DNA of 64,000 nt from Alphaproteobacteria bacterium (GTDB lineage: Bacteria; Pseudomonadota; Alphaproteobacteria; Geminicoccales; Geminicoccaceae). Both the position numbers and the translations under genes were made by a program. Positions 1 to 64,000 of the stretch are shown here, piece after piece (the stretch's first letter is position 1; each line of letters opens with the position of its first letter). The stretch covers positions 124,001 to 188,000 of the forward strand of contig JALSGP010000012.1 in NCBI GenBank assembly GCA_026982705.1, read 5' to 3'. The notes beneath the pieces were generated by a model. The model was given only the letters and a program-made list of their open reading frames with translations. It was not told where the DNA came from and ran no database searches.

Positions 1-156
1 CGGACGGCACTGCAGTACCTGCCCGAGGAGGATCTCCGGAATCCGGCCATCTACCCGCCGCGGGAGGTCCTGGAGCGCTGCGAGGTGTCGGTCTACAAGG
101 GTGAGGAGGTGGAGAGCCTGTACGAACGTGCGCTGACGCGCGTGCTCGCCGCCTGA
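1..156 (+). CDS. Polyamine ABC transporter substrate-binding protein, C-terminal fragment
   Basis: Only the last 51 residues are present; the gene starts left of the window. The readable tail contains the stretch LRNPAIYPPREVLERCE and then a short helix ending in VLAA. This is the usual C-terminal pattern of periplasmic spermidine/putrescine-binding proteins of the PotD/PotF type, which have an NPAIYPP-like turn before the last helices. Such proteins deliver polyamines to a PotABC-type importer. The TGA stop is at 154-156. About 100 bases without a recognisable gene follow before the next start, and I see no terminator there. The family call rests on a short segment, so a related extracellular solute-binding protein is possible. 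Confidence 0.75.
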   Translation, partial: RTALQYLPEEDLRNPAIYPPREVLERCEVSVYKGEEVESLYERALTRVLAA

Positions 157-259
157 GGCCCTTCCGCGTGCCCGCCGGATCGCCATATCACCGTGCCCGG
201 AGGCCAGACCGCCGGGGACGGTCGGGGTCCGGCGGGCGCGCAGCCGCGGGGAGAGGCGC

Positions 260-1774
260 GTGTGGTGGGTCGTCTATCTGTCGCTGCTGGGGACGCTGGC
301 GGTCTGGGCGCCGCCGCGCCTGTTCGACCCGCTGGACCCGCGCTTCCTGGTGATTCTCGGGGTGGTGGGGACCTGGCGCTACGGCTGGGGTGCGGTCCAT
401 CTGATCCGCGCCCATCTCTATCGCCGTGTCGTGTTCCCGCGCCTGCGGCGGCGGGCGGAGGCGGCCTTCGCGGCCCTCACCGCTCCCGACGACGGGGACG
501 AAGGGAGGTCCGCCCGGCTGCCCCACGTCTTCCTGGTGATCACCGGCTATCGGTACGAAGCCGCGGTGACGGCCGCCTGCTGGCGGGCGGCGGTGCTGGA
601 GGCCATGCGCTACGGCGGACCCGTCACCCTCGTCGCCTCGCTGGTGGAGCCGGCCGACCGCCGGTTGGTCAAGGACGTCTTCCGGGTGCTGGCGCCGCCG
701 GCGCGGGTCCGGCTGGTGCTGGTGGAGCTGCCGCCGGAGGGCAAGCGCGAGGCGCTCGCCGCCGCGCTGGTGGCGGTGGCGCGGCGGGCGCCGCGAGCGG
801 ACGACGTGGTGGCGCTGATGGACGGGGACACCCTCCTCACCCCGCGCTGTCTGCGACGCACGGTCCCGCTCCTGAGCCTCGCGCCGCGACCGGGCGGCGT
901 CACCACCGACGAACGCCCCCTCGTCCGCGGTTCCCGGCTGGTGCGCGCCTGGTTCGCCCTGCGCTTCGCCCAGCGCCACCTCTACATGTGTTCCCTCGCC
1001 CTCTCGCGGCGCCTTCTGGTGATGACCGGCCGCTTCTCCCTCTATCCGGCCCACGTCGCCACCGATCCCGCCTTCATCGACCGCATCCGCCGGGACGAGA
1101 TCGAACACTGGCGCCTCGGCCGCATCCGGCTGCTCACGGGCGAGGACAAGTCCACCTGGCTCCACCTCCTCGAACACGGCCTCGACATGCTCTACGTGCC
1201 GGACGTCACCGTGCTCACCGCCGAAGCGCTGCCGGAGCGCCGCTTCCTCGCGGGTGCCACGCGGCTGATGCGGCGCTGGTTCGGCAACATGCTGCGGGGC
1301 AGCGTGCGGGCGCTGGCACTGGGACCGCGGCGGGTGGGCGCCTTCGCCTGGTGGTGCCTCGTGGATCAGCGCCTGTCCATGTGGACGCCGGTGCTGGGCC
1401 CCCTTGCCGCCATCGCCATCGCCGTCGCCGTCGATCCGCTGTTCCTCTACGCCTATCTGCTGTGGGTGCTGACCACGCGCCTGGTGCTGGTGCTGGGGCT
1501 GACGACGCTGCGGCCGGGTCTCGACGGCCTCGCGCCGCTGCTGCTCTACTTCAATCAGGTGTACGGAGCGCTGGTGAAACAGTGGGTGCTGTTCCGGCTC
1601 GACGACCAGCGCTGGACACGCCAGCCCATCGCGCGCGCGGGCCGGTCCGGGGCGGGCGCCCGCCTCTCCACCTGGCTCGCCCACGGCACCGCGGTGCTGG
1701 CACTGCTGGTGGCGGTGGGTTTCCTCACCGGCCTCCTGGAACTGCCGCCGGCGTCCGCCGTCGTCCTGCCCTGA
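260..1774 (+). CDS. alg8: Alg8-like family 2 glycosyltransferase (polymannuronate-type synthase catalytic subunit)
   Basis: This 504-residue membrane glycosyltransferase resembles Alg8, the inner-membrane enzyme that polymerises GDP-mannuronate in alginate producers. A hydrophobic N-terminal segment is followed by a GT2 domain with DGD at 188-190, TTDE at 215-218, GEDKSTW at 294-300 and RRWFGN from 338. C-terminal membrane helices follow (roughly 360-450), then a tail reading FRLDDQRWTRQ, very like the Alg8 C terminus. The next gene encodes an Alg44-like partner 27 bases downstream, the expected pairing. No other alginate gene (algD, algG, algK, algE, algX, algL) is visible in the window. The sugar polymerised is therefore inferred and could be another hexose or hexuronate. 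Confidence 0.82.
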   Translation: MWWVVYLSLLGTLAVWAPPRLFDPLDPRFLVILGVVGTWRYGWGAVHLIRAHLYRRVVFPRLRRRAEAAFAALTAPDDGDEGRSARLPHVFLVITGYRYEAAVTAACWRAAVLEAMRYGGPVTLVASLVEPADRRLVKDVFRVLAPPARVRLVLVELPPEGKREALAAALVAVARRAPRADDVVALMDGDTLLTPRCLRRTVPLLSLAPRPGGVTTDERPLVRGSRLVRAWFALRFAQRHLYMCSLALSRRLLVMTGRFSLYPAHVATDPAFIDRIRRDEIEHWRLGRIRLLTGEDKSTWLHLLEHGLDMLYVPDVTVLTAEALPERRFLAGATRLMRRWFGNMLRGSVRALALGPRRVGAFAWWCLVDQRLSMWTPVLGPLAAIAIAVAVDPLFLYAYLLWVLTTRLVLVLGLTTLRPGLDGLAPLLLYFNQVYGALVKQWVLFRLDDQRWTRQPIARAGRSGAGARLSTWLAHGTAVLALLVAVGFLTGLLELPPASAVVLP

Positions 1775-1801
1775 GAAGGATCCATCGAGGGGGCCGCCTC
1801 C

Positions 1802-2833
1802 ATGGCCGAACCGCAGATCGTCGCCGAGACCGAGGTCCACCGCCGTCACGTGCGCCTGCGCATCCCCGTGGGCGTGGAGATCGACGGCGTGCGCTACGTC
1901 ACCGACGACTGGTCGGTGGGCGGCTTCGGCGTCAACGCCGAACTGCCGGGGCGGCGGCCGGGCGACCGCTTCACCGTCCGTCTCTTCCTGCCCTTCGAGG
2001 ACTTCGAGATCGTCCTGCCCGTGGACTGTGAGCTGGTCTACGTCACCGAGGACGGCGGCCGCTTCGGCTGCCGTTTCCTCGGCCTCTCCAAGGGCCAGCT
2101 CGAACTCTTCCGCTTCGTCGTGGACGCCTATCTGTCGGGGGAGATCGTGGGCGCCGGCGACGTGCTGGCGGTGGTGGCCCGGGCGGGCGAGCCGGCGCGG
2201 CTGCGACCGCTGCTGGAGGAGGAGGGGGGCGGACTGCGCCGCTGGCTGGGCCATGCCGCGCTCGCGCTGGCGGCGGTGGCGCTGCTGGGCCTCGCCGGGC
2301 TCGGCATCTGGCAGCGCTGGTTCGTGATCGAGACCGAGGACGCCGTCGTCTGGACGCCGCTGGTGACGCTGGAGGCACCGCTGGCCGGCAAGGTGGTGGC
2401 GGGACCCCGCAAGCCCATCTACGCCCCGGGTGACGTGGTGGCACGCATCGAGGCGCTGGACGAGCGGGTGGTGTTCCTGGAGAGTCCGTGCGAGTGCGCG
2501 GTGGTGAACTGGAAGACCCTGCCGGGCCAGTACGCCGCGCCGGGCGATCCGGTGCTGGTGATGGCGGACGCCAACGAGCCGCTGGTGGTGCGGGCGCGGC
2601 TGCCGGTCCGCGACGCGCTGCGGCTGGAGGTGGGACAGCGCGCCCAGGTGTGGCTGCCGGGCGAGGACGAGCCGCGCCTCGCCCAGATCATCCGCATCGA
2701 CTTCGGCCCCGATCTCGCCCGCCTCGGCGCCGGCGGCGATCCCGGCCCGCGCCGGGTGCTGGTCCATCTGCGGCCGGACCGCCCCTTCGACTTCGATCGG
2801 CTCGGCAGTCTCGTGCGCGTCCGTTTCCTCTGA
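1802..2833 (+). CDS. alg44: Alg44-like PilZ/HlyD-type co-polymerase
   Basis: The 343-residue protein has a cytoplasmic N-terminal PilZ domain, one membrane helix (about 152-177) and a periplasmic barrel-sandwich/HlyD-like region. This is the Alg44 architecture. The PilZ c-di-GMP-binding residues are intact: RxxxR at 14-18 and DxSxxG at 36-41. In alginate systems c-di-GMP bound here switches on Alg8, so the pair should be activated post-translationally by this second messenger. It lies directly after the Alg8-like gene in the same direction and is probably cotranscribed. The start is the ATG at 1802. The only diguanylate cyclase in the window is near 59 kb, and no functional link to it is shown by the sequence. 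Confidence 0.82.
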   Translation: MAEPQIVAETEVHRRHVRLRIPVGVEIDGVRYVTDDWSVGGFGVNAELPGRRPGDRFTVRLFLPFEDFEIVLPVDCELVYVTEDGGRFGCRFLGLSKGQLELFRFVVDAYLSGEIVGAGDVLAVVARAGEPARLRPLLEEEGGGLRRWLGHAALALAAVALLGLAGLGIWQRWFVIETEDAVVWTPLVTLEAPLAGKVVAGPRKPIYAPGDVVARIEALDERVVFLESPCECAVVNWKTLPGQYAAPGDPVLVMADANEPLVVRARLPVRDALRLEVGQRAQVWLPGEDEPRLAQIIRIDFGPDLARLGAGGDPGPRRVLVHLRPDRPFDFDRLGSLVRVRFL

Positions 2834-2856
2834 GGAGCCGGCCGTCCGCCGGGGGT

Positions 2857-3450
2857 TCAGGGATCCGTCGCGACCCGCCGCAGGCGGCCGCTCGCGATGT
2901 CGAACACGAGACCATGGAGGCGCAGCGGCCGGCTGCGGCGCAGCCGGCGCACCAGCGGCAGCCCGGCGAGCCGGTGGAGCTGATCGGCGACGTTGAGCGC
3001 CACCAGCCGCGAGAGACGGTCCCCCGCCACCCCGTCTCGTCCCAGTTCGTCGGCACGGCTTCGCGCGAGCTGCCGCACCGGTCGCAGCCAGTCGTCCACG
3101 AGGGCGCCCCGCGGTTCCTCCAGCGCCCGGGCCACGCCGCCGCAGCCCTCGTGGCCGCAGACCACCACCTCCTCGATGCCCAGCTCCCCGAGGCCGAACT
3201 CCAGCACCGACAGCAGGTTCGGGTCGTCGGGACGGACCAGGTTGGCGACATTGCGGTGGACGAAGAGCGCCCCCGGCCCCACGTCGACGATGGTCTCGGG
3301 CGCGACGCGACTGTCGGAGCAGCCGATCCAGAGACAGAAGGGACGCTGGCCGCGGGCGAGACGGGCGAAGATCTCCGGGTCCTCGGCCGTCCGCCGCGCG
3401 GCCCAGGCCCGGTTGCGGGCGATCAGCTCGCCGATCCGATCGGGGGACAC
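2857..3450 (-). CDS. Beta-class carbonic anhydrase
   Basis: This enzyme interconverts carbon dioxide and bicarbonate in the cytoplasm. All beta-class zinc and catalytic residues are visible: C44, D46 and R48 in the CSDSR motif, then H100 and C103 in the GHEGCGG motif. The 197-residue length is at the short end for the family, because the C-terminal region after about 175 is brief. It lies just downstream of moaA on the same strand (17-base gap) and converges with the Alg44-like gene. Joint transcription with moaA is plausible, but no functional link is implied. Confidence 0.9.
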   Translation of the reverse strand: MSPDRIGELIARNRAWAARRTAEDPEIFARLARGQRPFCLWIGCSDSRVAPETIVDVGPGALFVHRNVANLVRPDDPNLLSVLEFGLGELGIEEVVVCGHEGCGGVARALEEPRGALVDDWLRPVRQLARSRADELGRDGVAGDRLSRLVALNVADQLHRLAGLPLVRRLRRSRPLRLHGLVFDIASGRLRRVATDP

Positions 3451-3466
3451 GCCGTCCGTGGCCTCC

Positions 3467-4459
3467 TCAACCGCCCGTGACGCTCATGTGACGGCGGACG
3501 GCCGGCCGGTTGCGGCGGCGGTCGATGACGAAGTCGTGGCCCCGGGGCTTGCGGGCGATGGCCTCGACGATGGCGCGCTTGACCGGCTCGTTGCTCTCGG
3601 AGCTGCGCAGGGCCTCGCGCAGCTCGGCCCGATCCTCCTGGCCCAGGCACATGTACATGGTACCCGTGCAGGTCACCCGCACCCGGTTGCAGCTCTCGCA
3701 GAAATTGTGGGAGAGGGGCGTGATGAAGCCGAGCCGTCCGCCCGTCTCCTCCACCCGCACGTAGCGGGCGGGCCCACCGGTGCGATAGGGGATGTCGGTG
3801 AGGGTCCAGCGCCGCTCCAGGCGCCGGCGCACCAGCGAGAGCGGCAGATAGTGTTCGGTGCGGTCGCCGTCGATCTCGCCCATGGGCATGGTCTCGATGA
3901 GGGTGAGATCGAAGCCCTCCGAACCGCACCAGGCGATCATGCGGTCGAACTCGTCGTCGTTGACGCCGCGCAGCGCCACCATGTTGATCTTGATGGCGAG
4001 GCCCGCGCGCTTGGCCGCCTCGATGCCGGCCATCACCTTCTCGAAGCTGCCCCAGCGGGTGATGGCGCGGAACTTCTCGGGATCGAGGGTGTCGAGCGAG
4101 ACGTTGATGCGCCGCACGCCGGCCGCCGCGATGCGGTCCGCGAGCCGCTCGAGCTGGCTGCCGTTGGTGGTGATGGTGAGTTCGTCGAGCTGGCCCGCCT
4201 TCACCCGTTCGCCGAGCTGCTCGATCAGCCAGATCACATTGCGCCGCACCAGCGGCTCGCCGCCGGTGAGGCGGATCCTGCGCACCCCCAGCTCGACGAA
4301 GGCATCGGCCAGCCGCAGCAACTCCTCCAGCGTCAGCAGCTCGCGTTTGGGGAGGAAGGTCATGTGCTCGGCCATGCAGTAGACACAGCGGAAGTCGCAG
4401 CGGTCGGTGACGGAGATCCGCACGTAGGTCACCGCCCGGCCGAACGGGTCCACGAGCAT
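3467..4459 (-). CDS. moaA: GTP 3',8-cyclase MoaA (molybdenum cofactor biosynthesis)
   Basis: This radical SAM enzyme catalyses the first step of molybdopterin synthesis, converting GTP to 3',8-cyclo-GTP with MoaC as the next enzyme. The SAM cluster cysteines are C21, C25 and C28. The second 4Fe-4S cluster that binds GTP is held by C254, C257 and C271. The chain ends in the Gly-Gly tail typical of active MoaA. I chose the ATG at 4459 because it gives 330 residues, the normal size, and has a GGAGGGAG ribosome site just upstream. The open frame continues much further upstream but that part is a shadow of the histidine kinase gene. No other moa gene is nearby. Confidence 0.95.
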
Positions 4460-4494
4460 GACGCTCCCTCCCGCGAAGCTGCCGCGCCTCCGCA

Positions 4495-4523
4495 ACAATA
4501 GGCGGTGCGGGCGGGGAGGTAAA
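4495..4523 (-). promoter_or_regulatory. Candidate sigma-70 promoter of moaA
   Basis: On the minus strand TTTACC and TATTGT are separated by 17 bases, with the -10 about 36 bases before the moaA start. The region lies between divergent moaA and the histidine kinase gene. The assignment is by pattern only. Confidence 0.45.
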
Positions 4524-4612
4524 GGTGGCGGGACCCCAACCGCCGGCGTGCGGGCGGACGCTGGTGGCGGCGGTCCCGACGACCTATCTCCCGCGCGGAC
4601 GGAGCACGGTCC

Positions 4613-6001
4613 ATGTCCGAGACCTCCGGGCCCGCCGCCGGCACGCGCGGTCTGTCGATCCGCATCCTGCTCCTGGTCCTCGCCTTCCTGGTGCTGGGCG
4701 AGGTGCTGGTCTATCTGCCCTCCATCGCCCGTTTCCGGCTGGTCTGGTACGACGATCTCCTCCAGCGGGCCCACATCGCCACCATCGGACTGCGCGGACG
4801 CGCACCGGTCGATCCCTTGCTGGAGGACGCGCTGCTGAGCGCGGTGGGGGTGGTGCGCGTCCGGGTGGAGCGGCCGGAGGGGACCGTCGTCCTGGGGCCA
4901 CCGGCCCGCGTCGACGCCGAGGTGGACCTGGAGCGGACGGACTGGCTCCGGGCCATCGTGGACGCGCTGGATGCCCTCCGCCACGGTGGCACCCGTCTCG
5001 TGCGGGCGACGGGCCCGGCGCGGATGGAGGCGGGGGCGCGGATCGCGGCCATCGTCCCCGAGGCCGCGCTGTGGTACGAGATGGTCGACTATTCCCGCCG
5101 CATCCTGCTGCTCACCCTGTTCCTGGCGACGCTGATGGCGGTGCTGCTGCTGTTCGCCCTCCACCGCCTGGTGGTGCGACCCCTGCAACGACTGGACGCC
5201 CAGGTGGCCCGCTTCCGGGCGGCGCCGGAGGAGGCGCTGGCCGATCCGCCGGCGAGCGGCCGGGCCGACGAGATCGGGGCCCTCGAACGCCAGTTCGCCG
5301 CCATGCGCCGCGAGATCCGCGAGCTCCTCGCCCAGCGCGGTCGCCTCGCCGCCGTCGGCGCCGCCGTGGCTCGCCTGCACCACGACATCCGCAACGTGCT
5401 GGCCTCGGCCATGCTGGTCTCGGACGGGCTCGAGGCCAGCGACGATCCCCGCGTGCGCGAGCGCGCCCAGCGCATCCTGAGGGCGCTGGAGCGGGCGGCA
5501 CGGCTGTGCGAGTCCACCCTCGACTATGCCCGGGCCCGCCCGCCCCGACTGGAGCCCGTCCCCGTGCGGCTGGCGGAACTGGTGGGCGAACTCGCCGCCT
5601 TCGTGCGCGACGACCTCCGCTTCCTGGTGGAGGTGCCGCCGGAGCTGGTGGTGCGGGCCGATCGCGAACGCCTGTGGCGGGCGCTGCTCAATCTGGTCCA
5701 CAATTCCGAGGCGGTGCTGCCGCCGGGCGGCACCATCCGCATCGCCGCCCGCACCCGGGACGGCCGGGCGGAGATCGAGGTGGTCGACGACGGTCCCGGC
5801 ATCCCCGAGGAGATCCGCCCCCGCCTGTTCGAGCCCTTCGCCGCCGGGCGGCCGGGGAACAGCGGCCTCGGTCTCGCCATCTGCCGCGAGATCCTGCGCG
5901 CCCACGGCGGCGAGGTGGAACTGGTGGAGACCGGGCCCGGCGGCACCCGCTTCCGTCTCATCCTGCCCGACCATCTCGTCTGCCGGGAGTCCGCGCCGTG
6001 A
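4613..6001 (+). CDS. Orphan membrane sensor histidine kinase
   Basis: The 462-residue kinase has a first membrane helix at about 15-35 and a periplasmic sensor of about 125 residues. A second helix spans about 163-184, followed by a HAMP linker and the kinase core. The H box reads RLHHDIRN, with H257 the likely phosphorylated histidine. The N box contains N360 and N364, the G1 box is DDGPGIP near 392-398, and the G2 box is GLGL near 418-421. No response regulator adjoins it, so its partner is encoded elsewhere. The stop overlaps the GTG start of a small lipoprotein gene by 4 bases, implying translational coupling; that lipoprotein might modulate sensing. The signal sensed cannot be read from the sequence. 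Confidence 0.88.
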
Positions 6002-6384
6002 TCCGCGTCATCCGCCGCCGGCTCGTCCCGCTGGTCCCGCTGCTGCTCGCCGCCTGCGGTTCCGCCTTCCGGCCGCCGGGGGCGCCGCCGGACTGGCCGC
6101 GCCTCGCCTTCGCCATCACCGGTCACTACGAGGATCGCGCGGTGGAACGGTGGGGCACCTGCCGCCTGCCACGGATCACCGGCTTCCTGCGGGTGGAGGT
6201 GCGGGTGCGGACGGCGGAACGGCTGGTGCTGCGGGTGCGCTATGCCTGGCGGGACGAGGCCTATGGCGGGGACGACGGGGGCTTCCTCGACCGCTGCCGC
6301 GGCTTCGGCACCCGCACCTTCGTCCTCGATCCGGCGAGCGGACGCGTCCTCGCCATGTCCGGCCCGACACGGGACGATCCGTGA
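5998..6384 (+). CDS. Small predicted lipoprotein of unknown function
   Basis: A 128-residue product with a basic start, a hydrophobic stretch and a lipobox LLAAC followed by GS, so it should be exported and lipid-anchored. Serine after the lipidated cysteine-glycine suggests the outer membrane, though the sorting rule in this organism is unknown. The GTG start at 5998 overlaps the stop of the upstream kinase gene (GTGA). The mature part has two other cysteines (in GTCRL and DRCRG) that could form a disulphide. I do not recognise the domain. It converges with the membrane fusion protein gene with only 3 bases between stops. Confidence 0.7.
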
Positions 6385-6387
6385 GGC

Positions 6388-7704
6388 TCACCGTTCGGCG
6401 AGGGCGCGGCCGGTGACCCTCTCGACCCCGGCGAGGAAGTAGTCGAGCAGGGTCCGGCGGCCGGTGTGGAACTCCACGTCCACCACCATCCCCGGCTGCA
6501 GCCGCCGGCGCCAGGTGGCGAAATCGGGCGTCGCGGGGTCGAGGACGATCTCGACGCGATAGACGGGCTCGGCCCCGGGTGCCGGCGGATCCGCGTCGGC
6601 GTCGATGCGGCGGATGCGGCCCCGCAGCGTGCCGTAGCGGGTGAAGTCGAAGGCCCGCACCTTGAGGGTGGCCGGGGTGCCGGGGGCGAGGGCGCCCACG
6701 TCGCGATTCGCCACCACCGCCCGCACCACCAGCTCCTCGTCGGAGGGGACCACTTCCAGGAGCGGCGCGTTGGCGGCCACCGCCTGGCCCGGGGCCCGCA
6801 CCGAGAGTCGTCGCACGAAGCCGGCCACCGGCGCCGTCACCAGCCGCGCCCGCCGGCGCCGTTCCAGCTCGGCGATGGCGGTCTCGAGGGTGGCGAGCTC
6901 GGCGCGGAGCCGGCCGAGGCGGTCGCCCAGTCGCGCCTCGCGGTCGGCACGGAAGGCGGCGAGCCGGCTCTCCGCCTCGGCCAGGGCCGCCCGTGCCCGC
7001 GCCAGCCGACCGCCGAGCGCCTGCAGGCGCGACTCGAGGGCCGCCAGCTCCCGCGCCCGCGCCAGCGCCTCGATGCGGGGATAGAGCCCCTGATCGGCCA
7101 GCTCGCGCACCGCCCGCTCCTGTTTCGCCAGGAGCTCGCGCTGGGTGGCGAGGCCCGCCCGCTCCGCCTCCAGCCGCCGCAGCTCCGCCCGCCGCGCCGC
7201 CACCTCCTGCTCCAGCCCCCGCAGGCTCTCCGCATCGGCCCGTCGCCGCGAGGCCAGGAGCTCGCGCTGGGCCGCCACCAGATCGGGCCGCGCCGCCAGG
7301 AGTTCGGCCGGGAATGCGGGAACGCCGCCGTCGCGCTCCGCCTCGATGCGGGCGATCTCGGCCAGCAGCACGAAGCGGCGGGCGCGACGCTCGGCGAGCG
7401 CGCTCCGCAGATCGCCGTCCTCCAGCAGCAGGAGCGGCTGCCGTGCCCGCACCCGTGCGCCCTCGCGCACGTAGATGGCCGCCACCCGCCCGCCCTCGGG
7501 ATGGTTCACCACGCGGGCGCGGCCGGCCGGCTCGATGCGGCCCTCGGCGAAGACCAGCACGTCGAGGGGCGCGAGGGCGAGCCAGGCCCCCACCGCCACC
7601 AGCAGCGCCGCGATGGCCACCGCCACCGCCCCGGCGGTGCGCGGCGGCGCCTCGAGACGACGGGCGGCGTCGGGCGGCGGCGCGAGGGGGACGGCGCGGG
7701 CCAC
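6388..7704 (-). CDS. HlyD-family membrane fusion protein of a type I secretion system
   Basis: The 438-residue adaptor would bridge the inner-membrane ABC exporter and a TolC-like channel. It has a short cytoplasmic N terminus, one membrane helix (about 25-47), a biotinyl/lipoyl half-motif, a long arginine- and glutamate-rich coiled coil (about 105-300) and a C-terminal beta-barrel region. Length and layout match the HlyD/LapC/PrsE class, which is longer than RND adaptors. It starts 6 bases after the stop of the upstream ABC exporter gene, so the two form an operon. No obvious RTX or adhesin substrate is encoded in the window. Confidence 0.88.
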   Translation of the reverse strand: MARAVPLAPPPDAARRLEAPPRTAGAVAVAIAALLVAVGAWLALAPLDVLVFAEGRIEPAGRARVVNHPEGGRVAAIYVREGARVRARQPLLLLEDGDLRSALAERRARRFVLLAEIARIEAERDGGVPAFPAELLAARPDLVAAQRELLASRRRADAESLRGLEQEVAARRAELRRLEAERAGLATQRELLAKQERAVRELADQGLYPRIEALARARELAALESRLQALGGRLARARAALAEAESRLAAFRADREARLGDRLGRLRAELATLETAIAELERRRRARLVTAPVAGFVRRLSVRAPGQAVAANAPLLEVVPSDEELVVRAVVANRDVGALAPGTPATLKVRAFDFTRYGTLRGRIRRIDADADPPAPGAEPVYRVEIVLDPATPDFATWRRRLQPGMVVDVEFHTGRRTLLDYFLAGVERVTGRALAER

Positions 7705-7710
7705 GGCCGG

Positions 7711-9879
7711 TCAGCTCGCCACGTGGAGACCGCCGCGGCGCGGGGCGCCGCCCCGGCGCACCAGCTCGGCGATCTCGCCGGCGGGACCGTCCCGCACCAC
7801 CCGGCCGTCGCGCAGCAGCACCGCCCGGCCGCAGGCGGCGATGGTGCTGGGGCGGTGGGTGACCAGGAGGATGGTGCGGCCGCGTCCCGCCCGCTGGAGA
7901 TTGGCCAGGAGATGGCGCTCGGTGGCGTGGTCGAGGGCGCTGGTGGCCTCGTCCAGCAGCAACACGCGCGGATTGCGCACCAGCGCCCGGGCGATGCACA
8001 CGAGCTGCTTCTGGCCGGTGGAGAGGCCGCTGCCGCCCTCGCCGAGGCGGGTGTCGTAGCCGCGAGGCAGGCGGGTGACGAGATCGTGGAGGCCGGCGAA
8101 ACGGGCCGCCGCCACCACCCGGGCGAAGGGACAGTCCGGCATGCCGAGGGCGATGTTCTCGGCGATGGTGCCGGCGAAGAGCTGGAGCTCCTGGGGCACG
8201 TAGCCGAGCTGGCGGCGCCACACCTCCGCCGGCAGATGGCGGACGTCGTAGCCGTCCACCAGCACCCGCCCGTCCTCGGGCTCCAGCAGTCCCGCCACCA
8301 GCATGGCGAGGGTGCTCTTGCCGGAGCCGGGCGGACCGGCGATGGCCAGCATGGTGCCCGGCGGAATGTCGAGGTCGATGCCGTCCACCGCCGGCAGCCG
8401 CTCGCCGCCGTAGCGGAAGCGCACCCGCTCGAGACGGATGTGGCCGCGGACGGTGAAGTCGTGGGCGATGGCGGGCCGCGGCACGGTCTCCGCCGCCTCC
8501 CGCAGGAAGGCGTCCACCCGCGCCCAGGCCTCGCGCGCCTGCTGGAGCTGGGGCCAGGAGAGGAAGAGCTGGCGCACCGGAGCGAGGGTCCGGGCGGCGA
8601 GGATGGAGGCGGCCACCAGTCCGCCCACCGAGAGCTCGCCGGCCACCACCATGCGCGCGCCCACGAAGACCAGCAGCACCACCGCCCCGTGCTGGAGTGC
8701 CTGGGCCACCGCGCCGGTGGCCTGGCCGAGGCGGCCGGCGGCGAGTCCGCTCCACGCCGAATCCACGAGCGGTCCCGCATAGCGGCGCTCGATCTCCGGC
8801 TCCAGCGCCAGTCCCTTCACCGTGAGGGCGTTCTGCACCGCCTCGACGAGGGCGGCGGTGCGGGCGGCGCCGCTGCGGGCGTGCAGCGGCCGCAGCCGCC
8901 GCTGCCGGCGCTGGGCCAGATAGCCCAGGAGCGCGAAGCCGAGGGCGGCGGCGGCGGCGATGACCGCGAGGGGCGGGGCGAGCATCAGCAGCGCCCCGAA
9001 GAACAGGGAGACGAACAGCAGATCCACCAGGAACAGCGGCAGATGGCCGGAGAGGAAGGCGCGCAGGGCATCCAGCTGGCGCAGGCGCTCGAACAGATGG
9101 CCCGCGGGCAGTCGGGCGAGGGCGGCATAGGGCAGCGCCAGCAGCCGGCGGCCCAGCTCGCGGCCCACCGCCACGTCGAGGCGGGCGCCGGTGTGGGCGG
9201 CGACGTGGCCGCGCAGCAGCCGCAGCAGCAGCTCGAAGGCCACCAGCGTCGCCATCGCCACCACCAGCACGTCGAGGGTGGAGAGGGCGCCGTGGCGGAT
9301 CACCCGGTTGTAGACGGTCATCATGAAGAGCGGGGTGGCGAGGGCCAGCAGGTTCACCACCACGCTGGCGACGGCGATCTGCAGGAACTGGGGGAGGAAG
9401 GCACGGCCGAAGACGAGATCGCCGAGGCCCCCGCCGCCGGTGCGCGCCGCCGGTGCCGGCAGCGTCGGGTCCCGCCGCCGGCCGCGGACGTGGAGGGTGA
9501 CGATGCGGGGCCGGTCGGCCAGCAGCCCCACGAGGCTGCGCGGAAGAGTCTCGTCGCCGACGGGATCGTACAGCCACAGGCGCGGCCCGCGGCGCTCGCG
9601 GACGATGCGCAGCCGCCCGTCCGGGAAGACCAGCAGGAAGGGCGGGGTGACGGCGGCGAGGCGACGACGGGTGGCACGCCGGCTGCGCCAGACCAGCCCC
9701 AGCCGCTCGGCGGCGGTGCGGAGCGTCCGCGCGTCCTCCGGATCCTCCTCGAGCCCGCTCTCCCGCCGCAACCGCGCCAGGGTGGCGGCATCCGCCTCCA
9801 GCCCCAGGATCTGCGCGAACAGCCGCAGCCACGCCTCGACCGAGGAATCCGCGAGCGGCAGACGCCGCGTTCCGCTCAT
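7711..9879 (-). CDS. Type I secretion ABC exporter (permease-ATPase) with inactive C39-like domain
   Basis: A 722-residue exporter with the LapB/HlyB-type order. Residues 10-130 form a C39 peptidase-like domain, 160-440 the six-helix ABC membrane domain, and 480-720 the ATPase. The ATPase has Walker A GPPGSGKST (515-523), signature LSTGQKQ (619-625), Walker B with DEAT (643-646) and H-loop H675. The N-terminal domain has no cysteine or suitable histidine, so it cannot cleave a leader. In this class it is a docking domain for unfolded substrate. I chose ATG 9879 because a GGAGCGGG ribosome site precedes it; an upstream in-frame ATG at 9948 is less likely. An exact 12-bp sequence upstream recurs before the TolC-like gene. 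Confidence 0.9.
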   Translation of the reverse strand: MSGTRRLPLADSSVEAWLRLFAQILGLEADAATLARLRRESGLEEDPEDARTLRTAAERLGLVWRSRRATRRRLAAVTPPFLLVFPDGRLRIVRERRGPRLWLYDPVGDETLPRSLVGLLADRPRIVTLHVRGRRRDPTLPAPAARTGGGGLGDLVFGRAFLPQFLQIAVASVVVNLLALATPLFMMTVYNRVIRHGALSTLDVLVVAMATLVAFELLLRLLRGHVAAHTGARLDVAVGRELGRRLLALPYAALARLPAGHLFERLRQLDALRAFLSGHLPLFLVDLLFVSLFFGALLMLAPPLAVIAAAAALGFALLGYLAQRRQRRLRPLHARSGAARTAALVEAVQNALTVKGLALEPEIERRYAGPLVDSAWSGLAAGRLGQATGAVAQALQHGAVVLLVFVGARMVVAGELSVGGLVAASILAARTLAPVRQLFLSWPQLQQAREAWARVDAFLREAAETVPRPAIAHDFTVRGHIRLERVRFRYGGERLPAVDGIDLDIPPGTMLAIAGPPGSGKSTLAMLVAGLLEPEDGRVLVDGYDVRHLPAEVWRRQLGYVPQELQLFAGTIAENIALGMPDCPFARVVAAARFAGLHDLVTRLPRGYDTRLGEGGSGLSTGQKQLVCIARALVRNPRVLLLDEATSALDHATERHLLANLQRAGRGRTILLVTHRPSTIAACGRAVLLRDGRVVRDGPAGEIAELVRRGGAPRRGGLHVAS

Positions 9880-9951
9880 CCGACCCGCTCCCCGCTGACG
9901 CCGGTGTGCGCCCGTTATCCTTTTACGCGGAGCGTGAACGGATGGCAATAA

Positions 9952-9963
9952 CCTGTGGTTGAA
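9952..9963 (-). promoter_or_regulatory. 12-bp element shared by the two type I secretion operons (copy 1)
   Basis: On the minus strand the sequence is TTCAACCACAGG, lying in the 90-base gap between the rlmI stop and the ABC exporter start. The identical 12-mer occurs at 17199-17210, upstream of the TolC-like gene in the same orientation. A CACGC and an AAAAG sequence follow both copies at unequal distances. It could be an operator or a promoter part. Confidence 0.45.
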
Positions 9964-9969
9964 TCCCGC

Positions 9970-11148
9970 TCAGTCGAGCACGAAGGCGAAGAACTTGAGG
10001 TAGGCGGTCTCGGCCAGCACCGGATGGACGGGATGGTCGGGGCCGGCGCCGGCGAAGGCGAGCTGGCGGGCGCCGCGGCCGGCGTTGCGGATGCCGATGA
10101 GGATCTCGCGGCGGAAGTCCTCGGGCGTGACGTTGTGGGAACAGCAGGAGAGGCACAGCGCCCCGCCCTCCGCCACCAGCCGCGCACAGCGCTCGGCGAG
10201 GCGGCGGTAGGCGCGCAGTCCCGTCGCCAGCTTCGCCCGGCTCTTCACGAAGGAGGGCGGATCGGCGATGACGAGGCCGAAGCGCCGGCGTTCGCCGGCG
10301 AGGCGTTCCGCCACCGCGAAGGCCTCGCCCTCCTCCACCGTGACCCGCTCGCCGACGCCCTGCAGGCGGGCGTTGTCCCGGGCCAGTTCGAGGGCGCGGG
10401 CCGAGGAGTCCACCAGCAGCGCCGAGCGGGCACCGGCGTGGAGGGCGTTGAGGGCGAAGCCGCCGCCGTAGCAGTAGAGGTCCAGCACCTCCTGGTCGCG
10501 GGCGAGCAGACGCACGAAGGCGCGGTTGAGCCGCTGGTCGTAGTACCAGCCGGTCTTCTGGCCGCCGCGCGGGCGGGCGAGGAAGGGCAGGCCGTTCTCC
10601 TCGATCCGCACCCGTTCCGGCGGCGCCCCGAGTTCGATGCGCACCTCCTCCCCCAGCCCCTCCAGCGTCCGCACCGGCGAGTCGTTGCGCAGCAGGATCG
10701 ACTTCGGCTCCAGCAGCCGGTCCAGCGCCTCGCGGCACGGCCCCCACAGCCGCTCCATGCCGGCGGTGTTGAGCTGCACCACCAGATGCTCGCCGTAGCG
10801 GTCCACCACCAGCCCCGGCAGGCCGTCGGCCTCGCCGTGGACCAGCCGGTAGAAGGGGCGGTCGAAGAGGCGCTCCCGCAGCCGCAGGGCGCGCTCCAGC
10901 CGGACCGCGAAGAAATGGCGGCCGATGCGGGCGTCCTTGTTGCGGGTGAGGACCCTGAGCGCGATCAGCGAGTGGGGGTTGTAGTAGGCGACGGCGAAGA
11001 CCTTGCCGTCGGCGGTGCGCACCCGCACGAGACTGCCCGCCGGCAGCGGCGGTTCGGGCGGGACGATCTCGTTGGAGTAGATCCACGGGTGACCGGCGCG
11101 CAGGCGGCGGTCGTGCCCCTTCTTCAGGCGGATGATGGGATAGCTCAT
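9970..11148 (-). CDS. rlmI: RlmI-type 23S rRNA (cytosine-5) methyltransferase
   Basis: The 392-residue protein has an N-terminal PUA RNA-binding domain (about 1-75), a central EEHEE-like region and a C-terminal Rossmann methyltransferase domain. Useful motifs are QKTGWYYDQR near 200, LDLYCYGGGFAL as the SAM-binding motif I near 222, and ADPPSF as motif IV near 297. This arrangement matches RlmI (YccW), which methylates C1962 of 23S rRNA using S-adenosylmethionine. It is a single gene, divergent from cysK and followed on the same strand by the type I secretion operon after 90 bases. The target base is inferred from the family. Confidence 0.88.
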   Translation of the reverse strand: MSYPIIRLKKGHDRRLRAGHPWIYSNEIVPPEPPLPAGSLVRVRTADGKVFAVAYYNPHSLIALRVLTRNKDARIGRHFFAVRLERALRLRERLFDRPFYRLVHGEADGLPGLVVDRYGEHLVVQLNTAGMERLWGPCREALDRLLEPKSILLRNDSPVRTLEGLGEEVRIELGAPPERVRIEENGLPFLARPRGGQKTGWYYDQRLNRAFVRLLARDQEVLDLYCYGGGFALNALHAGARSALLVDSSARALELARDNARLQGVGERVTVEEGEAFAVAERLAGERRRFGLVIADPPSFVKSRAKLATGLRAYRRLAERCARLVAEGGALCLSCCSHNVTPEDFRREILIGIRNAGRGARQLAFAGAGPDHPVHPVLAETAYLKFFAFVLD

Positions 11149-11207
11149 GCTCGTCCGTGATGGCGACGGTCGCGGGAGCGCGCGTCCGCCCGCGCCCCCG
11201 GCGGGGC

Positions 11208-11235
11208 TTTACGGACGGCCGCGGCGGCTTACAGT
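11208..11235 (+). promoter_or_regulatory. Candidate promoter of the cysK-gpt-amidohydrolase operon
   Basis: TTTACG and TACAGT are 16 bases apart, with the -10 about 31 bases before the cysK start codon. This gap of about 118 bases separates divergent rlmI and cysK. Confidence 0.4.
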
Positions 11236-11266
11236 GCACGGATAGCGAGACCCGCGGAGAGGAGAT

Positions 11267-12232
<966 letters not shown>

Positions 12233-12260
12233 CCCTCACCGCGCCCCCGAGGAGGCCCCG

Positions 12261-12776
12261 GTGACCCGGCGCTATCGACGCTTCTTTCCCGTCTCCTGGG
12301 ACGAACTCCATCGCGACGCCAAGGCCCTCGCCTGGCGGCTCTCCGAGCTCGGCCCCTTCCGCGGCATCGTGGCGGTGGCCCGCGGTGGACTGGTGCCGGC
12401 CCACATCGTCGCCCGCGAGCTGGACATCCGCCTCGTGGACACCGTCTGCGTCGCCTCCTACGAGGAGACGCGCCAGGGCGAGTTGAAGGTGCTGAAGGCG
12501 GTGGCCGGCGACGGCGAGGGCTGGCTGGTGGTGGACGACCTGGTGGATACCGGCCGCACCGGCCGGGTGATCCGCGCCATGCTCCCCCGCGCCCATTTCG
12601 CCACCGTCTACGCCAAGCCCGAGGGCCGGCCGGTGGTGGACACCTTCGTCACCGAGGTGAGCCAGGACACCTGGATCCTGTTCCCCTGGGATCTGGAGCG
12701 TCAGTACGCCGAACCCATCGCCGCCCGCCGTACGGACGGCGACGATCCCGCCCCCGCCGCTCCGGAGGTGCCATGA
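12261..12776 (+). CDS. gpt: Xanthine-guanine phosphoribosyltransferase
   Basis: A salvage enzyme that joins xanthine, guanine or hypoxanthine to PRPP. The PRPP-binding motif [12 protein letters not shown] lies near 88-99, and the WILFPWDLE stretch near 138 that recognises the base is characteristic of Gpt. The predicted start is the GTG at 12261, preceded by GAGGAGG, giving 171 residues. This is slightly longer than the E. coli enzyme because of a 15-residue proline/alanine-rich tail. The stop overlaps the ATG of the next gene by 4 bases (ATGA), so the two are translationally coupled. Confidence 0.92.
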
Positions 12777-13939
12777 GCCCGCGACCGCCCGTCCTCGACG
12801 GTCTCGACGAGCTGGTGGCCTGGCGCCGCGAACTGCACGCCATGCCCGAACTCGGGTTCGAGGAGCACCGCACCGCCGCCTTCGTCGCCGAACGCCTGCG
12901 GGCCTTCGGCCTCGACGAGGTGCACACGGGAATCGCCGGCACCGGCGTGGTGGGCGTGCTGCGCGCCGGTTCCGGCCGCCGCACGGTGGCGCTCCGCGCC
13001 GACATGGACGCCCTGCCCATCGCCGAGGAAAGCGGCCGTCCCTGGGCCTCGCGCACACCCGGCGTCATGCACGCCTGCGGTCACGACGGCCACGTGGTCA
13101 TGCTGCTGGGGGCGGCGCGCGAGCTCGCCCGCCGGCGCCGCTTCGACGGCACCGTGGTCTTCGTCTTCCAGCCGGCGGAGGAGATGCTGGGTGGCGGCCG
13201 CCGCATGGTGGAGGAGGGGCTGTTCGACCGCTTCCCCGCCACCGAGGTCTACGGGCTCCACAACTGGCCGTGGCTGCCGCTCGGCACCTTCGGCGTCCAC
13301 GTCGGCCCGGTGATGGCCGCCGCCGACCGCTTCCGCATTCGCCTGCGCGGCCGTGGCTGTCACGCCGCCATGCCCCATCTCGGCCGCGATCCCGTCACCG
13401 CCGCCGCCCAGCTGGTCTCCGCCCTCCAGCTCCTGGCGGCGCGGGAGACGGATCCGCTGGATGCGGCGGTGGTCTCCGTCACGATCCTCACGGCCGGCGA
13501 GGCCGACAATGTGGTGCCGGAGACGGCGGAGCTGCGGGGCACCCTGCGCAGTCTGCGGGCGGCGACCCGCGATCGTCTCGCCCGGCGGGTGACGGAGACG
13601 GCCCGCGGCCTCGCCGCCGCCCTCGGGCTCGAGGCCGAGGTGGAGGTGACGCCGGGCTATCCCGCCACCGTCAACACCGCCGCCGAAGCCGGCCACGCCG
13701 CGGCGGCGGCCACCGCCGTGCCCGGTGCGGCGGTGCGGCGGGACCTGCCCCCCTCCATGGCGGCGGAGGACTTCGCCTTCATGCTGGAGGCCCGTCCCGG
13801 CGCCTATGTCTGGCTGGGCACCGGCAGCGCCGCCGACGGCCGCATCCTCCACAGCCCCGCCTACGACTTCGAGGATGCCGCCATCCCCTGGGGCGTCGCC
13901 TGGTGGGTGCGGCTCGCGGAGATGCGCCTCGCCGCCTGA
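12773..13939 (+). CDS. M20 family amidohydrolase (hippurate hydrolase/N-acyl-amino-acid type)
   Basis: The 388-residue metallopeptidase-fold enzyme probably hydrolyses N-acylated amino acids or similar amides in the cytoplasm. The metal-binding motif MHACGHDGH is at about 99-107, followed by [10 protein letters not shown] (about 131-140) and [10 protein letters not shown] in the lid domain near 195. The initial [15 protein letters not shown] is typical of HipO/IAA-amidohydrolase members. It is coupled to gpt by an ATGA overlap and ends the cysK operon. The true substrate cannot be decided from sequence. Confidence 0.88.
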
Positions 13940-14005
13940 CCGGATCCCGGTACGCCCGGCCTCGCCGCCCACCGGCCGCGGACGCACCCGGCGGCATCCC
14001 CCGCC

Positions 14006-14033
14006 TTGTACCCGCGGACCCGTCCGGTAAGAT
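14006..14033 (+). promoter_or_regulatory. Candidate promoter of the hypothetical gene at 14063
   Basis: TTGTAC and TAAGAT are separated by 16 bases, with the -10 ending 29 bases before the ATG. This is one of the better sigma-70-like matches in the window. Confidence 0.45.
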
Positions 14034-14062
14034 CGATCCGGTGGCACCGGACGTGGTGGGGG

Positions 14063-14569
14063 ATGGTGGAGGACACCGAGGAACGCTATCCCGGCGAGGC
14101 GCGCGGCCTCGCCCTCTTCCTGGAGCGCATCCGCGCCGAGGCCGAGCGGGAGCTGGGGACCGAATCCATGCTGGTCCACGCCATCCGGCGGGCGCTGACC
14201 CGCCGCAGCCTCGCCCGGCTGCGACAGGCGCGCCGGCTGTTCAACCGCCTGCCCCGCGAGACCCGCCGGCGCCTGATCGAGGCCGCCCTCGCCTGCGGCC
14301 GCCGCGCCGATCGCGAACGCCCCGGCGCGGTGCGCTTCCTCATGGCCGAGGACCGGCCGGGGGCGGAGGCCGGCTGGTGCGACCAGCGGCCGGAGGCCGA
14401 CGTGGTGGTGCGGATCCGTCCCGGCACGCTGCCGGGCGCGGCGGCGGCGCGCCTGCGGGAGCTGGCCGACCGTATCGAGCGCGAGCGCGGGCTGCTGTCC
14501 GGCGGCTGGTGGCTCGCGCGGGCGGCCGAGGACCGTCCCGACCCGCATCGCGACCGCTCCGGCGGCTGA
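14063..14569 (+). CDS. Hypothetical arginine-rich protein
   Basis: I do not recognise this 168-residue protein. It looks all-alpha and soluble, with no signal peptide or membrane helix. It is very rich in arginine, glutamate and alanine, with a basic central segment (about 35-65, repeats of RRAL/LRQARRL) and a more mixed C-terminal half containing AEAGWCDQRPEADVVVRI. The ATG at 14063 follows GGTGGGGG and a good promoter-like pair, so it is likely expressed. A longer reading from 14006 would run through the promoter and is less likely. It stands alone between the amidohydrolase gene and a 445-base gap. Confidence 0.55.
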   Translation: MVEDTEERYPGEARGLALFLERIRAEAERELGTESMLVHAIRRALTRRSLARLRQARRLFNRLPRETRRRLIEAALACGRRADRERPGAVRFLMAEDRPGAEAGWCDQRPEADVVVRIRPGTLPGAAAARLRELADRIERERGLLSGGWWLARAAEDRPDPHRDRSGG

Positions 14570-15014
14570 GGCGCCGGGAACGCGGAGTGCCCCGGAGACG
14601 TCGGCGTCGTCCGCGTCGACGGCGTGGCCGTGGCGGCGGACGGGACGATGCACGCCCGTGCCGTCCGGGCGCGATGGTCCATGCCCACGCATCCGCGGGC
14701 GGCAGCCGGGACCCGACCGACGGGCTTCCGTCCCGCGCGGGCGGGCCCATCCGACATCACCCGACGCTCCCCGTGAAACGAGTTTCGTCCCGTGCGCGGG
14801 TGCGCCCGGGTGGGCAGGCTCGACACCGACGACGATCACGGGTCTCCGTCCCGCGCGGGCGAGCTCCGGTCGGTCGGGTGCCGGCCGCGCGGACCGGATC
14901 GGTCCCGCGTGCCGACGGGATCCGATCGGTCCGGGACATCCCGACGGATCGGATCGACCGGTCCCCGGCATCCGGCGCCGGGCCGGACCACGCCTTCGAC
15001 GCGGCCGCGCCCTC
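14570..15014. other. 445-base intergenic region with palindromic near-repeats
   Basis: No open frame here looks real, and this is the longest gene-free stretch in the window. It lies between the 3' ends of the hypothetical gene and popZ. The centre (14727-14930) carries spaced copies of a CCCGCGCGGG-type palindrome. After about 14895 come several overlapping GGATCGGTCC/GATCCGATCGG words, also partly palindromic. There is no T-run that would make an ordinary terminator. Confidence 0.6.
14727..14920. repeat. Degenerate palindromic repeats spaced about 60 bases apart
   Basis: An exact 17-mer TCCGTCCCGCGCGGGCG occurs at 14727-14743 and again at 14845-14861. A diverged copy, TTCGTCCCGTGCGCGGGTG, lies midway at 14784-14802, and a weaker one (CGGTCCCGCGTGCCG) begins near 14900. 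The core CCCGCGCGGG is a perfect 10-bp palindrome. Spacing is about 57-61 bases between successive copies. Confidence 0.5.
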
Positions 15015-15611
15015 TCAGAGCATGTCCTCGGCCCGGCGGGCGAGTCTGCGGATCTCCCGCTCCACCACCCGCTCCACCAGGGCCGGCAGATGGGCGTCGA
15101 GCCATTCCCGCAGCATGGGCCGCAGCAGCTCGGCCAGGAACTCCTCCACCGTCCGGCCGCCCCCCGGGATCTCCGCCTCCGCGTCCGGTTTCGCCACCGT
15201 CCGGGTGACCCTGGCGAAGGCGGCGGCGGTCGCCGCGGCGGCGGCCGGCGAGAGCAGATCCCCCACCTCGACCGCCGGTGCGGCGGGTGCGGTCTCCCGC
15301 GCCTCCGCCTCCTCCTTCGCCTCCGCTTCCGCCGGCGGAGCCGCCGTCTCCTCCCCCGCGGGCGGGGAGGTCTCCGGCTCCGGCGCGTCGCTGGCGGCCG
15401 CCTCCGGCTTCCCGCGCTCCTCCGCCTTCGCCGCCTCGTCGGCCCCTTCCTCCACCACGTCGGTGAGCTCCAGCACCTCCTCGCCCTCGCCGCCGGTGGG
15501 GCTCTCCTCCTCGTCGCTGGCGATGATGCGACGGATGGACGTCAGGATCTCCTCCATGGAGGGTTCCGGCTCGCCCTCCGGCCGCTGCGCCTCCTTCCGG
15601 TCCTCGCTCAT
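15015..15611 (-). CDS. popZ: PopZ-like polar organizing protein (DUF2497)
   Basis: The 198-residue protein has the three-part layout of alphaproteobacterial PopZ. A short conserved N-terminal helix contains EPSMEEILTSIRRIIAS (about 16-32). A long acidic, proline- and alanine-rich disordered middle follows. The C-terminal helical oligomerisation region reads VEEFLAELLRPMLREWLD, then LVERVVEREIRRLARRAEDML. In Caulobacter PopZ forms a polar matrix that anchors ParB-parS and recruits cell-cycle proteins. I chose the ATG at 15611 because GGAG precedes it. The gene follows the TolC-like gene by 28 bases on the same strand, a common neighbour pair in this group. ValS, often next, is absent here. Confidence 0.87.
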   Translation of the reverse strand: MSEDRKEAQRPEGEPEPSMEEILTSIRRIIASDEEESPTGGEGEEVLELTDVVEEGADEAAKAEERGKPEAAASDAPEPETSPPAGEETAAPPAEAEAKEEAEARETAPAAPAVEVGDLLSPAAAAATAAAFARVTRTVAKPDAEAEIPGGGRTVEEFLAELLRPMLREWLDAHLPALVERVVEREIRRLARRAEDML

Positions 15612-15639
15612 GCGCGTCACTCCACTGGCCACCGTGTTC

Positions 15640-17142
15640 CTAGTCGCCTCCGGTCAACCGACCGTGAAACACCACCGTCCCCGTCGCCGGATCGGGTCCC
15701 GCGGCGGGTTCCACCACCGCCGCCGCCCGCGGCACGGTCGCGGGAGGCCCGATCGCCGGCTCCGGCGCCGCCGGCGGGGACGGTGGGCGGGGTTCCTCCG
15801 GCGGGGCGGCGAGGCCCACGTCGGCGGACGCCGCCACCGCCGCGGCCACGGTTTCCCCGTCGGGATCCTCCGCCGGCGGCGGCGCCCCCTCCGCCGCCAC
15901 GGAGTCGAGATGGCCGAGGGCGGCGGCGAGACGCCAGCCGGCCACCACCCGTTCCGCCTCCCGGACGATGCGGGCGCGGACCGCCGTCGCCAGCGCCTCC
16001 TCCGCCTCCAGCACCGCCGTGACCGGCCGCAGTCCGGCCATCGCCTCCCGCCGCACCGTCTCGAGCGCCGTGCGCGCCGCCGCTTCGCGCCGTCTCAGGG
16101 GCGCCCGCAGTCCCTCCGCCTCCCGCCAGCGGGCGAAGGCCTCGCGCACCTCCGCCTCCAGCCGCCGCCGCACCGCCGCGAGTCGGGCCTCGGCCGCCGC
16201 CAGCCGCGCCCGTGCCGCCGCCAGCCGCGCCCGCGTCACACCGGAATCGTAGAGGGGCAGGCGCAGCACCGCGCCCACCGCGACATCGCCGCGTCCGCCG
16301 CGGCGGGGGTCGACGCCGCCGATGCGCTCCAGGCGGCCGGTGAGGGCGAGCTGCGGCCACAGCGCCGCCCGCGTCTCGCGCAGCCGTGCCCGCGCCGCCT
16401 CCACCCGCGCCTCGGCGGCGGCGAGCGCGGGATGATCCCCGAGCGCCGCCAGCGCCGCCTCCGGATCCCCGGGCAGACCGTCCGGCGGCGCCGGCGGTGC
16501 CAGCGCCAGCGGATCCTCGCCCACGAGCCGGCGGAAGACGGCGCCGCTGGTCGCGAGATCCGCACTGCGTCGGGCACGTTCGGCCATCGCCTCGGCGTGA
16601 CGCGTCTCCACCAGCGCCACCGCCCCGGCGGTGCCGGCGCCCAGCCGGTAGCGCCGCCGCTCGGCCGCCAGCAGCAGGGCGAGGCGCCGCTCGCGGGCGA
16701 GGGCCTCTTCCAGCAGCGCCCGGTCCCGCCACACCGCCGCATAGGCGGCTACCGCCGCCAGCAGGAGCTCGCGCCGGGCCGCCGTCGCCTCGAAGTCGGC
16801 CGCCCGCGCCCGCGCCTCGGCCCCCGCCGCCCGCGCCGCCCGCAAGCCGCCGTCGTAGAGGGGGCGCGAGAAGACGATGGACTGACGATCCGTCACCAGC
16901 GGGGCCACCGTCCCGCCCTCGCGGGCGTAGCGCAGCAGCGTCTCGACGCGGCCGTCCACCACGAGGCCCCCCTCCGCCGCCGCGGCCCGGGCCTCCGCCG
17001 CCGCGGCCTCCGCCTCGCGGGCGCGCGCCTCGAGCTCCGGATGGGCCGCCACCCGCGCCAGCACCGTGGCGAGATCGAGGGGCTCCGCCGCGGCCGGCAC
17101 CGCCACCAGCGGCAGGAGCACGGGGAGGCATCGGATCCTCAT
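15640..17142 (-). CDS. tolC: TolC-family outer membrane channel with long proline-rich tail
   Basis: The 500-residue protein begins with a signal peptide (MRIRCLPVLLPLVAVPAAAEP) and then has two TolC repeats made of long alanine/arginine/glutamate helices, with LDLATVLARVAAHPEL opening the first. Each repeat includes a short strand region (SRPLYDGG near 91 and RLPLYDSG near 294) as in outer-membrane efflux proteins. After about residue 420 comes an 80-residue alanine/proline tail with no predicted fold, ending in a short VVFHGRL segment. It probably completes the type I secretion system whose ABC and adaptor genes lie about 6 kb away. It shares a 12-bp upstream element with them and leads the popZ operon. 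Confidence 0.85.
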   Translation of the reverse strand: MRIRCLPVLLPLVAVPAAAEPLDLATVLARVAAHPELEARAREAEAAAAEARAAAAEGGLVVDGRVETLLRYAREGGTVAPLVTDRQSIVFSRPLYDGGLRAARAAGAEARARAADFEATAARRELLLAAVAAYAAVWRDRALLEEALARERRLALLLAAERRRYRLGAGTAGAVALVETRHAEAMAERARRSADLATSGAVFRRLVGEDPLALAPPAPPDGLPGDPEAALAALGDHPALAAAEARVEAARARLRETRAALWPQLALTGRLERIGGVDPRRGGRGDVAVGAVLRLPLYDSGVTRARLAAARARLAAAEARLAAVRRRLEAEVREAFARWREAEGLRAPLRRREAAARTALETVRREAMAGLRPVTAVLEAEEALATAVRARIVREAERVVAGWRLAAALGHLDSVAAEGAPPPAEDPDGETVAAAVAASADVGLAAPPEEPRPPSPPAAPEPAIGPPATVPRAAAVVEPAAGPDPATGTVVFHGRLTGGD

Positions 17143-17198
17143 GGGCCCATCCTAGCCCCGATGCACGCATCCGACTAGTCTTTTGCGTGATCTGTCGT

Positions 17199-17210
17199 CC
17201 TGTGGTTGAA
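17199..17210 (-). promoter_or_regulatory. 12-bp element shared by the two type I secretion operons (copy 2)
   Basis: Read on the minus strand this is again TTCAACCACAGG, 57 bases upstream of the TolC-like start and identical to the copy at 9952-9963. CACGCAAAAGACTAG follows it downstream. The site lies in the divergent gap between tolC-popZ and the DUF2333 gene. Confidence 0.45.
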
Positions 17211-17306
17211 AATCGCCTCCGCGGGACCCCGTGACCGCAGGTGCCCTTCCGTCGGCCCACGGGCGCCGCTACCTCCCGGCGGGGATCCCTCGGTGGAGGA
17301 GCGGCC

Positions 17307-18302
17307 GTGCGCGAGACGGAACGACCGGAGGCCACGCCCGATGCCGGGCCGTCGGCGGCGGAGCAGGCGGGACGCCCGCCGCGCGCGGGGAGATGGCGCC
17401 GCGCGCTGCTGGTGCCGCTGGCGCTGGTGGTGGCGGCGGCGGCCTGGTACGGCGGCGGGGCCTTCTACGTCCATGTCGTCGACGACGATCCCGCCTTCGG
17501 TCGCACGCTGGAGGTGGAGCCGGGCGCCTCGCGGGCGGTGGCGGTGGCGGCGGCGCTCATCGCCCGCGAGGTGGACCGTCACCGCTGGGTGGCCAACGAC
17601 CCCTGGTTCCTGCCGGGGGCGGCGCTGGACAACATGCCCAACTATCAGCAGGGCATCGTCTACGCCCTCTCCCGCTTCGCCGTCGAGCTCACCGACCGGC
17701 TGGCGCGGGTGCGCGGCTCCAGCCAGATCGACGCCGATGCCGACGAGGCGGCGGGACGGCTCAAGTATCCGGGCGACGTGTGGATCTTCGAATGGTCCAC
17801 CACGCCGGTGCAGCCCAGCTCCGAGAGCCAGTACCGCAAGGCTCGCGCCGCCCTCGAACGGTACAACGCCCGTCTCGCCCGCGGCGAGGCGGTCTTCGAC
17901 CGGCGCGCCGACAATCTGCGCGACACCCTCGACCGCTTCGCCTCCGACCTCGGCAGCGCCTCCGCCGCCATCGACGAGCAGATCCGCCGCGGCGCCGGCA
18001 CGCTGCTGGACCTCGGGGCCGACGATCTGTTCTACGCCAACAAGGGCCGCCTCTACGCCTACCATCTGCTGCTGGAGGCGCTGGGCGAGGACTTCCGCGA
18101 GGTGATCGCCGAACGCAATCTGGAGACGGTCTGGCGGGAGACGGTGGAGGCCCTCGCCGAGGCGGCGGCGCTGGATCCCTGGTGGGTGGTGAACGGCGGG
18201 CTGGACTCGTCGGTGCTGCCGAACCATCTGGCCGCTCAGGGCTTCCTGCTCCTGCGTGCGCGCACCCGCCTGCGGGAGATCGTGGACATCCTGCAGAAGT
18301 GA
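17307..18302 (+). CDS. DUF2333 family membrane-anchored protein
   Basis: A 331-residue protein with an N-terminal cytoplasmic tail, one membrane helix (about 30-53 from the chosen start) and a large periplasmic part. Stretches such as WVANDPWFLPGAALDNMPN, GSSQIDADADEAAGRLKYPG and LAAQGFLLLRARTRLREI are diagnostic of DUF2333. The function of this family is unknown. I chose the GTG at 17307 because GGAGGA precedes it by 6 bases; an ATG-like upstream start at 17241 would lack a ribosome site. It is divergent from tolC and followed by nfu after 25 bases. Confidence 0.85.
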   Translation: MRETERPEATPDAGPSAAEQAGRPPRAGRWRRALLVPLALVVAAAAWYGGGAFYVHVVDDDPAFGRTLEVEPGASRAVAVAAALIAREVDRHRWVANDPWFLPGAALDNMPNYQQGIVYALSRFAVELTDRLARVRGSSQIDADADEAAGRLKYPGDVWIFEWSTTPVQPSSESQYRKARAALERYNARLARGEAVFDRRADNLRDTLDRFASDLGSASAAIDEQIRRGAGTLLDLGADDLFYANKGRLYAYHLLLEALGEDFREVIAERNLETVWRETVEALAEAAALDPWWVVNGGLDSSVLPNHLAAQGFLLLRARTRLREIVDILQK

Positions 18303-18327
18303 CGGGCCAGCGCGGGGAGGTGGTGCG

Positions 18328-18888
18328 ATGTTCATCCAGACCGAGCCCACGCCCAATCCGGCCACCGTCAAGTTCCTGCCCGGACGCGAGGTCTCGCCGG
18401 AACGCAGCCTCGACTTCACCGATCCCGAGGAGGCGGCGCGGGTCTCGCCGCTGGCGCGGCGCATCTTCGAGGTGGGCGGTGTCAGGGGCGTCCATCTCGG
18501 CCCGGACTTCGTCTCCGTCACCAAGGCGGAGGAGGAGGACTGGCACCTGCTCAAGCCGGCGGTGCTGGGGGCCATCATGGAGCACTATCTCTCCGGCGAG
18601 CCGGTGGTGGATCCGGCGGCGGAGATCGCCGGCGAGCCGGCGCCGGCCGCCGAGGAGGACGAGGTGACCCGGCGCATCCGCGAGCTCATCGACACCCGCG
18701 TGCGGCCGGTGGTGGCGCGGGACGGCGGCGACATCGTCTTCCGGGGCTTCGAACGCGGCATCGTCTATCTCCATCTGCGCGGCGCCTGCCACGGTTGTCC
18801 CAGTGCCGTGATCACCCTCAAGAACGGCATCGAGAACCTGCTCAAACACTACGTGCCCGAGGTGGTGGAGGTGCGCGCCCTGTCGTGA
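18328..18888 (+). CDS. Nfu-type iron-sulfur cluster scaffold/carrier
   Basis: The 186-residue protein has an N-terminal Nfu domain (beginning MFIQTEPTPNPATVKFLPG) and a C-terminal NifU-like domain with the CxxC motif in ACHGCPS. It should bind a 4Fe-4S cluster as a dimer and pass it to target enzymes; MiaB, GltB/GltD and MoaA in this window are all Fe-S proteins. The ATG at 18328 follows GGGGAGGTG. Its stop overlaps the GTG start of tsaB by 4 bases. This nfu-tsaB-rimI order is common in alphaproteobacteria. Confidence 0.93.
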   Translation: MFIQTEPTPNPATVKFLPGREVSPERSLDFTDPEEAARVSPLARRIFEVGGVRGVHLGPDFVSVTKAEEEDWHLLKPAVLGAIMEHYLSGEPVVDPAAEIAGEPAPAAEEDEVTRRIRELIDTRVRPVVARDGGDIVFRGFERGIVYLHLRGACHGCPSAVITLKNGIENLLKHYVPEVVEVRALS

Positions 18889-19574
18889 GTCCCGCCCGCA
18901 TCCTCGCCTTCGACTGCACCGTCGACCGTTTCTCGGCCCTCCTGGCGGAGGGCGCGCAGGTGCGGGCGGAGCGCGTGCGCGCCGCCGGCACCTGGCGCGG
19001 CGAGCAGGTGGTGGGCGAGCTCGCGGCGCTGCTGGCCGGGGCCGGATGCGACTGGCGGGATCTCGACCTGCTGGCGGTCGCCGTGGGTCCCGGCAGCTTC
19101 ACCGGCGTGCGCACGGCGGTGGCGGTGGCCCGCGCCCTGGCGCTGGCGGCGGACCGGCCGGTGTTGGCGGTCTCCACCCTCGAGGCCATCGCCGCGACCG
19201 CCCGGGCACGCCACGGACTCGCCGACTTCCACGCCGCCCTCGCCGCCGGCCGCGGTCTCGTCCATCTGCTGCCGGTGGTGGCGGGTGCGCCGGCGGAGAC
19301 GCCGGTGACGGTGCCGGCGACGGAACCGAGGAGGATGCTGCCGGCCGGTTCCGTGCTGGCGGGCGCGCGGCTGGAGCGGATCGCGGACGCCCTCGCCGAT
19401 GCCCTACGCCTCCTGCCCGTGGCGCCCGATGCGCGGGGCGTGTGGGCGGCGGCGCGGGCCCGGCTCTCCCGCGGCGCGCGACCGCGGCCGGGCCACGAGG
19501 TGCGTCCGCTCTATCTGCGCGGCCCCGCCGCCGACCCCGCGGCGGGCCGTCCGCTGGTGCCGCAGCCGGCCTAG
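18885..19574 (+). CDS. tsaB: tRNA threonylcarbamoyladenosine biosynthesis protein TsaB
   Basis: TsaB is the ASKHA-fold partner of TsaD in the complex that installs t6A at position 37 of ANN-decoding tRNAs. The opening ILAFDCTVDRFSALLA and the segment VAVGPGSFTGVRTAVAVARALA (about 64-85) are the family hallmarks. The 229-residue length is normal. The GTG start at 18885 overlaps the nfu stop by 4 bases, and rimI follows 4 bases after its TAG stop, so the three genes are one operon. Confidence 0.92.
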   Translation: MSPARILAFDCTVDRFSALLAEGAQVRAERVRAAGTWRGEQVVGELAALLAGAGCDWRDLDLLAVAVGPGSFTGVRTAVAVARALALAADRPVLAVSTLEAIAATARARHGLADFHAALAAGRGLVHLLPVVAGAPAETPVTVPATEPRRMLPAGSVLAGARLERIADALADALRLLPVAPDARGVWAAARARLSRGARPRPGHEVRPLYLRGPAADPAAGRPLVPQPA

Positions 19575-19578
19575 GGCG

Positions 19579-20124
19579 ATGCTGGTCTTCGAGGAGACCC
19601 GCGCCCTCCACATCCGCCCCGTCGGCCCCTTCGACCTGGGCCGCGTCGCCCGCCTCCACCGCCGCTGCTTCACCGAGGCCTGGAGCCGCCGCGACCTCGC
19701 CCATCTGCTGGCCATGCCCGGCACCTTCGGCCTGCTGGCGCGTCTGCAGGAACCGCGGCGCTTCGTCCTCGATCCCCGCCGCGACGTGGGTTTCGCCATC
19801 TGTCGGGTGGCCGCCGACGAGAGCGAGCTGCTGTCCATCGGCGTGGCCCCGGAATGGCGCGGCCGGGGCATCGCCGCCGCCCTGCTGGAGGCGGCCCTGG
19901 CCCGCTGCCGCGCGCTCGGGGCCCGACGCATGTTCCTCGAGGTGGACGTGGACAATCGACCCGCCCAGCACCTCTACGAGCGTTTCGGATTCACCCGCGT
20001 GGGTCTGCGTCCCGACTACTACCGCCACGCCGACGGCCGCCGCAGCGACGCCTGGACCATGCGCCGCGAGCTGGCGACGCCGGAGGCGGAACCGATCCGC
20101 CGCGCGGCCGGCGACGGCGTCTAG
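19579..20124 (+). CDS. rimI: RimI-like N-terminal acetyltransferase (GNAT)
   Basis: A GNAT protein that should acetylate the N-terminal residue of ribosomal protein S18 or similar targets using acetyl-CoA. The acetyl-CoA loop reads VAPEWRGRGIAAALL and is followed by FLEVDVDNRPAQHLYERFGF, both typical. The ATG at 19579 gives 181 residues, with a RimI-like core starting around residue 10. The stop at 20122-20124 sits in a CTAG that also contains the stop of the convergent tusA gene. Confidence 0.85.
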   Translation: MLVFEETRALHIRPVGPFDLGRVARLHRRCFTEAWSRRDLAHLLAMPGTFGLLARLQEPRRFVLDPRRDVGFAICRVAADESELLSIGVAPEWRGRGIAAALLEAALARCRALGARRMFLEVDVDNRPAQHLYERFGFTRVGLRPDYYRHADGRRSDAWTMRRELATPEAEPIRRAAGDGV

Positions 20125-20360
20125 CGGCACCGTCGGACCACCAGTTCCCACAGATCTCCGCCCAGAGGACGGCGGACGAGAATTTCCTGCCCGTGGTCGA
20201 GCAGGGCTCTCGGGACGTTCTCGAGCGGTTCACCGCCGCGCAGGACGACCCTCAGCACCTGTCCCGGCGCCATCTCCTCCAGCGCGAGCTTGACCCGCAC
20301 GAACGTGATCGGGCAGGTGTCGGCGGTGATGTCGAGCTCGCGGTCGGCTTCGATCGTCAT
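20121..20360 (-). CDS. TusA-family sulfurtransferase
   Basis: The 79-residue protein matches the TusA/SirA-like family. It starts with an acidic strand, has the catalytic Cys-Pro pair at C16-P17 in DTCPITFVRVKLALEEM, and continues with the GEPLENVPRALLDHGQEI region. TusA proteins carry persulfide sulfur for tRNA thiolation, molybdenum cofactor or related pathways. The start at 20360 gives a standard length, with an AGGTCAGGAA ribosome site before it. The gene is single, divergent from mucR and convergent with rimI, the two stop codons sharing one CTAG. Confidence 0.87.
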   Translation of the reverse strand: MTIEADRELDITADTCPITFVRVKLALEEMAPGQVLRVVLRGGEPLENVPRALLDHGQEILVRRPLGGDLWELVVRRCR

Positions 20361-20396
20361 TTCCTGACCTTTTCTTGCCTTGCGGGTCGAGGAGGG

Positions 20397-20424
20397 TTGC
20401 AATTCCCGCACGCGTCACTATTCT
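20397..20424 (+). promoter_or_regulatory. Candidate promoter of the mucR-like gene
   Basis: TTGCAA and TATTCT lie 16 bases apart, 45 bases before the mucR start, in the gap between divergent tusA and mucR. MucR proteins commonly autoregulate, so control at this site is plausible. Confidence 0.4.
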
Positions 20425-20469
20425 GCCGGACGAGGCCTGCCACTTCCACTGGAAAGGAACGATCGGGTC

Positions 20470-20898
20470 ATGAGCGAGCAAATCGGCCGCAGCGAATTGC
20501 TGTCGCTGACCACGGAGATCGTCTCCGCCCATGTCTCCAACAACACCGTGGCGGTGAGCGATCTCCCCCAGCTGATCAGCCTCGTGTACGCCACCCTGGC
20601 GAAGCAGGGGGTCACGGAGGAGAAGCCCGAGGAGAAGCCCACGCCGGCCGTCCCCATCCGCCGCTCCGTCAATCCCGACTACATCGTCTGTCTCGAGGAC
20701 GGCAAGAAGCTCAAGATGCTCAAGCGCCACCTCAAGACCCACCACAACATGACCATCGAGGAATACAAGCGCAAGTGGGGGTTGCCGGACGACTATCCGG
20801 TGGTGGCGCCCAGATACGCCGAACAGCGCAGCGAGCTGGCCAAGCGCATCGGCCTCGGCACCCGCCGGGCGCGGGGGCGCAGCGCCGGTCGCGAGTGA
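20470..20898 (+). CDS. mucR: Ros/MucR-family zinc-finger transcription regulator
   Basis: A 142-residue regulator with the prokaryotic zinc finger: C74, D77, H87 and H92, spaced C-x2-D-x9-H-x4-H as in Ros of Agrobacterium. The following helix (MTIEEYKRKWGLPDDYPVVAP) is diagnostic. The N-terminal segment (about 5-48) probably forms the oligomerisation part that makes MucR an H-NS-like silencer. In rhizobia, Brucella and Caulobacter the family controls exopolysaccharide, virulence and cell-cycle genes. It sits where many relatives have fur, between rimI and miaB. A GGAAAGGAACG region precedes the ATG. Confidence 0.92.
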   Translation: MSEQIGRSELLSLTTEIVSAHVSNNTVAVSDLPQLISLVYATLAKQGVTEEKPEEKPTPAVPIRRSVNPDYIVCLEDGKKLKMLKRHLKTHHNMTIEEYKRKWGLPDDYPVVAPRYAEQRSELAKRIGLGTRRARGRSAGRE

Positions 20899-21004
20899 GC
20901 CCGACCGCCCGCCTTCCGCGGAGAGGATGCGCGGCGCTTGAAGGCGTCGCGCATCTCCATAACTGTCGGCACGGAATCGGCAGCCGGACGCATCCGGACC
21001 GGAC

Positions 21005-22345
<1,341 letters not shown>

Positions 22346-22349
22346 GAGC

Positions 22350-23387
22350 ATGGGAGCGCGCGAGCTGAGCACCACCCTTCTCGAACCGCGGACCCGCGCG
22401 AGCCGCAGGATCGTCTTCGAGGACAACGGCGTCTGCGCCCATCTCTTCGGCTCCCATCAGGTCCACCTCGCCCACATCGAGCGTCACATCCCCGTCACCC
22501 TCGTCGCCCGCGGCAACGAGGTCTGGGTGCAGGGCGAGCGCGAGGAGGACGTGGAGGACGCCGTCACCGTGCTGCGTCGCCTCTACGACGAGCTGGAACG
22601 CGGCGTCGTGGTGGGACGCGAGGAAGTGGACGCCGCCGTGCGGCTGGTCCGTGACCGCACCGGGGGCGGCGGCGAGGGGCGGCTGTTCGAGGTCCAGCTC
22701 CGCACCGAACGTCGGACCGTGCTGCCGCGCTCGCCCGCCCAGGCCCGCTATCTCCGAGCCCTCATGGCGCACGAGCTGGTCTTCGCGCTGGGGCCGGCCG
22801 GGACCGGCAAGACCTATCTGGCGGTGGCGGCGGCGGTGGCCATGCTGCGCCAGCGGCGGGTGGACCGGGTGATCCTCTCGCGGCCGGCGGTGGAGGCCGG
22901 CGAGCGCCTGGGCTTTCTCCCGGGCGACCTCAAGGAGAAGGTGGACCCCTATCTGCGGCCCCTCTACGACGCCCTCCACGACATGCTCTCCGACGGCCGT
23001 CTCCAGCACCGCGTCGAGAGCGGCCAGATCGAGATCGCCCCCCTCGCCTTCATGCGCGGGCGCACCCTCTCCAACGCCTTCGTCATTCTCGACGAGGCCC
23101 AGAACACCACGCCGCTGCAGATGAAGATGTTCCTCACCCGCCTCGGCGAGAACAGCCGCATGGTGGTCACCGGGGATCCCAGCCAGGTGGACCTGCCGCC
23201 CGGTACCCGCTCCGGACTGGTGGACGCGGTGACGCGGCTGCGCCATCTGCCGGGCGTGGGCGTGGTGCATTTCGGGAGGGAGGACGTGGTGCGCCACCCG
23301 CTGGTGGCCGCCATCATCGAGGCCTACGACCGTCCCGTCCCGGCGGACGACGAGGGGGAGGCCGGCAGCGACCGGACCCGATCGTGA
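22350..23387 (+). CDS. phoH: PhoH-like P-loop ATPase (YbeZ type)
   Basis: The 345-residue protein has an N-terminal KH-like segment and a PhoH ATPase domain with Walker A GPAGTGKT at 148-155, Walker B VILDEAQN near 248 and the [25 protein letters not shown] block. It resembles E. coli YbeZ, which partners the RNase YbeY, encoded next. The start is the ATG at 22350, 4 bases after the miaB stop. Its stop overlaps the ybeY start (GTGATG), so the two are translationally coupled. Confidence 0.92.
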
Positions 23388-23911
23388 TGGACGAGGACCA
23401 GCCACCGTCGATCGAGATCGATCTCTCGGTGGAGGATCCCCGCTTCGCCGAGGCGGTGGCCGATCTCCCCGCCTTCGTGCGGCGGGTGGTGGAGACGGCC
23501 CTCGCCGTGGACGGGTCCGCCGTGCGCGCACCGCTGGAGCTGTCGGTGCGGCTGGTGGACGATGCCGCCATCCGCACCCTGAACGCCCGCCACCGCGGAC
23601 GCGACCGCGCCACCGACGTCCTCTCCTTCCCGATCCTCCATCCCCACGAGCTGGCGCCCGCCCTCGCCGGGAGCCGACCGGTGCTGCTGGGCGACATCGT
23701 CGTGGCCTACGACACCGTCGCCCGCGACGCGGCGGCGGCCGGGCGCGCCCTCGGCGCCCATCTCGCCCACATGCTGGTCCACGGCCTCCTCCATCTGCTC
23801 GGGCACGACCACCGGGAGCCGGAGGAAGCCGTCCGCATGGAGGCGTTGGAGCAGCGCATCCTCGCCCGTCTCGGCCTGCCCGATCCCTATGCCGACGAGG
23901 TCCCGTCATGA
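23387..23911 (+). CDS. ybeY: Endoribonuclease YbeY
   Basis: A single-strand-specific metal-dependent RNase involved in 16S rRNA 3' maturation and ribosome quality control. The zinc ligands are in [11 protein letters not shown] (H-x3-H-x5-H) near residues 126-136, and the DVLSFP strand near 79 is typical. I use the ATG at 23387, which overlaps the phoH stop by one base. The GTG at 23384 is an equally possible start adding one residue. Its stop overlaps the corC ATG by 4 bases. Confidence 0.92.
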
Positions 23912-24797
23912 AGACGGCCCCCCCGGCCCGCGGCGAGCGGGCCCAGCCCTCCTGGTTCCAGAGCGTCCTGCGGCGCCTGCGCGAGCTCGCCGGCCACGAG
24001 GAGAACCCTCGCGAAGCGCTGGAGGAGCTGATCGAGGAACACGGCCCCGAGGGGCTCACCCCGGCGGAGCGCGACCTGCTCCTCAACGTCCTCGCCTTCG
24101 GCGAGAAGCGGGTGGAGGACGTGATGGTGCCGCGGGCCGACATCCGCGCCATCGAGGTGGGCGCCGACCTCGAGGCGGTGGTCCGGGCCATGCGCGAGTC
24201 CGGCCACAGCCGACTCCTGGTCTACCGCGGCCATCTCGACGAGGTGATCGGCGTGGTCCACGTGCGCGATCTCCTCGACTGGTGGAGCGACGGCCGGCCC
24301 TTCGCCCTCGCCGAGGTGGTGCGGCCGGTGCACGTGGTGCCGCCCTCCATGCGGGCGCTGGAACTGCTGCTGCGCATGCGCGAGAGCCGTCAGCACGTGG
24401 CGGTGGTGGTGGACGAGTTCGGCGGCACCGATGGCCTCGTCACCCTCCACGATCTGGTGAGCGAGATCGTCGGCGAGATCCACGACGAGGACCGGGTGGC
24501 ACCGGAGCCGGAGCTGGTGGAGCATCCGGACGGCACCCTCGAGGTGGACGCCCGCTACGAGCTGGAGGCGCTGGAGGCGCGGCTGGGCCTGCGGCTGCTG
24601 GACGAGGAGCAGGGCGAGGACGTCCACACCGTGGGCGGCCTCGTCATGCTGCTGGCCGAGCGCATTCCCCGCCGGGGCGAGGTGCTGCGCCATCCGGCCG
24701 GCCTCGAGATCGAGGTGGTGGACGCCGACCCGCGCCGGGTCCGGCGCGTGCGCATCCGCCGCACCGGCCGTCCGTCCGGATCCGACGGGCCCGCGGC

Positions 24798-24801
<4 letters not shown>
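23908..24801 (+). CDS. corC: CorC-like CBS-domain transporter-associated protein
   Basis: A cytosolic 297-residue protein with an N-terminal helical segment and a tandem CBS pair (about 70-195) starting [16 protein letters not shown] and including [27 protein letters not shown] CorC/HlyC C-terminal domain follows (about 205-285). It lacks the DUF21 membrane domain, so it is the CorC/YbeX form rather than a full hemolysin-like transporter. Members are implicated in Mg/Co efflux and in ribosome function together with YbeY. It is coupled to ybeY and lnt by overlaps on both sides. Confidence 0.9.
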
Positions 24802-26408
<1,607 letters not shown>

Positions 26409-26899
26409 GCGCCGCATCCTCATGGGCCTGAGCCAGGAGCAGCTCGCCCGCCGCCTCGGCGTCACCTTCCAGCAGATCCAGAAATACGAGCGGGGGGCGA
26501 GCCGCATCGGCGCGAGCCGCCTGTTCCGCCTCGCCCGCATCCTCGAGGTGCCGGTGGGCTGGTTCTTCGAGGGGGCCGAGGGACCGGACCCGACGGCCGC
26601 CGCGGTCCCGGGCCTCGCCGAACCCGGTGCCCCCTTCGAATACGACGCCGTGCCGGCGGCGGCGCGCCCCCGCATCGCCCTCGACCGGCGGGAGGTGCTG
26701 GAGCTGGTGCGCCACTACACCCGCATCGCCGATCCCGAGGTGCGCCGGCGCCTCTACGAGCTCACCCGGGCGCTGGCCGAGCTGCGCTATCGGGACGGGG
26801 AGACGGCCGGCGGCTGACGGCGCGGCCCTCCGCCGCTTCCGCGGGGATCGCCGCCGTGGCAGGAAGGGCGCCGGGGGCCGAGTGGAGCGGGAGGCCGGG

Positions 26900-27538
26900 A
26901 TGAGCGTCGATCCGCGCACGCTGCGCCACAGCTACGACAGCGAGGGCCTTTCGGAGGAGCGGGCGGCGGAGGATCCCTTCGACCAGTTCGCCCGCTGGTT
27001 CGAGGAGGCGGTGACGGCGGGGCACGTGGAGCCCAACGCCATGGCGCTGGCCACCGCCGACCGCGGCGGCCGGCCGTCGGTGCGCATGATGCTGCTCCGG
27101 GGCTTCGACCGGCGGGGCTTTTCCTTCTACACCAATCTCGAGAGTCGCAAGGCCCTGGAACTCGCCGAGAACCCGCGGGCGGCCCTGCTGTTCTTCTGGG
27201 ACCGCCAGCACCGTCAGGTGCGCGTCGAGGGGCCGGTGGAACGACTGCCGGAGGACGACGCCGACGCCTATTTCGAGAGCCGGCCGCTGGGCCACCGCCT
27301 CGCCGCCTGGGCCTCCTCCCAGAGCCGGCCGGTGGCGGGCCGCGCGGAGCTGGAGGCGCGCTGGCGCGCGTTCGCCGAGCGCTTCGGCGAGAACGTGCCG
27401 CGGCCGCCCTGGTGGGGCGGGTTCCGGCTGGTGCCGGAGCGCTTCGAGTTCTGGCAGGGTCGCGCCAACCGGCTCCACGACCGGCTGCTCTACGTGCGCG
27501 AGGACGGCGGCTGGCGGCGTCTCCGGCTTCAGCCCTGA
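26900..27538 (+). CDS. pdxH: Pyridoxamine 5'-phosphate oxidase
   Basis: An FMN enzyme that makes pyridoxal 5'-phosphate from PNP or PMP. The 212-residue length is standard. Features include PNAMALATAD followed by RPSVRMMLLRGFD for FMN binding, FYTNLESRKALEL, FFWDRQHRQVRVEG, ASSQSRPV and the C-terminal WQGRANRLHDR and WRRLRLQP. The ATG at 26900 is preceded by GGGAGGCCGG. Its last 10 bases overlap the 3' end of the convergent GT-C glycosyltransferase gene. Confidence 0.94.
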   Translation: MSVDPRTLRHSYDSEGLSEERAAEDPFDQFARWFEEAVTAGHVEPNAMALATADRGGRPSVRMMLLRGFDRRGFSFYTNLESRKALELAENPRAALLFFWDRQHRQVRVEGPVERLPEDDADAYFESRPLGHRLAAWASSQSRPVAGRAELEARWRAFAERFGENVPRPPWWGGFRLVPERFEFWQGRANRLHDRLLYVREDGGWRRLRLQP

Positions 27539-29360
27539 GGGGCCGGCGGCGGGCCGAGGTCGTAGATCCACACCATCGGGCCGCGGGCACCGAGGGCCCG
27601 CGGGTCGAAGGTCGCCACCGGCCGCAGCCGCCGCAGCTCGCGGTAGAAGCGCACGAAGGAGGGATAGCGCGCCTCGGCCCCGGGGAAGGCGTAGCGCTCC
27701 ATGGCCGCGCTGTTGGTGACGACCCAGCGGATGCCGGCGCGGCGATAGGCCGCGAGCGGACGCGGGCGGCGCGGCTCCAGCGGATCGCCGAAGCGCCACT
27801 GGCTGCGATCGCCCAGGATCTCGGCCCGGGTGAGTTCGCGCGGCGACCACCAGGGGTGGGCCAGCTCCTCCACGTCGAAGGCGGGATCCGGCGGATGGCG
27901 CCGGAGCAGTTCGAGGGCGAGGCGGCGGCCGAAGAGGAAGGGATGATCCGGCGGCAGGCCGGCGAGGCGGGCGAGGCGGCGCGCGACCGCCGCCGGCGAG
28001 GGCCGCAGCACCGGCCCGTAGTCGTCGAGGAGGATGCGGTCGCCGCGCGGCAGACGGGCGGCGATCCACCGGAAGGCCAGGGTGCGGGTGTCGGGGCGGA
28101 GGAGCTCCGCCTGGCGGGCCGCCGTCACCGCCGCCGCCGGCAGCAGCAGCATCCCGCCCGCAGCACCAGCCCCAGCCGCCGCAGGGCACCGCCGGGCGCC
28201 CGCCGCCGCGCCACCTCGATCCCCGCCGCCGCCAGCACCAGCAGCACCGGATAGACGGCACTGGCGTGGCGCGGGCTCGGATGATAGGCCCAGAGGGTGG
28301 TGGCCAGCAGCAGATAGCCGGCCACCGGCAGGAGCAGCAGCAGCGTCGTCCGCCGCCGCGCGGGCGCGGCCAGTCCGGCGGCCGTGCCCAGACCCGCGAA
28401 CAGCAGCACGTGCAGCCCCAGGACGTCCGGACGCACCAGCTGTCCCGCGAGCAGGGCCAGCGCGCCCGGGACGGCGCCGGGTCCGCGGACGAAGAGCACG
28501 CCGTTGTCCGGGTCGAAGGCCGGCACGGCGCGCCAGAACCTCGCCCACAGACCCGCGAGATCGGCGAGGAGGGCGCCGCTCAGGAAACTGTAGGGGGTGA
28601 GGGCCACGAAGGCGACGGCGAAGAGGGCGAGCCGGAGCGCGAGCCGGCGGAGCCGCGCGCCCCACGGGATCGCTCCGGACGGGCGGACGGCGGCGAGGAC
28701 GAAGACCGGCAGCAGCAGTACGCCGTAGTACTTGAAGGCGGCCGCGAGGCCGGCGACGAGGGCGGCCAGGTCGCCGCGGCGGGGATCCCCGCGGCGCTCG
28801 CTCTCCAGCAGCAGGGCGAGGGCGAGGACGGTGAGGGCGGCCGAGGGGACGTCCTCCTTCACCACCTGCGACCCCTGCACCAGCGGCGGCAGGAGGGCGA
28901 CGGCGAGGCCGGCGAGCCACACGCCGCGACGGCCGAGCGCGCAGGCCCGGGCGAGACGGACGGTGGCGGCCACCAGCAGCAGACCGAAGGCGAAGACGAG
29001 GAGGCGGCCGATCAGCAGGAAAGGTCCCCAGTCGCCCAGGAACCAGGCGCCGAAGGCCTCGGGCGAATCCACCGCGCCCGCGAGCCGCGCCATGCCGTAG
29101 AAGACGGCATAGGCGGCCAGCAGCAGGTACATGAGGCCGGCGGGCTTGTTGTGCCAGTGGGGATCGAGATCGCCCGTCCCCATGGCCATGGCCCGTTTCA
29201 CGAGATGGATCTCGTCGCCGTAGTAGGAGAAGGGCAGATCGTGGAAGAGCCCCGCGAGGCGGACGGCGGCGGCGAGGAGCAGGACGGGAACGAGCGCGTC
29301 CGTCGCCCGCGGGACGGCGGACGCGATCCGGAGGCCCGATGTCGGGGGGAGCGGGCACAC
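27529..29360 (-). pseudogene. GT-C (family 39/83-like) membrane glycosyltransferase interrupted by a frameshift
   Basis: Two adjacent frames together encode one long membrane glycosyltransferase. The first part has about ten hydrophobic helices and the GT-C acidic motif YYGDEIHLVKRAM in the first periplasmic loop, as in ArnT/PMT-type enzymes using a polyprenyl-phosphate sugar. It runs out of frame near 28155 and stops at 28125-28127. The remainder continues in another frame from about 28152, starting LLLPAAAVTAARQAELLRPD, and has the soluble C-terminal domain expected of the same protein. One base missing in a GC run near 28150-28165 explains the break. The start is unclear: a GTG near 29360 is preceded by GGAGG but very closely. 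It may be a real mutation or a sequencing error. Confidence 0.75.
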
Positions 29361-29404
29361 CCTCCGCAGAGCCCACACCTCCCTGCACACCCCTCGCACA
29401 GATA

Positions 29405-29425
29405 GGCGGCCCCCGTGGGGCCGCC
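29405..29425 (-). terminator. GC-rich hairpin downstream of the PRPP synthetase gene
   Basis: A perfect 9-bp stem, GGCGGCCCC pairing with GGGGCCGCC around a 3-base loop, lies 47 bases beyond the prs stop on the minus strand. No U-run follows, so it is at best a pause or a non-canonical terminator. It closely resembles the stem of the terminator after gltB. Confidence 0.4.
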
Positions 29426-29471
29426 GGTGCCGCTGGACGCGACAGCACACGATGGTACCGGCGGGTGTCGA

Positions 29472-30479
29472 TCAGGTGGCGACGGGCGGTGGGGGCGGGC
29501 CGGCCTCGCGCAGTTCGAGGAGGGAGCCGCCCCCGGCCAGCCGCCGCACCGCCGCGCCCAGGAGCGGCGCCACCGACAGCACCGTCAGCCGACGTTCGGC
29601 GAACGCCGGCGCGAGGCGGAAGGGCGGCACCGTATCGGTGACGAGGAAGGCCGCGAAGCCGGCCCCGGCGAGCCGGTCCTCCGCGCCCTCGGCGAACAGG
29701 CCGTGGGTGACGCAGGCCACCACCGCCGCCGCGCCCCGCCGGCGCAGGGCGGCGGCGGCCCGCGCCAGGGTGGTCCCGGAGCTCACCAGATCGTCGATCA
29801 CCACCGCCACCCGTCCCTCCACCTCGCCCACCACCGCCTCGCCGGACACCCGCCCCTCGCTCCGCTTCTTCTCGAGGAAGGCGAGGGGCACGGGAGCGTC
29901 GAGCCGCGCCGCCAGCCACGCCCGCAGCGCCTCGGCCCGCTTGGCCCCGCCGGCGTCGGGCGAGACCACGGCGAGGGGCCGGCCGGCGAAGCGGGCGAGG
30001 AGATGGAGGCCGAAGAGGGGGCGGGCGGTGAGCTCCACCGATTCGATGCGGAAGGCGTTCTCGTAGGCGGCGGGATTGTGGACGTCGACGGTGACGATGC
30101 GGTCGATGCCCGCCGCCTCCACCATCTGGGCCACGTAGCGGGTGGTGACGGGATCGCGCGGCTTGGTGCGCCGGTCCTTGCGGGCGTAGCAGAGATAGGG
30201 GGTGAGGGCGGTGACGCGGGCCGCCCCGTTCTCCCTGAGGGCGGCGCAGAAGAACAGCAGGCGGCACAGCTTGTCGTTGGCGCTGGCGCCGGGCTCGCCG
30301 TAGAGGCCGTGGAGGACGTAGCAGTCGTGGCCGCGGACGGAGACGAGGGGGCGGCTCTTGTGCTCGCCGTCCTCGAACTCGCGCTCCTCGTGGGGGGCGA
30401 GGGCGAGACCGGCGGCCTCGGCGACGCGCGCGCCCAGCGTCTCGGAGCGGCGCAGGGCGAAGAGGAGGGGTTCGGACAT
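29472..30479 (-). CDS. prs: Ribose-phosphate pyrophosphokinase family protein
   Basis: A 335-residue PRPP synthetase homologue with two phosphoribosyltransferase-like halves. The PRPP-binding loop reads VAVVIDDLVSSGTTL near 224-238, and the ATP/ribose-binding regions include YLCYARKDRRTKPRD near 94 and VSPDAGGAKRAE near 172. It is longer and more divergent than classical Prs, with a glycine/proline-rich end. It may be a secondary paralogue feeding special pathways rather than the housekeeping enzyme. A TATAGT -10-like sequence at 30506-30511 (minus strand) lies about 27 bases before the start, without a convincing -35. It is divergent from gltDB. Confidence 0.85.
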   Translation of the reverse strand: MSEPLLFALRRSETLGARVAEAAGLALAPHEEREFEDGEHKSRPLVSVRGHDCYVLHGLYGEPGASANDKLCRLLFFCAALRENGAARVTALTPYLCYARKDRRTKPRDPVTTRYVAQMVEAAGIDRIVTVDVHNPAAYENAFRIESVELTARPLFGLHLLARFAGRPLAVVSPDAGGAKRAEALRAWLAARLDAPVPLAFLEKKRSEGRVSGEAVVGEVEGRVAVVIDDLVSSGTTLARAAAALRRRGAAAVVACVTHGLFAEGAEDRLAGAGFAAFLVTDTVPPFRLAPAFAERRLTVLSVAPLLGAAVRRLAGGGSLLELREAGPPPPPVAT

Positions 30480-30557
30480 GGACGGACCTCCCGCGATCGC
30501 GGCGGACTATAGCACGGCCGCGGACGGCGGGGCGTGGGACAACTAGTCATGATTCGT

Positions 30558-30569
30558 GACCATATGGTC
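30558..30569. promoter_or_regulatory. 12-bp perfect palindrome in the prs-gltD gap
   Basis: GACCATATGGTC is a perfect inverted repeat in the 281-base divergent gap between prs and gltD. The surrounding 30540-30650 is noticeably richer in A and T than the rest of the region, as expected for promoters. It could be an operator for gltDB or prs. I see no other gene or clear RNA in this gap. Confidence 0.4.
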
Positions 30570-30760
30570 CCGCAAAGGGCCATCCCACCGCTTCACGCCG
30601 CGCCATCCTGGAAAAATCCGTCAACATTCGAGACCGGATCGTTCCCAGGCCCTTTACCGACCCGGGCCCGGCACCTAGGAAGGGAGGGCCGCCCGCCGCG
30701 CGGCGCCTCCCGAGTGCGCCCTGCCGGCGCCACCGGACCCCAGCCGAAGGGACCACGCCC

Positions 30761-32215
30761 ATGCCGGTCGAGCGGATGATGCAGTTCGTGCGCGTGCCCC
30801 TGCGCATGCCGGACAAGCGCCCGCCCGAGGTGCGCCGGCGGGACTTCGGCGAGATCTACGCCGAGTTCACCGACGCCGGGGCCGCCGAGCAGGCCTCGCG
30901 CTGCGAGCAGTGCGGCGTGCCCTACTGCCAGATCCACTGCCCGCTCCACAACAACATCCCCGACTGGCTCTACATGACGGCCACCGGCCGTCTGCGCGAG
31001 GCCTGGGAGCTGGCCTCGGCCACCAACACCTTCCCCGAGGTGTGCGGCCGCATCTGCCCCCAGGACCGGCTGTGCGAGGGCAATTGCGTGCTGGAGCAGA
31101 GCCGTCACGGCTGCGTCACCATCGGCGCCGTCGAGCGCTTCATCGCCGAGACCGCCTTCCGGGAGGGCTGGGTGGAGCCCATCCGCCCGCCGCGGGAGCG
31201 GCCGCAGTCGGTGGGCATCGTCGGCGCCGGCCCCGGCGGCCTCGCCTGCGCCGCCCGCCTGCGGCGGCTCGGCTACACCGTCCACGTCTACGACCGCTAC
31301 GACCGCGTCGGCGGTCTGCTGATCTACGGCATCCCCAACTTCAAGCTGGACAAGGCGGTGGTGCGCCGGCGCGAGACCTGGCTGCGCGAGAGCGGCATCC
31401 ACTTCCATCTCGACTGCGAGATCGGCGGCCGGGGCCCCTCCTTCGCCGAGCTCCGCGCCCGCCACGACGCCCTCTACGTCTCCATCGGCGTCTACCGGGC
31501 GCGGGAGCTCAGGGTGCCGGGCGTCGGCCTCGAGGGGGTGGTGAAGGCGCTGGACTATCTGACCGCCAGCAACCGGGTGGGGCTGGGCGATCGCGTCCCC
31601 GCCTTCGAGTCGGGGCTGCTGAACGCCGCCGGCAAGGACGTGGTGGTGGTGGGCGGCGGCGACACCGCCATGGACTGCGTGCGCACCGCCATCCGTCAGG
31701 GCGCGCGTTCGGTCAAGTGCCTCTACCGGCGCGATCGCGCCAACATGCCGGGCTCCCGGCGGGAGGTCCAGCACGCCGAGGAGGAGGGGGTGGAGTTCGT
31801 CTGGCAGGCCGCCCCCGAGGCCTTCCTCGGCGACGGCCGGGTCCGGGCGGTACGGGCGGTGCGCATGCGGCTGGGGCCGCCCGACGCCACCGGCCGCCAG
31901 CGCCCGGAACCGGTGCCCGGCTCCGGCTTCGAGCTGGCGGCGGATCTCGTGATCCTGGCCCTCGGCTTCGAGCCCGAGGACGTGGGCACCCTCTTCGGCG
32001 AGCCGGAACTGGCCCTGACCCGCTGGGGCACCATCCGCATCGACTGGGAGACCATGATGACCAGTCTGGAGGGGGTGTTCGCCGGCGGCGACATCGTGCG
32101 CGGTGCCTCGCTGGTGGTGTGGGCCGTGCGCGACGGCCACGACGCCGCCGCCGGCATCCACGCCTGGCTCCGGGCCCGCGCCGCCGCCGGCGCACCGCTG
32201 GCGCTGGCCGGCTGA
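30761..32215 (+). CDS. gltD: Glutamate synthase (NADPH) small subunit
   Basis: The beta subunit takes electrons from NADPH through FAD to two 4Fe-4S clusters and on to GltB. The N-terminal cluster region has cysteines in CEQCGVPYCQIHC (from about 48) and CGRICPQDRLCEGNC (from about 94). The FAD motif GIVGAGPGGLACA is near 150 and the NADPH motif VVVGGGDTAMDCV near 295. The 484-residue length is normal. GltB follows after 18 bases with a good ribosome site. The small subunit comes first here. Confidence 0.95.
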   Translation: MPVERMMQFVRVPLRMPDKRPPEVRRRDFGEIYAEFTDAGAAEQASRCEQCGVPYCQIHCPLHNNIPDWLYMTATGRLREAWELASATNTFPEVCGRICPQDRLCEGNCVLEQSRHGCVTIGAVERFIAETAFREGWVEPIRPPRERPQSVGIVGAGPGGLACAARLRRLGYTVHVYDRYDRVGGLLIYGIPNFKLDKAVVRRRETWLRESGIHFHLDCEIGGRGPSFAELRARHDALYVSIGVYRARELRVPGVGLEGVVKALDYLTASNRVGLGDRVPAFESGLLNAAGKDVVVVGGGDTAMDCVRTAIRQGARSVKCLYRRDRANMPGSRREVQHAEEEGVEFVWQAAPEAFLGDGRVRAVRAVRMRLGPPDATGRQRPEPVPGSGFELAADLVILALGFEPEDVGTLFGEPELALTRWGTIRIDWETMMTSLEGVFAGGDIVRGASLVVWAVRDGHDAAAGIHAWLRARAAAGAPLALAG

Positions 32216-32233
32216 GAGAGGGGAGGGACGTCC

Positions 32234-36748
<4,515 letters not shown>

Positions 36749-36773
36749 GTCCGTCGCCTTCCCCCATCCGTCC

Positions 36774-36800
36774 GGGGCGGCCGTGGGGCCGCCCCCTTTT
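36774..36800 (+). terminator. Intrinsic terminator after gltB
   Basis: GGGGCGGCC (36774-36782) pairs with GGCCGCCCC (36787-36795) around a GTGG loop, followed by C and TTTT. It lies 25 bases past the gltB stop and is the clearest rho-independent terminator in the window. Confidence 0.8.
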
Positions 36801-36841
36801 CGTCTGTCATGAGATGAACCGAATGCACACACCGAACCCCC

Positions 36842-36873
36842 TTGACGGAATGCTCGGACGATATGATATCATA
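36842..36873 (+). promoter_or_regulatory. Promoter with embedded 12-bp palindrome before the HicA/HicB island
   Basis: TTGACG at 36842-36847 makes a good -35. The perfect palindrome TATGATATCATA (36862-36873) covers the likely -10, with spacing 14-19 depending on the hexamer chosen. An operator over the -10 is what an autorepressed toxin-antitoxin or regulator operon would have. The first gene begins 24 bases downstream. Confidence 0.55.
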
Positions 36874-36897
36874 CATTAGCATTCTTGGGGAACGGAC

Positions 36898-37287
36898 ATG
36901 ACGGACTGGAGAAAGCTCCTCGCCGGCGACGTCGTTGCCAAGATCGAAACCGAGATCGATCAGGCCTACAAACGGGGATGGGAAGAATGTTTGGAGCGGA
37001 TCGCTGAATGCGTACAGAAGCAGCGACTGCAGAGCGAGCCGAAACCCGGACGCGCCCCGCGGGGCATCTGGCGCTCCGTCGTCGAGCAGATCCTGCAGGA
37101 TCACGGAATGCCCATGAAGGTGAGTGAAATTATGACCGAAGCTGAACGTCGTGTCCGACGTCCGGCTCCCAGAGCGAGCATCTATCAGGCACTCGATCGT
37201 CTGCGGGACGAGGGTCTCGCCGAGCGATGTGACGATGGCCGATGGGTCTTCCGCCCGACGGGAACATCCAATGCGCCTGCCACGTGA
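36898..37287 (+). CDS. Small winged-helix protein heading the HicA/HicB island
   Basis: I do not recognise a named family for this 129-residue protein. Residues 1-50 form a charged helical segment with a WEECLERIAECVQKQ helix. Residues 57-120 look like a winged helix-turn-helix: SVVEQILQDHG, then KVSEIMTEAERRV, ASIYQALDRLRDEGLAE and the wing CDDGRWVFRP. This resembles HARE-HTH-type DNA-binding domains. Base composition is clearly less GC-rich than the flanking genes, suggesting recent acquisition. Its end overlaps the HicA-like start by 17 bases, so the two are cotranscribed. It may autoregulate at the upstream palindrome. Confidence 0.6.
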   Translation: MTDWRKLLAGDVVAKIETEIDQAYKRGWEECLERIAECVQKQRLQSEPKPGRAPRGIWRSVVEQILQDHGMPMKVSEIMTEAERRVRRPAPRASIYQALDRLRDEGLAERCDDGRWVFRPTGTSNAPAT

Positions 37288-37510
37288 TCTGTCTTCCGAC
37301 GAACTTATACGACGCCTTGAGCGTCTGGGATACCAAATCGATCGACAAAAAGGGAGCCATGTACGATTGCGTGGATTGGGGGGTGTATCTCTGACGGTTC
37401 CGCGTCACCGACACCTCAAGGTGGGTACGCTGAAAGCGATCATCCGCCAGATTTCCGAACAGATCGATGCACCCGAAAGCGTCATCCTGCGGCGCCTCTT
37501 TGACTCCTGA
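37271..37510 (+). CDS. hicA: HicA-like mRNA interferase toxin
   Basis: The 79-residue protein has the HicA/YcfA double-stranded-RNA-binding-like layout: LSSDELIRRLERLGYQ helix, strand with the conserved histidine in KGSHVRLR (H30), SLTVPRHRHLKVGTLKAIIRQI, and a C-terminal helix. H30 is the expected catalytic residue of this RNase toxin family. The ATG at 37271 lies inside the upstream winged-helix gene. It is relatively AT-rich: the line 37321-37380 is 31/60 G+C. A short HicB-like gene follows 24 bases downstream. Activity is inferred from family. Confidence 0.78.
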   Translation: MRLPRDLSSDELIRRLERLGYQIDRQKGSHVRLRGLGGVSLTVPRHRHLKVGTLKAIIRQISEQIDAPESVILRRLFDS

Positions 37511-37534
37511 GCCCTGAGCCCCATAATCGGGGCC

Positions 37535-37756
37535 ATGAAGGAGGTGCGCGAGATCATCTTCCTCGTCCGCGAGGAACCCGAGGGCGGCTATGTGGCCGAG
37601 GCGGTGGGCGTGCCCATCGTCACCCAGGCCGATTCCGTCGAGGAACTCCGCGGCATGGTGCGGGATGCCGTCCGCTGCCACTACGACGAGAACGATCCCG
37701 AGCGGCCCCGCCTGATCCGCCTCCACTTCGTCCGCGACGAGGTGCTCGCGGCCTGA
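37535..37756 (+). CDS. hicB: Short HicB-like antitoxin
   Basis: A 73-residue protein of the compact HicB type, sometimes mislabelled as 2-oxoisovalerate dehydrogenase. The motifs EIIFLVREEPEGGYVAEAVG and SVEELRGMVRDAVRCHYDE followed by RLIRLHFVRDEV are typical. It has only the partial RNase-H-like domain that binds HicA and no C-terminal DNA-binding domain, so another protein may provide operator binding. GC content is high, like the host, in contrast to the hicA and winged-helix genes. AAGGAGG ending in the start region gives a strong ribosome site. Confidence 0.8.
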   Translation: MKEVREIIFLVREEPEGGYVAEAVGVPIVTQADSVEELRGMVRDAVRCHYDENDPERPRLIRLHFVRDEVLAA

Positions 37757-37895
37757 AGGCCGTCGCATCGCGCCTCCGCGTGGTCGGTCCCCCGCGGCCC
37801 GACATCGCGTGCCGCGCGACGGCTCCGACCAGCGCGGCCTCCCGGAGCGCCCGTGCGCCCCGGGCCGCCGCGATCGGGTCCGTTTCCGCGCCCCC

Positions 37896-37923
37896 TTGAA
37901 TCCGGATCGAATTCGCGTAAAGG
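37896..37923 (+). promoter_or_regulatory. Candidate promoter of the CDP-sugar/glycan cluster
   Basis: TTGAAT and TAAAGG are 16 bases apart, within the 217-base gap between hicB and rfbG and about 50 bases before the rfbG start. I see no gene in the gap. No other promoter is apparent for the next nine genes. Confidence 0.35.
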
Positions 37924-37973
37924 TAGAAACGGGTCCCGTCGATCGATATCGGCAGGCGACACGGAGGGCGACC

Positions 37974-39071
37974 ATGCGGGTCGATCCCGCATTCTGGCTC
38001 CATCGACGGGTCCTCGTCACCGGCCATACCGGCTTCAAGGGCATCTGGCTCTCCGCCCGCCTCCTCGTCCTCGGCGCCGAGGTCGCCGGCCTCGCCCGCG
38101 AACCCGATCACGCCCGCCCCCTCTTCGACGCCCTCGACCTCGCCCGCCGGCTCGATCATCACCCGGTCGACCTCCGCGATGCCGAGGCGGTACGCCGGAT
38201 CGTCCGCCGCGTCCGCCCCGAGATCGTCTTCCATCTGGCGGCGCAGCCGCTGGTGCTGGAGGGTCTGCGCCGGCCGGTGGAGACCTTCGCCACCAACCTC
38301 CTCGGCACCGTCCATCTGCTGGAGGCGCTGCGCGACGAGCCGGATCTGCGGGCGGTGGTGGTGGCCACCAGCGACAAGGTCTACCGCGAGGGCGCGGGGC
38401 GGCGCCGCGAGGAGGATCCGCTGGGCGGGGACGACCCTTACAGCGCCAGCAAGGCCGCCGCCGAACTCGCGGTCGCCTGCTGGCGCCGCTGTTATCTCAC
38501 CCCCGAGGACGGGGTCGGCCTCGCCACCGCCCGCGCCGGCAATGTGGTGGGTGCCGGCGACTTCGCTCCCCACCGCCTGGTCCCGGACGCCGTCCGTGCG
38601 CTCGTCCGCGGCGAGCCGGTGGTGCTGCGCCATCCGGGCCACCGGAGGCCTTGGCAGCACGTGCTGGATGCCGTGCGCGGCTATCTGCTGCTGGCCCAGC
38701 GCCTCGCCGAGGCGCCGTCCGAGACGCCCGCCGCCTTCAATTTCGGACCCGGGGACGATCCGCCGCCCACCGTCCGCGAGCTGGTGGAACGTCTCCTCGC
38801 CGCCTGGGGCGGCGGTGCCTGGCGGGTCCGGCCCGGTGCCGGCGAGACGGTGGAGCGGCCCCATCTCGCCCTCGATGCCGGCCGCGCGTGGGCGTACCTC
38901 GGCTGGCGGCCGCTCCTGGACCTGGACGAGACGGTGGTCTGGACGGTGGCGGGCTATCGGGCGCTGCTGCGGGAGGGGCGCGCCGACTTCGTCACCGAAC
39001 AGATCGAACGCCACGCCGCCCGCGAGCGGGCGCCGGTCGCGCGGAGGGAGGAGTCTCGTGTCGAGGCCTGA
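37974..39071 (+). CDS. rfbG: CDP-glucose 4,6-dehydratase
   Basis: An NAD-dependent short-chain dehydrogenase/reductase that converts CDP-glucose to CDP-4-keto-6-deoxyglucose. The nucleotide-binding loop GHTGFKG is at 17-23, followed by FHLAAQPLV, the TSDKVY active-site strand and the YSASKAA catalytic Tyr-Lys pair. The GHTGFKGIWL start and 365-residue length match RfbG/Ddh-type CDP-glucose dehydratases rather than dTDP enzymes. The ATG at 37974 follows ACGGAGGGC. It overlaps rfbF by 14 bases. Confidence 0.92.
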   Translation: MRVDPAFWLHRRVLVTGHTGFKGIWLSARLLVLGAEVAGLAREPDHARPLFDALDLARRLDHHPVDLRDAEAVRRIVRRVRPEIVFHLAAQPLVLEGLRRPVETFATNLLGTVHLLEALRDEPDLRAVVVATSDKVYREGAGRRREEDPLGGDDPYSASKAAAELAVACWRRCYLTPEDGVGLATARAGNVVGAGDFAPHRLVPDAVRALVRGEPVVLRHPGHRRPWQHVLDAVRGYLLLAQRLAEAPSETPAAFNFGPGDDPPPTVRELVERLLAAWGGGAWRVRPGAGETVERPHLALDAGRAWAYLGWRPLLDLDETVVWTVAGYRALLREGRADFVTEQIERHAARERAPVARREESRVEA

Positions 39072-39870
39072 GGAGGTCCCGGTCTTCGTCCTGTGCGGTG
39101 GCCGCGGCACCCGCCTCGGCGGCAGCCGGGCACCGCTGCCCAAGCCCATGGTGGAGCTGGGTGACCGGCCGCTCCTGTTGCACATCCTCGAATCCTACGC
39201 CCGCTTCGGCTTCCGCCGCTTCGTCCTGTGTGCCGGCTGGCGCGCCGAGGCCATCGCCGGCTATTTCATGCTGATGCCGGGGCTCACCGCCGACTTCACC
39301 GTCGATCTGCGCACCCGCCAGGTCTTCTGGCACCAGAACGGCGAGGCGCCGGACTGGGAGATCACCGTCGCCCACACCGGCCCCGACGTGGGCACCGGCG
39401 CCCGCATCGCCCGCGCCGCCGCCCGCTATCTGGGCGACGCCGAACATTTCGCCGTCACCTACGGCGACGGACTCGCCGACGTGGACCTCGCGGCCGAGCT
39501 GGACTTCCATCTCGCCCACGGCGCCCTCGGGACGGTGCTGGCGGTGCGTCCGCCGGCCCGCTTCGGCCGCCTCGATCTCGACGGCGACCGGGTGCGCGAC
39601 TTCGCCGAGAAACCGGCCGAGGGGGCCGACTGGATCAACGGCGGCTATTTCTTCTTCCGCCGCGCCTTTCTCGACTATCTCTCGCCGGATCCCGCCTGCG
39701 TGCTGGAGCAGGGTCCCCTGGAGCGTCTCGCCCGCGACGGCGAACTCCGGGTCTACGTCCACGACGGCTTCTGGTCCTGTCTGGACACCCCCCGCGACCA
39801 CGAGCATCTGCAGGGGCTCTGCGAGTCCGGCCGGCCGCCCTGGCACGGACCGGGGGAGGAGGGACGGTGA
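39058..39870 (+). CDS. rfbF: Glucose-1-phosphate cytidylyltransferase
   Basis: Makes CDP-glucose from CTP and glucose 1-phosphate, supplying the dehydratase encoded just upstream. The activating loop CGGRGTRL is at about 13-20, with PKPMVELG following, then YGDGLADVDL and the ADWINGGYFFF segment. The 270-residue length fits. The start is the GTG at 39058, 7 bases after a GGAGGGAGGAG ribosome site and inside the end of rfbG. Its stop overlaps the next GTG start by 4 bases. Confidence 0.93.
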   Translation: MSRPEEVPVFVLCGGRGTRLGGSRAPLPKPMVELGDRPLLLHILESYARFGFRRFVLCAGWRAEAIAGYFMLMPGLTADFTVDLRTRQVFWHQNGEAPDWEITVAHTGPDVGTGARIARAAARYLGDAEHFAVTYGDGLADVDLAAELDFHLAHGALGTVLAVRPPARFGRLDLDGDRVRDFAEKPAEGADWINGGYFFFRRAFLDYLSPDPACVLEQGPLERLARDGELRVYVHDGFWSCLDTPRDHEHLQGLCESGRPPWHGPGEEGR

Positions 39871-40436
39871 GCCCGCGCTTCGTCCCGCTGGCGGAACCGC
39901 TGCCGGGCGTACGGCTCCTGCGGAGACGCGCCGTGGAGGACGAGCGCGGCCGCTTCGAGCGTCTGTTCTGCCGCGAGGAATTCGCGGCCCTCGGCATCGC
40001 CGCCGACTGCGTCCAGGTCAATCTCTCCACCACCCGCCGTCGCGGCACCTTCCGCGGTCTCCACTATCAGCTCCCGCCCTCGGCCGAGACCAAGATCGTC
40101 CAGTGTCTCGCCGGGGCGATCCACGACGTGGTGCTGGACCTGCGCCCCGGCACCTTCGGCCGCACCGCCACCTTCCGCCTCGCGGGCGGTGACGGCCGCG
40201 TGCTGGTGGTGCCGAAGGGCTGCGCCCACGGCTTCCTCACCCTCGCCGACGACACGGTGGTGCTCTACTGCGTGGACGCGCCCTGGGATCCCGCCCGCGA
40301 GCGCGGCATCCGCCACGACGATCCCGCCTTCCGCATTCCCCTGCCGTTTCCCCCGGAGATCGTCTCCCGGCGCGACCGCGCCCATCCGGATTTCGACCCT
40401 CGCCGACATCCGGAGATGCTGCCGTGCGCGTCCTGA
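39867..40436 (+). CDS. RmlC-type cupin nucleotide-sugar 3,5-epimerase
   Basis: The 189-residue cupin resembles dTDP-4-dehydrorhamnose 3,5-epimerase. It has RGTFRGLHYQ with the catalytic-base histidine, a HDVVLDLR strand, and VPKGCAHGFLTLADDTVVLYCV with the conserved tail. Because its neighbours make CDP-4-keto-6-deoxyglucose, it most likely epimerises that CDP-sugar rather than a dTDP-sugar. The GTG start overlaps the rfbF stop (GTGA). It overlaps the next gene by 13 bases. Whether it acts at C3, C5 or both cannot be read from the sequence. Confidence 0.85.
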   Translation: MSPRFVPLAEPLPGVRLLRRRAVEDERGRFERLFCREEFAALGIAADCVQVNLSTTRRRGTFRGLHYQLPPSAETKIVQCLAGAIHDVVLDLRPGTFGRTATFRLAGGDGRVLVVPKGCAHGFLTLADDTVVLYCVDAPWDPARERGIRHDDPAFRIPLPFPPEIVSRRDRAHPDFDPRRHPEMLPCAS

Positions 40437-41377
40437 TGACCGGAGCCAGTTCCTTCACCGGCGCCTGGTTCGCGAGTGCGCTGCTGGCCGCCGGTCACGA
40501 GGTGGTGGCCCTCGCCCGCCGCGACCCGGATGTCTGGGAGGAGGAGCGGCGCCGCCGTCTCGCCCTCCTGGCCCCGGGGCTCAGGGTGCTGGGTCCGGCC
40601 CCCTTCGGCAGCCGCGCCTTCCTGCACTGTCTCGAATCCTTCGGCCCCTTCGAGCTGCTGGCCCTCCACGGCGCCGAGGCCGGCGACCATCGCGACCCGC
40701 GCTTCGACGTGGCGGCGGCGGTGGCGGCGAACACCCGCAATCTCGAGGGAGTGCTGGAGCGGGCGGCCGAGCGGGGCACCCGGGCGGTGCTGGTGACGGG
40801 CTCGCTGTTCGAGGCGGAGGAGGGGGACGGCGAGCGACCGCTCCGCCCCTTCAATCCCTACGGCCGTGCCAAGACCCTCACCTGGCGGCGGATCCGCGAG
40901 GCGGCCGTGACGCGCGGACTCACCGTCGGCAAGTTCACCCTGGGGCATCCCGTGGGGCCCGGCGAGAAGCCGGGGCTGGTGCGGACGGTGCTGGATGCCT
41001 GGCAGGCGGGCGAGCTGCCCCACATCCGTCATCCCCATCTGGTCCGGGATTTCCAGCCGGTGGATCGCCTCGCCCGCGCCTATGCCGACTTCGCGGCGCG
41101 CCTCGTGACCATGCCCGCCGGCACCTGGAGCCTCTGTCCCTCCGGCTGGACCGGGACGCTGGAAACGCTGGTGGAGCGCATCGCCTCGGCCATGCGCCCG
41201 CGCCTCGCCCGTCCCTGCCGCTTCACCATGGCCGATCCGCCGGAGCCCACCACCGAGCCGCGGCGGCGTACCGGTCTCCATCCGTTGCGGCTGCTGGTGC
41301 CCGACTGGGACGAGCCCCTCTTCTTCGACCGCTGGGCGGCGGACGTGCGCGAGCGCGCCGGCCGCGCCGCCGCCTGA
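40424..41377 (+). CDS. NAD-dependent epimerase/dehydratase family sugar reductase
   Basis: The 317-residue Rossmann protein has the loop GASSFTG near 7-13, VTGSLFE as the active-site strand and the YGRAK catalytic pair (Y-x3-K) near 145. It is an extended-SDR protein. Position after the cytidylyltransferase, dehydratase and epimerase suggests it is the 4-ketoreductase that completes a CDP-6-deoxyhexose. That role is inferred from context. A C4 epimerase is an alternative. The GTG at 40424 is used, within the end of the preceding gene. Confidence 0.78.
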   Translation: MRVLMTGASSFTGAWFASALLAAGHEVVALARRDPDVWEEERRRRLALLAPGLRVLGPAPFGSRAFLHCLESFGPFELLALHGAEAGDHRDPRFDVAAAVAANTRNLEGVLERAAERGTRAVLVTGSLFEAEEGDGERPLRPFNPYGRAKTLTWRRIREAAVTRGLTVGKFTLGHPVGPGEKPGLVRTVLDAWQAGELPHIRHPHLVRDFQPVDRLARAYADFAARLVTMPAGTWSLCPSGWTGTLETLVERIASAMRPRLARPCRFTMADPPEPTTEPRRRTGLHPLRLLVPDWDEPLFFDRWAADVRERAGRAAA

Positions 41378-41388
41378 GGAGGTGCGCC

Positions 41389-42360
41389 GTGGGCCGTGCC
41401 CTCGCCTCCCGTCCCGACGTCGGCGTGGCGGTGGTCACCTACCGGGCCGGTCGCCTCCTCGACGGCTGCCTGCCGCCCTTCCTCGCCTCGCCGCTGCGAC
41501 CGCGGGTGCTGGTGGTGGACAGCGGGTCCGACGACGACACGGTGGCCCGGGCCCGCGCCCTCGGCGCCGAAGTGCGGGTGATCCCGCGCGAGACCTTCAA
41601 CCACGGCCTCACCCGCGAGGCCGCCCGCCGCTGGCTCGGCACCGAGATCGCGGTGATGGTCACCCCCGACGTGCGGCCCACCGGGATCGAGGTGCTGGAA
41701 CGACTCGTGGCCCCCATCCTCCGCGGGGAGGCGGCGGTGGCCTACGCCCGTCAGATCGCCCGTCCCGATGCCGATCCCGTGGAGCGTTTCGGCCGCGACT
41801 TCGCCTTCCCGCCCGAGGGCGGGATCCGCGATCGCGGGAGCTGGGCGCGCATGGGCACCGCCGCCCACTACTGTTCGGATGCCTGCTGCGCCTGGTGGCA
41901 GCCGGCGCTCGACGCCGTGGGCGGCTTTCCGCCGACCCTGGTGAGCGAGGAGACGGTGGCGGTGGTGCGGCTTCTGGAGCGGGGCTATCGCGTCGCCTAC
42001 GTGGCCGAGGCGGTGGTGGTCCACTCCCATCCCAGCCGTCTGCTGGCCGATTTCCGCCGCCAGTTCGACGTGGGCCTCACCCGCACCCTCCACGCCCGCG
42101 AACTCCTCGCCCGCGGCGGCGACGAGGACCGCGGTCGCGCCTATCTGCGCGGCCTCCTCGCCCGCCTCGCCCGCGAGGAACCGGCCTGGATCCCTTACGC
42201 CCTGCTGCACACCGCCCTGCGCTATGCCGGCTACCGTCTGGGCCGGACGGCCGCGCGCTGGCCCCGCGGCCTCGCCGCCCGGTTCAGCGGCCAGGACTAT
42301 TTCTGGCGCTCGGTCCACCGCGAACGGGTGCTGGCTCTGGCGGGAGGAGGGGAGCCGTGA
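41389..42360 (+). CDS. Family 2 glycosyltransferase, rhamnosyltransferase-like
   Basis: A 323-residue GT2 enzyme with an N-terminal VGVAVVTYRAG strand, VVDSGSDDDTV nucleotide-binding region and NHGLTREAAR. This set, together with MVTPDVRPT, is typical of O-antigen rhamnosyl- or deoxysugar transferases. The C-terminal part contains an amphipathic RLLADFRRQFDVG segment. The GTG at 41389 follows TGAGGAGG. It probably transfers the CDP-derived deoxysugar or another donor onto a lipid-linked glycan. Its stop overlaps the next start (GTGA). Confidence 0.85.
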   Translation: MGRALASRPDVGVAVVTYRAGRLLDGCLPPFLASPLRPRVLVVDSGSDDDTVARARALGAEVRVIPRETFNHGLTREAARRWLGTEIAVMVTPDVRPTGIEVLERLVAPILRGEAAVAYARQIARPDADPVERFGRDFAFPPEGGIRDRGSWARMGTAAHYCSDACCAWWQPALDAVGGFPPTLVSEETVAVVRLLERGYRVAYVAEAVVVHSHPSRLLADFRRQFDVGLTRTLHARELLARGGDEDRGRAYLRGLLARLAREEPAWIPYALLHTALRYAGYRLGRTAARWPRGLAARFSGQDYFWRSVHRERVLALAGGGEP

Positions 42361-43481
42361 GGATCGTCCTCCTCACCAACAACCGCCTGCCGCCGCGGGA
42401 GGGAATCGGCCATCACGTGACCGCCCTCGCCCGCGCCCTCGCCGCCCGCGGTCACGCCGTGCGGCTGGTGGCCGCCGGCACCGGCCGCGACTTCGTGGAG
42501 GACGAGCTCGACGGCCTGCCGCTGCTGCGCTATCCGCGCCGTGGCCCGCGCCCCTTCCATCATGCCGCCGTCCGCCGCGCGCTGGAATCCCGCCTCCGCG
42601 CCGAGGTGGCGGACGCCGATCTCCTCCACGTCCATCTGCCGCTGCTGCCGCCGCTGGACCTGCCGGTACCGGTGGCGGTGACGGTGCACACGCCCCTGCT
42701 GGCCGACACGGCCGCGCCCCGCGAGTCCCGACTCGAGGGGGTGGCGAGCCGTCTCTATGCCCGGCTGCTGGCCCGCCGCTACGAGATCTTCTGGCTGCGG
42801 CGGGCGGGGCGGATCTTCGCCGTGAGCTCGCGCGTCGCCGCCGAGCTGGTCCGCGACTATCCCCTGCCGCGACCGCCCGTGGTGCTGCCCAACGGCGTCG
42901 ATGCCGACGTCTTCCCTTGGCCGCCGCCCGCTCGCCGCGAGCCGGTGGTGCTCTACGTGGGCCGGCTCGGTCCGCGCAAGGGGCTGCTGCGGCTGCTGCG
43001 GGCCTTCGCCCTGCTGGGGCGGCCGGGACTGCGGCTGGTGCTGCTGGGCGAGGGGCCGCTGCGGTCGCGGCTGGAGGCGGAGGCGGCGCGCCTCGGGCTC
43101 GGCCGGCGGGTGGTGTTGGCCGGCTTCGCCGACCGCCGCACGGTGGCGCGCGCGCTCGCCCGCTGTCGCGTCTTCGTGCTGCCCTCCACCTACGAGGGCA
43201 TGCCGCTGGCCCTCCTCGAGGCGATGGCGGCGGGCGCGCCGGTGGTCACCACACCCGCCTGCCGCCTGCCCGAGTTCGGCACCGATCCCCCCTTCCTGGT
43301 GGCGGAGGACGGGGAGCCGCACGCCCTCGCCCGTGCCCTCGCCACCCTCCTGGATTCGCCCGACCGGGCCCGCGAGCTGGTGCGGCGGGCGCGGACGTTG
43401 GTGGAGACCCGCTTCACCTGGGCGCGGGTGGCGGAGGTGCTGGAGGCCACCCTCGCGTCGCCGCCGAGGGCCGCGGCATGA
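42357..43481 (+). CDS. Family 4 glycosyltransferase
   Basis: The 374-residue GT-B enzyme begins MRIVLLTNNRLPPREGIGHHVTALARAL. It has the acceptor-domain HVHLPLLPP strand, LPNGVDADVF, YVGRLGPRKGLLRLLRAF at the start of the donor domain, and the GT4 signature EGMPLALLEAMAAGAPVVTT. It is a retaining transferase using a nucleotide sugar. Coupled to neighbours on both sides by 4-base overlaps. The donor and acceptor are not determinable. Confidence 0.88.
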   Translation: MRIVLLTNNRLPPREGIGHHVTALARALAARGHAVRLVAAGTGRDFVEDELDGLPLLRYPRRGPRPFHHAAVRRALESRLRAEVADADLLHVHLPLLPPLDLPVPVAVTVHTPLLADTAAPRESRLEGVASRLYARLLARRYEIFWLRRAGRIFAVSSRVAAELVRDYPLPRPPVVLPNGVDADVFPWPPPARREPVVLYVGRLGPRKGLLRLLRAFALLGRPGLRLVLLGEGPLRSRLEAEAARLGLGRRVVLAGFADRRTVARALARCRVFVLPSTYEGMPLALLEAMAAGAPVVTTPACRLPEFGTDPPFLVAEDGEPHALARALATLLDSPDRARELVRRARTLVETRFTWARVAEVLEATLASPPRAAA

Positions 43482-45238
43482 GCCTGCCGGCCCCCGTCGC
43501 CCCGCCCGCCCGCCGACTGCTGGTGAGCGCCTTCGGCCTCGCCGCCTCCCGCCTCGACCGCCAGCCATGGGCGGCGGTGCACGCACTGGCCGCCACCGCC
43601 GTGCGACGAGGACGCCGGGTGCTGGTGGCCACCGACGTGGCCGAGCACGGACTCGACGGCCGCGTGCCCTATACCGTCACCGCGCTCCCCGCCCTCTTCG
43701 CGGGGGGGCGTCCCACGCCGGCGCTGTGCGCGCTCGCCGCCGACTTCGCCGCCGACGAACTGCTCCATCTCTGCGGACTCTGGGAACTGCTGCGGCTGCG
43801 GGCGGTGCCGCCGGGCGTGCGCTTCGTCCCGGTCCTCGCGAGCCCGCGCCTCCGCCCGACGGAGATCCTTCCCGCCGTCCTCGCCGCCGGAGCCACGGAG
43901 CGCCGTCTGCTGGCCCTGCCGCTCCTCAACGCGCTGCTGCCGTCGGCCCTGCTGCGCCTCCGCCTCCGCCGCCTCGGCGTCACCCGCATCGTTCACGGCA
44001 GTCCCACCAGCCGCGCCCGGCTCGTGCGCGGCGGGCTGCCGCCGGGCCCGCTGCTGCCGGCGCCCACCGCACCCGCCCCGCCGCCGGCACCGCCTCCCGC
44101 CGGCGAGCCGGAAGTCGTCTGGTTCGGTCCGGCGCTGGCCGCCCGCGGCGCCGATCTCGCCGTGCGCATCTTCGAGGAAGCCCGCCGCCGCAGCTTTTCC
44201 GGGCGGCTCCGACTGCTGGTGCGTCCCGACGATCCCCACCTCACCGCCCGCCTCCTGGCGCGGGTGCGCCGCAGTCCCGAAGCCGGCCGCATCACCGTCG
44301 AGACACGGCGGCTGCCGCCGGCGGAACTGCACGCCCGCCTCGCCGCCGCCTCCGCCGTGCTGCTGCCCTTCCGCGCCCCGGTGGCGGAACTGCCGCTCGT
44401 GGTGTTCGAGGCGGCGGCACGGGGCCGGCCGGTGCTGGTGCTGGACCGGCCGGGCATCGGCGACTGGGGGCGGGCGCTGGGGCTGGTGGTGGCGCGACGC
44501 CCACGCGAGCTCGCCACAGCCCTTCTCCGCCCCGACCGGCTCCCGCGCCCGCACCCCGTTCCCCGTGCCGACCCTCTCGCGGCGCTGGACGATGCGGCGG
44601 TGGCCGCCTTCCTGCGCCTGCGCGTCTTCGCCCTCTGCGGTCCCGACGGCGTGGGCAAGACCACCCTCGCCCGCCTGCTGGCGGACCTCTACGCCCGCCA
44701 CGGCCTCCGCGCCCCTCTGCGCTGGAGCCGCTGGCGCCACCGGCTGAGCCGCCCCCTGTGTCTGCTGCTGCGCCTCCTCGGTCGCAGTCGGGTGGTGAGC
44801 CACGGCGCCGGGCGGTTCCGCATCCGCGATGCCCGGAGCCCCCGCGGGTTCGCCCGCCTGTTCCTGTGGACCTCGGCCCTGGATCTGGCGCTGGAAGCCC
44901 TCCTCCTGCGCCTGCGCCGCGGGCCGGTGGTGGCCGACCGGCTGATCCTGGACTCGCTCGTGGACCTCGCCCTCGAGACCGGTCTCGAGAAGGAGGCGGT
45001 GGCCCTCGCCCGCCCGCTGCTGCGCCTGCTGCCGCGGCCCCGCCGCATCCGCATCCTGCTCCGCGAGCCGGTCGCCATCCTGCGCACGCGGCCGGACGTG
45101 ACCGTCGATCCCTTCCTCTTCGCCCGTCACCGTCTCTACCGGGAGATGGCCCGGGCCGCCGGCGTGCCCGTGGTGGCGGTGACCGGCACGCCGGAAGAGA
45201 CGCTGGCGCGGCTCCTCGCCGCGGAGGGGGGAGGGTGA
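43478..45238 (+). CDS. Fusion of a GT4-like glycosyltransferase and a thymidylate-kinase-like P-loop domain
   Basis: Two domains sit in one 586-residue chain. Residues 1-360 form a GT-B-type glycosyltransferase, with a weakly conserved N-terminal Rossmann half, an alanine/proline linker near 195-208 and a donor half containing PLVVFEAAARGRPVLVLDRPG. Residues 380-586 form a P-loop kinase resembling dTMP kinase, with Walker A GPDGVGKTT at 388-396, a DRL motif at 487-489 and an RTRPD lid-like segment further on. The frame is uninterrupted, so the fusion is real at sequence level. TMK-like kinases occur in glycan loci, but the substrate here is unknown. It is coupled by 4-base overlaps to GT4 genes on both sides. 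Confidence 0.8.
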   Translation: MSLPAPVAPPARRLLVSAFGLAASRLDRQPWAAVHALAATAVRRGRRVLVATDVAEHGLDGRVPYTVTALPALFAGGRPTPALCALAADFAADELLHLCGLWELLRLRAVPPGVRFVPVLASPRLRPTEILPAVLAAGATERRLLALPLLNALLPSALLRLRLRRLGVTRIVHGSPTSRARLVRGGLPPGPLLPAPTAPAPPPAPPPAGEPEVVWFGPALAARGADLAVRIFEEARRRSFSGRLRLLVRPDDPHLTARLLARVRRSPEAGRITVETRRLPPAELHARLAAASAVLLPFRAPVAELPLVVFEAAARGRPVLVLDRPGIGDWGRALGLVVARRPRELATALLRPDRLPRPHPVPRADPLAALDDAAVAAFLRLRVFALCGPDGVGKTTLARLLADLYARHGLRAPLRWSRWRHRLSRPLCLLLRLLGRSRVVSHGAGRFRIRDARSPRGFARLFLWTSALDLALEALLLRLRRGPVVADRLILDSLVDLALETGLEKEAVALARPLLRLLPRPRRIRILLREPVAILRTRPDVTVDPFLFARHRLYREMARAAGVPVVAVTGTPEETLARLLAAEGGG

Positions 45239-46350
45239 TCTACGTCTTCTACAACAACGATCCCCTCGCCCAGGACCAGGGCGGCGGTGCCGAGCACTTC
45301 CGCGCCCTCCACCGGGCGCTCCTGGTCTCGGGCCTGCCCTTCCGCATGGTGGCGGCGCGCCTGCAGGAGGAGCGCGTGGACGCCCACGTGGACTACGTCT
45401 CACGCGGCGCCGACTTCCCGCGCTTCTGGCTGGGATGCTGGTGGTGGTTCTGGCGCAACCGCCACCGGCTGCGGCCGGAGGACGTCTTCCACTTCCACCG
45501 CAACTACGCCGCCTGGCCCAAATACGTCCTGGCCCCCCGCACCGGCCGGGTGGTGATCACCTACCACACCGTGAGCGGGCGCGTGCTGGAGACCCGTCTC
45601 GGTCGCTGGGCATGGCCGCTCCGGGCGGTGATGCGGGCCCTCGAGCGGCGGGCGGTGCGGCGGGCCGATGCGGTGGTGTGCGTGAGCGAAGGCGACCGCC
45701 GGGAACTGGCGCGGCGGGTGGACCCCGAGGTCTTCGCCCGCGCGCTCGTGGTCCCGGCCAGTTTCGATGCCGGGCTCTTCGCCCGCCTCCACGCCACGCC
45801 GCCCTCTCCCGCACTGGCCGAGCGGCTGCTGTTCGTGGGCCGCATCGCCCGTCCCAAGAACGCACCGCTGGCCCTGGCGGTGCTGGAGGAGCTGCACCGC
45901 CGCGGCCGCACCGGCTACACCCTCACCATCGCCGGCGACGGCGAGGAGGCGCGCGCCCTGGTCCGTCGCCTCGCCCGCAGCCCCACGGCCGAAGCCGTCC
46001 GCTGGCTCGGCCGCGTCCCCCACGACCGCATGCCCGAACTCTACGCCGGACACGGGGTGGTGCTGGTGACCAGCCGCTTCGAATCGTCGCCGACGGTGGT
46101 GAAGGAGGCGCTGGCCGCCCGCCGGCCGGTGGTGACCACCGATGTGGGCGACGTGCGGGCGTGGATCGAGGAGGGGGTCACCGGCTTCGTGCGCCCCGCC
46201 GAGGCGGGGGCGCTGGCCGATGGCGTGGAGGCGGCGAGCCGGCTGATCCGGAAGGGGCGCGTGGGGACGGCGCCGCGGCTGGCGGCGGCCGGGGAGGACC
46301 GGGTGATGACCCGGGTGGTGGACCTCTACCGGGCGCTCGGGACGGGATGA
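45235..46350 (+). CDS. Family 4 glycosyltransferase
   Basis: The 371-residue GT-B transferase starts IYVFYNNDPLAQDQGGGAEHFRALHRAL and has VITYHTVSG in the N-terminal half. The donor half carries LLFVGRIARPKNAPLAL and the signature SRFESSPTVVKEALAARRPVVTTDVG. The GTG at 45235 overlaps the stop of the fusion gene by 4 bases, and its own stop overlaps the flippase ATG. It is the last transferase of the cluster. Specificity is unknown. Confidence 0.88.
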   Translation: MIYVFYNNDPLAQDQGGGAEHFRALHRALLVSGLPFRMVAARLQEERVDAHVDYVSRGADFPRFWLGCWWWFWRNRHRLRPEDVFHFHRNYAAWPKYVLAPRTGRVVITYHTVSGRVLETRLGRWAWPLRAVMRALERRAVRRADAVVCVSEGDRRELARRVDPEVFARALVVPASFDAGLFARLHATPPSPALAERLLFVGRIARPKNAPLALAVLEELHRRGRTGYTLTIAGDGEEARALVRRLARSPTAEAVRWLGRVPHDRMPELYAGHGVVLVTSRFESSPTVVKEALAARRPVVTTDVGDVRAWIEEGVTGFVRPAEAGALADGVEAASRLIRKGRVGTAPRLAAAGEDRVMTRVVDLYRALGTG

Positions 46351-47630
46351 GAGCGCGGCTGCGGCGGCTCGCCGCCACCCTCGCCCCGCTCCTGCTGCTG
46401 GGCGGCGGGCGGGCGGTGGCGGCCCTCGGGGGATTCCTCGCGGCCGGCCTCCTGGCCCGGCGGGTCGATGCCGTGACCCTCGGGCTCTTCGCCATGGCGC
46501 TGGCGGTGCAGGGACACGCCGCCCAGCTCGCCGAACTGGGCCTGCGGTCCTGGATCACCGCCCTCGCGGGCATCGATCCCGCCCGGGCCCGCGCCTTCCT
46601 CTCCCGCTATCTCGCTCTCCGCCTCGCCGCGGCGCTGGCCCTCGGAGCCGCCACCGCGGCGGCCGCCCCATGGCTGCTGCCGGCGGACCCGGTGCCGCTG
46701 TATCTGGTGCTGGCGGCGCTGCCGCTGATGGCCCTCCATCTGGACTGGGCGGCGCTGGCGACGGGACGGGCCGCCGAGGCGGCGATGCTGGTGGCGCTGC
46801 GGCCGCTGCTGTGGGCGTCGCTGCTGGCGCTGGTGGTGCCGGCGGGAAGCGATCCCGCCACCCTCGCCGGCTTCTGGCTCGCCGCCTGGGCCGGTGCCGT
46901 GCTCGCCGCCCTTCCCGCCCTCCGCCACCTGCCGCCAGCGCGGGGACCGGCACCGGCGCCCGCTGCCGCCCTCCAACAGGCGTTGCCCCTCGGTCTCTCC
47001 GCCCTCGCCGGCCAGCTCCAGCTCGGCCTCGATCTCTATCTGGTGGGACGGCTGCTCGGCCCCGCCGCGGCCGGCACCTACTGGCTCGCCGGCGCGGTGG
47101 CGGTGGCGGCGCTGGTGCTGGCCAATGCCGGTCAGCAGTGGACACTGGCCCGTCTCGCCGCGGCGGCCGCCGCGCCCGGTGGCCTCGCCCCCGCCCTCCG
47201 CCACCATCTCCTGCTGCTGGGCGCCGTCGGCCTCGTCGCGGCCGTGGGGCTGGCGCTGCTGGCGCCGCCGCTGGTCCCCCTCGCCTTCGGTCCCGATCAC
47301 GGCGCGGTCGCGGCCCTGCTTCCCTGGTTCGCGCCCTGGCTGGCCCTCCGCCATCCGGTGGGCGTCCTGCAGTCGGCCCGGGCCGCCCGCCGTGAGGGGC
47401 ACCGTCTGCTCCTGGCCGATCTCGCCTCCCTCGCCGCCCTCGCCACCGCCCTGGTCCCGGCGCTGCTGCTGGAGTCCCCGCATCTCGCCGCCCTCGCGCG
47501 GGCCGCCGCCGAGGCGGCGCGCCTCGCCGTCCTCGCCGCGGGCATCCGCCCCGGCGGGCTCAAGTGGCGGGATCCGCCGCCAGCGCCCAGGCGTCCGGCC
47601 GCGGCCGGCCGCGCCGTCCCGTCGCCGTGA
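46347..47630 (+). CDS. Wzx-like polysaccharide flippase (MOP superfamily)
   Basis: The 427-residue protein is almost entirely hydrophobic, with about twelve predicted helices, consistent with a Wzx/O-antigen translocase. The start, LGGGRAVAALGGFLAAGLLARRVDAVTLGLFAMALAVQ, resembles the first helices of this family. It would move lipid-linked oligosaccharide across the inner membrane. No Wzy polymerase or WaaL ligase is visible in the window. The last 71 bases overlap the 3' end of the convergent phosphoesterase gene, corresponding to a hydrophilic proline-rich tail. Confidence 0.78.
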   Translation: MRARLRRLAATLAPLLLLGGGRAVAALGGFLAAGLLARRVDAVTLGLFAMALAVQGHAAQLAELGLRSWITALAGIDPARARAFLSRYLALRLAAALALGAATAAAAPWLLPADPVPLYLVLAALPLMALHLDWAALATGRAAEAAMLVALRPLLWASLLALVVPAGSDPATLAGFWLAAWAGAVLAALPALRHLPPARGPAPAPAAALQQALPLGLSALAGQLQLGLDLYLVGRLLGPAAAGTYWLAGAVAVAALVLANAGQQWTLARLAAAAAAPGGLAPALRHHLLLLGAVGLVAAVGLALLAPPLVPLAFGPDHGAVAALLPWFAPWLALRHPVGVLQSARAARREGHRLLLADLASLAALATALVPALLLESPHLAALARAAAEAARLAVLAAGIRPGGLKWRDPPPAPRRPAAAGRAVPSP

Positions 47631-48432
47631 GGTCGAGGACCACCAGCTCCGGCGGCCGGGCGAAGCGCAGCGGCAGACCGGTGGTGCCGATGCCGGCGCT
47701 GACCACGAGCCGGCGGCCGCGGTCGTGGTGGAACCCGTGGGCCTGGCGGCGCGGCAGCCGGCTCATGGTCACCGGCGGCGGCAGGCCCGGCAGCCGCACC
47801 TGACCGCCGTGGGTGTGCCCGGCCACCAGCAGCACCACCTGCGGCGGCAGCCGCAGGTGCAGGTCCGGCGCATGGGCCAGCAGCAGCACCGGCTCGTCCG
47901 GCGCCACCCCCGCGAGCGCCCGGGCCACGTCGTCGCGCCCGGTCACCGGATCGTCCACGCCGACCAGCACCAGCTCGCCGAAGGGAGCCGGGATGCGGAC
48001 GTGCTCGTTGACCAGCACGCGGATGCCGGCGGCCTCCAGCGCCTCCGCCACCTCCCCGGCACCATGGTCGTGGTCGTGATTGCCGAGGACGGCGAAGCAG
48101 GGCACCCGGGCGGCCAGGGGAGCGAGGGCCGCCGCCATGCGCGCCGGCGGCACCGGCACCACGCCCAGCGTGTCGGTGGTGGCGAAGTCCCCGGCCAGCA
48201 GGACGACTTCCGGCCGCTGCGCCAGCAACCTGCGGACGATGCGGGTGATGCGTCCCGGCGTGACGTGGGGCCAGGCGGCGTGGAGATCGCTCAGCACGCC
48301 GATCCGCAGCCGGCCCTCGGCGGGCGCCGGCCACGGCACACCGTAGCGTCGGATCGCCAGCCGGAAGGGTTCGACGGCGAAGGCCCAGCCGGCGAGCAGA
48401 CCGGCGGCGAGCGTGGTCTCGAGGATGGCCAC
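47560..48432 (-). CDS. Calcineurin-like metallophosphoesterase, YaeI/YkuE type
   Basis: The 290-residue protein has an N-terminal membrane anchor helix and the dimetal phosphoesterase motifs GVLSDLHAA, LAGDF, LGNHDHDHG, LLLAHAPDL and VAGHTHGGQVRLP in order. The GHTHGGQ motif is typical of the YaeI/YkuE group, which acts on membrane or lipid-linked substrates. I chose the GTG at 48432 because GAGGAG lies 9 bases before it. The upstream ATG at 48510 has no visible ribosome site. It overlaps the flippase gene tail to tail by 71 bases. Confidence 0.85.
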   Translation of the reverse strand: MAILETTLAAGLLAGWAFAVEPFRLAIRRYGVPWPAPAEGRLRIGVLSDLHAAWPHVTPGRITRIVRRLLAQRPEVVLLAGDFATTDTLGVVPVPPARMAAALAPLAARVPCFAVLGNHDHDHGAGEVAEALEAAGIRVLVNEHVRIPAPFGELVLVGVDDPVTGRDDVARALAGVAPDEPVLLLAHAPDLHLRLPPQVVLLVAGHTHGGQVRLPGLPPPVTMSRLPRRQAHGFHHDRGRRLVVSAGIGTTGLPLRFARPPELVVLDLTATGRRGRPRPDAWALAADPAT

Positions 48433-48570
48433 CCGGACGTGCTCCTCGCTCCGCTGCGTGAGGCGGATCCTCCGCTTCCTCCAAATACGCGGGGACGGCG
48501 CCGTCGCCAACCGTGGTCGCCGGCGCGGGCGCGTACCACGGGATGAAGCGCGCGGCGCGATGCACCCGGG

Positions 48571-49548
48571 TCACGCCCGGGCCCGCGGATGGGCACGGGC
48601 ATAGTCGGCCAGCAGCCGCTCGGCGTCCACCGCCGTGTAGCGCTGGGTGGTGGAGAGACTGGCGTGGCCCAGGAGCTCCTGGATGGCGCGCAGATCGGCG
48701 CCCGCCGCCAGCAGATGGGTGGCGAAGCTGTGGCGCAGCGCGTGGGGCGTCGCCGTCTCCGGCAGCCCCAGCAGCCGGCGCAGGCGGCGGATGCGGGCCC
48801 GGATCGGCTCCGCTCCCAGCCGCCGGCCGCGCGCTCCCACGAACAGCGGCCCCTCCGGCGGCAGCGGGTGGGGGCAGGCCGCCACATAGTCGGCCAGGGC
48901 CCGCGCCACCCGCGGCAGCACCGGCACCTCGCGCACGCGGCCGCCCTTGCCGTGGACCCGCAGCACCCGCAGGCGGGCGGGATCGGCGCCCACGTCGCGT
49001 CGCGCGAGCGCCAGCGCCTCGCCGATGCGCAGCCCGCAGCCGTAGAGGAGCAGCAGCACCGCATGGTCGCGCCGCAGCACCCAGGCCGGCACGTCCGGCT
49101 CGCTCGCCATCTCGCGGGCCAGCGCCAGCGTCTCCTCCACGGCCAGCGGCCGCGGCAGCCGCCGCGGCACCCGCGGCGTGCGCAGCGCCGCCACCGCCGG
49201 ATTGTGGAGGCCGAAGCGACGGTCGAGGAAGCGGAAGAAGCCGCGTACCGCCGCCAGCGCCCGCGCGGTGGAGGCGGGATCCAGCCCGCGCCGGTGGCGG
49301 TGGGCGAGCCAGGCGCGCAGATCGGCGAGGGTCAGCGCCGCGAGCTCGCGGGTCCCGATCTCGCGGCCGAGATGATCCCGCAGGAACGCCAGGAAGTCGG
49401 CGAGATCGCGCGTATAGGCGAGCCGGGTCGCCGGCGCCGCCCGACGCTCGTGGGCGAGCCAGTCGCACCAGGCCCCGAGCCTCGCGCGGAGGTCCGGCCC
49501 GCAGGGCGCGGCGAGGGCGAGCGGGAGTTCCGCCATGGCGCCGGTCAT
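48571..49548 (-). CDS. xerC: Tyrosine recombinase XerC
   Basis: The 325-residue recombinase has an N-terminal SAM-like core-binding domain and the catalytic domain. Active-site residues are all present: R174 (GCGLRIGE), K201 (HGKGG), H269-x2-R272 (HALRHSFATHLL), H295 (LGHASLSTTQRY) and the nucleophile Y304. It resolves chromosome dimers at dif with XerD. The start at 49548 (MTGAMAE) is used; the ATG at 49536 is possible, and neither has a strong ribosome site. Divergent from priA, as often seen in alphaproteobacteria. It looks like the housekeeping enzyme, not an integrase. Confidence 0.92.
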   Translation of the reverse strand: MTGAMAELPLALAAPCGPDLRARLGAWCDWLAHERRAAPATRLAYTRDLADFLAFLRDHLGREIGTRELAALTLADLRAWLAHRHRRGLDPASTARALAAVRGFFRFLDRRFGLHNPAVAALRTPRVPRRLPRPLAVEETLALAREMASEPDVPAWVLRRDHAVLLLLYGCGLRIGEALALARRDVGADPARLRVLRVHGKGGRVREVPVLPRVARALADYVAACPHPLPPEGPLFVGARGRRLGAEPIRARIRRLRRLLGLPETATPHALRHSFATHLLAAGADLRAIQELLGHASLSTTQRYTAVDAERLLADYARAHPRARA

Positions 49549-49589
49549 GATAACGGAACGGCGGGACGCCGCCAGACGAAAGGATCCCG

Positions 49590-51779
49590 GTGAGCCGCCG
49601 ATCCCGCGTCGTGCCGGTGCTGGTACCGGTGCCGGTGGACGCGCCCTTCGACTATCTCTGGCCACACGCCGGCGAGCCGGTGCCCGGGTCGTGGGTGGAG
49701 GTCCCCTTCGGCCCGCGCCGGCTGGTGGGCATGGTGTGGCCCGGGCACGAGGGTGACCCGCCCGCCCGCCGCCGGCTGCGTCCCGTCGGCGATCCGGTGG
49801 ACCTGCCGCCGGCACCGCCCGACTTCCCCGCCTTCCTCGCCGCCGTCGCCCGCGAGACGCTGATCCCGCTGGGCGCGGTGCTGCGCCTCGCCGCCAGCGT
49901 CCCCGCCGCCTTCGCGCCACCCCCGGCGACCGTGGGCTATCGCCTCGCCGCCACGCCCGCGGAGCGACTCACGCCGGCGCGACGGCGGCTGGTGGCGGCG
50001 CTGGCCGGGGGAACGGTGCGGACGGCGGCGGAATTGCGCGCGGAGGCCGGCATCTCGACGGCGGTGCTGCGGGGGGCGGTGGCGGCCGGGCTGGTGGAAG
50101 CGGTGCCGCTGGAGCCGCCACCGCCGCCACCTCCCGATCCCGACCATGCGCCGCGGACCCTCGACCCCGCCCAGGCGAAAGCGGCAAGAGCGCTGGTGAC
50201 GGCGGTGCGGGCGGGCGGCCACCGCACCTTCCTGCTGGAGGGGGTGCCGGGTTCCGGCAAGACGGAAGTCTACTTCGAGGCGGTGGCGGAGGTGCTGCGC
50301 GGCGCCGGGCAGGTGCTGGTGCTGCTGCCGGAGATCCTGCTCTCCGCCCAATGGCTCGACCGCTTCCGTGCCCGCTTCGGCGTCGAACCCGCCGTCTGGC
50401 ACTCCGCCCTCACCCCGGCGCGGCGGCGCGATCTGTGGCGCGAGATCGCCCGCGGGCGGGTGCGGGTGGTGGTGGGGGCGCGCTCCGCCGTCTTCCTGCC
50501 GCTGCCCGAGCCGCGGCTGATCGTCGTCGACGAGGAGCAGGACTCCTCCTTCAAGCAGGAGGACGGTCCCCGCTACGACGCCCGCCGCGTCGCCCATCTG
50601 CGGGCGGAGGGTGCCGGCTGTCCGCTGGTGCGGGTCTCGGCGACGCCGGCGGTGGAGAGCGCCTGGCACGCCGGTCTCGTCCCTGGCTTCGCCCCGCCGG
50701 CACCGTGGGGGCTGCTGCGGCTGCCGCGGCGCCACGGACCGGCCCCGGAGCCGCGGGTGGAGGTGGTGGACCTCAGGGCCCGCCGCCCGCCGCGCGGGGC
50801 CTTCCTGGGACCCGATCTGCGCGCCGCCGTCGCCGCCACCCTCGAGCGGGACGGGCAGGTGCTGCTGTTCCTGAACCGGCGCGGCTATGCCCCGCTGGTG
50901 CTGTGCCGCGCCTGCGGCACCCGTCTGCGCTGTCCCAACTGCAGCGCCTGGCTGGTGCTCCACCGGCTGCGCCGACGGCTGCTCTGCCACCACTGCGCCT
51001 ATCGCGAGCCGGAGCCGGAGCACTGTCCCCGCTGCGGGGCGGTGGACGAACTCGCCCCCTGCGGTCCCGGTGTCGAGCGCATCGCCGAGGAGGTGCGGAC
51101 GCTGTGGCCGGAACGGCGTCTCGCCGTGGTCACCAGCGACACGGTGCCCACCGCCGCCCGCGCCGAGGCGCTGGTGCGGGCGGTGCTGGCGCGGGAGGTG
51201 GACCTGCTGGTGGGCACCCGCCTTCTGGCCAAGGGCCACCACTTCCCGGATCTGCTGCTGGTGGGGGTGGTGGACGCCGACCTCGGCCTCGGTGGCGACC
51301 TCCGGGCCGCCGAACGCAGCTTCCAGCTCCTGCGCCAGCTCGCCGGTCGCGCCGGCCGCGCCGGCCGGCCGGGGCGGGTGCTGATCCAGACCACCGACCC
51401 CGCCCATCCGGTGCTCGAGGCGCTGGCCGCCGGAGACTCCCTGCGCTTCTATCGGGCCGAGCTGGAGGAACGGCACGAGAGCGGCACGCCGCCCTTCGGC
51501 CGCCTCGCCGCCCTGGTGGTGGCGGGCCGGGAGGCGGAGGAGGTGCGCGAACATGCCCGCGCCCTCGCCCGGGCGGCGCCGGAGCGTGCGGACATCCGGG
51601 TGCTGGGCCCGGCGCCCGCCCCCCTCGCCCTCCTGCGCGGCCGCTATCGCGAGCGGCTGCTGGTGCGTGCCGCCCCCGAGGCCGACCTGCCGGCCTTCCT
51701 GCGCGACTGGCTCGGCCGCGTGCGCCTGCCCGGCCGGCTGCGCCTGGATGTGGACGTGGATCCCCAGAGCTTCCTCTGA
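49590..51779 (+). CDS. priA: Primosomal helicase PriA
   Basis: PriA restarts stalled replication forks by unwinding and loading the replisome. The 729-residue protein has a 3' DNA-binding domain, a winged helix, helicase lobe 1 with Walker A GVPGSGKTE (about 218-226), and motif II. Between the lobes is a zinc-binding region of eight cysteines (CRAC, CPNC, CHHC and CPRC pairs), followed by lobe 2 with RLLAKGHHFPDLLLVGVVDAD. Motif II reads DEEQ at 314-317 rather than the usual DEEH. The start is the GTG at 49590. The next gene begins 16 bases after its stop. Confidence 0.95.
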   Translation: MSRRSRVVPVLVPVPVDAPFDYLWPHAGEPVPGSWVEVPFGPRRLVGMVWPGHEGDPPARRRLRPVGDPVDLPPAPPDFPAFLAAVARETLIPLGAVLRLAASVPAAFAPPPATVGYRLAATPAERLTPARRRLVAALAGGTVRTAAELRAEAGISTAVLRGAVAAGLVEAVPLEPPPPPPPDPDHAPRTLDPAQAKAARALVTAVRAGGHRTFLLEGVPGSGKTEVYFEAVAEVLRGAGQVLVLLPEILLSAQWLDRFRARFGVEPAVWHSALTPARRRDLWREIARGRVRVVVGARSAVFLPLPEPRLIVVDEEQDSSFKQEDGPRYDARRVAHLRAEGAGCPLVRVSATPAVESAWHAGLVPGFAPPAPWGLLRLPRRHGPAPEPRVEVVDLRARRPPRGAFLGPDLRAAVAATLERDGQVLLFLNRRGYAPLVLCRACGTRLRCPNCSAWLVLHRLRRRLLCHHCAYREPEPEHCPRCGAVDELAPCGPGVERIAEEVRTLWPERRLAVVTSDTVPTAARAEALVRAVLAREVDLLVGTRLLAKGHHFPDLLLVGVVDADLGLGGDLRAAERSFQLLRQLAGRAGRAGRPGRVLIQTTDPAHPVLEALAAGDSLRFYRAELEERHESGTPPFGRLAALVVAGREAEEVREHARALARAAPERADIRVLGPAPAPLALLRGRYRERLLVRAAPEADLPAFLRDWLGRVRLPGRLRLDVDVDPQSFL

Positions 51780-51795
51780 GACGGGAGAATGCGGC

Positions 51796-52620
51796 GTGCG
51801 TCTCCGGATCACCACCTGGAACGTGAATTCCATCCGCATCCGCCTCGATCTGCTGGCGCGGGTGGTGGCCCACTGCCGCCCGGACGTGCTGTGCCTGCAG
51901 GAGACCAAGGTGGACAACGGGCGCTTTCCCTACGATGCCGTGCGCGCCCTCGGCTTTCCCCATATCCACGTGCACGGCCAGAAGACCTGGCACGGGGTGG
52001 CCACCCTGTCCAAATGGCCGCTCGCCGACGGTCGGGCACTCGCCTGGTGCGGGGTGGCGGACTGCCGCCACACCGTCTGCTTCCTGCCGGGCGCGCTGGA
52101 GCTGCACAATCTCTATGTCCCCGCCGGCGGCGACGTACCCGATCCCGAGATCAATCCCCGCTTCCGCCACAAGCTGGAGATGCTGGAGGCGCTGACCGGA
52201 TATTTCGTGGCCCGCCGCGGCGACGGCGCCCGTCTGCTGCTGGCGGGCGATCTCAACATCGCACCGCTGCCCACCGACGTCTGGAATCACCGGGCGCTGC
52301 TGAAGGTGGTCTCCCACACGCCGGTGGAGGTGGAGGCGCTGGAACGGCTCCGTCGCGCCTACGACTTCGTGGATGCGGTGCGCGCCCGCATCCCGCCCGA
52401 GGTGAAGGTGTTCACCTGGTGGTCCTACCGTGCGCGGGACTGGCGGAAGTCCAACCGCGGCCGGCGTCTCGACCACATCTGGCTGGCGCCGGCACTGGCG
52501 CCCCATCTGGTGGCGGTGGAGGTGTGGGCGGAGGCGCGCGGCTTCGACCGCCCCTCCGACCATGTGCCCGTGACCGTGGAGCTGGACCTGCCCGACGCCT
52601 GGTTCCATGGTGACGGCTGA
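51796..52620 (+). CDS. xthA: Exodeoxyribonuclease III (AP endonuclease)
   Basis: A 274-residue EEP-fold DNA repair enzyme. Key motifs are TTWNVNSIRIR, LCLQETKV with the metal-binding Glu, GDLNIAPLPTDVWN, TWWSYRARDWRKSNRGRRLDHIW and SDHVPV with the catalytic His-Asp environment. The GTG at 51796 gives the normal N terminus, with an ACGGGAGA sequence upstream. It follows priA by 16 bases and overlaps cbiB by 14 bases, so it may be cotranscribed with both although the functions differ. Confidence 0.94.
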   Translation: MRLRITTWNVNSIRIRLDLLARVVAHCRPDVLCLQETKVDNGRFPYDAVRALGFPHIHVHGQKTWHGVATLSKWPLADGRALAWCGVADCRHTVCFLPGALELHNLYVPAGGDVPDPEINPRFRHKLEMLEALTGYFVARRGDGARLLLAGDLNIAPLPTDVWNHRALLKVVSHTPVEVEALERLRRAYDFVDAVRARIPPEVKVFTWWSYRARDWRKSNRGRRLDHIWLAPALAPHLVAVEVWAEARGFDRPSDHVPVTVELDLPDAWFHGDG

Positions 52621-53584
52621 TCCGGAGTGGGTGTTCCTCGCCCTGACCTGGGCGCTGCTGCTGGACGCCGTGCTGGGCGATCCGCCGGCGCTGTGGTCGC
52701 GGATCCCCCATCCGGTGGTGTGGGTGGGACGCGCCATCGCGCGCGTGGAGCGGATCTGGGATCCCCTCCGCCACGATCCGCGGGAGAATCTGCGGGCCGG
52801 AGCCGCGGCCACCCTGGCGCTCGTCCTGGCGGCGGCGCTCACGGGCCTTCTCCTCCAGTCGCTGCTGCCCGACGGCGCCACGGGCGCCTTCCTCGCCGGC
52901 CTCCTGGCGTTCCCGCTGTTCGCCTGGCGCGGGCTCGTGGAGGCGGTGCGGGAGGTGGCACGGCGGCTGCCGGCGGATCCGGCGGCGGCGCGGCGGGCGC
53001 TGCGGGCGCTGGTGGGCCGCGATCCCGACCGGCTGGACGACGCCGGCGTGGCCCGGGCCGCCATCGAATCGCTGGCCGAGAACTTCGCCGATGCGGTGGT
53101 GGGGCCCTGGTTCTGGCTGGCGGTGGGGGGGCTGCCCGGCCTCTTCGCCTTCAAGACCGTCGACACCCTCGATTCCATGATCGGCTACCGCACGCCGCGG
53201 CACCTCCACTTCGGCCGCCTGGCCGCCCGTCTCGACGACGCCCTCGCCCGCATCCCCGCCCGCCTCGCCGCCGTCCTGATCGTGCTGGCGACGCTGGTGG
53301 TGCGGGAGGCACGACCGGGGCCGGCGGTCGGGACCATCCGCCGCGACGCCCGCCGCCACCGTTCCCCCAATGCCGGCTATCCGGAGGCGGCGGTGGCGGG
53401 CGCGCTGGGTCTGCGCCTCGCCGGCCCCCGCGCCTATCACGGCGTGCTGGAACACGAGCCCTGGATCGGCGACGGCCGGGCCGAGGCGACGGTGGCCGAC
53501 ATGGAACGGGCGCTGCGGCTGGTGGGGGCCGCCTGGGCGCTGCTCACCCTCGCCACCGCCCTCACCGCCCTGCTGCTGCGCTGA
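52607..53584 (+). CDS. cbiB: Adenosylcobinamide-phosphate synthase CbiB/CobD
   Basis: This membrane enzyme attaches aminopropanol (phosphate) to adenosylcobyric acid, forming the nucleotide-loop precursor of cobalamin. The 325-residue protein has several membrane helices and the family blocks [39 protein letters not shown] and [14 protein letters not shown]. The ATG at 52607 is inside the end of xthA. It converges with cobQ, overlapping by 23 bases. It acts immediately after CobQ in the pathway. Confidence 0.94.
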
Positions 53585-55040
53585 GGGCGAGGGCGTGGAG
53601 CCGCTCCAGGTCGAGGGCGGCGGCGAGATGATCCGCCAGCCGGTCCAGCACCCGCTCCACCTCCGCCTCCCAGACGAGATCGGAGGGGGCGGCGCCGAGT
53701 TCCGCGAGGAAGCGGCGGCGGAAGGCGTCGCCGGCGAAGAGCCCGTGGAGATAGGTGCCCAGGACGCGTCCGCAGGCGCTCACCGCCCCCTCCGGGCGGC
53801 CGTCCAGGTCGAGGAAGGGACGGGCCCGGTCCGGCCCCTCGGTGGTGCCGAGGTGGATCTCGTAGCCGTCCACCGGCACGTCGCGTAGGCGGTCGTGCCC
53901 GCGCACCGCCCGCACCGTCTTGGCCGGCCGCAGACGGGTCTCCACGTCCAGCAGGCCGAGACCGGGGGAGGTGCCGGGCGGCCCCTCCAGCCCCTCGGGA
54001 TCGTGGATCGCGCGGCCCAGCATCTGATAGCCGCCGCAGAGCCCGAGGATGCGGCCGCCGCGGCGGCGGTGGACGTGGAGCTCGTGGTGGAAGCCCGCCT
54101 CCACCAGCGCCGCCAGATCGGCCCGCGTCGCCTTGCTGCCGGGCAGGATCACGAGATCGGTGGCCGGGTCCAGCGACCGGTCCGGCGTCACCAGTTCGAG
54201 GCTCACACCGGGTTCGGCGGCGAGGGGATCGAGGTCGTCGAAATTGGCGATGCGCGGCAGGTCCACCACGGCGATCCGCAGCGCCGCCCCGGTCCGCGGG
54301 CGGCCGTGTCCGGCGAGGCCCAGCCGGTCCTCGGCCGGCAGCCGCGCCGCCTCGGGGAACCAGGGGACGATGCCGAGGCAGGGCAGTCCCGTTCCGGCCT
54401 CGACGATGGGCACCGCCGGGCGGAAGAGGGCGACATCGCCTCGGAAGCCGTTGGCGATCCAGCCACGCAGCAGGCGACGGTCGGCCGCGTCGAGCAGCGC
54501 CACGGTCCCCACCACCGCCGCCAGCAGTCCGCCGCGGGAGACGTCCCCCACCAGCACCACCGGCACGCCGGCGGCGGTGGCGAAGCCCATGTTGGCCACG
54601 TCCACCGCCCGCAGATTGGCCTCGGCGGCACCGCCGGCGCCTTCCACCAGCACCAGGTCGAAGCGGTGCCGCAGATCCGCGAAGCAGGCGAGGATCTCCG
54701 GCAGGATCTCCGCGCGCAGCCGGTAGTAGTCGCGCGCCCGGAGCGATCCCCGCCGGCGGCCCCGCACCACCAGCTGGGCGCCGGTCTCGCCCTCCGGCTT
54801 GAGGAGCACCGGGTTCATGGCTACCTCCGGCGGGATGCCGGCGGCGCGGGCCTGCAGCGCCTGGGCGCGACCGATCTCGCCGCCGGCGGCGGGGGCGGCG
54901 TTGTTGGACATGTTCTGGGGCTTGAAGGGCGCCACCCGCAGCCCGGCGCGGGCATAGGCCCGGCAGAGGCCGGCCACGATCAGCGATTTGCCCACGTGCG
55001 AGGCGGTGCCCTGGAACATCAGGGCGGCGGCGGGCGCCAT
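53562..55040 (-). CDS. cobQ: Cobyric acid synthase CobQ/CbiP
   Basis: Amidates four side chains of adenosylcobyrinic a,c-diamide using glutamine and ATP. The 492-residue protein has an N-terminal P-loop-like dethiobiotin-synthetase fold ([11 protein letters not shown]) with [10 protein letters not shown]. The C-terminal triad-type glutaminase has its nucleophile in [10 protein letters not shown] and a later histidine in GTYLHGLF. It is 6 bases downstream of cobO on the same strand. The start is the ATG at 55040. Confidence 0.95.
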
Positions 55041-55046
55041 GGCGGC

Positions 55047-55655
55047 TCAGTACTCGATGCCGGCCTGGGCGCCGATGCCGGCCCGGAAGGGATGCTTGAT
55101 CTCCGTCATCTCGGTGACGAGATCGGCGGCCTCGATCAGCGCCGGCGGCGCATTGCGTCCCGTCACCACCACGTGGAGGTCCGGCCGGCGCGCGGCCAGC
55201 ACCGCCAGCACCTCCTCCACCGGCAGATAGCCGTAACGCAGCACGATGTTGAGCTCGTCCAGCACCACCAGATGGAAGTCGGGGGCTGCGAGCATCCGGC
55301 GGGCCTCGTCGAGGGCGGCACGGGCGGCGCGGACGTCGCGCTCGCGGTCCTGGGTCTCCCAGGTGAAGCCCTCGCCCATCACCCGGATCTCCACGAGATC
55401 CGGGAACCGCTCCAGAAAGCGCCGCTCGCCGGTCTCCCGCCGGCCCTTGACGAACTGGACGATGCCCACCCGGCGGCCGTGGCCGAGGGTGCGCAGGACC
55501 AGGCCGAAGGCGGCGGTGGTCTTGCCCTTGCCGCGACCGGTGTGGACGAGGAGCAGGCCCTTGCGGCCGGTGCGGGCGGCGTAGAGCCGGTCCTTCACCG
55601 CCTTGATGCGGGCCTTCTTCTCCCGGTGGCGACGGGCCTCCTCCGTCTCCTGCAC
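55047..55655 (-). CDS. cobO: Cob(I)yrinic acid a,c-diamide adenosyltransferase
   Basis: An ATP:corrinoid adenosyltransferase of the CobO/BtuR family. The P-loop is in TGRGKGKTTAAFGL near 39-52, followed by VGIVQFVKG, LVVLDELNIVLRYGYL and VVTGRNAP. The GTG at 55655 is preceded by GGAGGGGAGGAAGG and gives 202 residues. Its product feeds CobQ encoded immediately downstream. I found no B12-box or cobalamin riboswitch pattern upstream. Confidence 0.94.
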   Translation of the reverse strand: MQETEEARRHREKKARIKAVKDRLYAARTGRKGLLLVHTGRGKGKTTAAFGLVLRTLGHGRRVGIVQFVKGRRETGERRFLERFPDLVEIRVMGEGFTWETQDRERDVRAARAALDEARRMLAAPDFHLVVLDELNIVLRYGYLPVEEVLAVLAARRPDLHVVVTGRNAPPALIEAADLVTEMTEIKHPFRAGIGAQAGIEY

Positions 55656-55681
55656 GCGCCTTCCTCCCCTCCGGCCGGACC

Positions 55682-57028
55682 TCAGCGGGCCGGCACGTCC
55701 AGCGGCATGGTCGCCACGTCGCCCAGCAGGGCCACCAGCGGCTGTGGCTGGGCGCCGCCCAGGACCATGCCGCCGGTGATGCGCAGATCCGCCTGCACCC
55801 GTCCCTCGCGGACGGTGGCGAGACCCATGGCCACCGGTGCGGCGAGGGACTGCTGGATCTGGGGATCCTCCACCAGATCGAGGGGGATGTCGAGGCGCAG
55901 CCGTCCCTCCAGCAGATCCAGCCAGTCGGCGACGGTACGGAGATCGCGCCTCGGGGCCGGCCAGCCGACGTCGAGGTCGACGACGGCACGGCGTCCCTCG
56001 AACGCGAAGGTCCCCGTGATGGTCAGCCGGCCCGGGCGAGCGAACAGATCGCGGGCCATCTCTCGTTCCGGACTCCCGGCGGCCTCCGGTCCCGGGGCCG
56101 GCGCCAGCGGATCCGACGTCTCGGAGAATTCGATCAGACGGCGCAGGGCCCGCATGCTCATCCCCTCGAGGGTGAAATCGAAGCCGATCCGTCCCGGCCC
56201 CACCGGCTCCTCGTCGGGAAGGAGGATCCGGGCGAAGGCGAAATCGAGACCGAAGGCGAGACGGACGCGGCCATCCTCCAGGGCGCGGCTGCCGCCGTTC
56301 AGCCGGAAGGGCCCCACCACCATCTCGGTGGTTCCCTCGGCCTCGCGCACGGACAGATTCGCGCCGGCACCGCCCACTTCCGCGTATCCCAGCAGCGGCC
56401 GGCCCCGATGGTAGCGGAGCGTCTCGAAGCGGACGTCCACCGGCTCCAGTTCGAGATCGAACCGGGTCTCCTCGTCCCGACCCCACATCCGCCCGAAGTG
56501 CATCCGCACCCCACCCGCGAACCGCTCGCCGGGGCCGAAGTCGAGGGTGAAGGCGATCCGGCTCGCCCCGATCTCCCCCGTGACGTCGGGATCGTCGACG
56601 CTGAAGGGCGGCAGGCGCAGCTCGCCGTCCCAGCGCCCCTGCCCGTCCAGGGTCACGTCGAGGACCAGATCGCGATAGTCCGGCAGCAGGGCCTCGAGGA
56701 CCGCCCGGACGTCCGGCGACAGCCGTGCCACATCGAGGCGGGTGGTGACGCGCACGCCCGTCACCGTCTCACGCACCGCGTGGACCAGCGGCACCGGCAT
56801 GGTCGACCCGAAGAGGTCCACCACCAGATCGCTGGTGGCGCGTGCGCCGCCCGGCGCCGGCTCCCACTCCCGCGGTTCGGCCCGAGTGGCATCCCCGGGG
56901 CCGGAGCGCAGCAGCCAGGCGAGCCGGTCGAGGAAGGTCTCGAAGGTGGTCCGCAGCGATGCGGCCCCCGCCTCCCCGATCCCCACGAGGAGCAGGACCA
57001 GCGCTCCGACGACGACGCGATGCCCCAT
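55682..57028 (-). CDS. Exported protein of unknown function, possibly YdgA/DUF945-like
   Basis: A 448-residue protein starting with a clear signal peptide (MGHRVVVGALVLLLVGIGEAGAA). The rest is dominated by alternating beta strands such as RVTTRLDVARL, DVTLDGQGRW and LTITGTFAFEGRRAVVDLDV, with short helices. It contains LEGMSMRALRRLIEFSETSDP and a late membrane-proximal QQSLAAPVAMGLATVREG. The pattern recalls the YdgA/DUF945 family, but I am not sure. It starts 77 bases after bluB and ends 26 bases before cobO on the same strand. Any part in cobalamin metabolism is not supported by sequence. Confidence 0.45.
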   Translation of the reverse strand: MGHRVVVGALVLLLVGIGEAGAASLRTTFETFLDRLAWLLRSGPGDATRAEPREWEPAPGGARATSDLVVDLFGSTMPVPLVHAVRETVTGVRVTTRLDVARLSPDVRAVLEALLPDYRDLVLDVTLDGQGRWDGELRLPPFSVDDPDVTGEIGASRIAFTLDFGPGERFAGGVRMHFGRMWGRDEETRFDLELEPVDVRFETLRYHRGRPLLGYAEVGGAGANLSVREAEGTTEMVVGPFRLNGGSRALEDGRVRLAFGLDFAFARILLPDEEPVGPGRIGFDFTLEGMSMRALRRLIEFSETSDPLAPAPGPEAAGSPEREMARDLFARPGRLTITGTFAFEGRRAVVDLDVGWPAPRRDLRTVADWLDLLEGRLRLDIPLDLVEDPQIQQSLAAPVAMGLATVREGRVQADLRITGGMVLGGAQPQPLVALLGDVATMPLDVPAR

Positions 57029-57105
57029 GGTCGCCTCCTCCGCCCCACGGCCCCGTCCACGAGCCTACGCACCGGCCGCGCCCGCCGCAAGCACCGCCCG
57101 CCTGC

Positions 57106-57738
57106 TCAGCGTCTGAGGATGCGCGCGGAGAGCGGGGTGCGCGTCTGCCAGCCGGCGCGCTCCAGCTCGGGATCGAGATGCTCCTCCTCCGGCCGGCCGA
57201 GGCAGAGCCAGGCGACGAAACGCCAGCCCGCCGGCACCGCCAGCAGGGCGCGGACCGTCTCCGGCTCCAGGATGGAGACCCAGCCGAGGCCGAGACCGCG
57301 GGCGCGGGCGGCGAGCCAGAGCTGACCGATGGCCAGCACCACCGACCAGACCAGGGTCTCCGGCATGGTGGGCCGCCCGAGGCCGTGGCCCTGTTTCGTG
57401 GTCTCGTCGCAGAAGACGGCAATCTGCACCGGTGCCCGGTCCAGCCCCTCCAGCTTGAGGCGGGCATAGAGGGCGGCCCGCTCGCCGCGATAGCCGGCGA
57501 GCGCCCGGGCGTTGACCGCGAGGAAGTGCTCCCGCACCCGCCGGCGCAGCGCCGCGTCGTCCACCAGGACGAAACGCCAGGGCTGGGCGTTGCCCACGGA
57601 AGGGGCGAGATCGGCGAGGTGGAGCAGTTCCTCCACCAGGACCGGCGGCACCGGATCCGGACGGAAACGGCGCACGTCGCGGCGCCAGCGGAAGAGCTCC
57701 ACGAGCGTGGCGAAGAAGGCGTCGTCGAAACGGGGCAC
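57106..57738 (-). CDS. bluB: 5,6-dimethylbenzimidazole synthase BluB
   Basis: BluB is a nitroreductase-fold flavin enzyme that cannibalises reduced FMN to make dimethylbenzimidazole, the lower ligand of cobalamin. The 210-residue protein has RRDVRRFRPDPVPP at the start, APSVGNAQPWRFVLV as the FMN region and RARGLGLGWVSILEP near the end, all characteristic of BluB rather than general nitroreductases. The first gene of the bluB-(unknown)-cobO-cobQ run on this strand. It indicates aerobic-type cobalamin with a DMB lower ligand. Confidence 0.92.
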   Translation of the reverse strand: MPRFDDAFFATLVELFRWRRDVRRFRPDPVPPVLVEELLHLADLAPSVGNAQPWRFVLVDDAALRRRVREHFLAVNARALAGYRGERAALYARLKLEGLDRAPVQIAVFCDETTKQGHGLGRPTMPETLVWSVVLAIGQLWLAARARGLGLGWVSILEPETVRALLAVPAGWRFVAWLCLGRPEEEHLDPELERAGWQTRTPLSARILRR

Positions 57739-57875
57739 GCGACGTTCCCCCGGACCGCCTCCCGCAAAGCCGATTCCCGCCGCCGCGGCAAGTCCCGGGA
57801 CGCCCCTGCGCTTGCGCCCGTGGGAGGGTGCCGCTAGGGCAGTCGCGGCCCGTCACCCTGATCTCCGGGTGGACC

Positions 57876-58874
57876 ATGCTGGAGATGCCCTTCGAACTGC
57901 CCCCGGCGGGCGAGTGCTGCCGCGTCGCCGAGGGCGTGTGGTGGTTCCGGCTGCCCCTGCCCTACGTGCTGGACCACGTGGACCTCTATCTGCTGGAGGG
58001 CGACGGCGAGCGCGTGCTGGTGGACACCGGCCACGCCGACGGGACCACCCAGCGGCTGCTGGCGCAGGTGCTGGGCGAGCGGCTGGACCGCATCCTCGTC
58101 ACCCACTTCCACCCGGATCACGTGGGCAATGCCGGCCATCTCGCCGCCCGCTACGGGGCGGCCCTGTCGATGCCGCGCCCCGAATGGGCGATGGCGCGGA
58201 TGCTGGCGTTCGAGAGCGACGAGGCCTGGGGGGCGGCCCTCGCCGCCTACGACCGGCTCCTGGGCGTCGAGAGCGAGCTGGCCCGCCGCCGCCTCGCCCT
58301 CGGCAACACCTTCGCCCGCGCCGTGACGGCGCCGCCCGGCAGTTTCCGCGATCTGCACGATGGCGAGACGGTGATCCTGGCCGGGATCGCCTTCCGGATC
58401 ATGCGGATGGGCGGTCACGCCCCGGCCCACGCCGCCCTCTACGACCGCGGCCGACGGCTGCTGCTGGCCGGCGACCAGATCCTGCCCGAGATCAGCCCCG
58501 TGGTGGGCTGCTGGCCCGACGAGCCGGAGAGCGATCCGCTGAGCGCCTACCTCGCCTCCCTGGACCGGCTCGCCGGCCTGCCGGAGGACGTGCTGGTGCT
58601 GCCCGGCCACGGGCGTCCCTTCCGGGGCCTGCACGCCCGCATCGACGCCGTCCGCGCCCACCACGAGGCCCGGCTCGCCCGTGCCCTGGACCTGTGCCGC
58701 GACTGGGCGACGCCGGCGGAGGTGGCCTTCGCCCTCTTCGACCGGCCGCTGGACGAGACCACCGTCGCCTTCGCCCTGGCCGAGGCGCTGGCCCACCTCA
58801 ACCACCTCCACCGGCGGGGGGACCTCGAGCGGGAGAGCGGCGCCGACGGCGCCTGGCGCTTCAGGCGGAGATGA
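57876..58874 (+). CDS. Metallo-beta-lactamase-fold hydrolase
   Basis: A 332-residue MBL-fold protein with the metal motif THFHPDHVG (H-x-H-x-D-H), a later metal-ligand histidine in GGHAPAH, LLAGDQILP and LPGHGRPF. The C-terminal helical region (about 260-320) resembles members annotated as glyoxalase-II-like or with a winged-helix-type tail. I use the ATG at 57876; a GTG at 57828 is possible. Its substrate is unknown. The gene converges with the diguanylate cyclase gene, overlapping it by 14 bases. Confidence 0.82.
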   Translation: MLEMPFELPPAGECCRVAEGVWWFRLPLPYVLDHVDLYLLEGDGERVLVDTGHADGTTQRLLAQVLGERLDRILVTHFHPDHVGNAGHLAARYGAALSMPRPEWAMARMLAFESDEAWGAALAAYDRLLGVESELARRRLALGNTFARAVTAPPGSFRDLHDGETVILAGIAFRIMRMGGHAPAHAALYDRGRRLLLAGDQILPEISPVVGCWPDEPESDPLSAYLASLDRLAGLPEDVLVLPGHGRPFRGLHARIDAVRAHHEARLARALDLCRDWATPAEVAFALFDRPLDETTVAFALAEALAHLNHLHRRGDLERESGADGAWRFRRR

Positions 58875-59697
58875 GGGCGCGGCGGCGCTTCTCGGCATAG
58901 AGCCCGGCATCGGCCCGGCGCACCAGCTCGCCGAGCTCGCGGCCGTGGTCGGGGAAGAGGGCGGTGCCGCAGCTCGCCCCCACCCGTATCACGCGGCCGT
59001 CGATCTCCACCGGCGCCTCCACCAGCCGCCGCACCTTGGCCGCCACCACGGCGAGGCGGTCGGCCGTGTCCACCTCCTCCACCACCACGGCGAACTCGTC
59101 GCCGCCGAGGCGGGCCACCGTGTCGGAGCGGCGCAGGCCGCGCCGCAGGCGGGCGGCCACCGTCTCCAGCACCAGGTCGCCGAGATCGTGACCGAAGCGG
59201 TCGTTGACCGCCTTGAAACCGTCCAGGTCCACCAGCACCAGCCCGCCGGCGCGGCCACGGCGTTCGGCCCGGGCCACGGCATCCCGCAGCTTCTCTTCCA
59301 GCAGCCAGCGATTGGCGAGCCCGGTGAGGGCGTCGTGGGTGGCGCGGTGCACCAGCCGCCGCCAGTCGGACCGCGCCCGGCGCAGTCCCTCCAGCGCCGA
59401 CCGCAAGGTGCGCGCGCAGGCCCGGGTGGGATCGAGGGGACCGCCGGCCGCCACCGGCCAGATCACCGCCCCCGGTGCCAGCGCCTGCAAGCGCAAGAGG
59501 GTGGCGAGCCCCCGTCCCCGGACGCCCAGGTCCAGCACCATCAGATCCACCGGCCCATCGGCGAGGCGGGCGAGGGCGGCGTCCTCGTCGGCCACGCGCA
59601 GGAGTTCGAGCGCACCGCCGGCGAGCCGGCACAGGCGGTGCTCCAGTCCCGCGAGGGCCCGGGTTGCGGGGCCGATCACCAGAACCGTGAGGTGCAC
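58861..59697 (-). CDS. Diguanylate cyclase with degenerate receiver-like domain
   Basis: The 278-residue protein has an N-terminal receiver-like domain (about 1-105) and a C-terminal GGDEF domain. The active-site motif GGDEF is at 198-202, and the product-inhibition I-site RRSD lies five residues upstream at 189-192, so c-di-GMP synthesis with feedback control is expected. The receiver lacks the usual acidic pair after its first strand (VLVIGPATRA), although D56 in DLMVLDLG could match the phosphoacceptor. Its regulation by phosphorylation is doubtful. I chose the GTG at 59697, which has GGGAG 8 bases before it. Divergent from mnmG. Confidence 0.85.
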   Translation of the reverse strand: MHLTVLVIGPATRALAGLEHRLCRLAGGALELLRVADEDAALARLADGPVDLMVLDLGVRGRGLATLLRLQALAPGAVIWPVAAGGPLDPTRACARTLRSALEGLRRARSDWRRLVHRATHDALTGLANRWLLEEKLRDAVARAERRGRAGGLVLVDLDGFKAVNDRFGHDLGDLVLETVAARLRRGLRRSDTVARLGGDEFAVVVEEVDTADRLAVVAAKVRRLVEAPVEIDGRVIRVGASCGTALFPDHGRELGELVRRADAGLYAEKRRRALISA

Positions 59698-59778
59698 GCC
59701 GAAGCTCCCGCTCGTGACGCCCCGGACGCACACGGCGCCCGCATCCAGTGTGGGAGGGTGAACGGATCCGGCAACCAG

Positions 59779-59802
59779 GATCGTTTCGATATCGAGGCGA
59801 TC
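59779..59802. promoter_or_regulatory. Interrupted 24-bp palindrome in the diguanylate cyclase-mnmG gap
   Basis: The element reads GATCG-TTT-CGATATCG-AGG-CGATC. Eighteen of 24 positions obey two-fold symmetry. It is centred in the 169-base divergent gap and could be an operator for either side. I see no good sigma-70 promoter to place it against. Confidence 0.4.
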
Positions 59803-59866
59803 TTGCCGAAAATCCCCCTCACTCCGCATTGACGGTCGGGATCCGCGACGCACATCAGCCCTTGCC

Positions 59867-61714
59867 ATGCGCTTCGACGTGATCGTGGTGGGCGGCGGCC
59901 ACGCCGGCGTCGAGGCGGCCGCGGCGGCGGCGCGGATGGGTGCGCGCACGCTGCTGGTCACCCACCGGCTCGACACCATCGGCGCCATGTCCTGCAACCC
60001 GGCCATCGGCGGCCTCGGGCGCGGCCATCTCGTGCGCGAGGTGGACGCCCTCGACGGGCTGATGGCCCGGGCCATCGACGCCGCCGGCATCCAGTTCCGC
60101 ATCCTCAACCGCTCCCGGGGTCCCGCCGTCCAGGCACCGCGGGCCCAGGCCGACCGCCGCCGCTACGCCGCGGCGGTGCGGGCGCTGCTCGCGGCCCAGC
60201 CGGGGCTGGTGCTGCGGGAGGACGAGGTGGTGGCGCTGCGGATCCGGGACGGGCGCTGCGCCGGCGTGGTCACCGCCGGCGGCGGGGAGATCGCCGCCGG
60301 CGCCGTGGTGCTCACCACCGGCACCTTCCTGCGCGGCGTCGTCCATGTCGGCCGCGAGAGCCGACCGGCCGGCCGCATCGGCGAGAAGCCGGCGGTGGCG
60401 CTGGCCCGCTTCCTGGAGTCGCTGGGGCTGCGCCTGGGCCGCCTGAAGACCGGCACGCCGCCCCGCCTGGACGGCCGCACCATCGACCACGCCGGTCTCG
60501 AACGCCAGCCCGGCGACGAGCCGCCGCCGCCCTTCTCCTTCCTCACCGACCGCATCGACCGCCCCCAGCGCGACTGCTGGATCACCTGGACCACGCCCGA
60601 GGTCCACGAGCTGATCCGCGCCCACCTCCACGAATCGCCCATGTACGCGGGGCGCATCCGCGCGAGGGGCGTGCGCTACTGCCCCTCCATCGAGGACAAG
60701 GTGGTGCGCTTCGCCGACCGGCCGCGCCACCGCATCTTCCTGGAGCCGGAGGGGGAGGAGGACGTCACCGTCTATCCCAACGGCATCTCCACCTCGCTGC
60801 CGGCGGCGGTGCAACTGCGGATGCTGCGCGCCATCCCCGGCCTCGAGCGGGTGGCGGTGCTGCGCTTCGGCTATGCCGTGGAATACGACCACGTGGATCC
60901 GCGCGAGCTCGCCCCCACCCTGGAGCTCGCCCGCTGCCCCGGCCTGTTCCTGGCCGGTCAGATCAACGGCACCACCGGCTACGAGGAGGCGGCGGCGCAG
61001 GGGATCGTGGCCGGCATCAACGCGGCGCTGGTGGCGGGTGGCGGTGGACGCGAGTTCGTGCTGGATCGGGCCGAGGCCTACATCGGCGTCCTGATCGACG
61101 ATCTGGTGACACGCGGGGTGACGGAACCCTACCGCATGCTCACCTCGCGCGCCGAGTACCGGCTGGTGCTGCGCGCCGACAACGCCGATCTGCGCCTCAC
61201 CGAGAAGGGGGCGGCGGTGGGCGTGGTGGGCGCGGCGCGGCTCACCCGTCTGCGGGCGCGGCGGGCGCGTGTGGAGGCGCTGCGCCGTCGGCTGGAGGAA
61301 CTGCGGCTCACCCCGGAGGAGGCGCGGGCCCACGGCATCGAGGTGGTGCGCGACGGCCGCCGCCGCAGCGCCTTCGAACTGCTGCGCCAGCCCGGGGCGA
61401 GCCTCGCCCTCTTCCGGCGCATCTGGCCGGAACTCGCCGCCTTCGGCGAGGACGCGGCGACGGTGGTGGAGTGCGAGGGGCGCTATGCCGCCTATCTCGC
61501 CCGCCAGGAGGAGGAGATCCGCGCCTTCCGCCGCGAGGAGTCGCTGCGCCTGCCGCCGGACCTCGACTACGGGCGGCTGCCCGGCCTCTCCGCCGAGGTG
61601 CGGGCGGCGCTGGCCCGGGCCCGGCCCCGCACCCTGGGGGCCGCCGCCCGCATCCCCGGAGTGACGCCGGCGGCGCTGCTGCTGCTCTACCGCCATGCCC
61701 GCCGCGTCGCCTGA
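59867..61714 (+). CDS. mnmG: tRNA uridine-5-carboxymethylaminomethyl modification protein MnmG
   Basis: The FAD-binding partner of MnmE in wobble-uridine (xm5U34) modification. The FAD loop [10 protein letters not shown] is at 9-18, followed by [39 protein letters not shown] and the second conserved region [12 protein letters not shown]. The family signature [24 protein letters not shown] is complete. At 615 residues it is full length. It overlaps rsmG by 20 bases, the start of the mnmG-rsmG-parA-parB operon. MnmE, usually nearby, is not in front of it here. Confidence 0.96.
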
Positions 61715-62357
61715 GCCCGCCACCGGCCGGGCCCCGCTCACGCCGGAGGCGGTGGCGCGGCGGCTGGGGCTGGACGCCGGGACGATGGCCCGGCTCACCC
61801 GCCATCTGGCGCTGCTGGAGACCTGGCAGCGGCGCCTCAATCTGGTGGGACCGGAGACCCTGCGCGACCCCTGGCGGCGCCACGTGCTGGACTCGGCCCA
61901 GCTCCTCCGCCTGCTGCCGGAGGGGACGCGGGTGCTGGTGGATCTCGGCAGCGGCGCCGGCTTTCCCGGACTGGTGCTGGCCATCCTCGGCGTGGAGGAG
62001 GTCCATCTGGTGGAGGCCGACCGCCGCAAGGCGGCCTTCCTGCGGGAGGCGGCGCGGATCACCGGCTGCCCGCGGGTGGTGGTCCACACCCGCCGCATCG
62101 AGGAGACGACGCCGTTCGCGGCCGACGCGGTGACGGCGCGGGCGCTGGCGCCGCTCGACCGGCTTTTGGATCTCGCGGTCCCCTTCTTCGGACCGCGGAC
62201 CCGCGGGATCTTCCCCAAGGGCCGTCGTGCGGCGGCGGAATTGACCGAGGCGCGGCGGCGATGGAAGATGGAGGCGCGGCTGGAACCCAGCCTCAGTTCG
62301 CCCGAGGGCCGCATCGTCGTCGTCGAAGGGGTTTCCCGTGTCGAGCCCGTTGCGTGA
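61695..62357 (+). CDS. rsmG: 16S rRNA (guanine-527-N7)-methyltransferase RsmG
   Basis: RsmG (GidB) methylates G527 of 16S rRNA. The 220-residue protein has the SAM-binding motif [11 protein letters not shown] at about 82-92, then [15 protein letters not shown]. The motif [15 protein letters not shown] that follows is typical. The ATG at 61695 lies within the end of mnmG. It overlaps the parA start by 20 bases. Confidence 0.94.
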
Positions 62358-63141
62358 GATCCTCGCCCGCGGCCGCGTCTACGCCGTCGCCAACCAGAAG
62401 GGCGGCGTCGGCAAGACCACCACCGCCATCAATCTCGGCACGGCGCTGGCGGCGGTGGGCAAGCGCGTGCTGGTGATCGACATCGACCCCCAGGGCAACG
62501 CCTCCACCGGCCTCGGCATCGGCCCCGAGCGGCGCACGCTCACCACCTACGAGGTGCTGATGGGGGAGGTGGAGCTGGCGCGGGCGGTGATCGCCACCGA
62601 GGTGCCGGGGCTCGATCTGGTGCCGGCCACGGTGGATCTGTCGGCGGTGGAGGTGGAGCTGGCCGACGATCCGCGGCGGGCACGGCGGCTGCGGGAGGCG
62701 CTGCGCCGCTTCCGCGAGCCCTACGACTACATCTTCGTGGACTGTCCCCCCTCGCTGGGCGTGCTCACCCTCAACGCGCTGGTGGCGGCCCACGGCGTCA
62801 TCGTGCCGCTGCAGTGCGAGTTCTTCGCCCTCGAGGGACTGGGCCTGCTGCTGCGGACCATCGAGCGGGTGCGGCGCACCCACAACCCGCGGCTCGCCGT
62901 CCACGGCGTGGTGCTCACCATGTACGACCGCCGCAACAACCTCTCCGCCCAGGTGGCGGAGGACGTGCGGGCGTTCCTCGGGGATCGGGTGTTCCGAACC
63001 GTGATCCCGCGCAACGTGCGCATCTCCGAGGCGCCCTCCCACGGCAAGCCGGTGCTGCTCTACGACGTGCGCTGTGCCGGGGCGGAGGCCTACGCGCGCC
63101 TCGCCGGCGAGATGATCGCGCGCGAGAGGGACGCCGCCTGA
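62338..63141 (+). CDS. parA: Chromosome partitioning ATPase ParA
   Basis: The 267-residue Soj/ParA ATPase has the deviant Walker A KGGVGKTT at 21-28, DIDPQGNAS (Walker A'), and FVDCPPSLG. It drives movement of the ParB-parS complex along the nucleoid. The small N-terminal extension fits the chromosomal type rather than the larger plasmid ParA. The GTG at 62338 overlaps rsmG. Its stop overlaps the parB start (TGATG). I found no parS in the window. Confidence 0.95.
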   Translation: MSSPLREILARGRVYAVANQKGGVGKTTTAINLGTALAAVGKRVLVIDIDPQGNASTGLGIGPERRTLTTYEVLMGEVELARAVIATEVPGLDLVPATVDLSAVEVELADDPRRARRLREALRRFREPYDYIFVDCPPSLGVLTLNALVAAHGVIVPLQCEFFALEGLGLLLRTIERVRRTHNPRLAVHGVVLTMYDRRNNLSAQVAEDVRAFLGDRVFRTVIPRNVRISEAPSHGKPVLLYDVRCAGAEAYARLAGEMIARERDAA

Positions 63142-64000
63142 TGGCGCGCAGACGGGGACTCGGCATGGGCCTGTCGGCGCTCCTGGGCGAGGCGCCGGCG
63201 CGGGCGGTGGCCGGTGAGGAGGAGGGGCCGCGGCGGGTGCCGGTGGAGTATCTGGAGCCCTCGCCGCTGCAGCCGCGTCGCGACTTCCCGGAGGAGGAGC
63301 TGGAGGCGCTGGCGGAGAGCATCCGCGCCCACGGTCTGCTCCAGCCCATCCTGGTGCGGCCGGCACGGGGCCCGGGCGCCGCCTACGAGATCGTGGCCGG
63401 CGAGCGGCGCTGGCGGGCGGCCCAGCGGGCCGGGCTCGACGAGGTGCCGGTGGTGGTGCGGGAGATCGACGACCGCGGCGCCCTCGAGCTGGCACTGGTG
63501 GAGAATCTGCAGCGCGAGGATCTCGATCCGCTGGAGGAGGCGGAGGCCTACGCCCGGCTGATGCGGGAGTTCGGCCGCGGCCAGGAGGAGGTGGCGCGGG
63601 CGGTGGGCCGCAGCCGCAGCCACGTGGCCAACACCCTGCGTCTCCTGCAGTTGCCGGAGACGGTGCGGGCGATGGTGAAGCGGGGCGAGCTCACCGCGGG
63701 TCACGCGAGAGCAGTGCTGGCGGCGGCGGATCCCGTGGCCCTCGCGCGGGAAGTGATCGCGCGTGGGTTGAGCGTGCGCGAGACCGAGGCGCTGGTGCGC
63801 CGGCGGCGGGAGACTCCGGCGAGGCGAGGGAGGGATCCGGCGCCGGATCCAGATCTTGAGGTCGTTGCGCGGAAATTGAGCAAGATGTTGGGGTTGAGGG
63901 TGGAGATCCGCAGCGGCCGGCGGGGGGGACGGGTGGTCATCCGCTACACCACCCCGGCCCAGCTGGAGGCGGTGTGCCGCCGGCTGGCGGACATATCCAC
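63141..64000 (+). CDS. parB: Chromosome partitioning protein ParB (runs off the right edge)
   Basis: About 286 codons are present before the window ends, nearly the whole expected length. It starts RRGLGMGLSALLG, the usual ParA-interacting N terminus. It has QPRRDF, the CTP-binding GERRWRAAQ box near 91-99, and ENLQREDLDPLEEAEAY near 119-135. The helix-turn-helix reads EEVARAVGRSRSHVANTLRLLQLP. The C-terminal part resembles the dimerisation domain. This is the chromosomal ParB that binds parS and spreads as a CTP-dependent clamp. The true end is outside the window. Confidence 0.95.
   Translation, partial: MARRRGLGMGLSALLGEAPARAVAGEEEGPRRVPVEYLEPSPLQPRRDFPEEELEALAESIRAHGLLQPILVRPARGPGAAYEIVAGERRWRAAQRAGLDEVPVVVREIDDRGALELALVENLQREDLDPLEEAEAYARLMREFGRGQEEVARAVGRSRSHVANTLRLLQLPETVRAMVKRGELTAGHARAVLAAADPVALAREVIARGLSVRETEALVRRRRETPARRGRDPAPDPDLEVVARKLSKMLGLRVEIRSGRRGGRVVIRYTTPAQLEAVCRRLADIS

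Follow-up and report, generated by a model that had tools for sequence, protein, structure and literature searches.

An Alg8–Alg44-like gene pair outside an alginate operon in Geminicoccaceae: a candidate c-di-GMP-switched uronan synthase with an unlinked lyase

Introduction

In Pseudomonas aeruginosa, c-di-GMP bound to the PilZ domain of Alg44 lets Alg8–Alg44 polymerise GDP-mannuronate (PMC8829089, PMC8461298), and AlgL rids the periplasm of polymer (PMC8829089). Reduction of the system is known as such, since for certain environmental bacteria losses of algKE and of algGXLIJF are on record (Bundalovic-Torma et al., 2020; PMC7112194). Alphaproteobacterial alginate operons hold several of algD, algA, algG, and algK, and often algI, algJ, algX, or algF, in one cluster. 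BgsB–BgsA of Sinorhizobium has a two-gene layout that includes an adaptor-like partner, and it is not known to have a pore. It is a c-di-GMP-activated GT2 synthase of mixed-linkage glucan (PMC5567048). Among hairpin-less periplasmic adaptors, BesA needs a different means of recruiting its TolC duct (PMC3807786).

Here we describe a gene pair of a Geminicoccaceae genome that resembles Alg8–Alg44 of Pseudomonas and Azotobacter in its two protein families, gene order, and catalytic motifs, and whose partner protein keeps the counterparts of Alg44 R17, R21, and R95. Unlike the Pseudomonas and Azotobacter genes, it stands without operon partners, falls in a sister clade, has its lyase and AlgD-like genes unlinked, and lies in a genome without AlgE or AlgX/J. 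The atypical operons reported before (PMC7112194) are altered operons, whereas in Geminicoccaceae a bare pair is fixed across the family, with a co-occurring unlinked lyase. Compared by description, BgsA differs in having no PilZ control, as c-di-GMP is bound by a C-terminal domain of BgsA itself, and in its beta-glucan product; the partner described here has a PilZ domain. BesA-type adaptors (PMC3807786) provide the nearest solved fold for the adaptor domain of this partner, but BesA is part of a drug efflux pump and the present domain is fused to a transmembrane helix and PilZ.

Results

The synthase and its partner

The window, meaning the whole stretch of DNA analyzed (64,000 nucleotides; G000:C12:124001-188000), belongs to a 2.66 Mb draft genome (G000) that is 99.7% complete. 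An Alg8-type GT2 synthase of 504 aa with a GTG start is encoded at 260–1774 (+), as assigned from Pfam (Glyco_tranf_2_3, PF13641, E 3.5e-34), identity, motifs, and a structural model. Its identity is 43–47% with Pseudomonas Alg8 and about 38–44% with the glycosyltransferases (GTs) of alphaproteobacterial alginate operons (Microvirga, Rhizobium, and Roseobacteraceae plasmids). The motifs GKR, DGD, TTD, TGR, GEDKS, RWxGN, and DQR are common to this GT and alginate-operon Alg8; DGD (residues 188–190; 821–829, +) is invariant in the family, and GEDKS (residues 294–298; 1139–1153, +) is the counterpart of the Alg8 GDDKS motif. NCBIfam and PDB sequence searches with the GT gave no match. The AlphaFold model (pLDDT 87) had hyaluronan and cellulose synthases as its nearest PDB folds, and these enzymes extrude their own product. 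Of the features that mark an Alg8, the GT2 fold, the membrane channel, and the DGD, (E/D)DKS, and RW motifs were found. An R replaces the Q of QxxRW, which we considered as a mark of an altered enzyme and rejected; alginate-operon Alg8s have Q, K, V, M, and others there, so the site is uninformative.

Twenty-seven bases downstream lies the partner gene (1802–2833, +; 343 aa), which Pfam, PDB, and modeling place as an Alg44-type co-polymerase composed of a PilZ domain, one transmembrane helix, and a periplasmic adaptor (membrane-fusion) domain. Both frames are intact. Pfam recognized PilZ (1.9e-8) and HlyD_3 (1.7e-7), and the only structures matched in a PDB sequence search were Alg44 PilZ domains (4RT0, E 1.1e-6). 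The sequence-only reading had described an intact and adjacent Alg8–Alg44-like pair, and the frames, the Pfam and PDB matches, and the GT identity agree with it. The PilZ domain (residues 14–118; 1841–2155, +), placed by alignment and fold match, has R14, R18, D36, S38, G41, and R87, and its model superposes on 4RT0 with a TM-score of 0.80 by target length. Its putative c-di-GMP residues are present as that reading had stated (RxxxR at 14–18, DxSxxG at 36–41); R14, R18, D36, S38, G41, R87, and C90 are invariant in 19 orthologues. R87 and C90 correspond to Alg44 R95 and C98 (numbering from PMC8461298). The helix is predicted at residues 143–174 (2228–2323, +), and the adaptor domain, which lacks an alpha-hairpin and has BesA as nearest fold, at residues 176–343 (2327–2830, +). 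The predicted architecture is thus that of Alg44, with a PilZ domain carrying c-di-GMP residues, a single transmembrane helix, and a periplasmic adaptor domain.

Two side observations concern this protein family. An SPCxC motif in the adaptor domain (residues 228–232; 2483–2497) is invariant in the 19 orthologues and may form a disulfide or bind a metal in the periplasm. The Alg44s of a Rhizobium and a Loktanella plasmid alginate operon (L083:13535, L084:13536) have lost RxxxR and part of DxSxxG, and c-di-GMP control may therefore be lost there.

Neighborhood of the pair

Immediately upstream is a gene for a PotD-like polyamine-binding protein, which ends at window position 156 and reaches about 930 bases further left, and 3′ of the pair is a carbonic anhydrase gene (2857–3450, −); both flanking genes had been named correctly. 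Left of window position 1, the genes named by eye from their translations were lon, dnaJ, an epimerase gene, lptD, surA, ksgA, gmk, mltG, fabF, acpP, a glutathione-synthetase-like gene, and the potD-like gene. No protein in the 18 kb left of the window matched any alginate reference protein, and no alg export or modification cluster is found there. The claim that nothing else of an alginate system is present holds for this neighborhood; it fails for the genome, where a PL5-type lyase and an AlgD-like protein are encoded at other sites.

The PotD-like gene is kept directly upstream of the pair in three genomes (G000, G002, G003), and a polyamine signal feeding the c-di-GMP output is conceivable. 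A type I secretion adaptor and ABC transporter genes lie 3.5 kb downstream of the pair (6388–9948, −), and RTX-repeat genes flank it in G022 (L059) and G012 (L069); a link of the pair to the secretion genes was dropped, as clustering recognized none at the relatives' loci. A divergent OmpR-type response regulator gene adjoins the pair at 15 loci (L047, L048, L051–L059, L069, L071–L073) and is not beside it in the genus of the window. Its identity with the regulator beside Roseobacteraceae alginate operons was rejected because the two share no similarity. One of the 13 GGDEF domains of the source genome is encoded within the window (58882–59343, −).

Distribution and phylogeny

The GT was present in 24 of the 32 Geminicoccaceae genomes sampled, including the source genome, and the GT–PilZ gene order was kept at the family loci that were read. 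In more than 20 family genomes the frames of the pair are intact, and catalytic and PilZ residues are invariant at 50–60% identity. In a midpoint-rooted tree of 54 GTs, 21 Geminicoccaceae loci formed one clade (support 100/98), whose sister group (97/89) comprised the full-operon Alg8s of Pseudomonas, Marinobacter, Microvirga, Rhizobium, Devosia, and Roseobacteraceae. The window GT, in this midpoint-rooted tree, therefore stands beside and not inside the ordinary alginate-operon clade; neither this tree nor the genes left of the window brought the refutation that the sequence-only reading had allowed for.

At the 21 Geminicoccaceae loci no algK/E/G/X/I/J/L reference match was found beside the pair, and the same search recovered full operons at the Pseudomonas, Marinobacter, Microvirga, Rhizobium, and Roseobacteraceae loci. 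The reference operons were checked on annotated plasmids, where the neighbors of alg8 are genes for a nucleotide sugar dehydrogenase, a sugar-phosphate nucleotidyltransferase, beta-helix, MBOAT, AlgF, and TPR proteins. Two Geminicoccaceae loci were exceptions, with an algD-like gene directly upstream in G022 (L059) and an algA-like GMP-PMI gene directly downstream in G006 (L060); these neighbors point to GDP-mannuronate.

The source genome also has a second, diverged pair in the order PilZ then GT (L010:11210-14118; G000:C2, about 77.2–80.1 kb), which adjoins guaB and whose GT is 39% identical. This second pair was found in G002, G004, G019, and G025 as well, and its GT groups with the G053 GT, whose neighbor is an algD-like gene. 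In another lineage (G009, G046; L061, L062), GT–PilZ is followed by an AlgL-like gene, and the locus of G046 has an additional Sel1-repeat AlgK-like gene.

Export and modification genes

AlgE (PF13372) and AlgX/J (PF16822) had no match in the whole 99.7% complete source genome, and few of the pair-bearing relatives had AlgE (4 of 27). One of two earlier suggestions was that the export and modification genes lie elsewhere; the genome-wide absence of AlgE and AlgX/J means that those genes do not simply do so. The pair's cluster has no algK or algE export gene (AlgK by locus search, AlgE genome-wide) and no acetylation gene of algI/J/F/X (AlgI and AlgF by locus search only). A locus-level search for the C5-epimerase gene algG gave no match at the source pair, and searches of the source pair and AlgD-like loci gave no algK/G/I/J/F reference match.

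Unlinked lyase

A PF05426 alginate-lyase homologue is encoded at C46:49121-49765, outside the cluster of the pair. In tests that ignore the shared ancestry of the genomes, pair and lyase co-occurred both over 61 genomes (24 with both, 3 with the pair only, 1 with the lyase only, 33 with neither; Fisher p 1e-12) and within the family (23, 1, 1, and 7, respectively; Fisher p 2e-5). The sole lyase-only genome is 82% complete. Within genus g6, G029 lacks pair and lyase, and five congeners have both.

The lyase gene stands alone at a conserved site between rpsD and purine genes (rpsD–purL) in most members, and its locus in the source genome gave no algK/G/I/J/F reference match. A signal peptide was judged by eye to be present. 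The protein keeps NNH and R(x6)Y, the counterparts of the P. aeruginosa AlgL catalytic residues H202, R249, and Y256 (PMC8829089); the counterparts of AlgL W205 and Y259 are not kept. The lyase tree groups it (99/100) with the operon-borne lyases of Microvirga, Rhizobium, Devosia, and Defluviimonas, its nearest relatives. In the source genome, a BcsA-like synthase with a C-terminal PilZ domain and an HlyD-type adaptor adjoin the lyase (L248:11215-15623, G000:C46); this third synthase-plus-adaptor pair of the genome is not seen at the lyase loci of relatives.

AlgD-like dehydrogenase and sugar donor

An unlinked AlgD-like dehydrogenase is encoded at C22:51838-53277. The protein carries a GDP-mannose-dehydrogenase-type signature (NAWHATKVAFANE), and its active-site loop is altered, with GGPCLGKD for GGSCLPKD. 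The Geminicoccaceae clade that holds it is the sister group of true AlgD and stands separate from Ugd; this clade also includes, on a long branch, the algD-like gene beside alg8 in G022. With the lyase, the AlgD-like gene, and the second PilZ–GT pair elsewhere in the genome, and an arrangement typical of the family, the earlier picture of an isolated pair has to be given up.

AlgD-like genes occurred in 17 of the 24 family genomes with the pair. The other seven, which include G008 (a single contig) and G004 (100% complete), had only Ugd-type or UDP-HexNAc-type dehydrogenases. In tests that likewise ignore shared ancestry, they were associated with the pair over 61 genomes (p 6e-7), and within the family the association was not significant (p 0.12). 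An obligate partnership was rejected on the latter ground, which leaves the AlgD-like protein as no more than the more probable source of the donor. For the supply of GDP-mannose, TIGR01479 homologues are present, the copies of the source genome scoring below the family cut-off. Beside the AlgD-like gene are curli-like genes recognized by eye (a CsgG-like and a curlin-repeat protein; L126:7417-9808), and in G029 the AlgD-like gene is interrupted by stops.

Discussion

Protein families, residue conservation, and clade structure were computed, as were the absence of AlgE and AlgX/J and the co-occurrence of the lyase. On this basis we propose that Geminicoccaceae have a dispersed, reduced, c-di-GMP-switched uronan synthase, probably of mannuronan, with its own clearing lyase; we give this reading a probability of roughly 0.6. 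Because the same parts and residues are present for the same steps as in P. aeruginosa, the same c-di-GMP switch and polymerization are likely by analogy. We infer that c-di-GMP would bind the PilZ domain of the Alg44-like protein and switch on the Alg8-like GT2, which would polymerize a nucleotide-activated uronic acid, most likely GDP-mannuronate; the unlinked AlgD-like dehydrogenase may supply this from GDP-mannose. The GT2 itself would push the chain across the membrane by way of its channel, and on the periplasmic side the adaptor domain of the Alg44-like protein would receive it. The PL5-type lyase, with its signal peptide, would cut or clear periplasmic polymer as AlgL does. As the AlgE pore and the AlgX/J acetylation proteins are missing, the polymer may be kept periplasmic, be short, or leave via another outer-membrane protein; since the modeled adaptor domain is hairpin-less and has BesA as its nearest fold, a TolC-type exit is possible.

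The substrate is the weakest step of the proposal, because seven pair-bearing family genomes lack an AlgD-like gene. The same machine might draw on another donor and make polyglucuronate or another uronan from UDP-GlcA, the product of Ugd, with a uronan lyase of broader specificity and an AlgD-like protein that serves another polysaccharide. Broad-specificity PL5 lyases are known, Ugd-type enzymes occur commonly among these genomes, pair and lyase occur together without AlgD-like genes in G004 and G008, and the closest solved fold of the GT, at fold level only, is hyaluronan synthase, a UDP-GlcA user. Members of the sister clade, however, sit with algD or other alginate genes, and algD-like and algA-like genes adjoin the pair in G022 and G006, so that we regard a different donor as unlikely. 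That the genome holds an ordinary alginate system with its export and modification genes merely scattered over the chromosome would fit the separate positions of the lyase and AlgD-like genes. It is poorly reconciled with the lack of AlgE and AlgX/J matches in so complete a genome, the scarcity of AlgE among relatives, and the empty searches for algK/G/I/J/F at all three source loci, and appears quite improbable.

A product that is no uronan, such as a beta-glucan or an amino-sugar polymer, would recall the layout of rhizobial BgsB–BgsA, as bgsBA is likewise a two-gene synthase and adaptor set without an export gene. We think this very improbable for a GT that is sister to alginate Alg8 and co-occurs with a lyase of alginate-operon type. 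Least credible of all is a functionless, decaying remnant of a lost alginate operon: partner genes are indeed missing, and G029 lacks pair and lyase and has a broken AlgD-like gene, but frames intact in more than 20 family genomes and residues invariant at 50–60% identity speak strongly against decay.

The switched uronan synthase with its clearing lyase has a wider, only tentative form: a family-wide two-gene machine and periplasmic lyase, without alginate pore or acetylation proteins, that would make a periplasmic or short-chain uronan or export it via the hairpin-less adaptor and a TolC-like duct, a pathway not described before. The literature search returned no report on such an orphan pair, nor on Geminicoccaceae exopolysaccharide; the literature searched contained no bare pair fixed in a family, in its own clade and with a co-occurring lyase at a separate site. 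Judged by analogy, the window pair is one that probably works like Alg8–Alg44, yet it lies outside the alginate operon as defined.

If the proposal is true, synthase, co-polymerase, and lyase without AlgE or AlgX/J would form a natural minimal alginate-type polymerase and would offer a way to ask what Alg8–Alg44 does alone and what the lyase is for. Another question it would bring within reach is whether AlgKE is needed for a synthase-dependent uronan to leave the cell or be of use to it. A lone pair and lyase without AlgE and AlgX/J poses the question of which polymer is made and by what exit it leaves the cell, and the pair points to a widespread c-di-GMP output in Geminicoccaceae.
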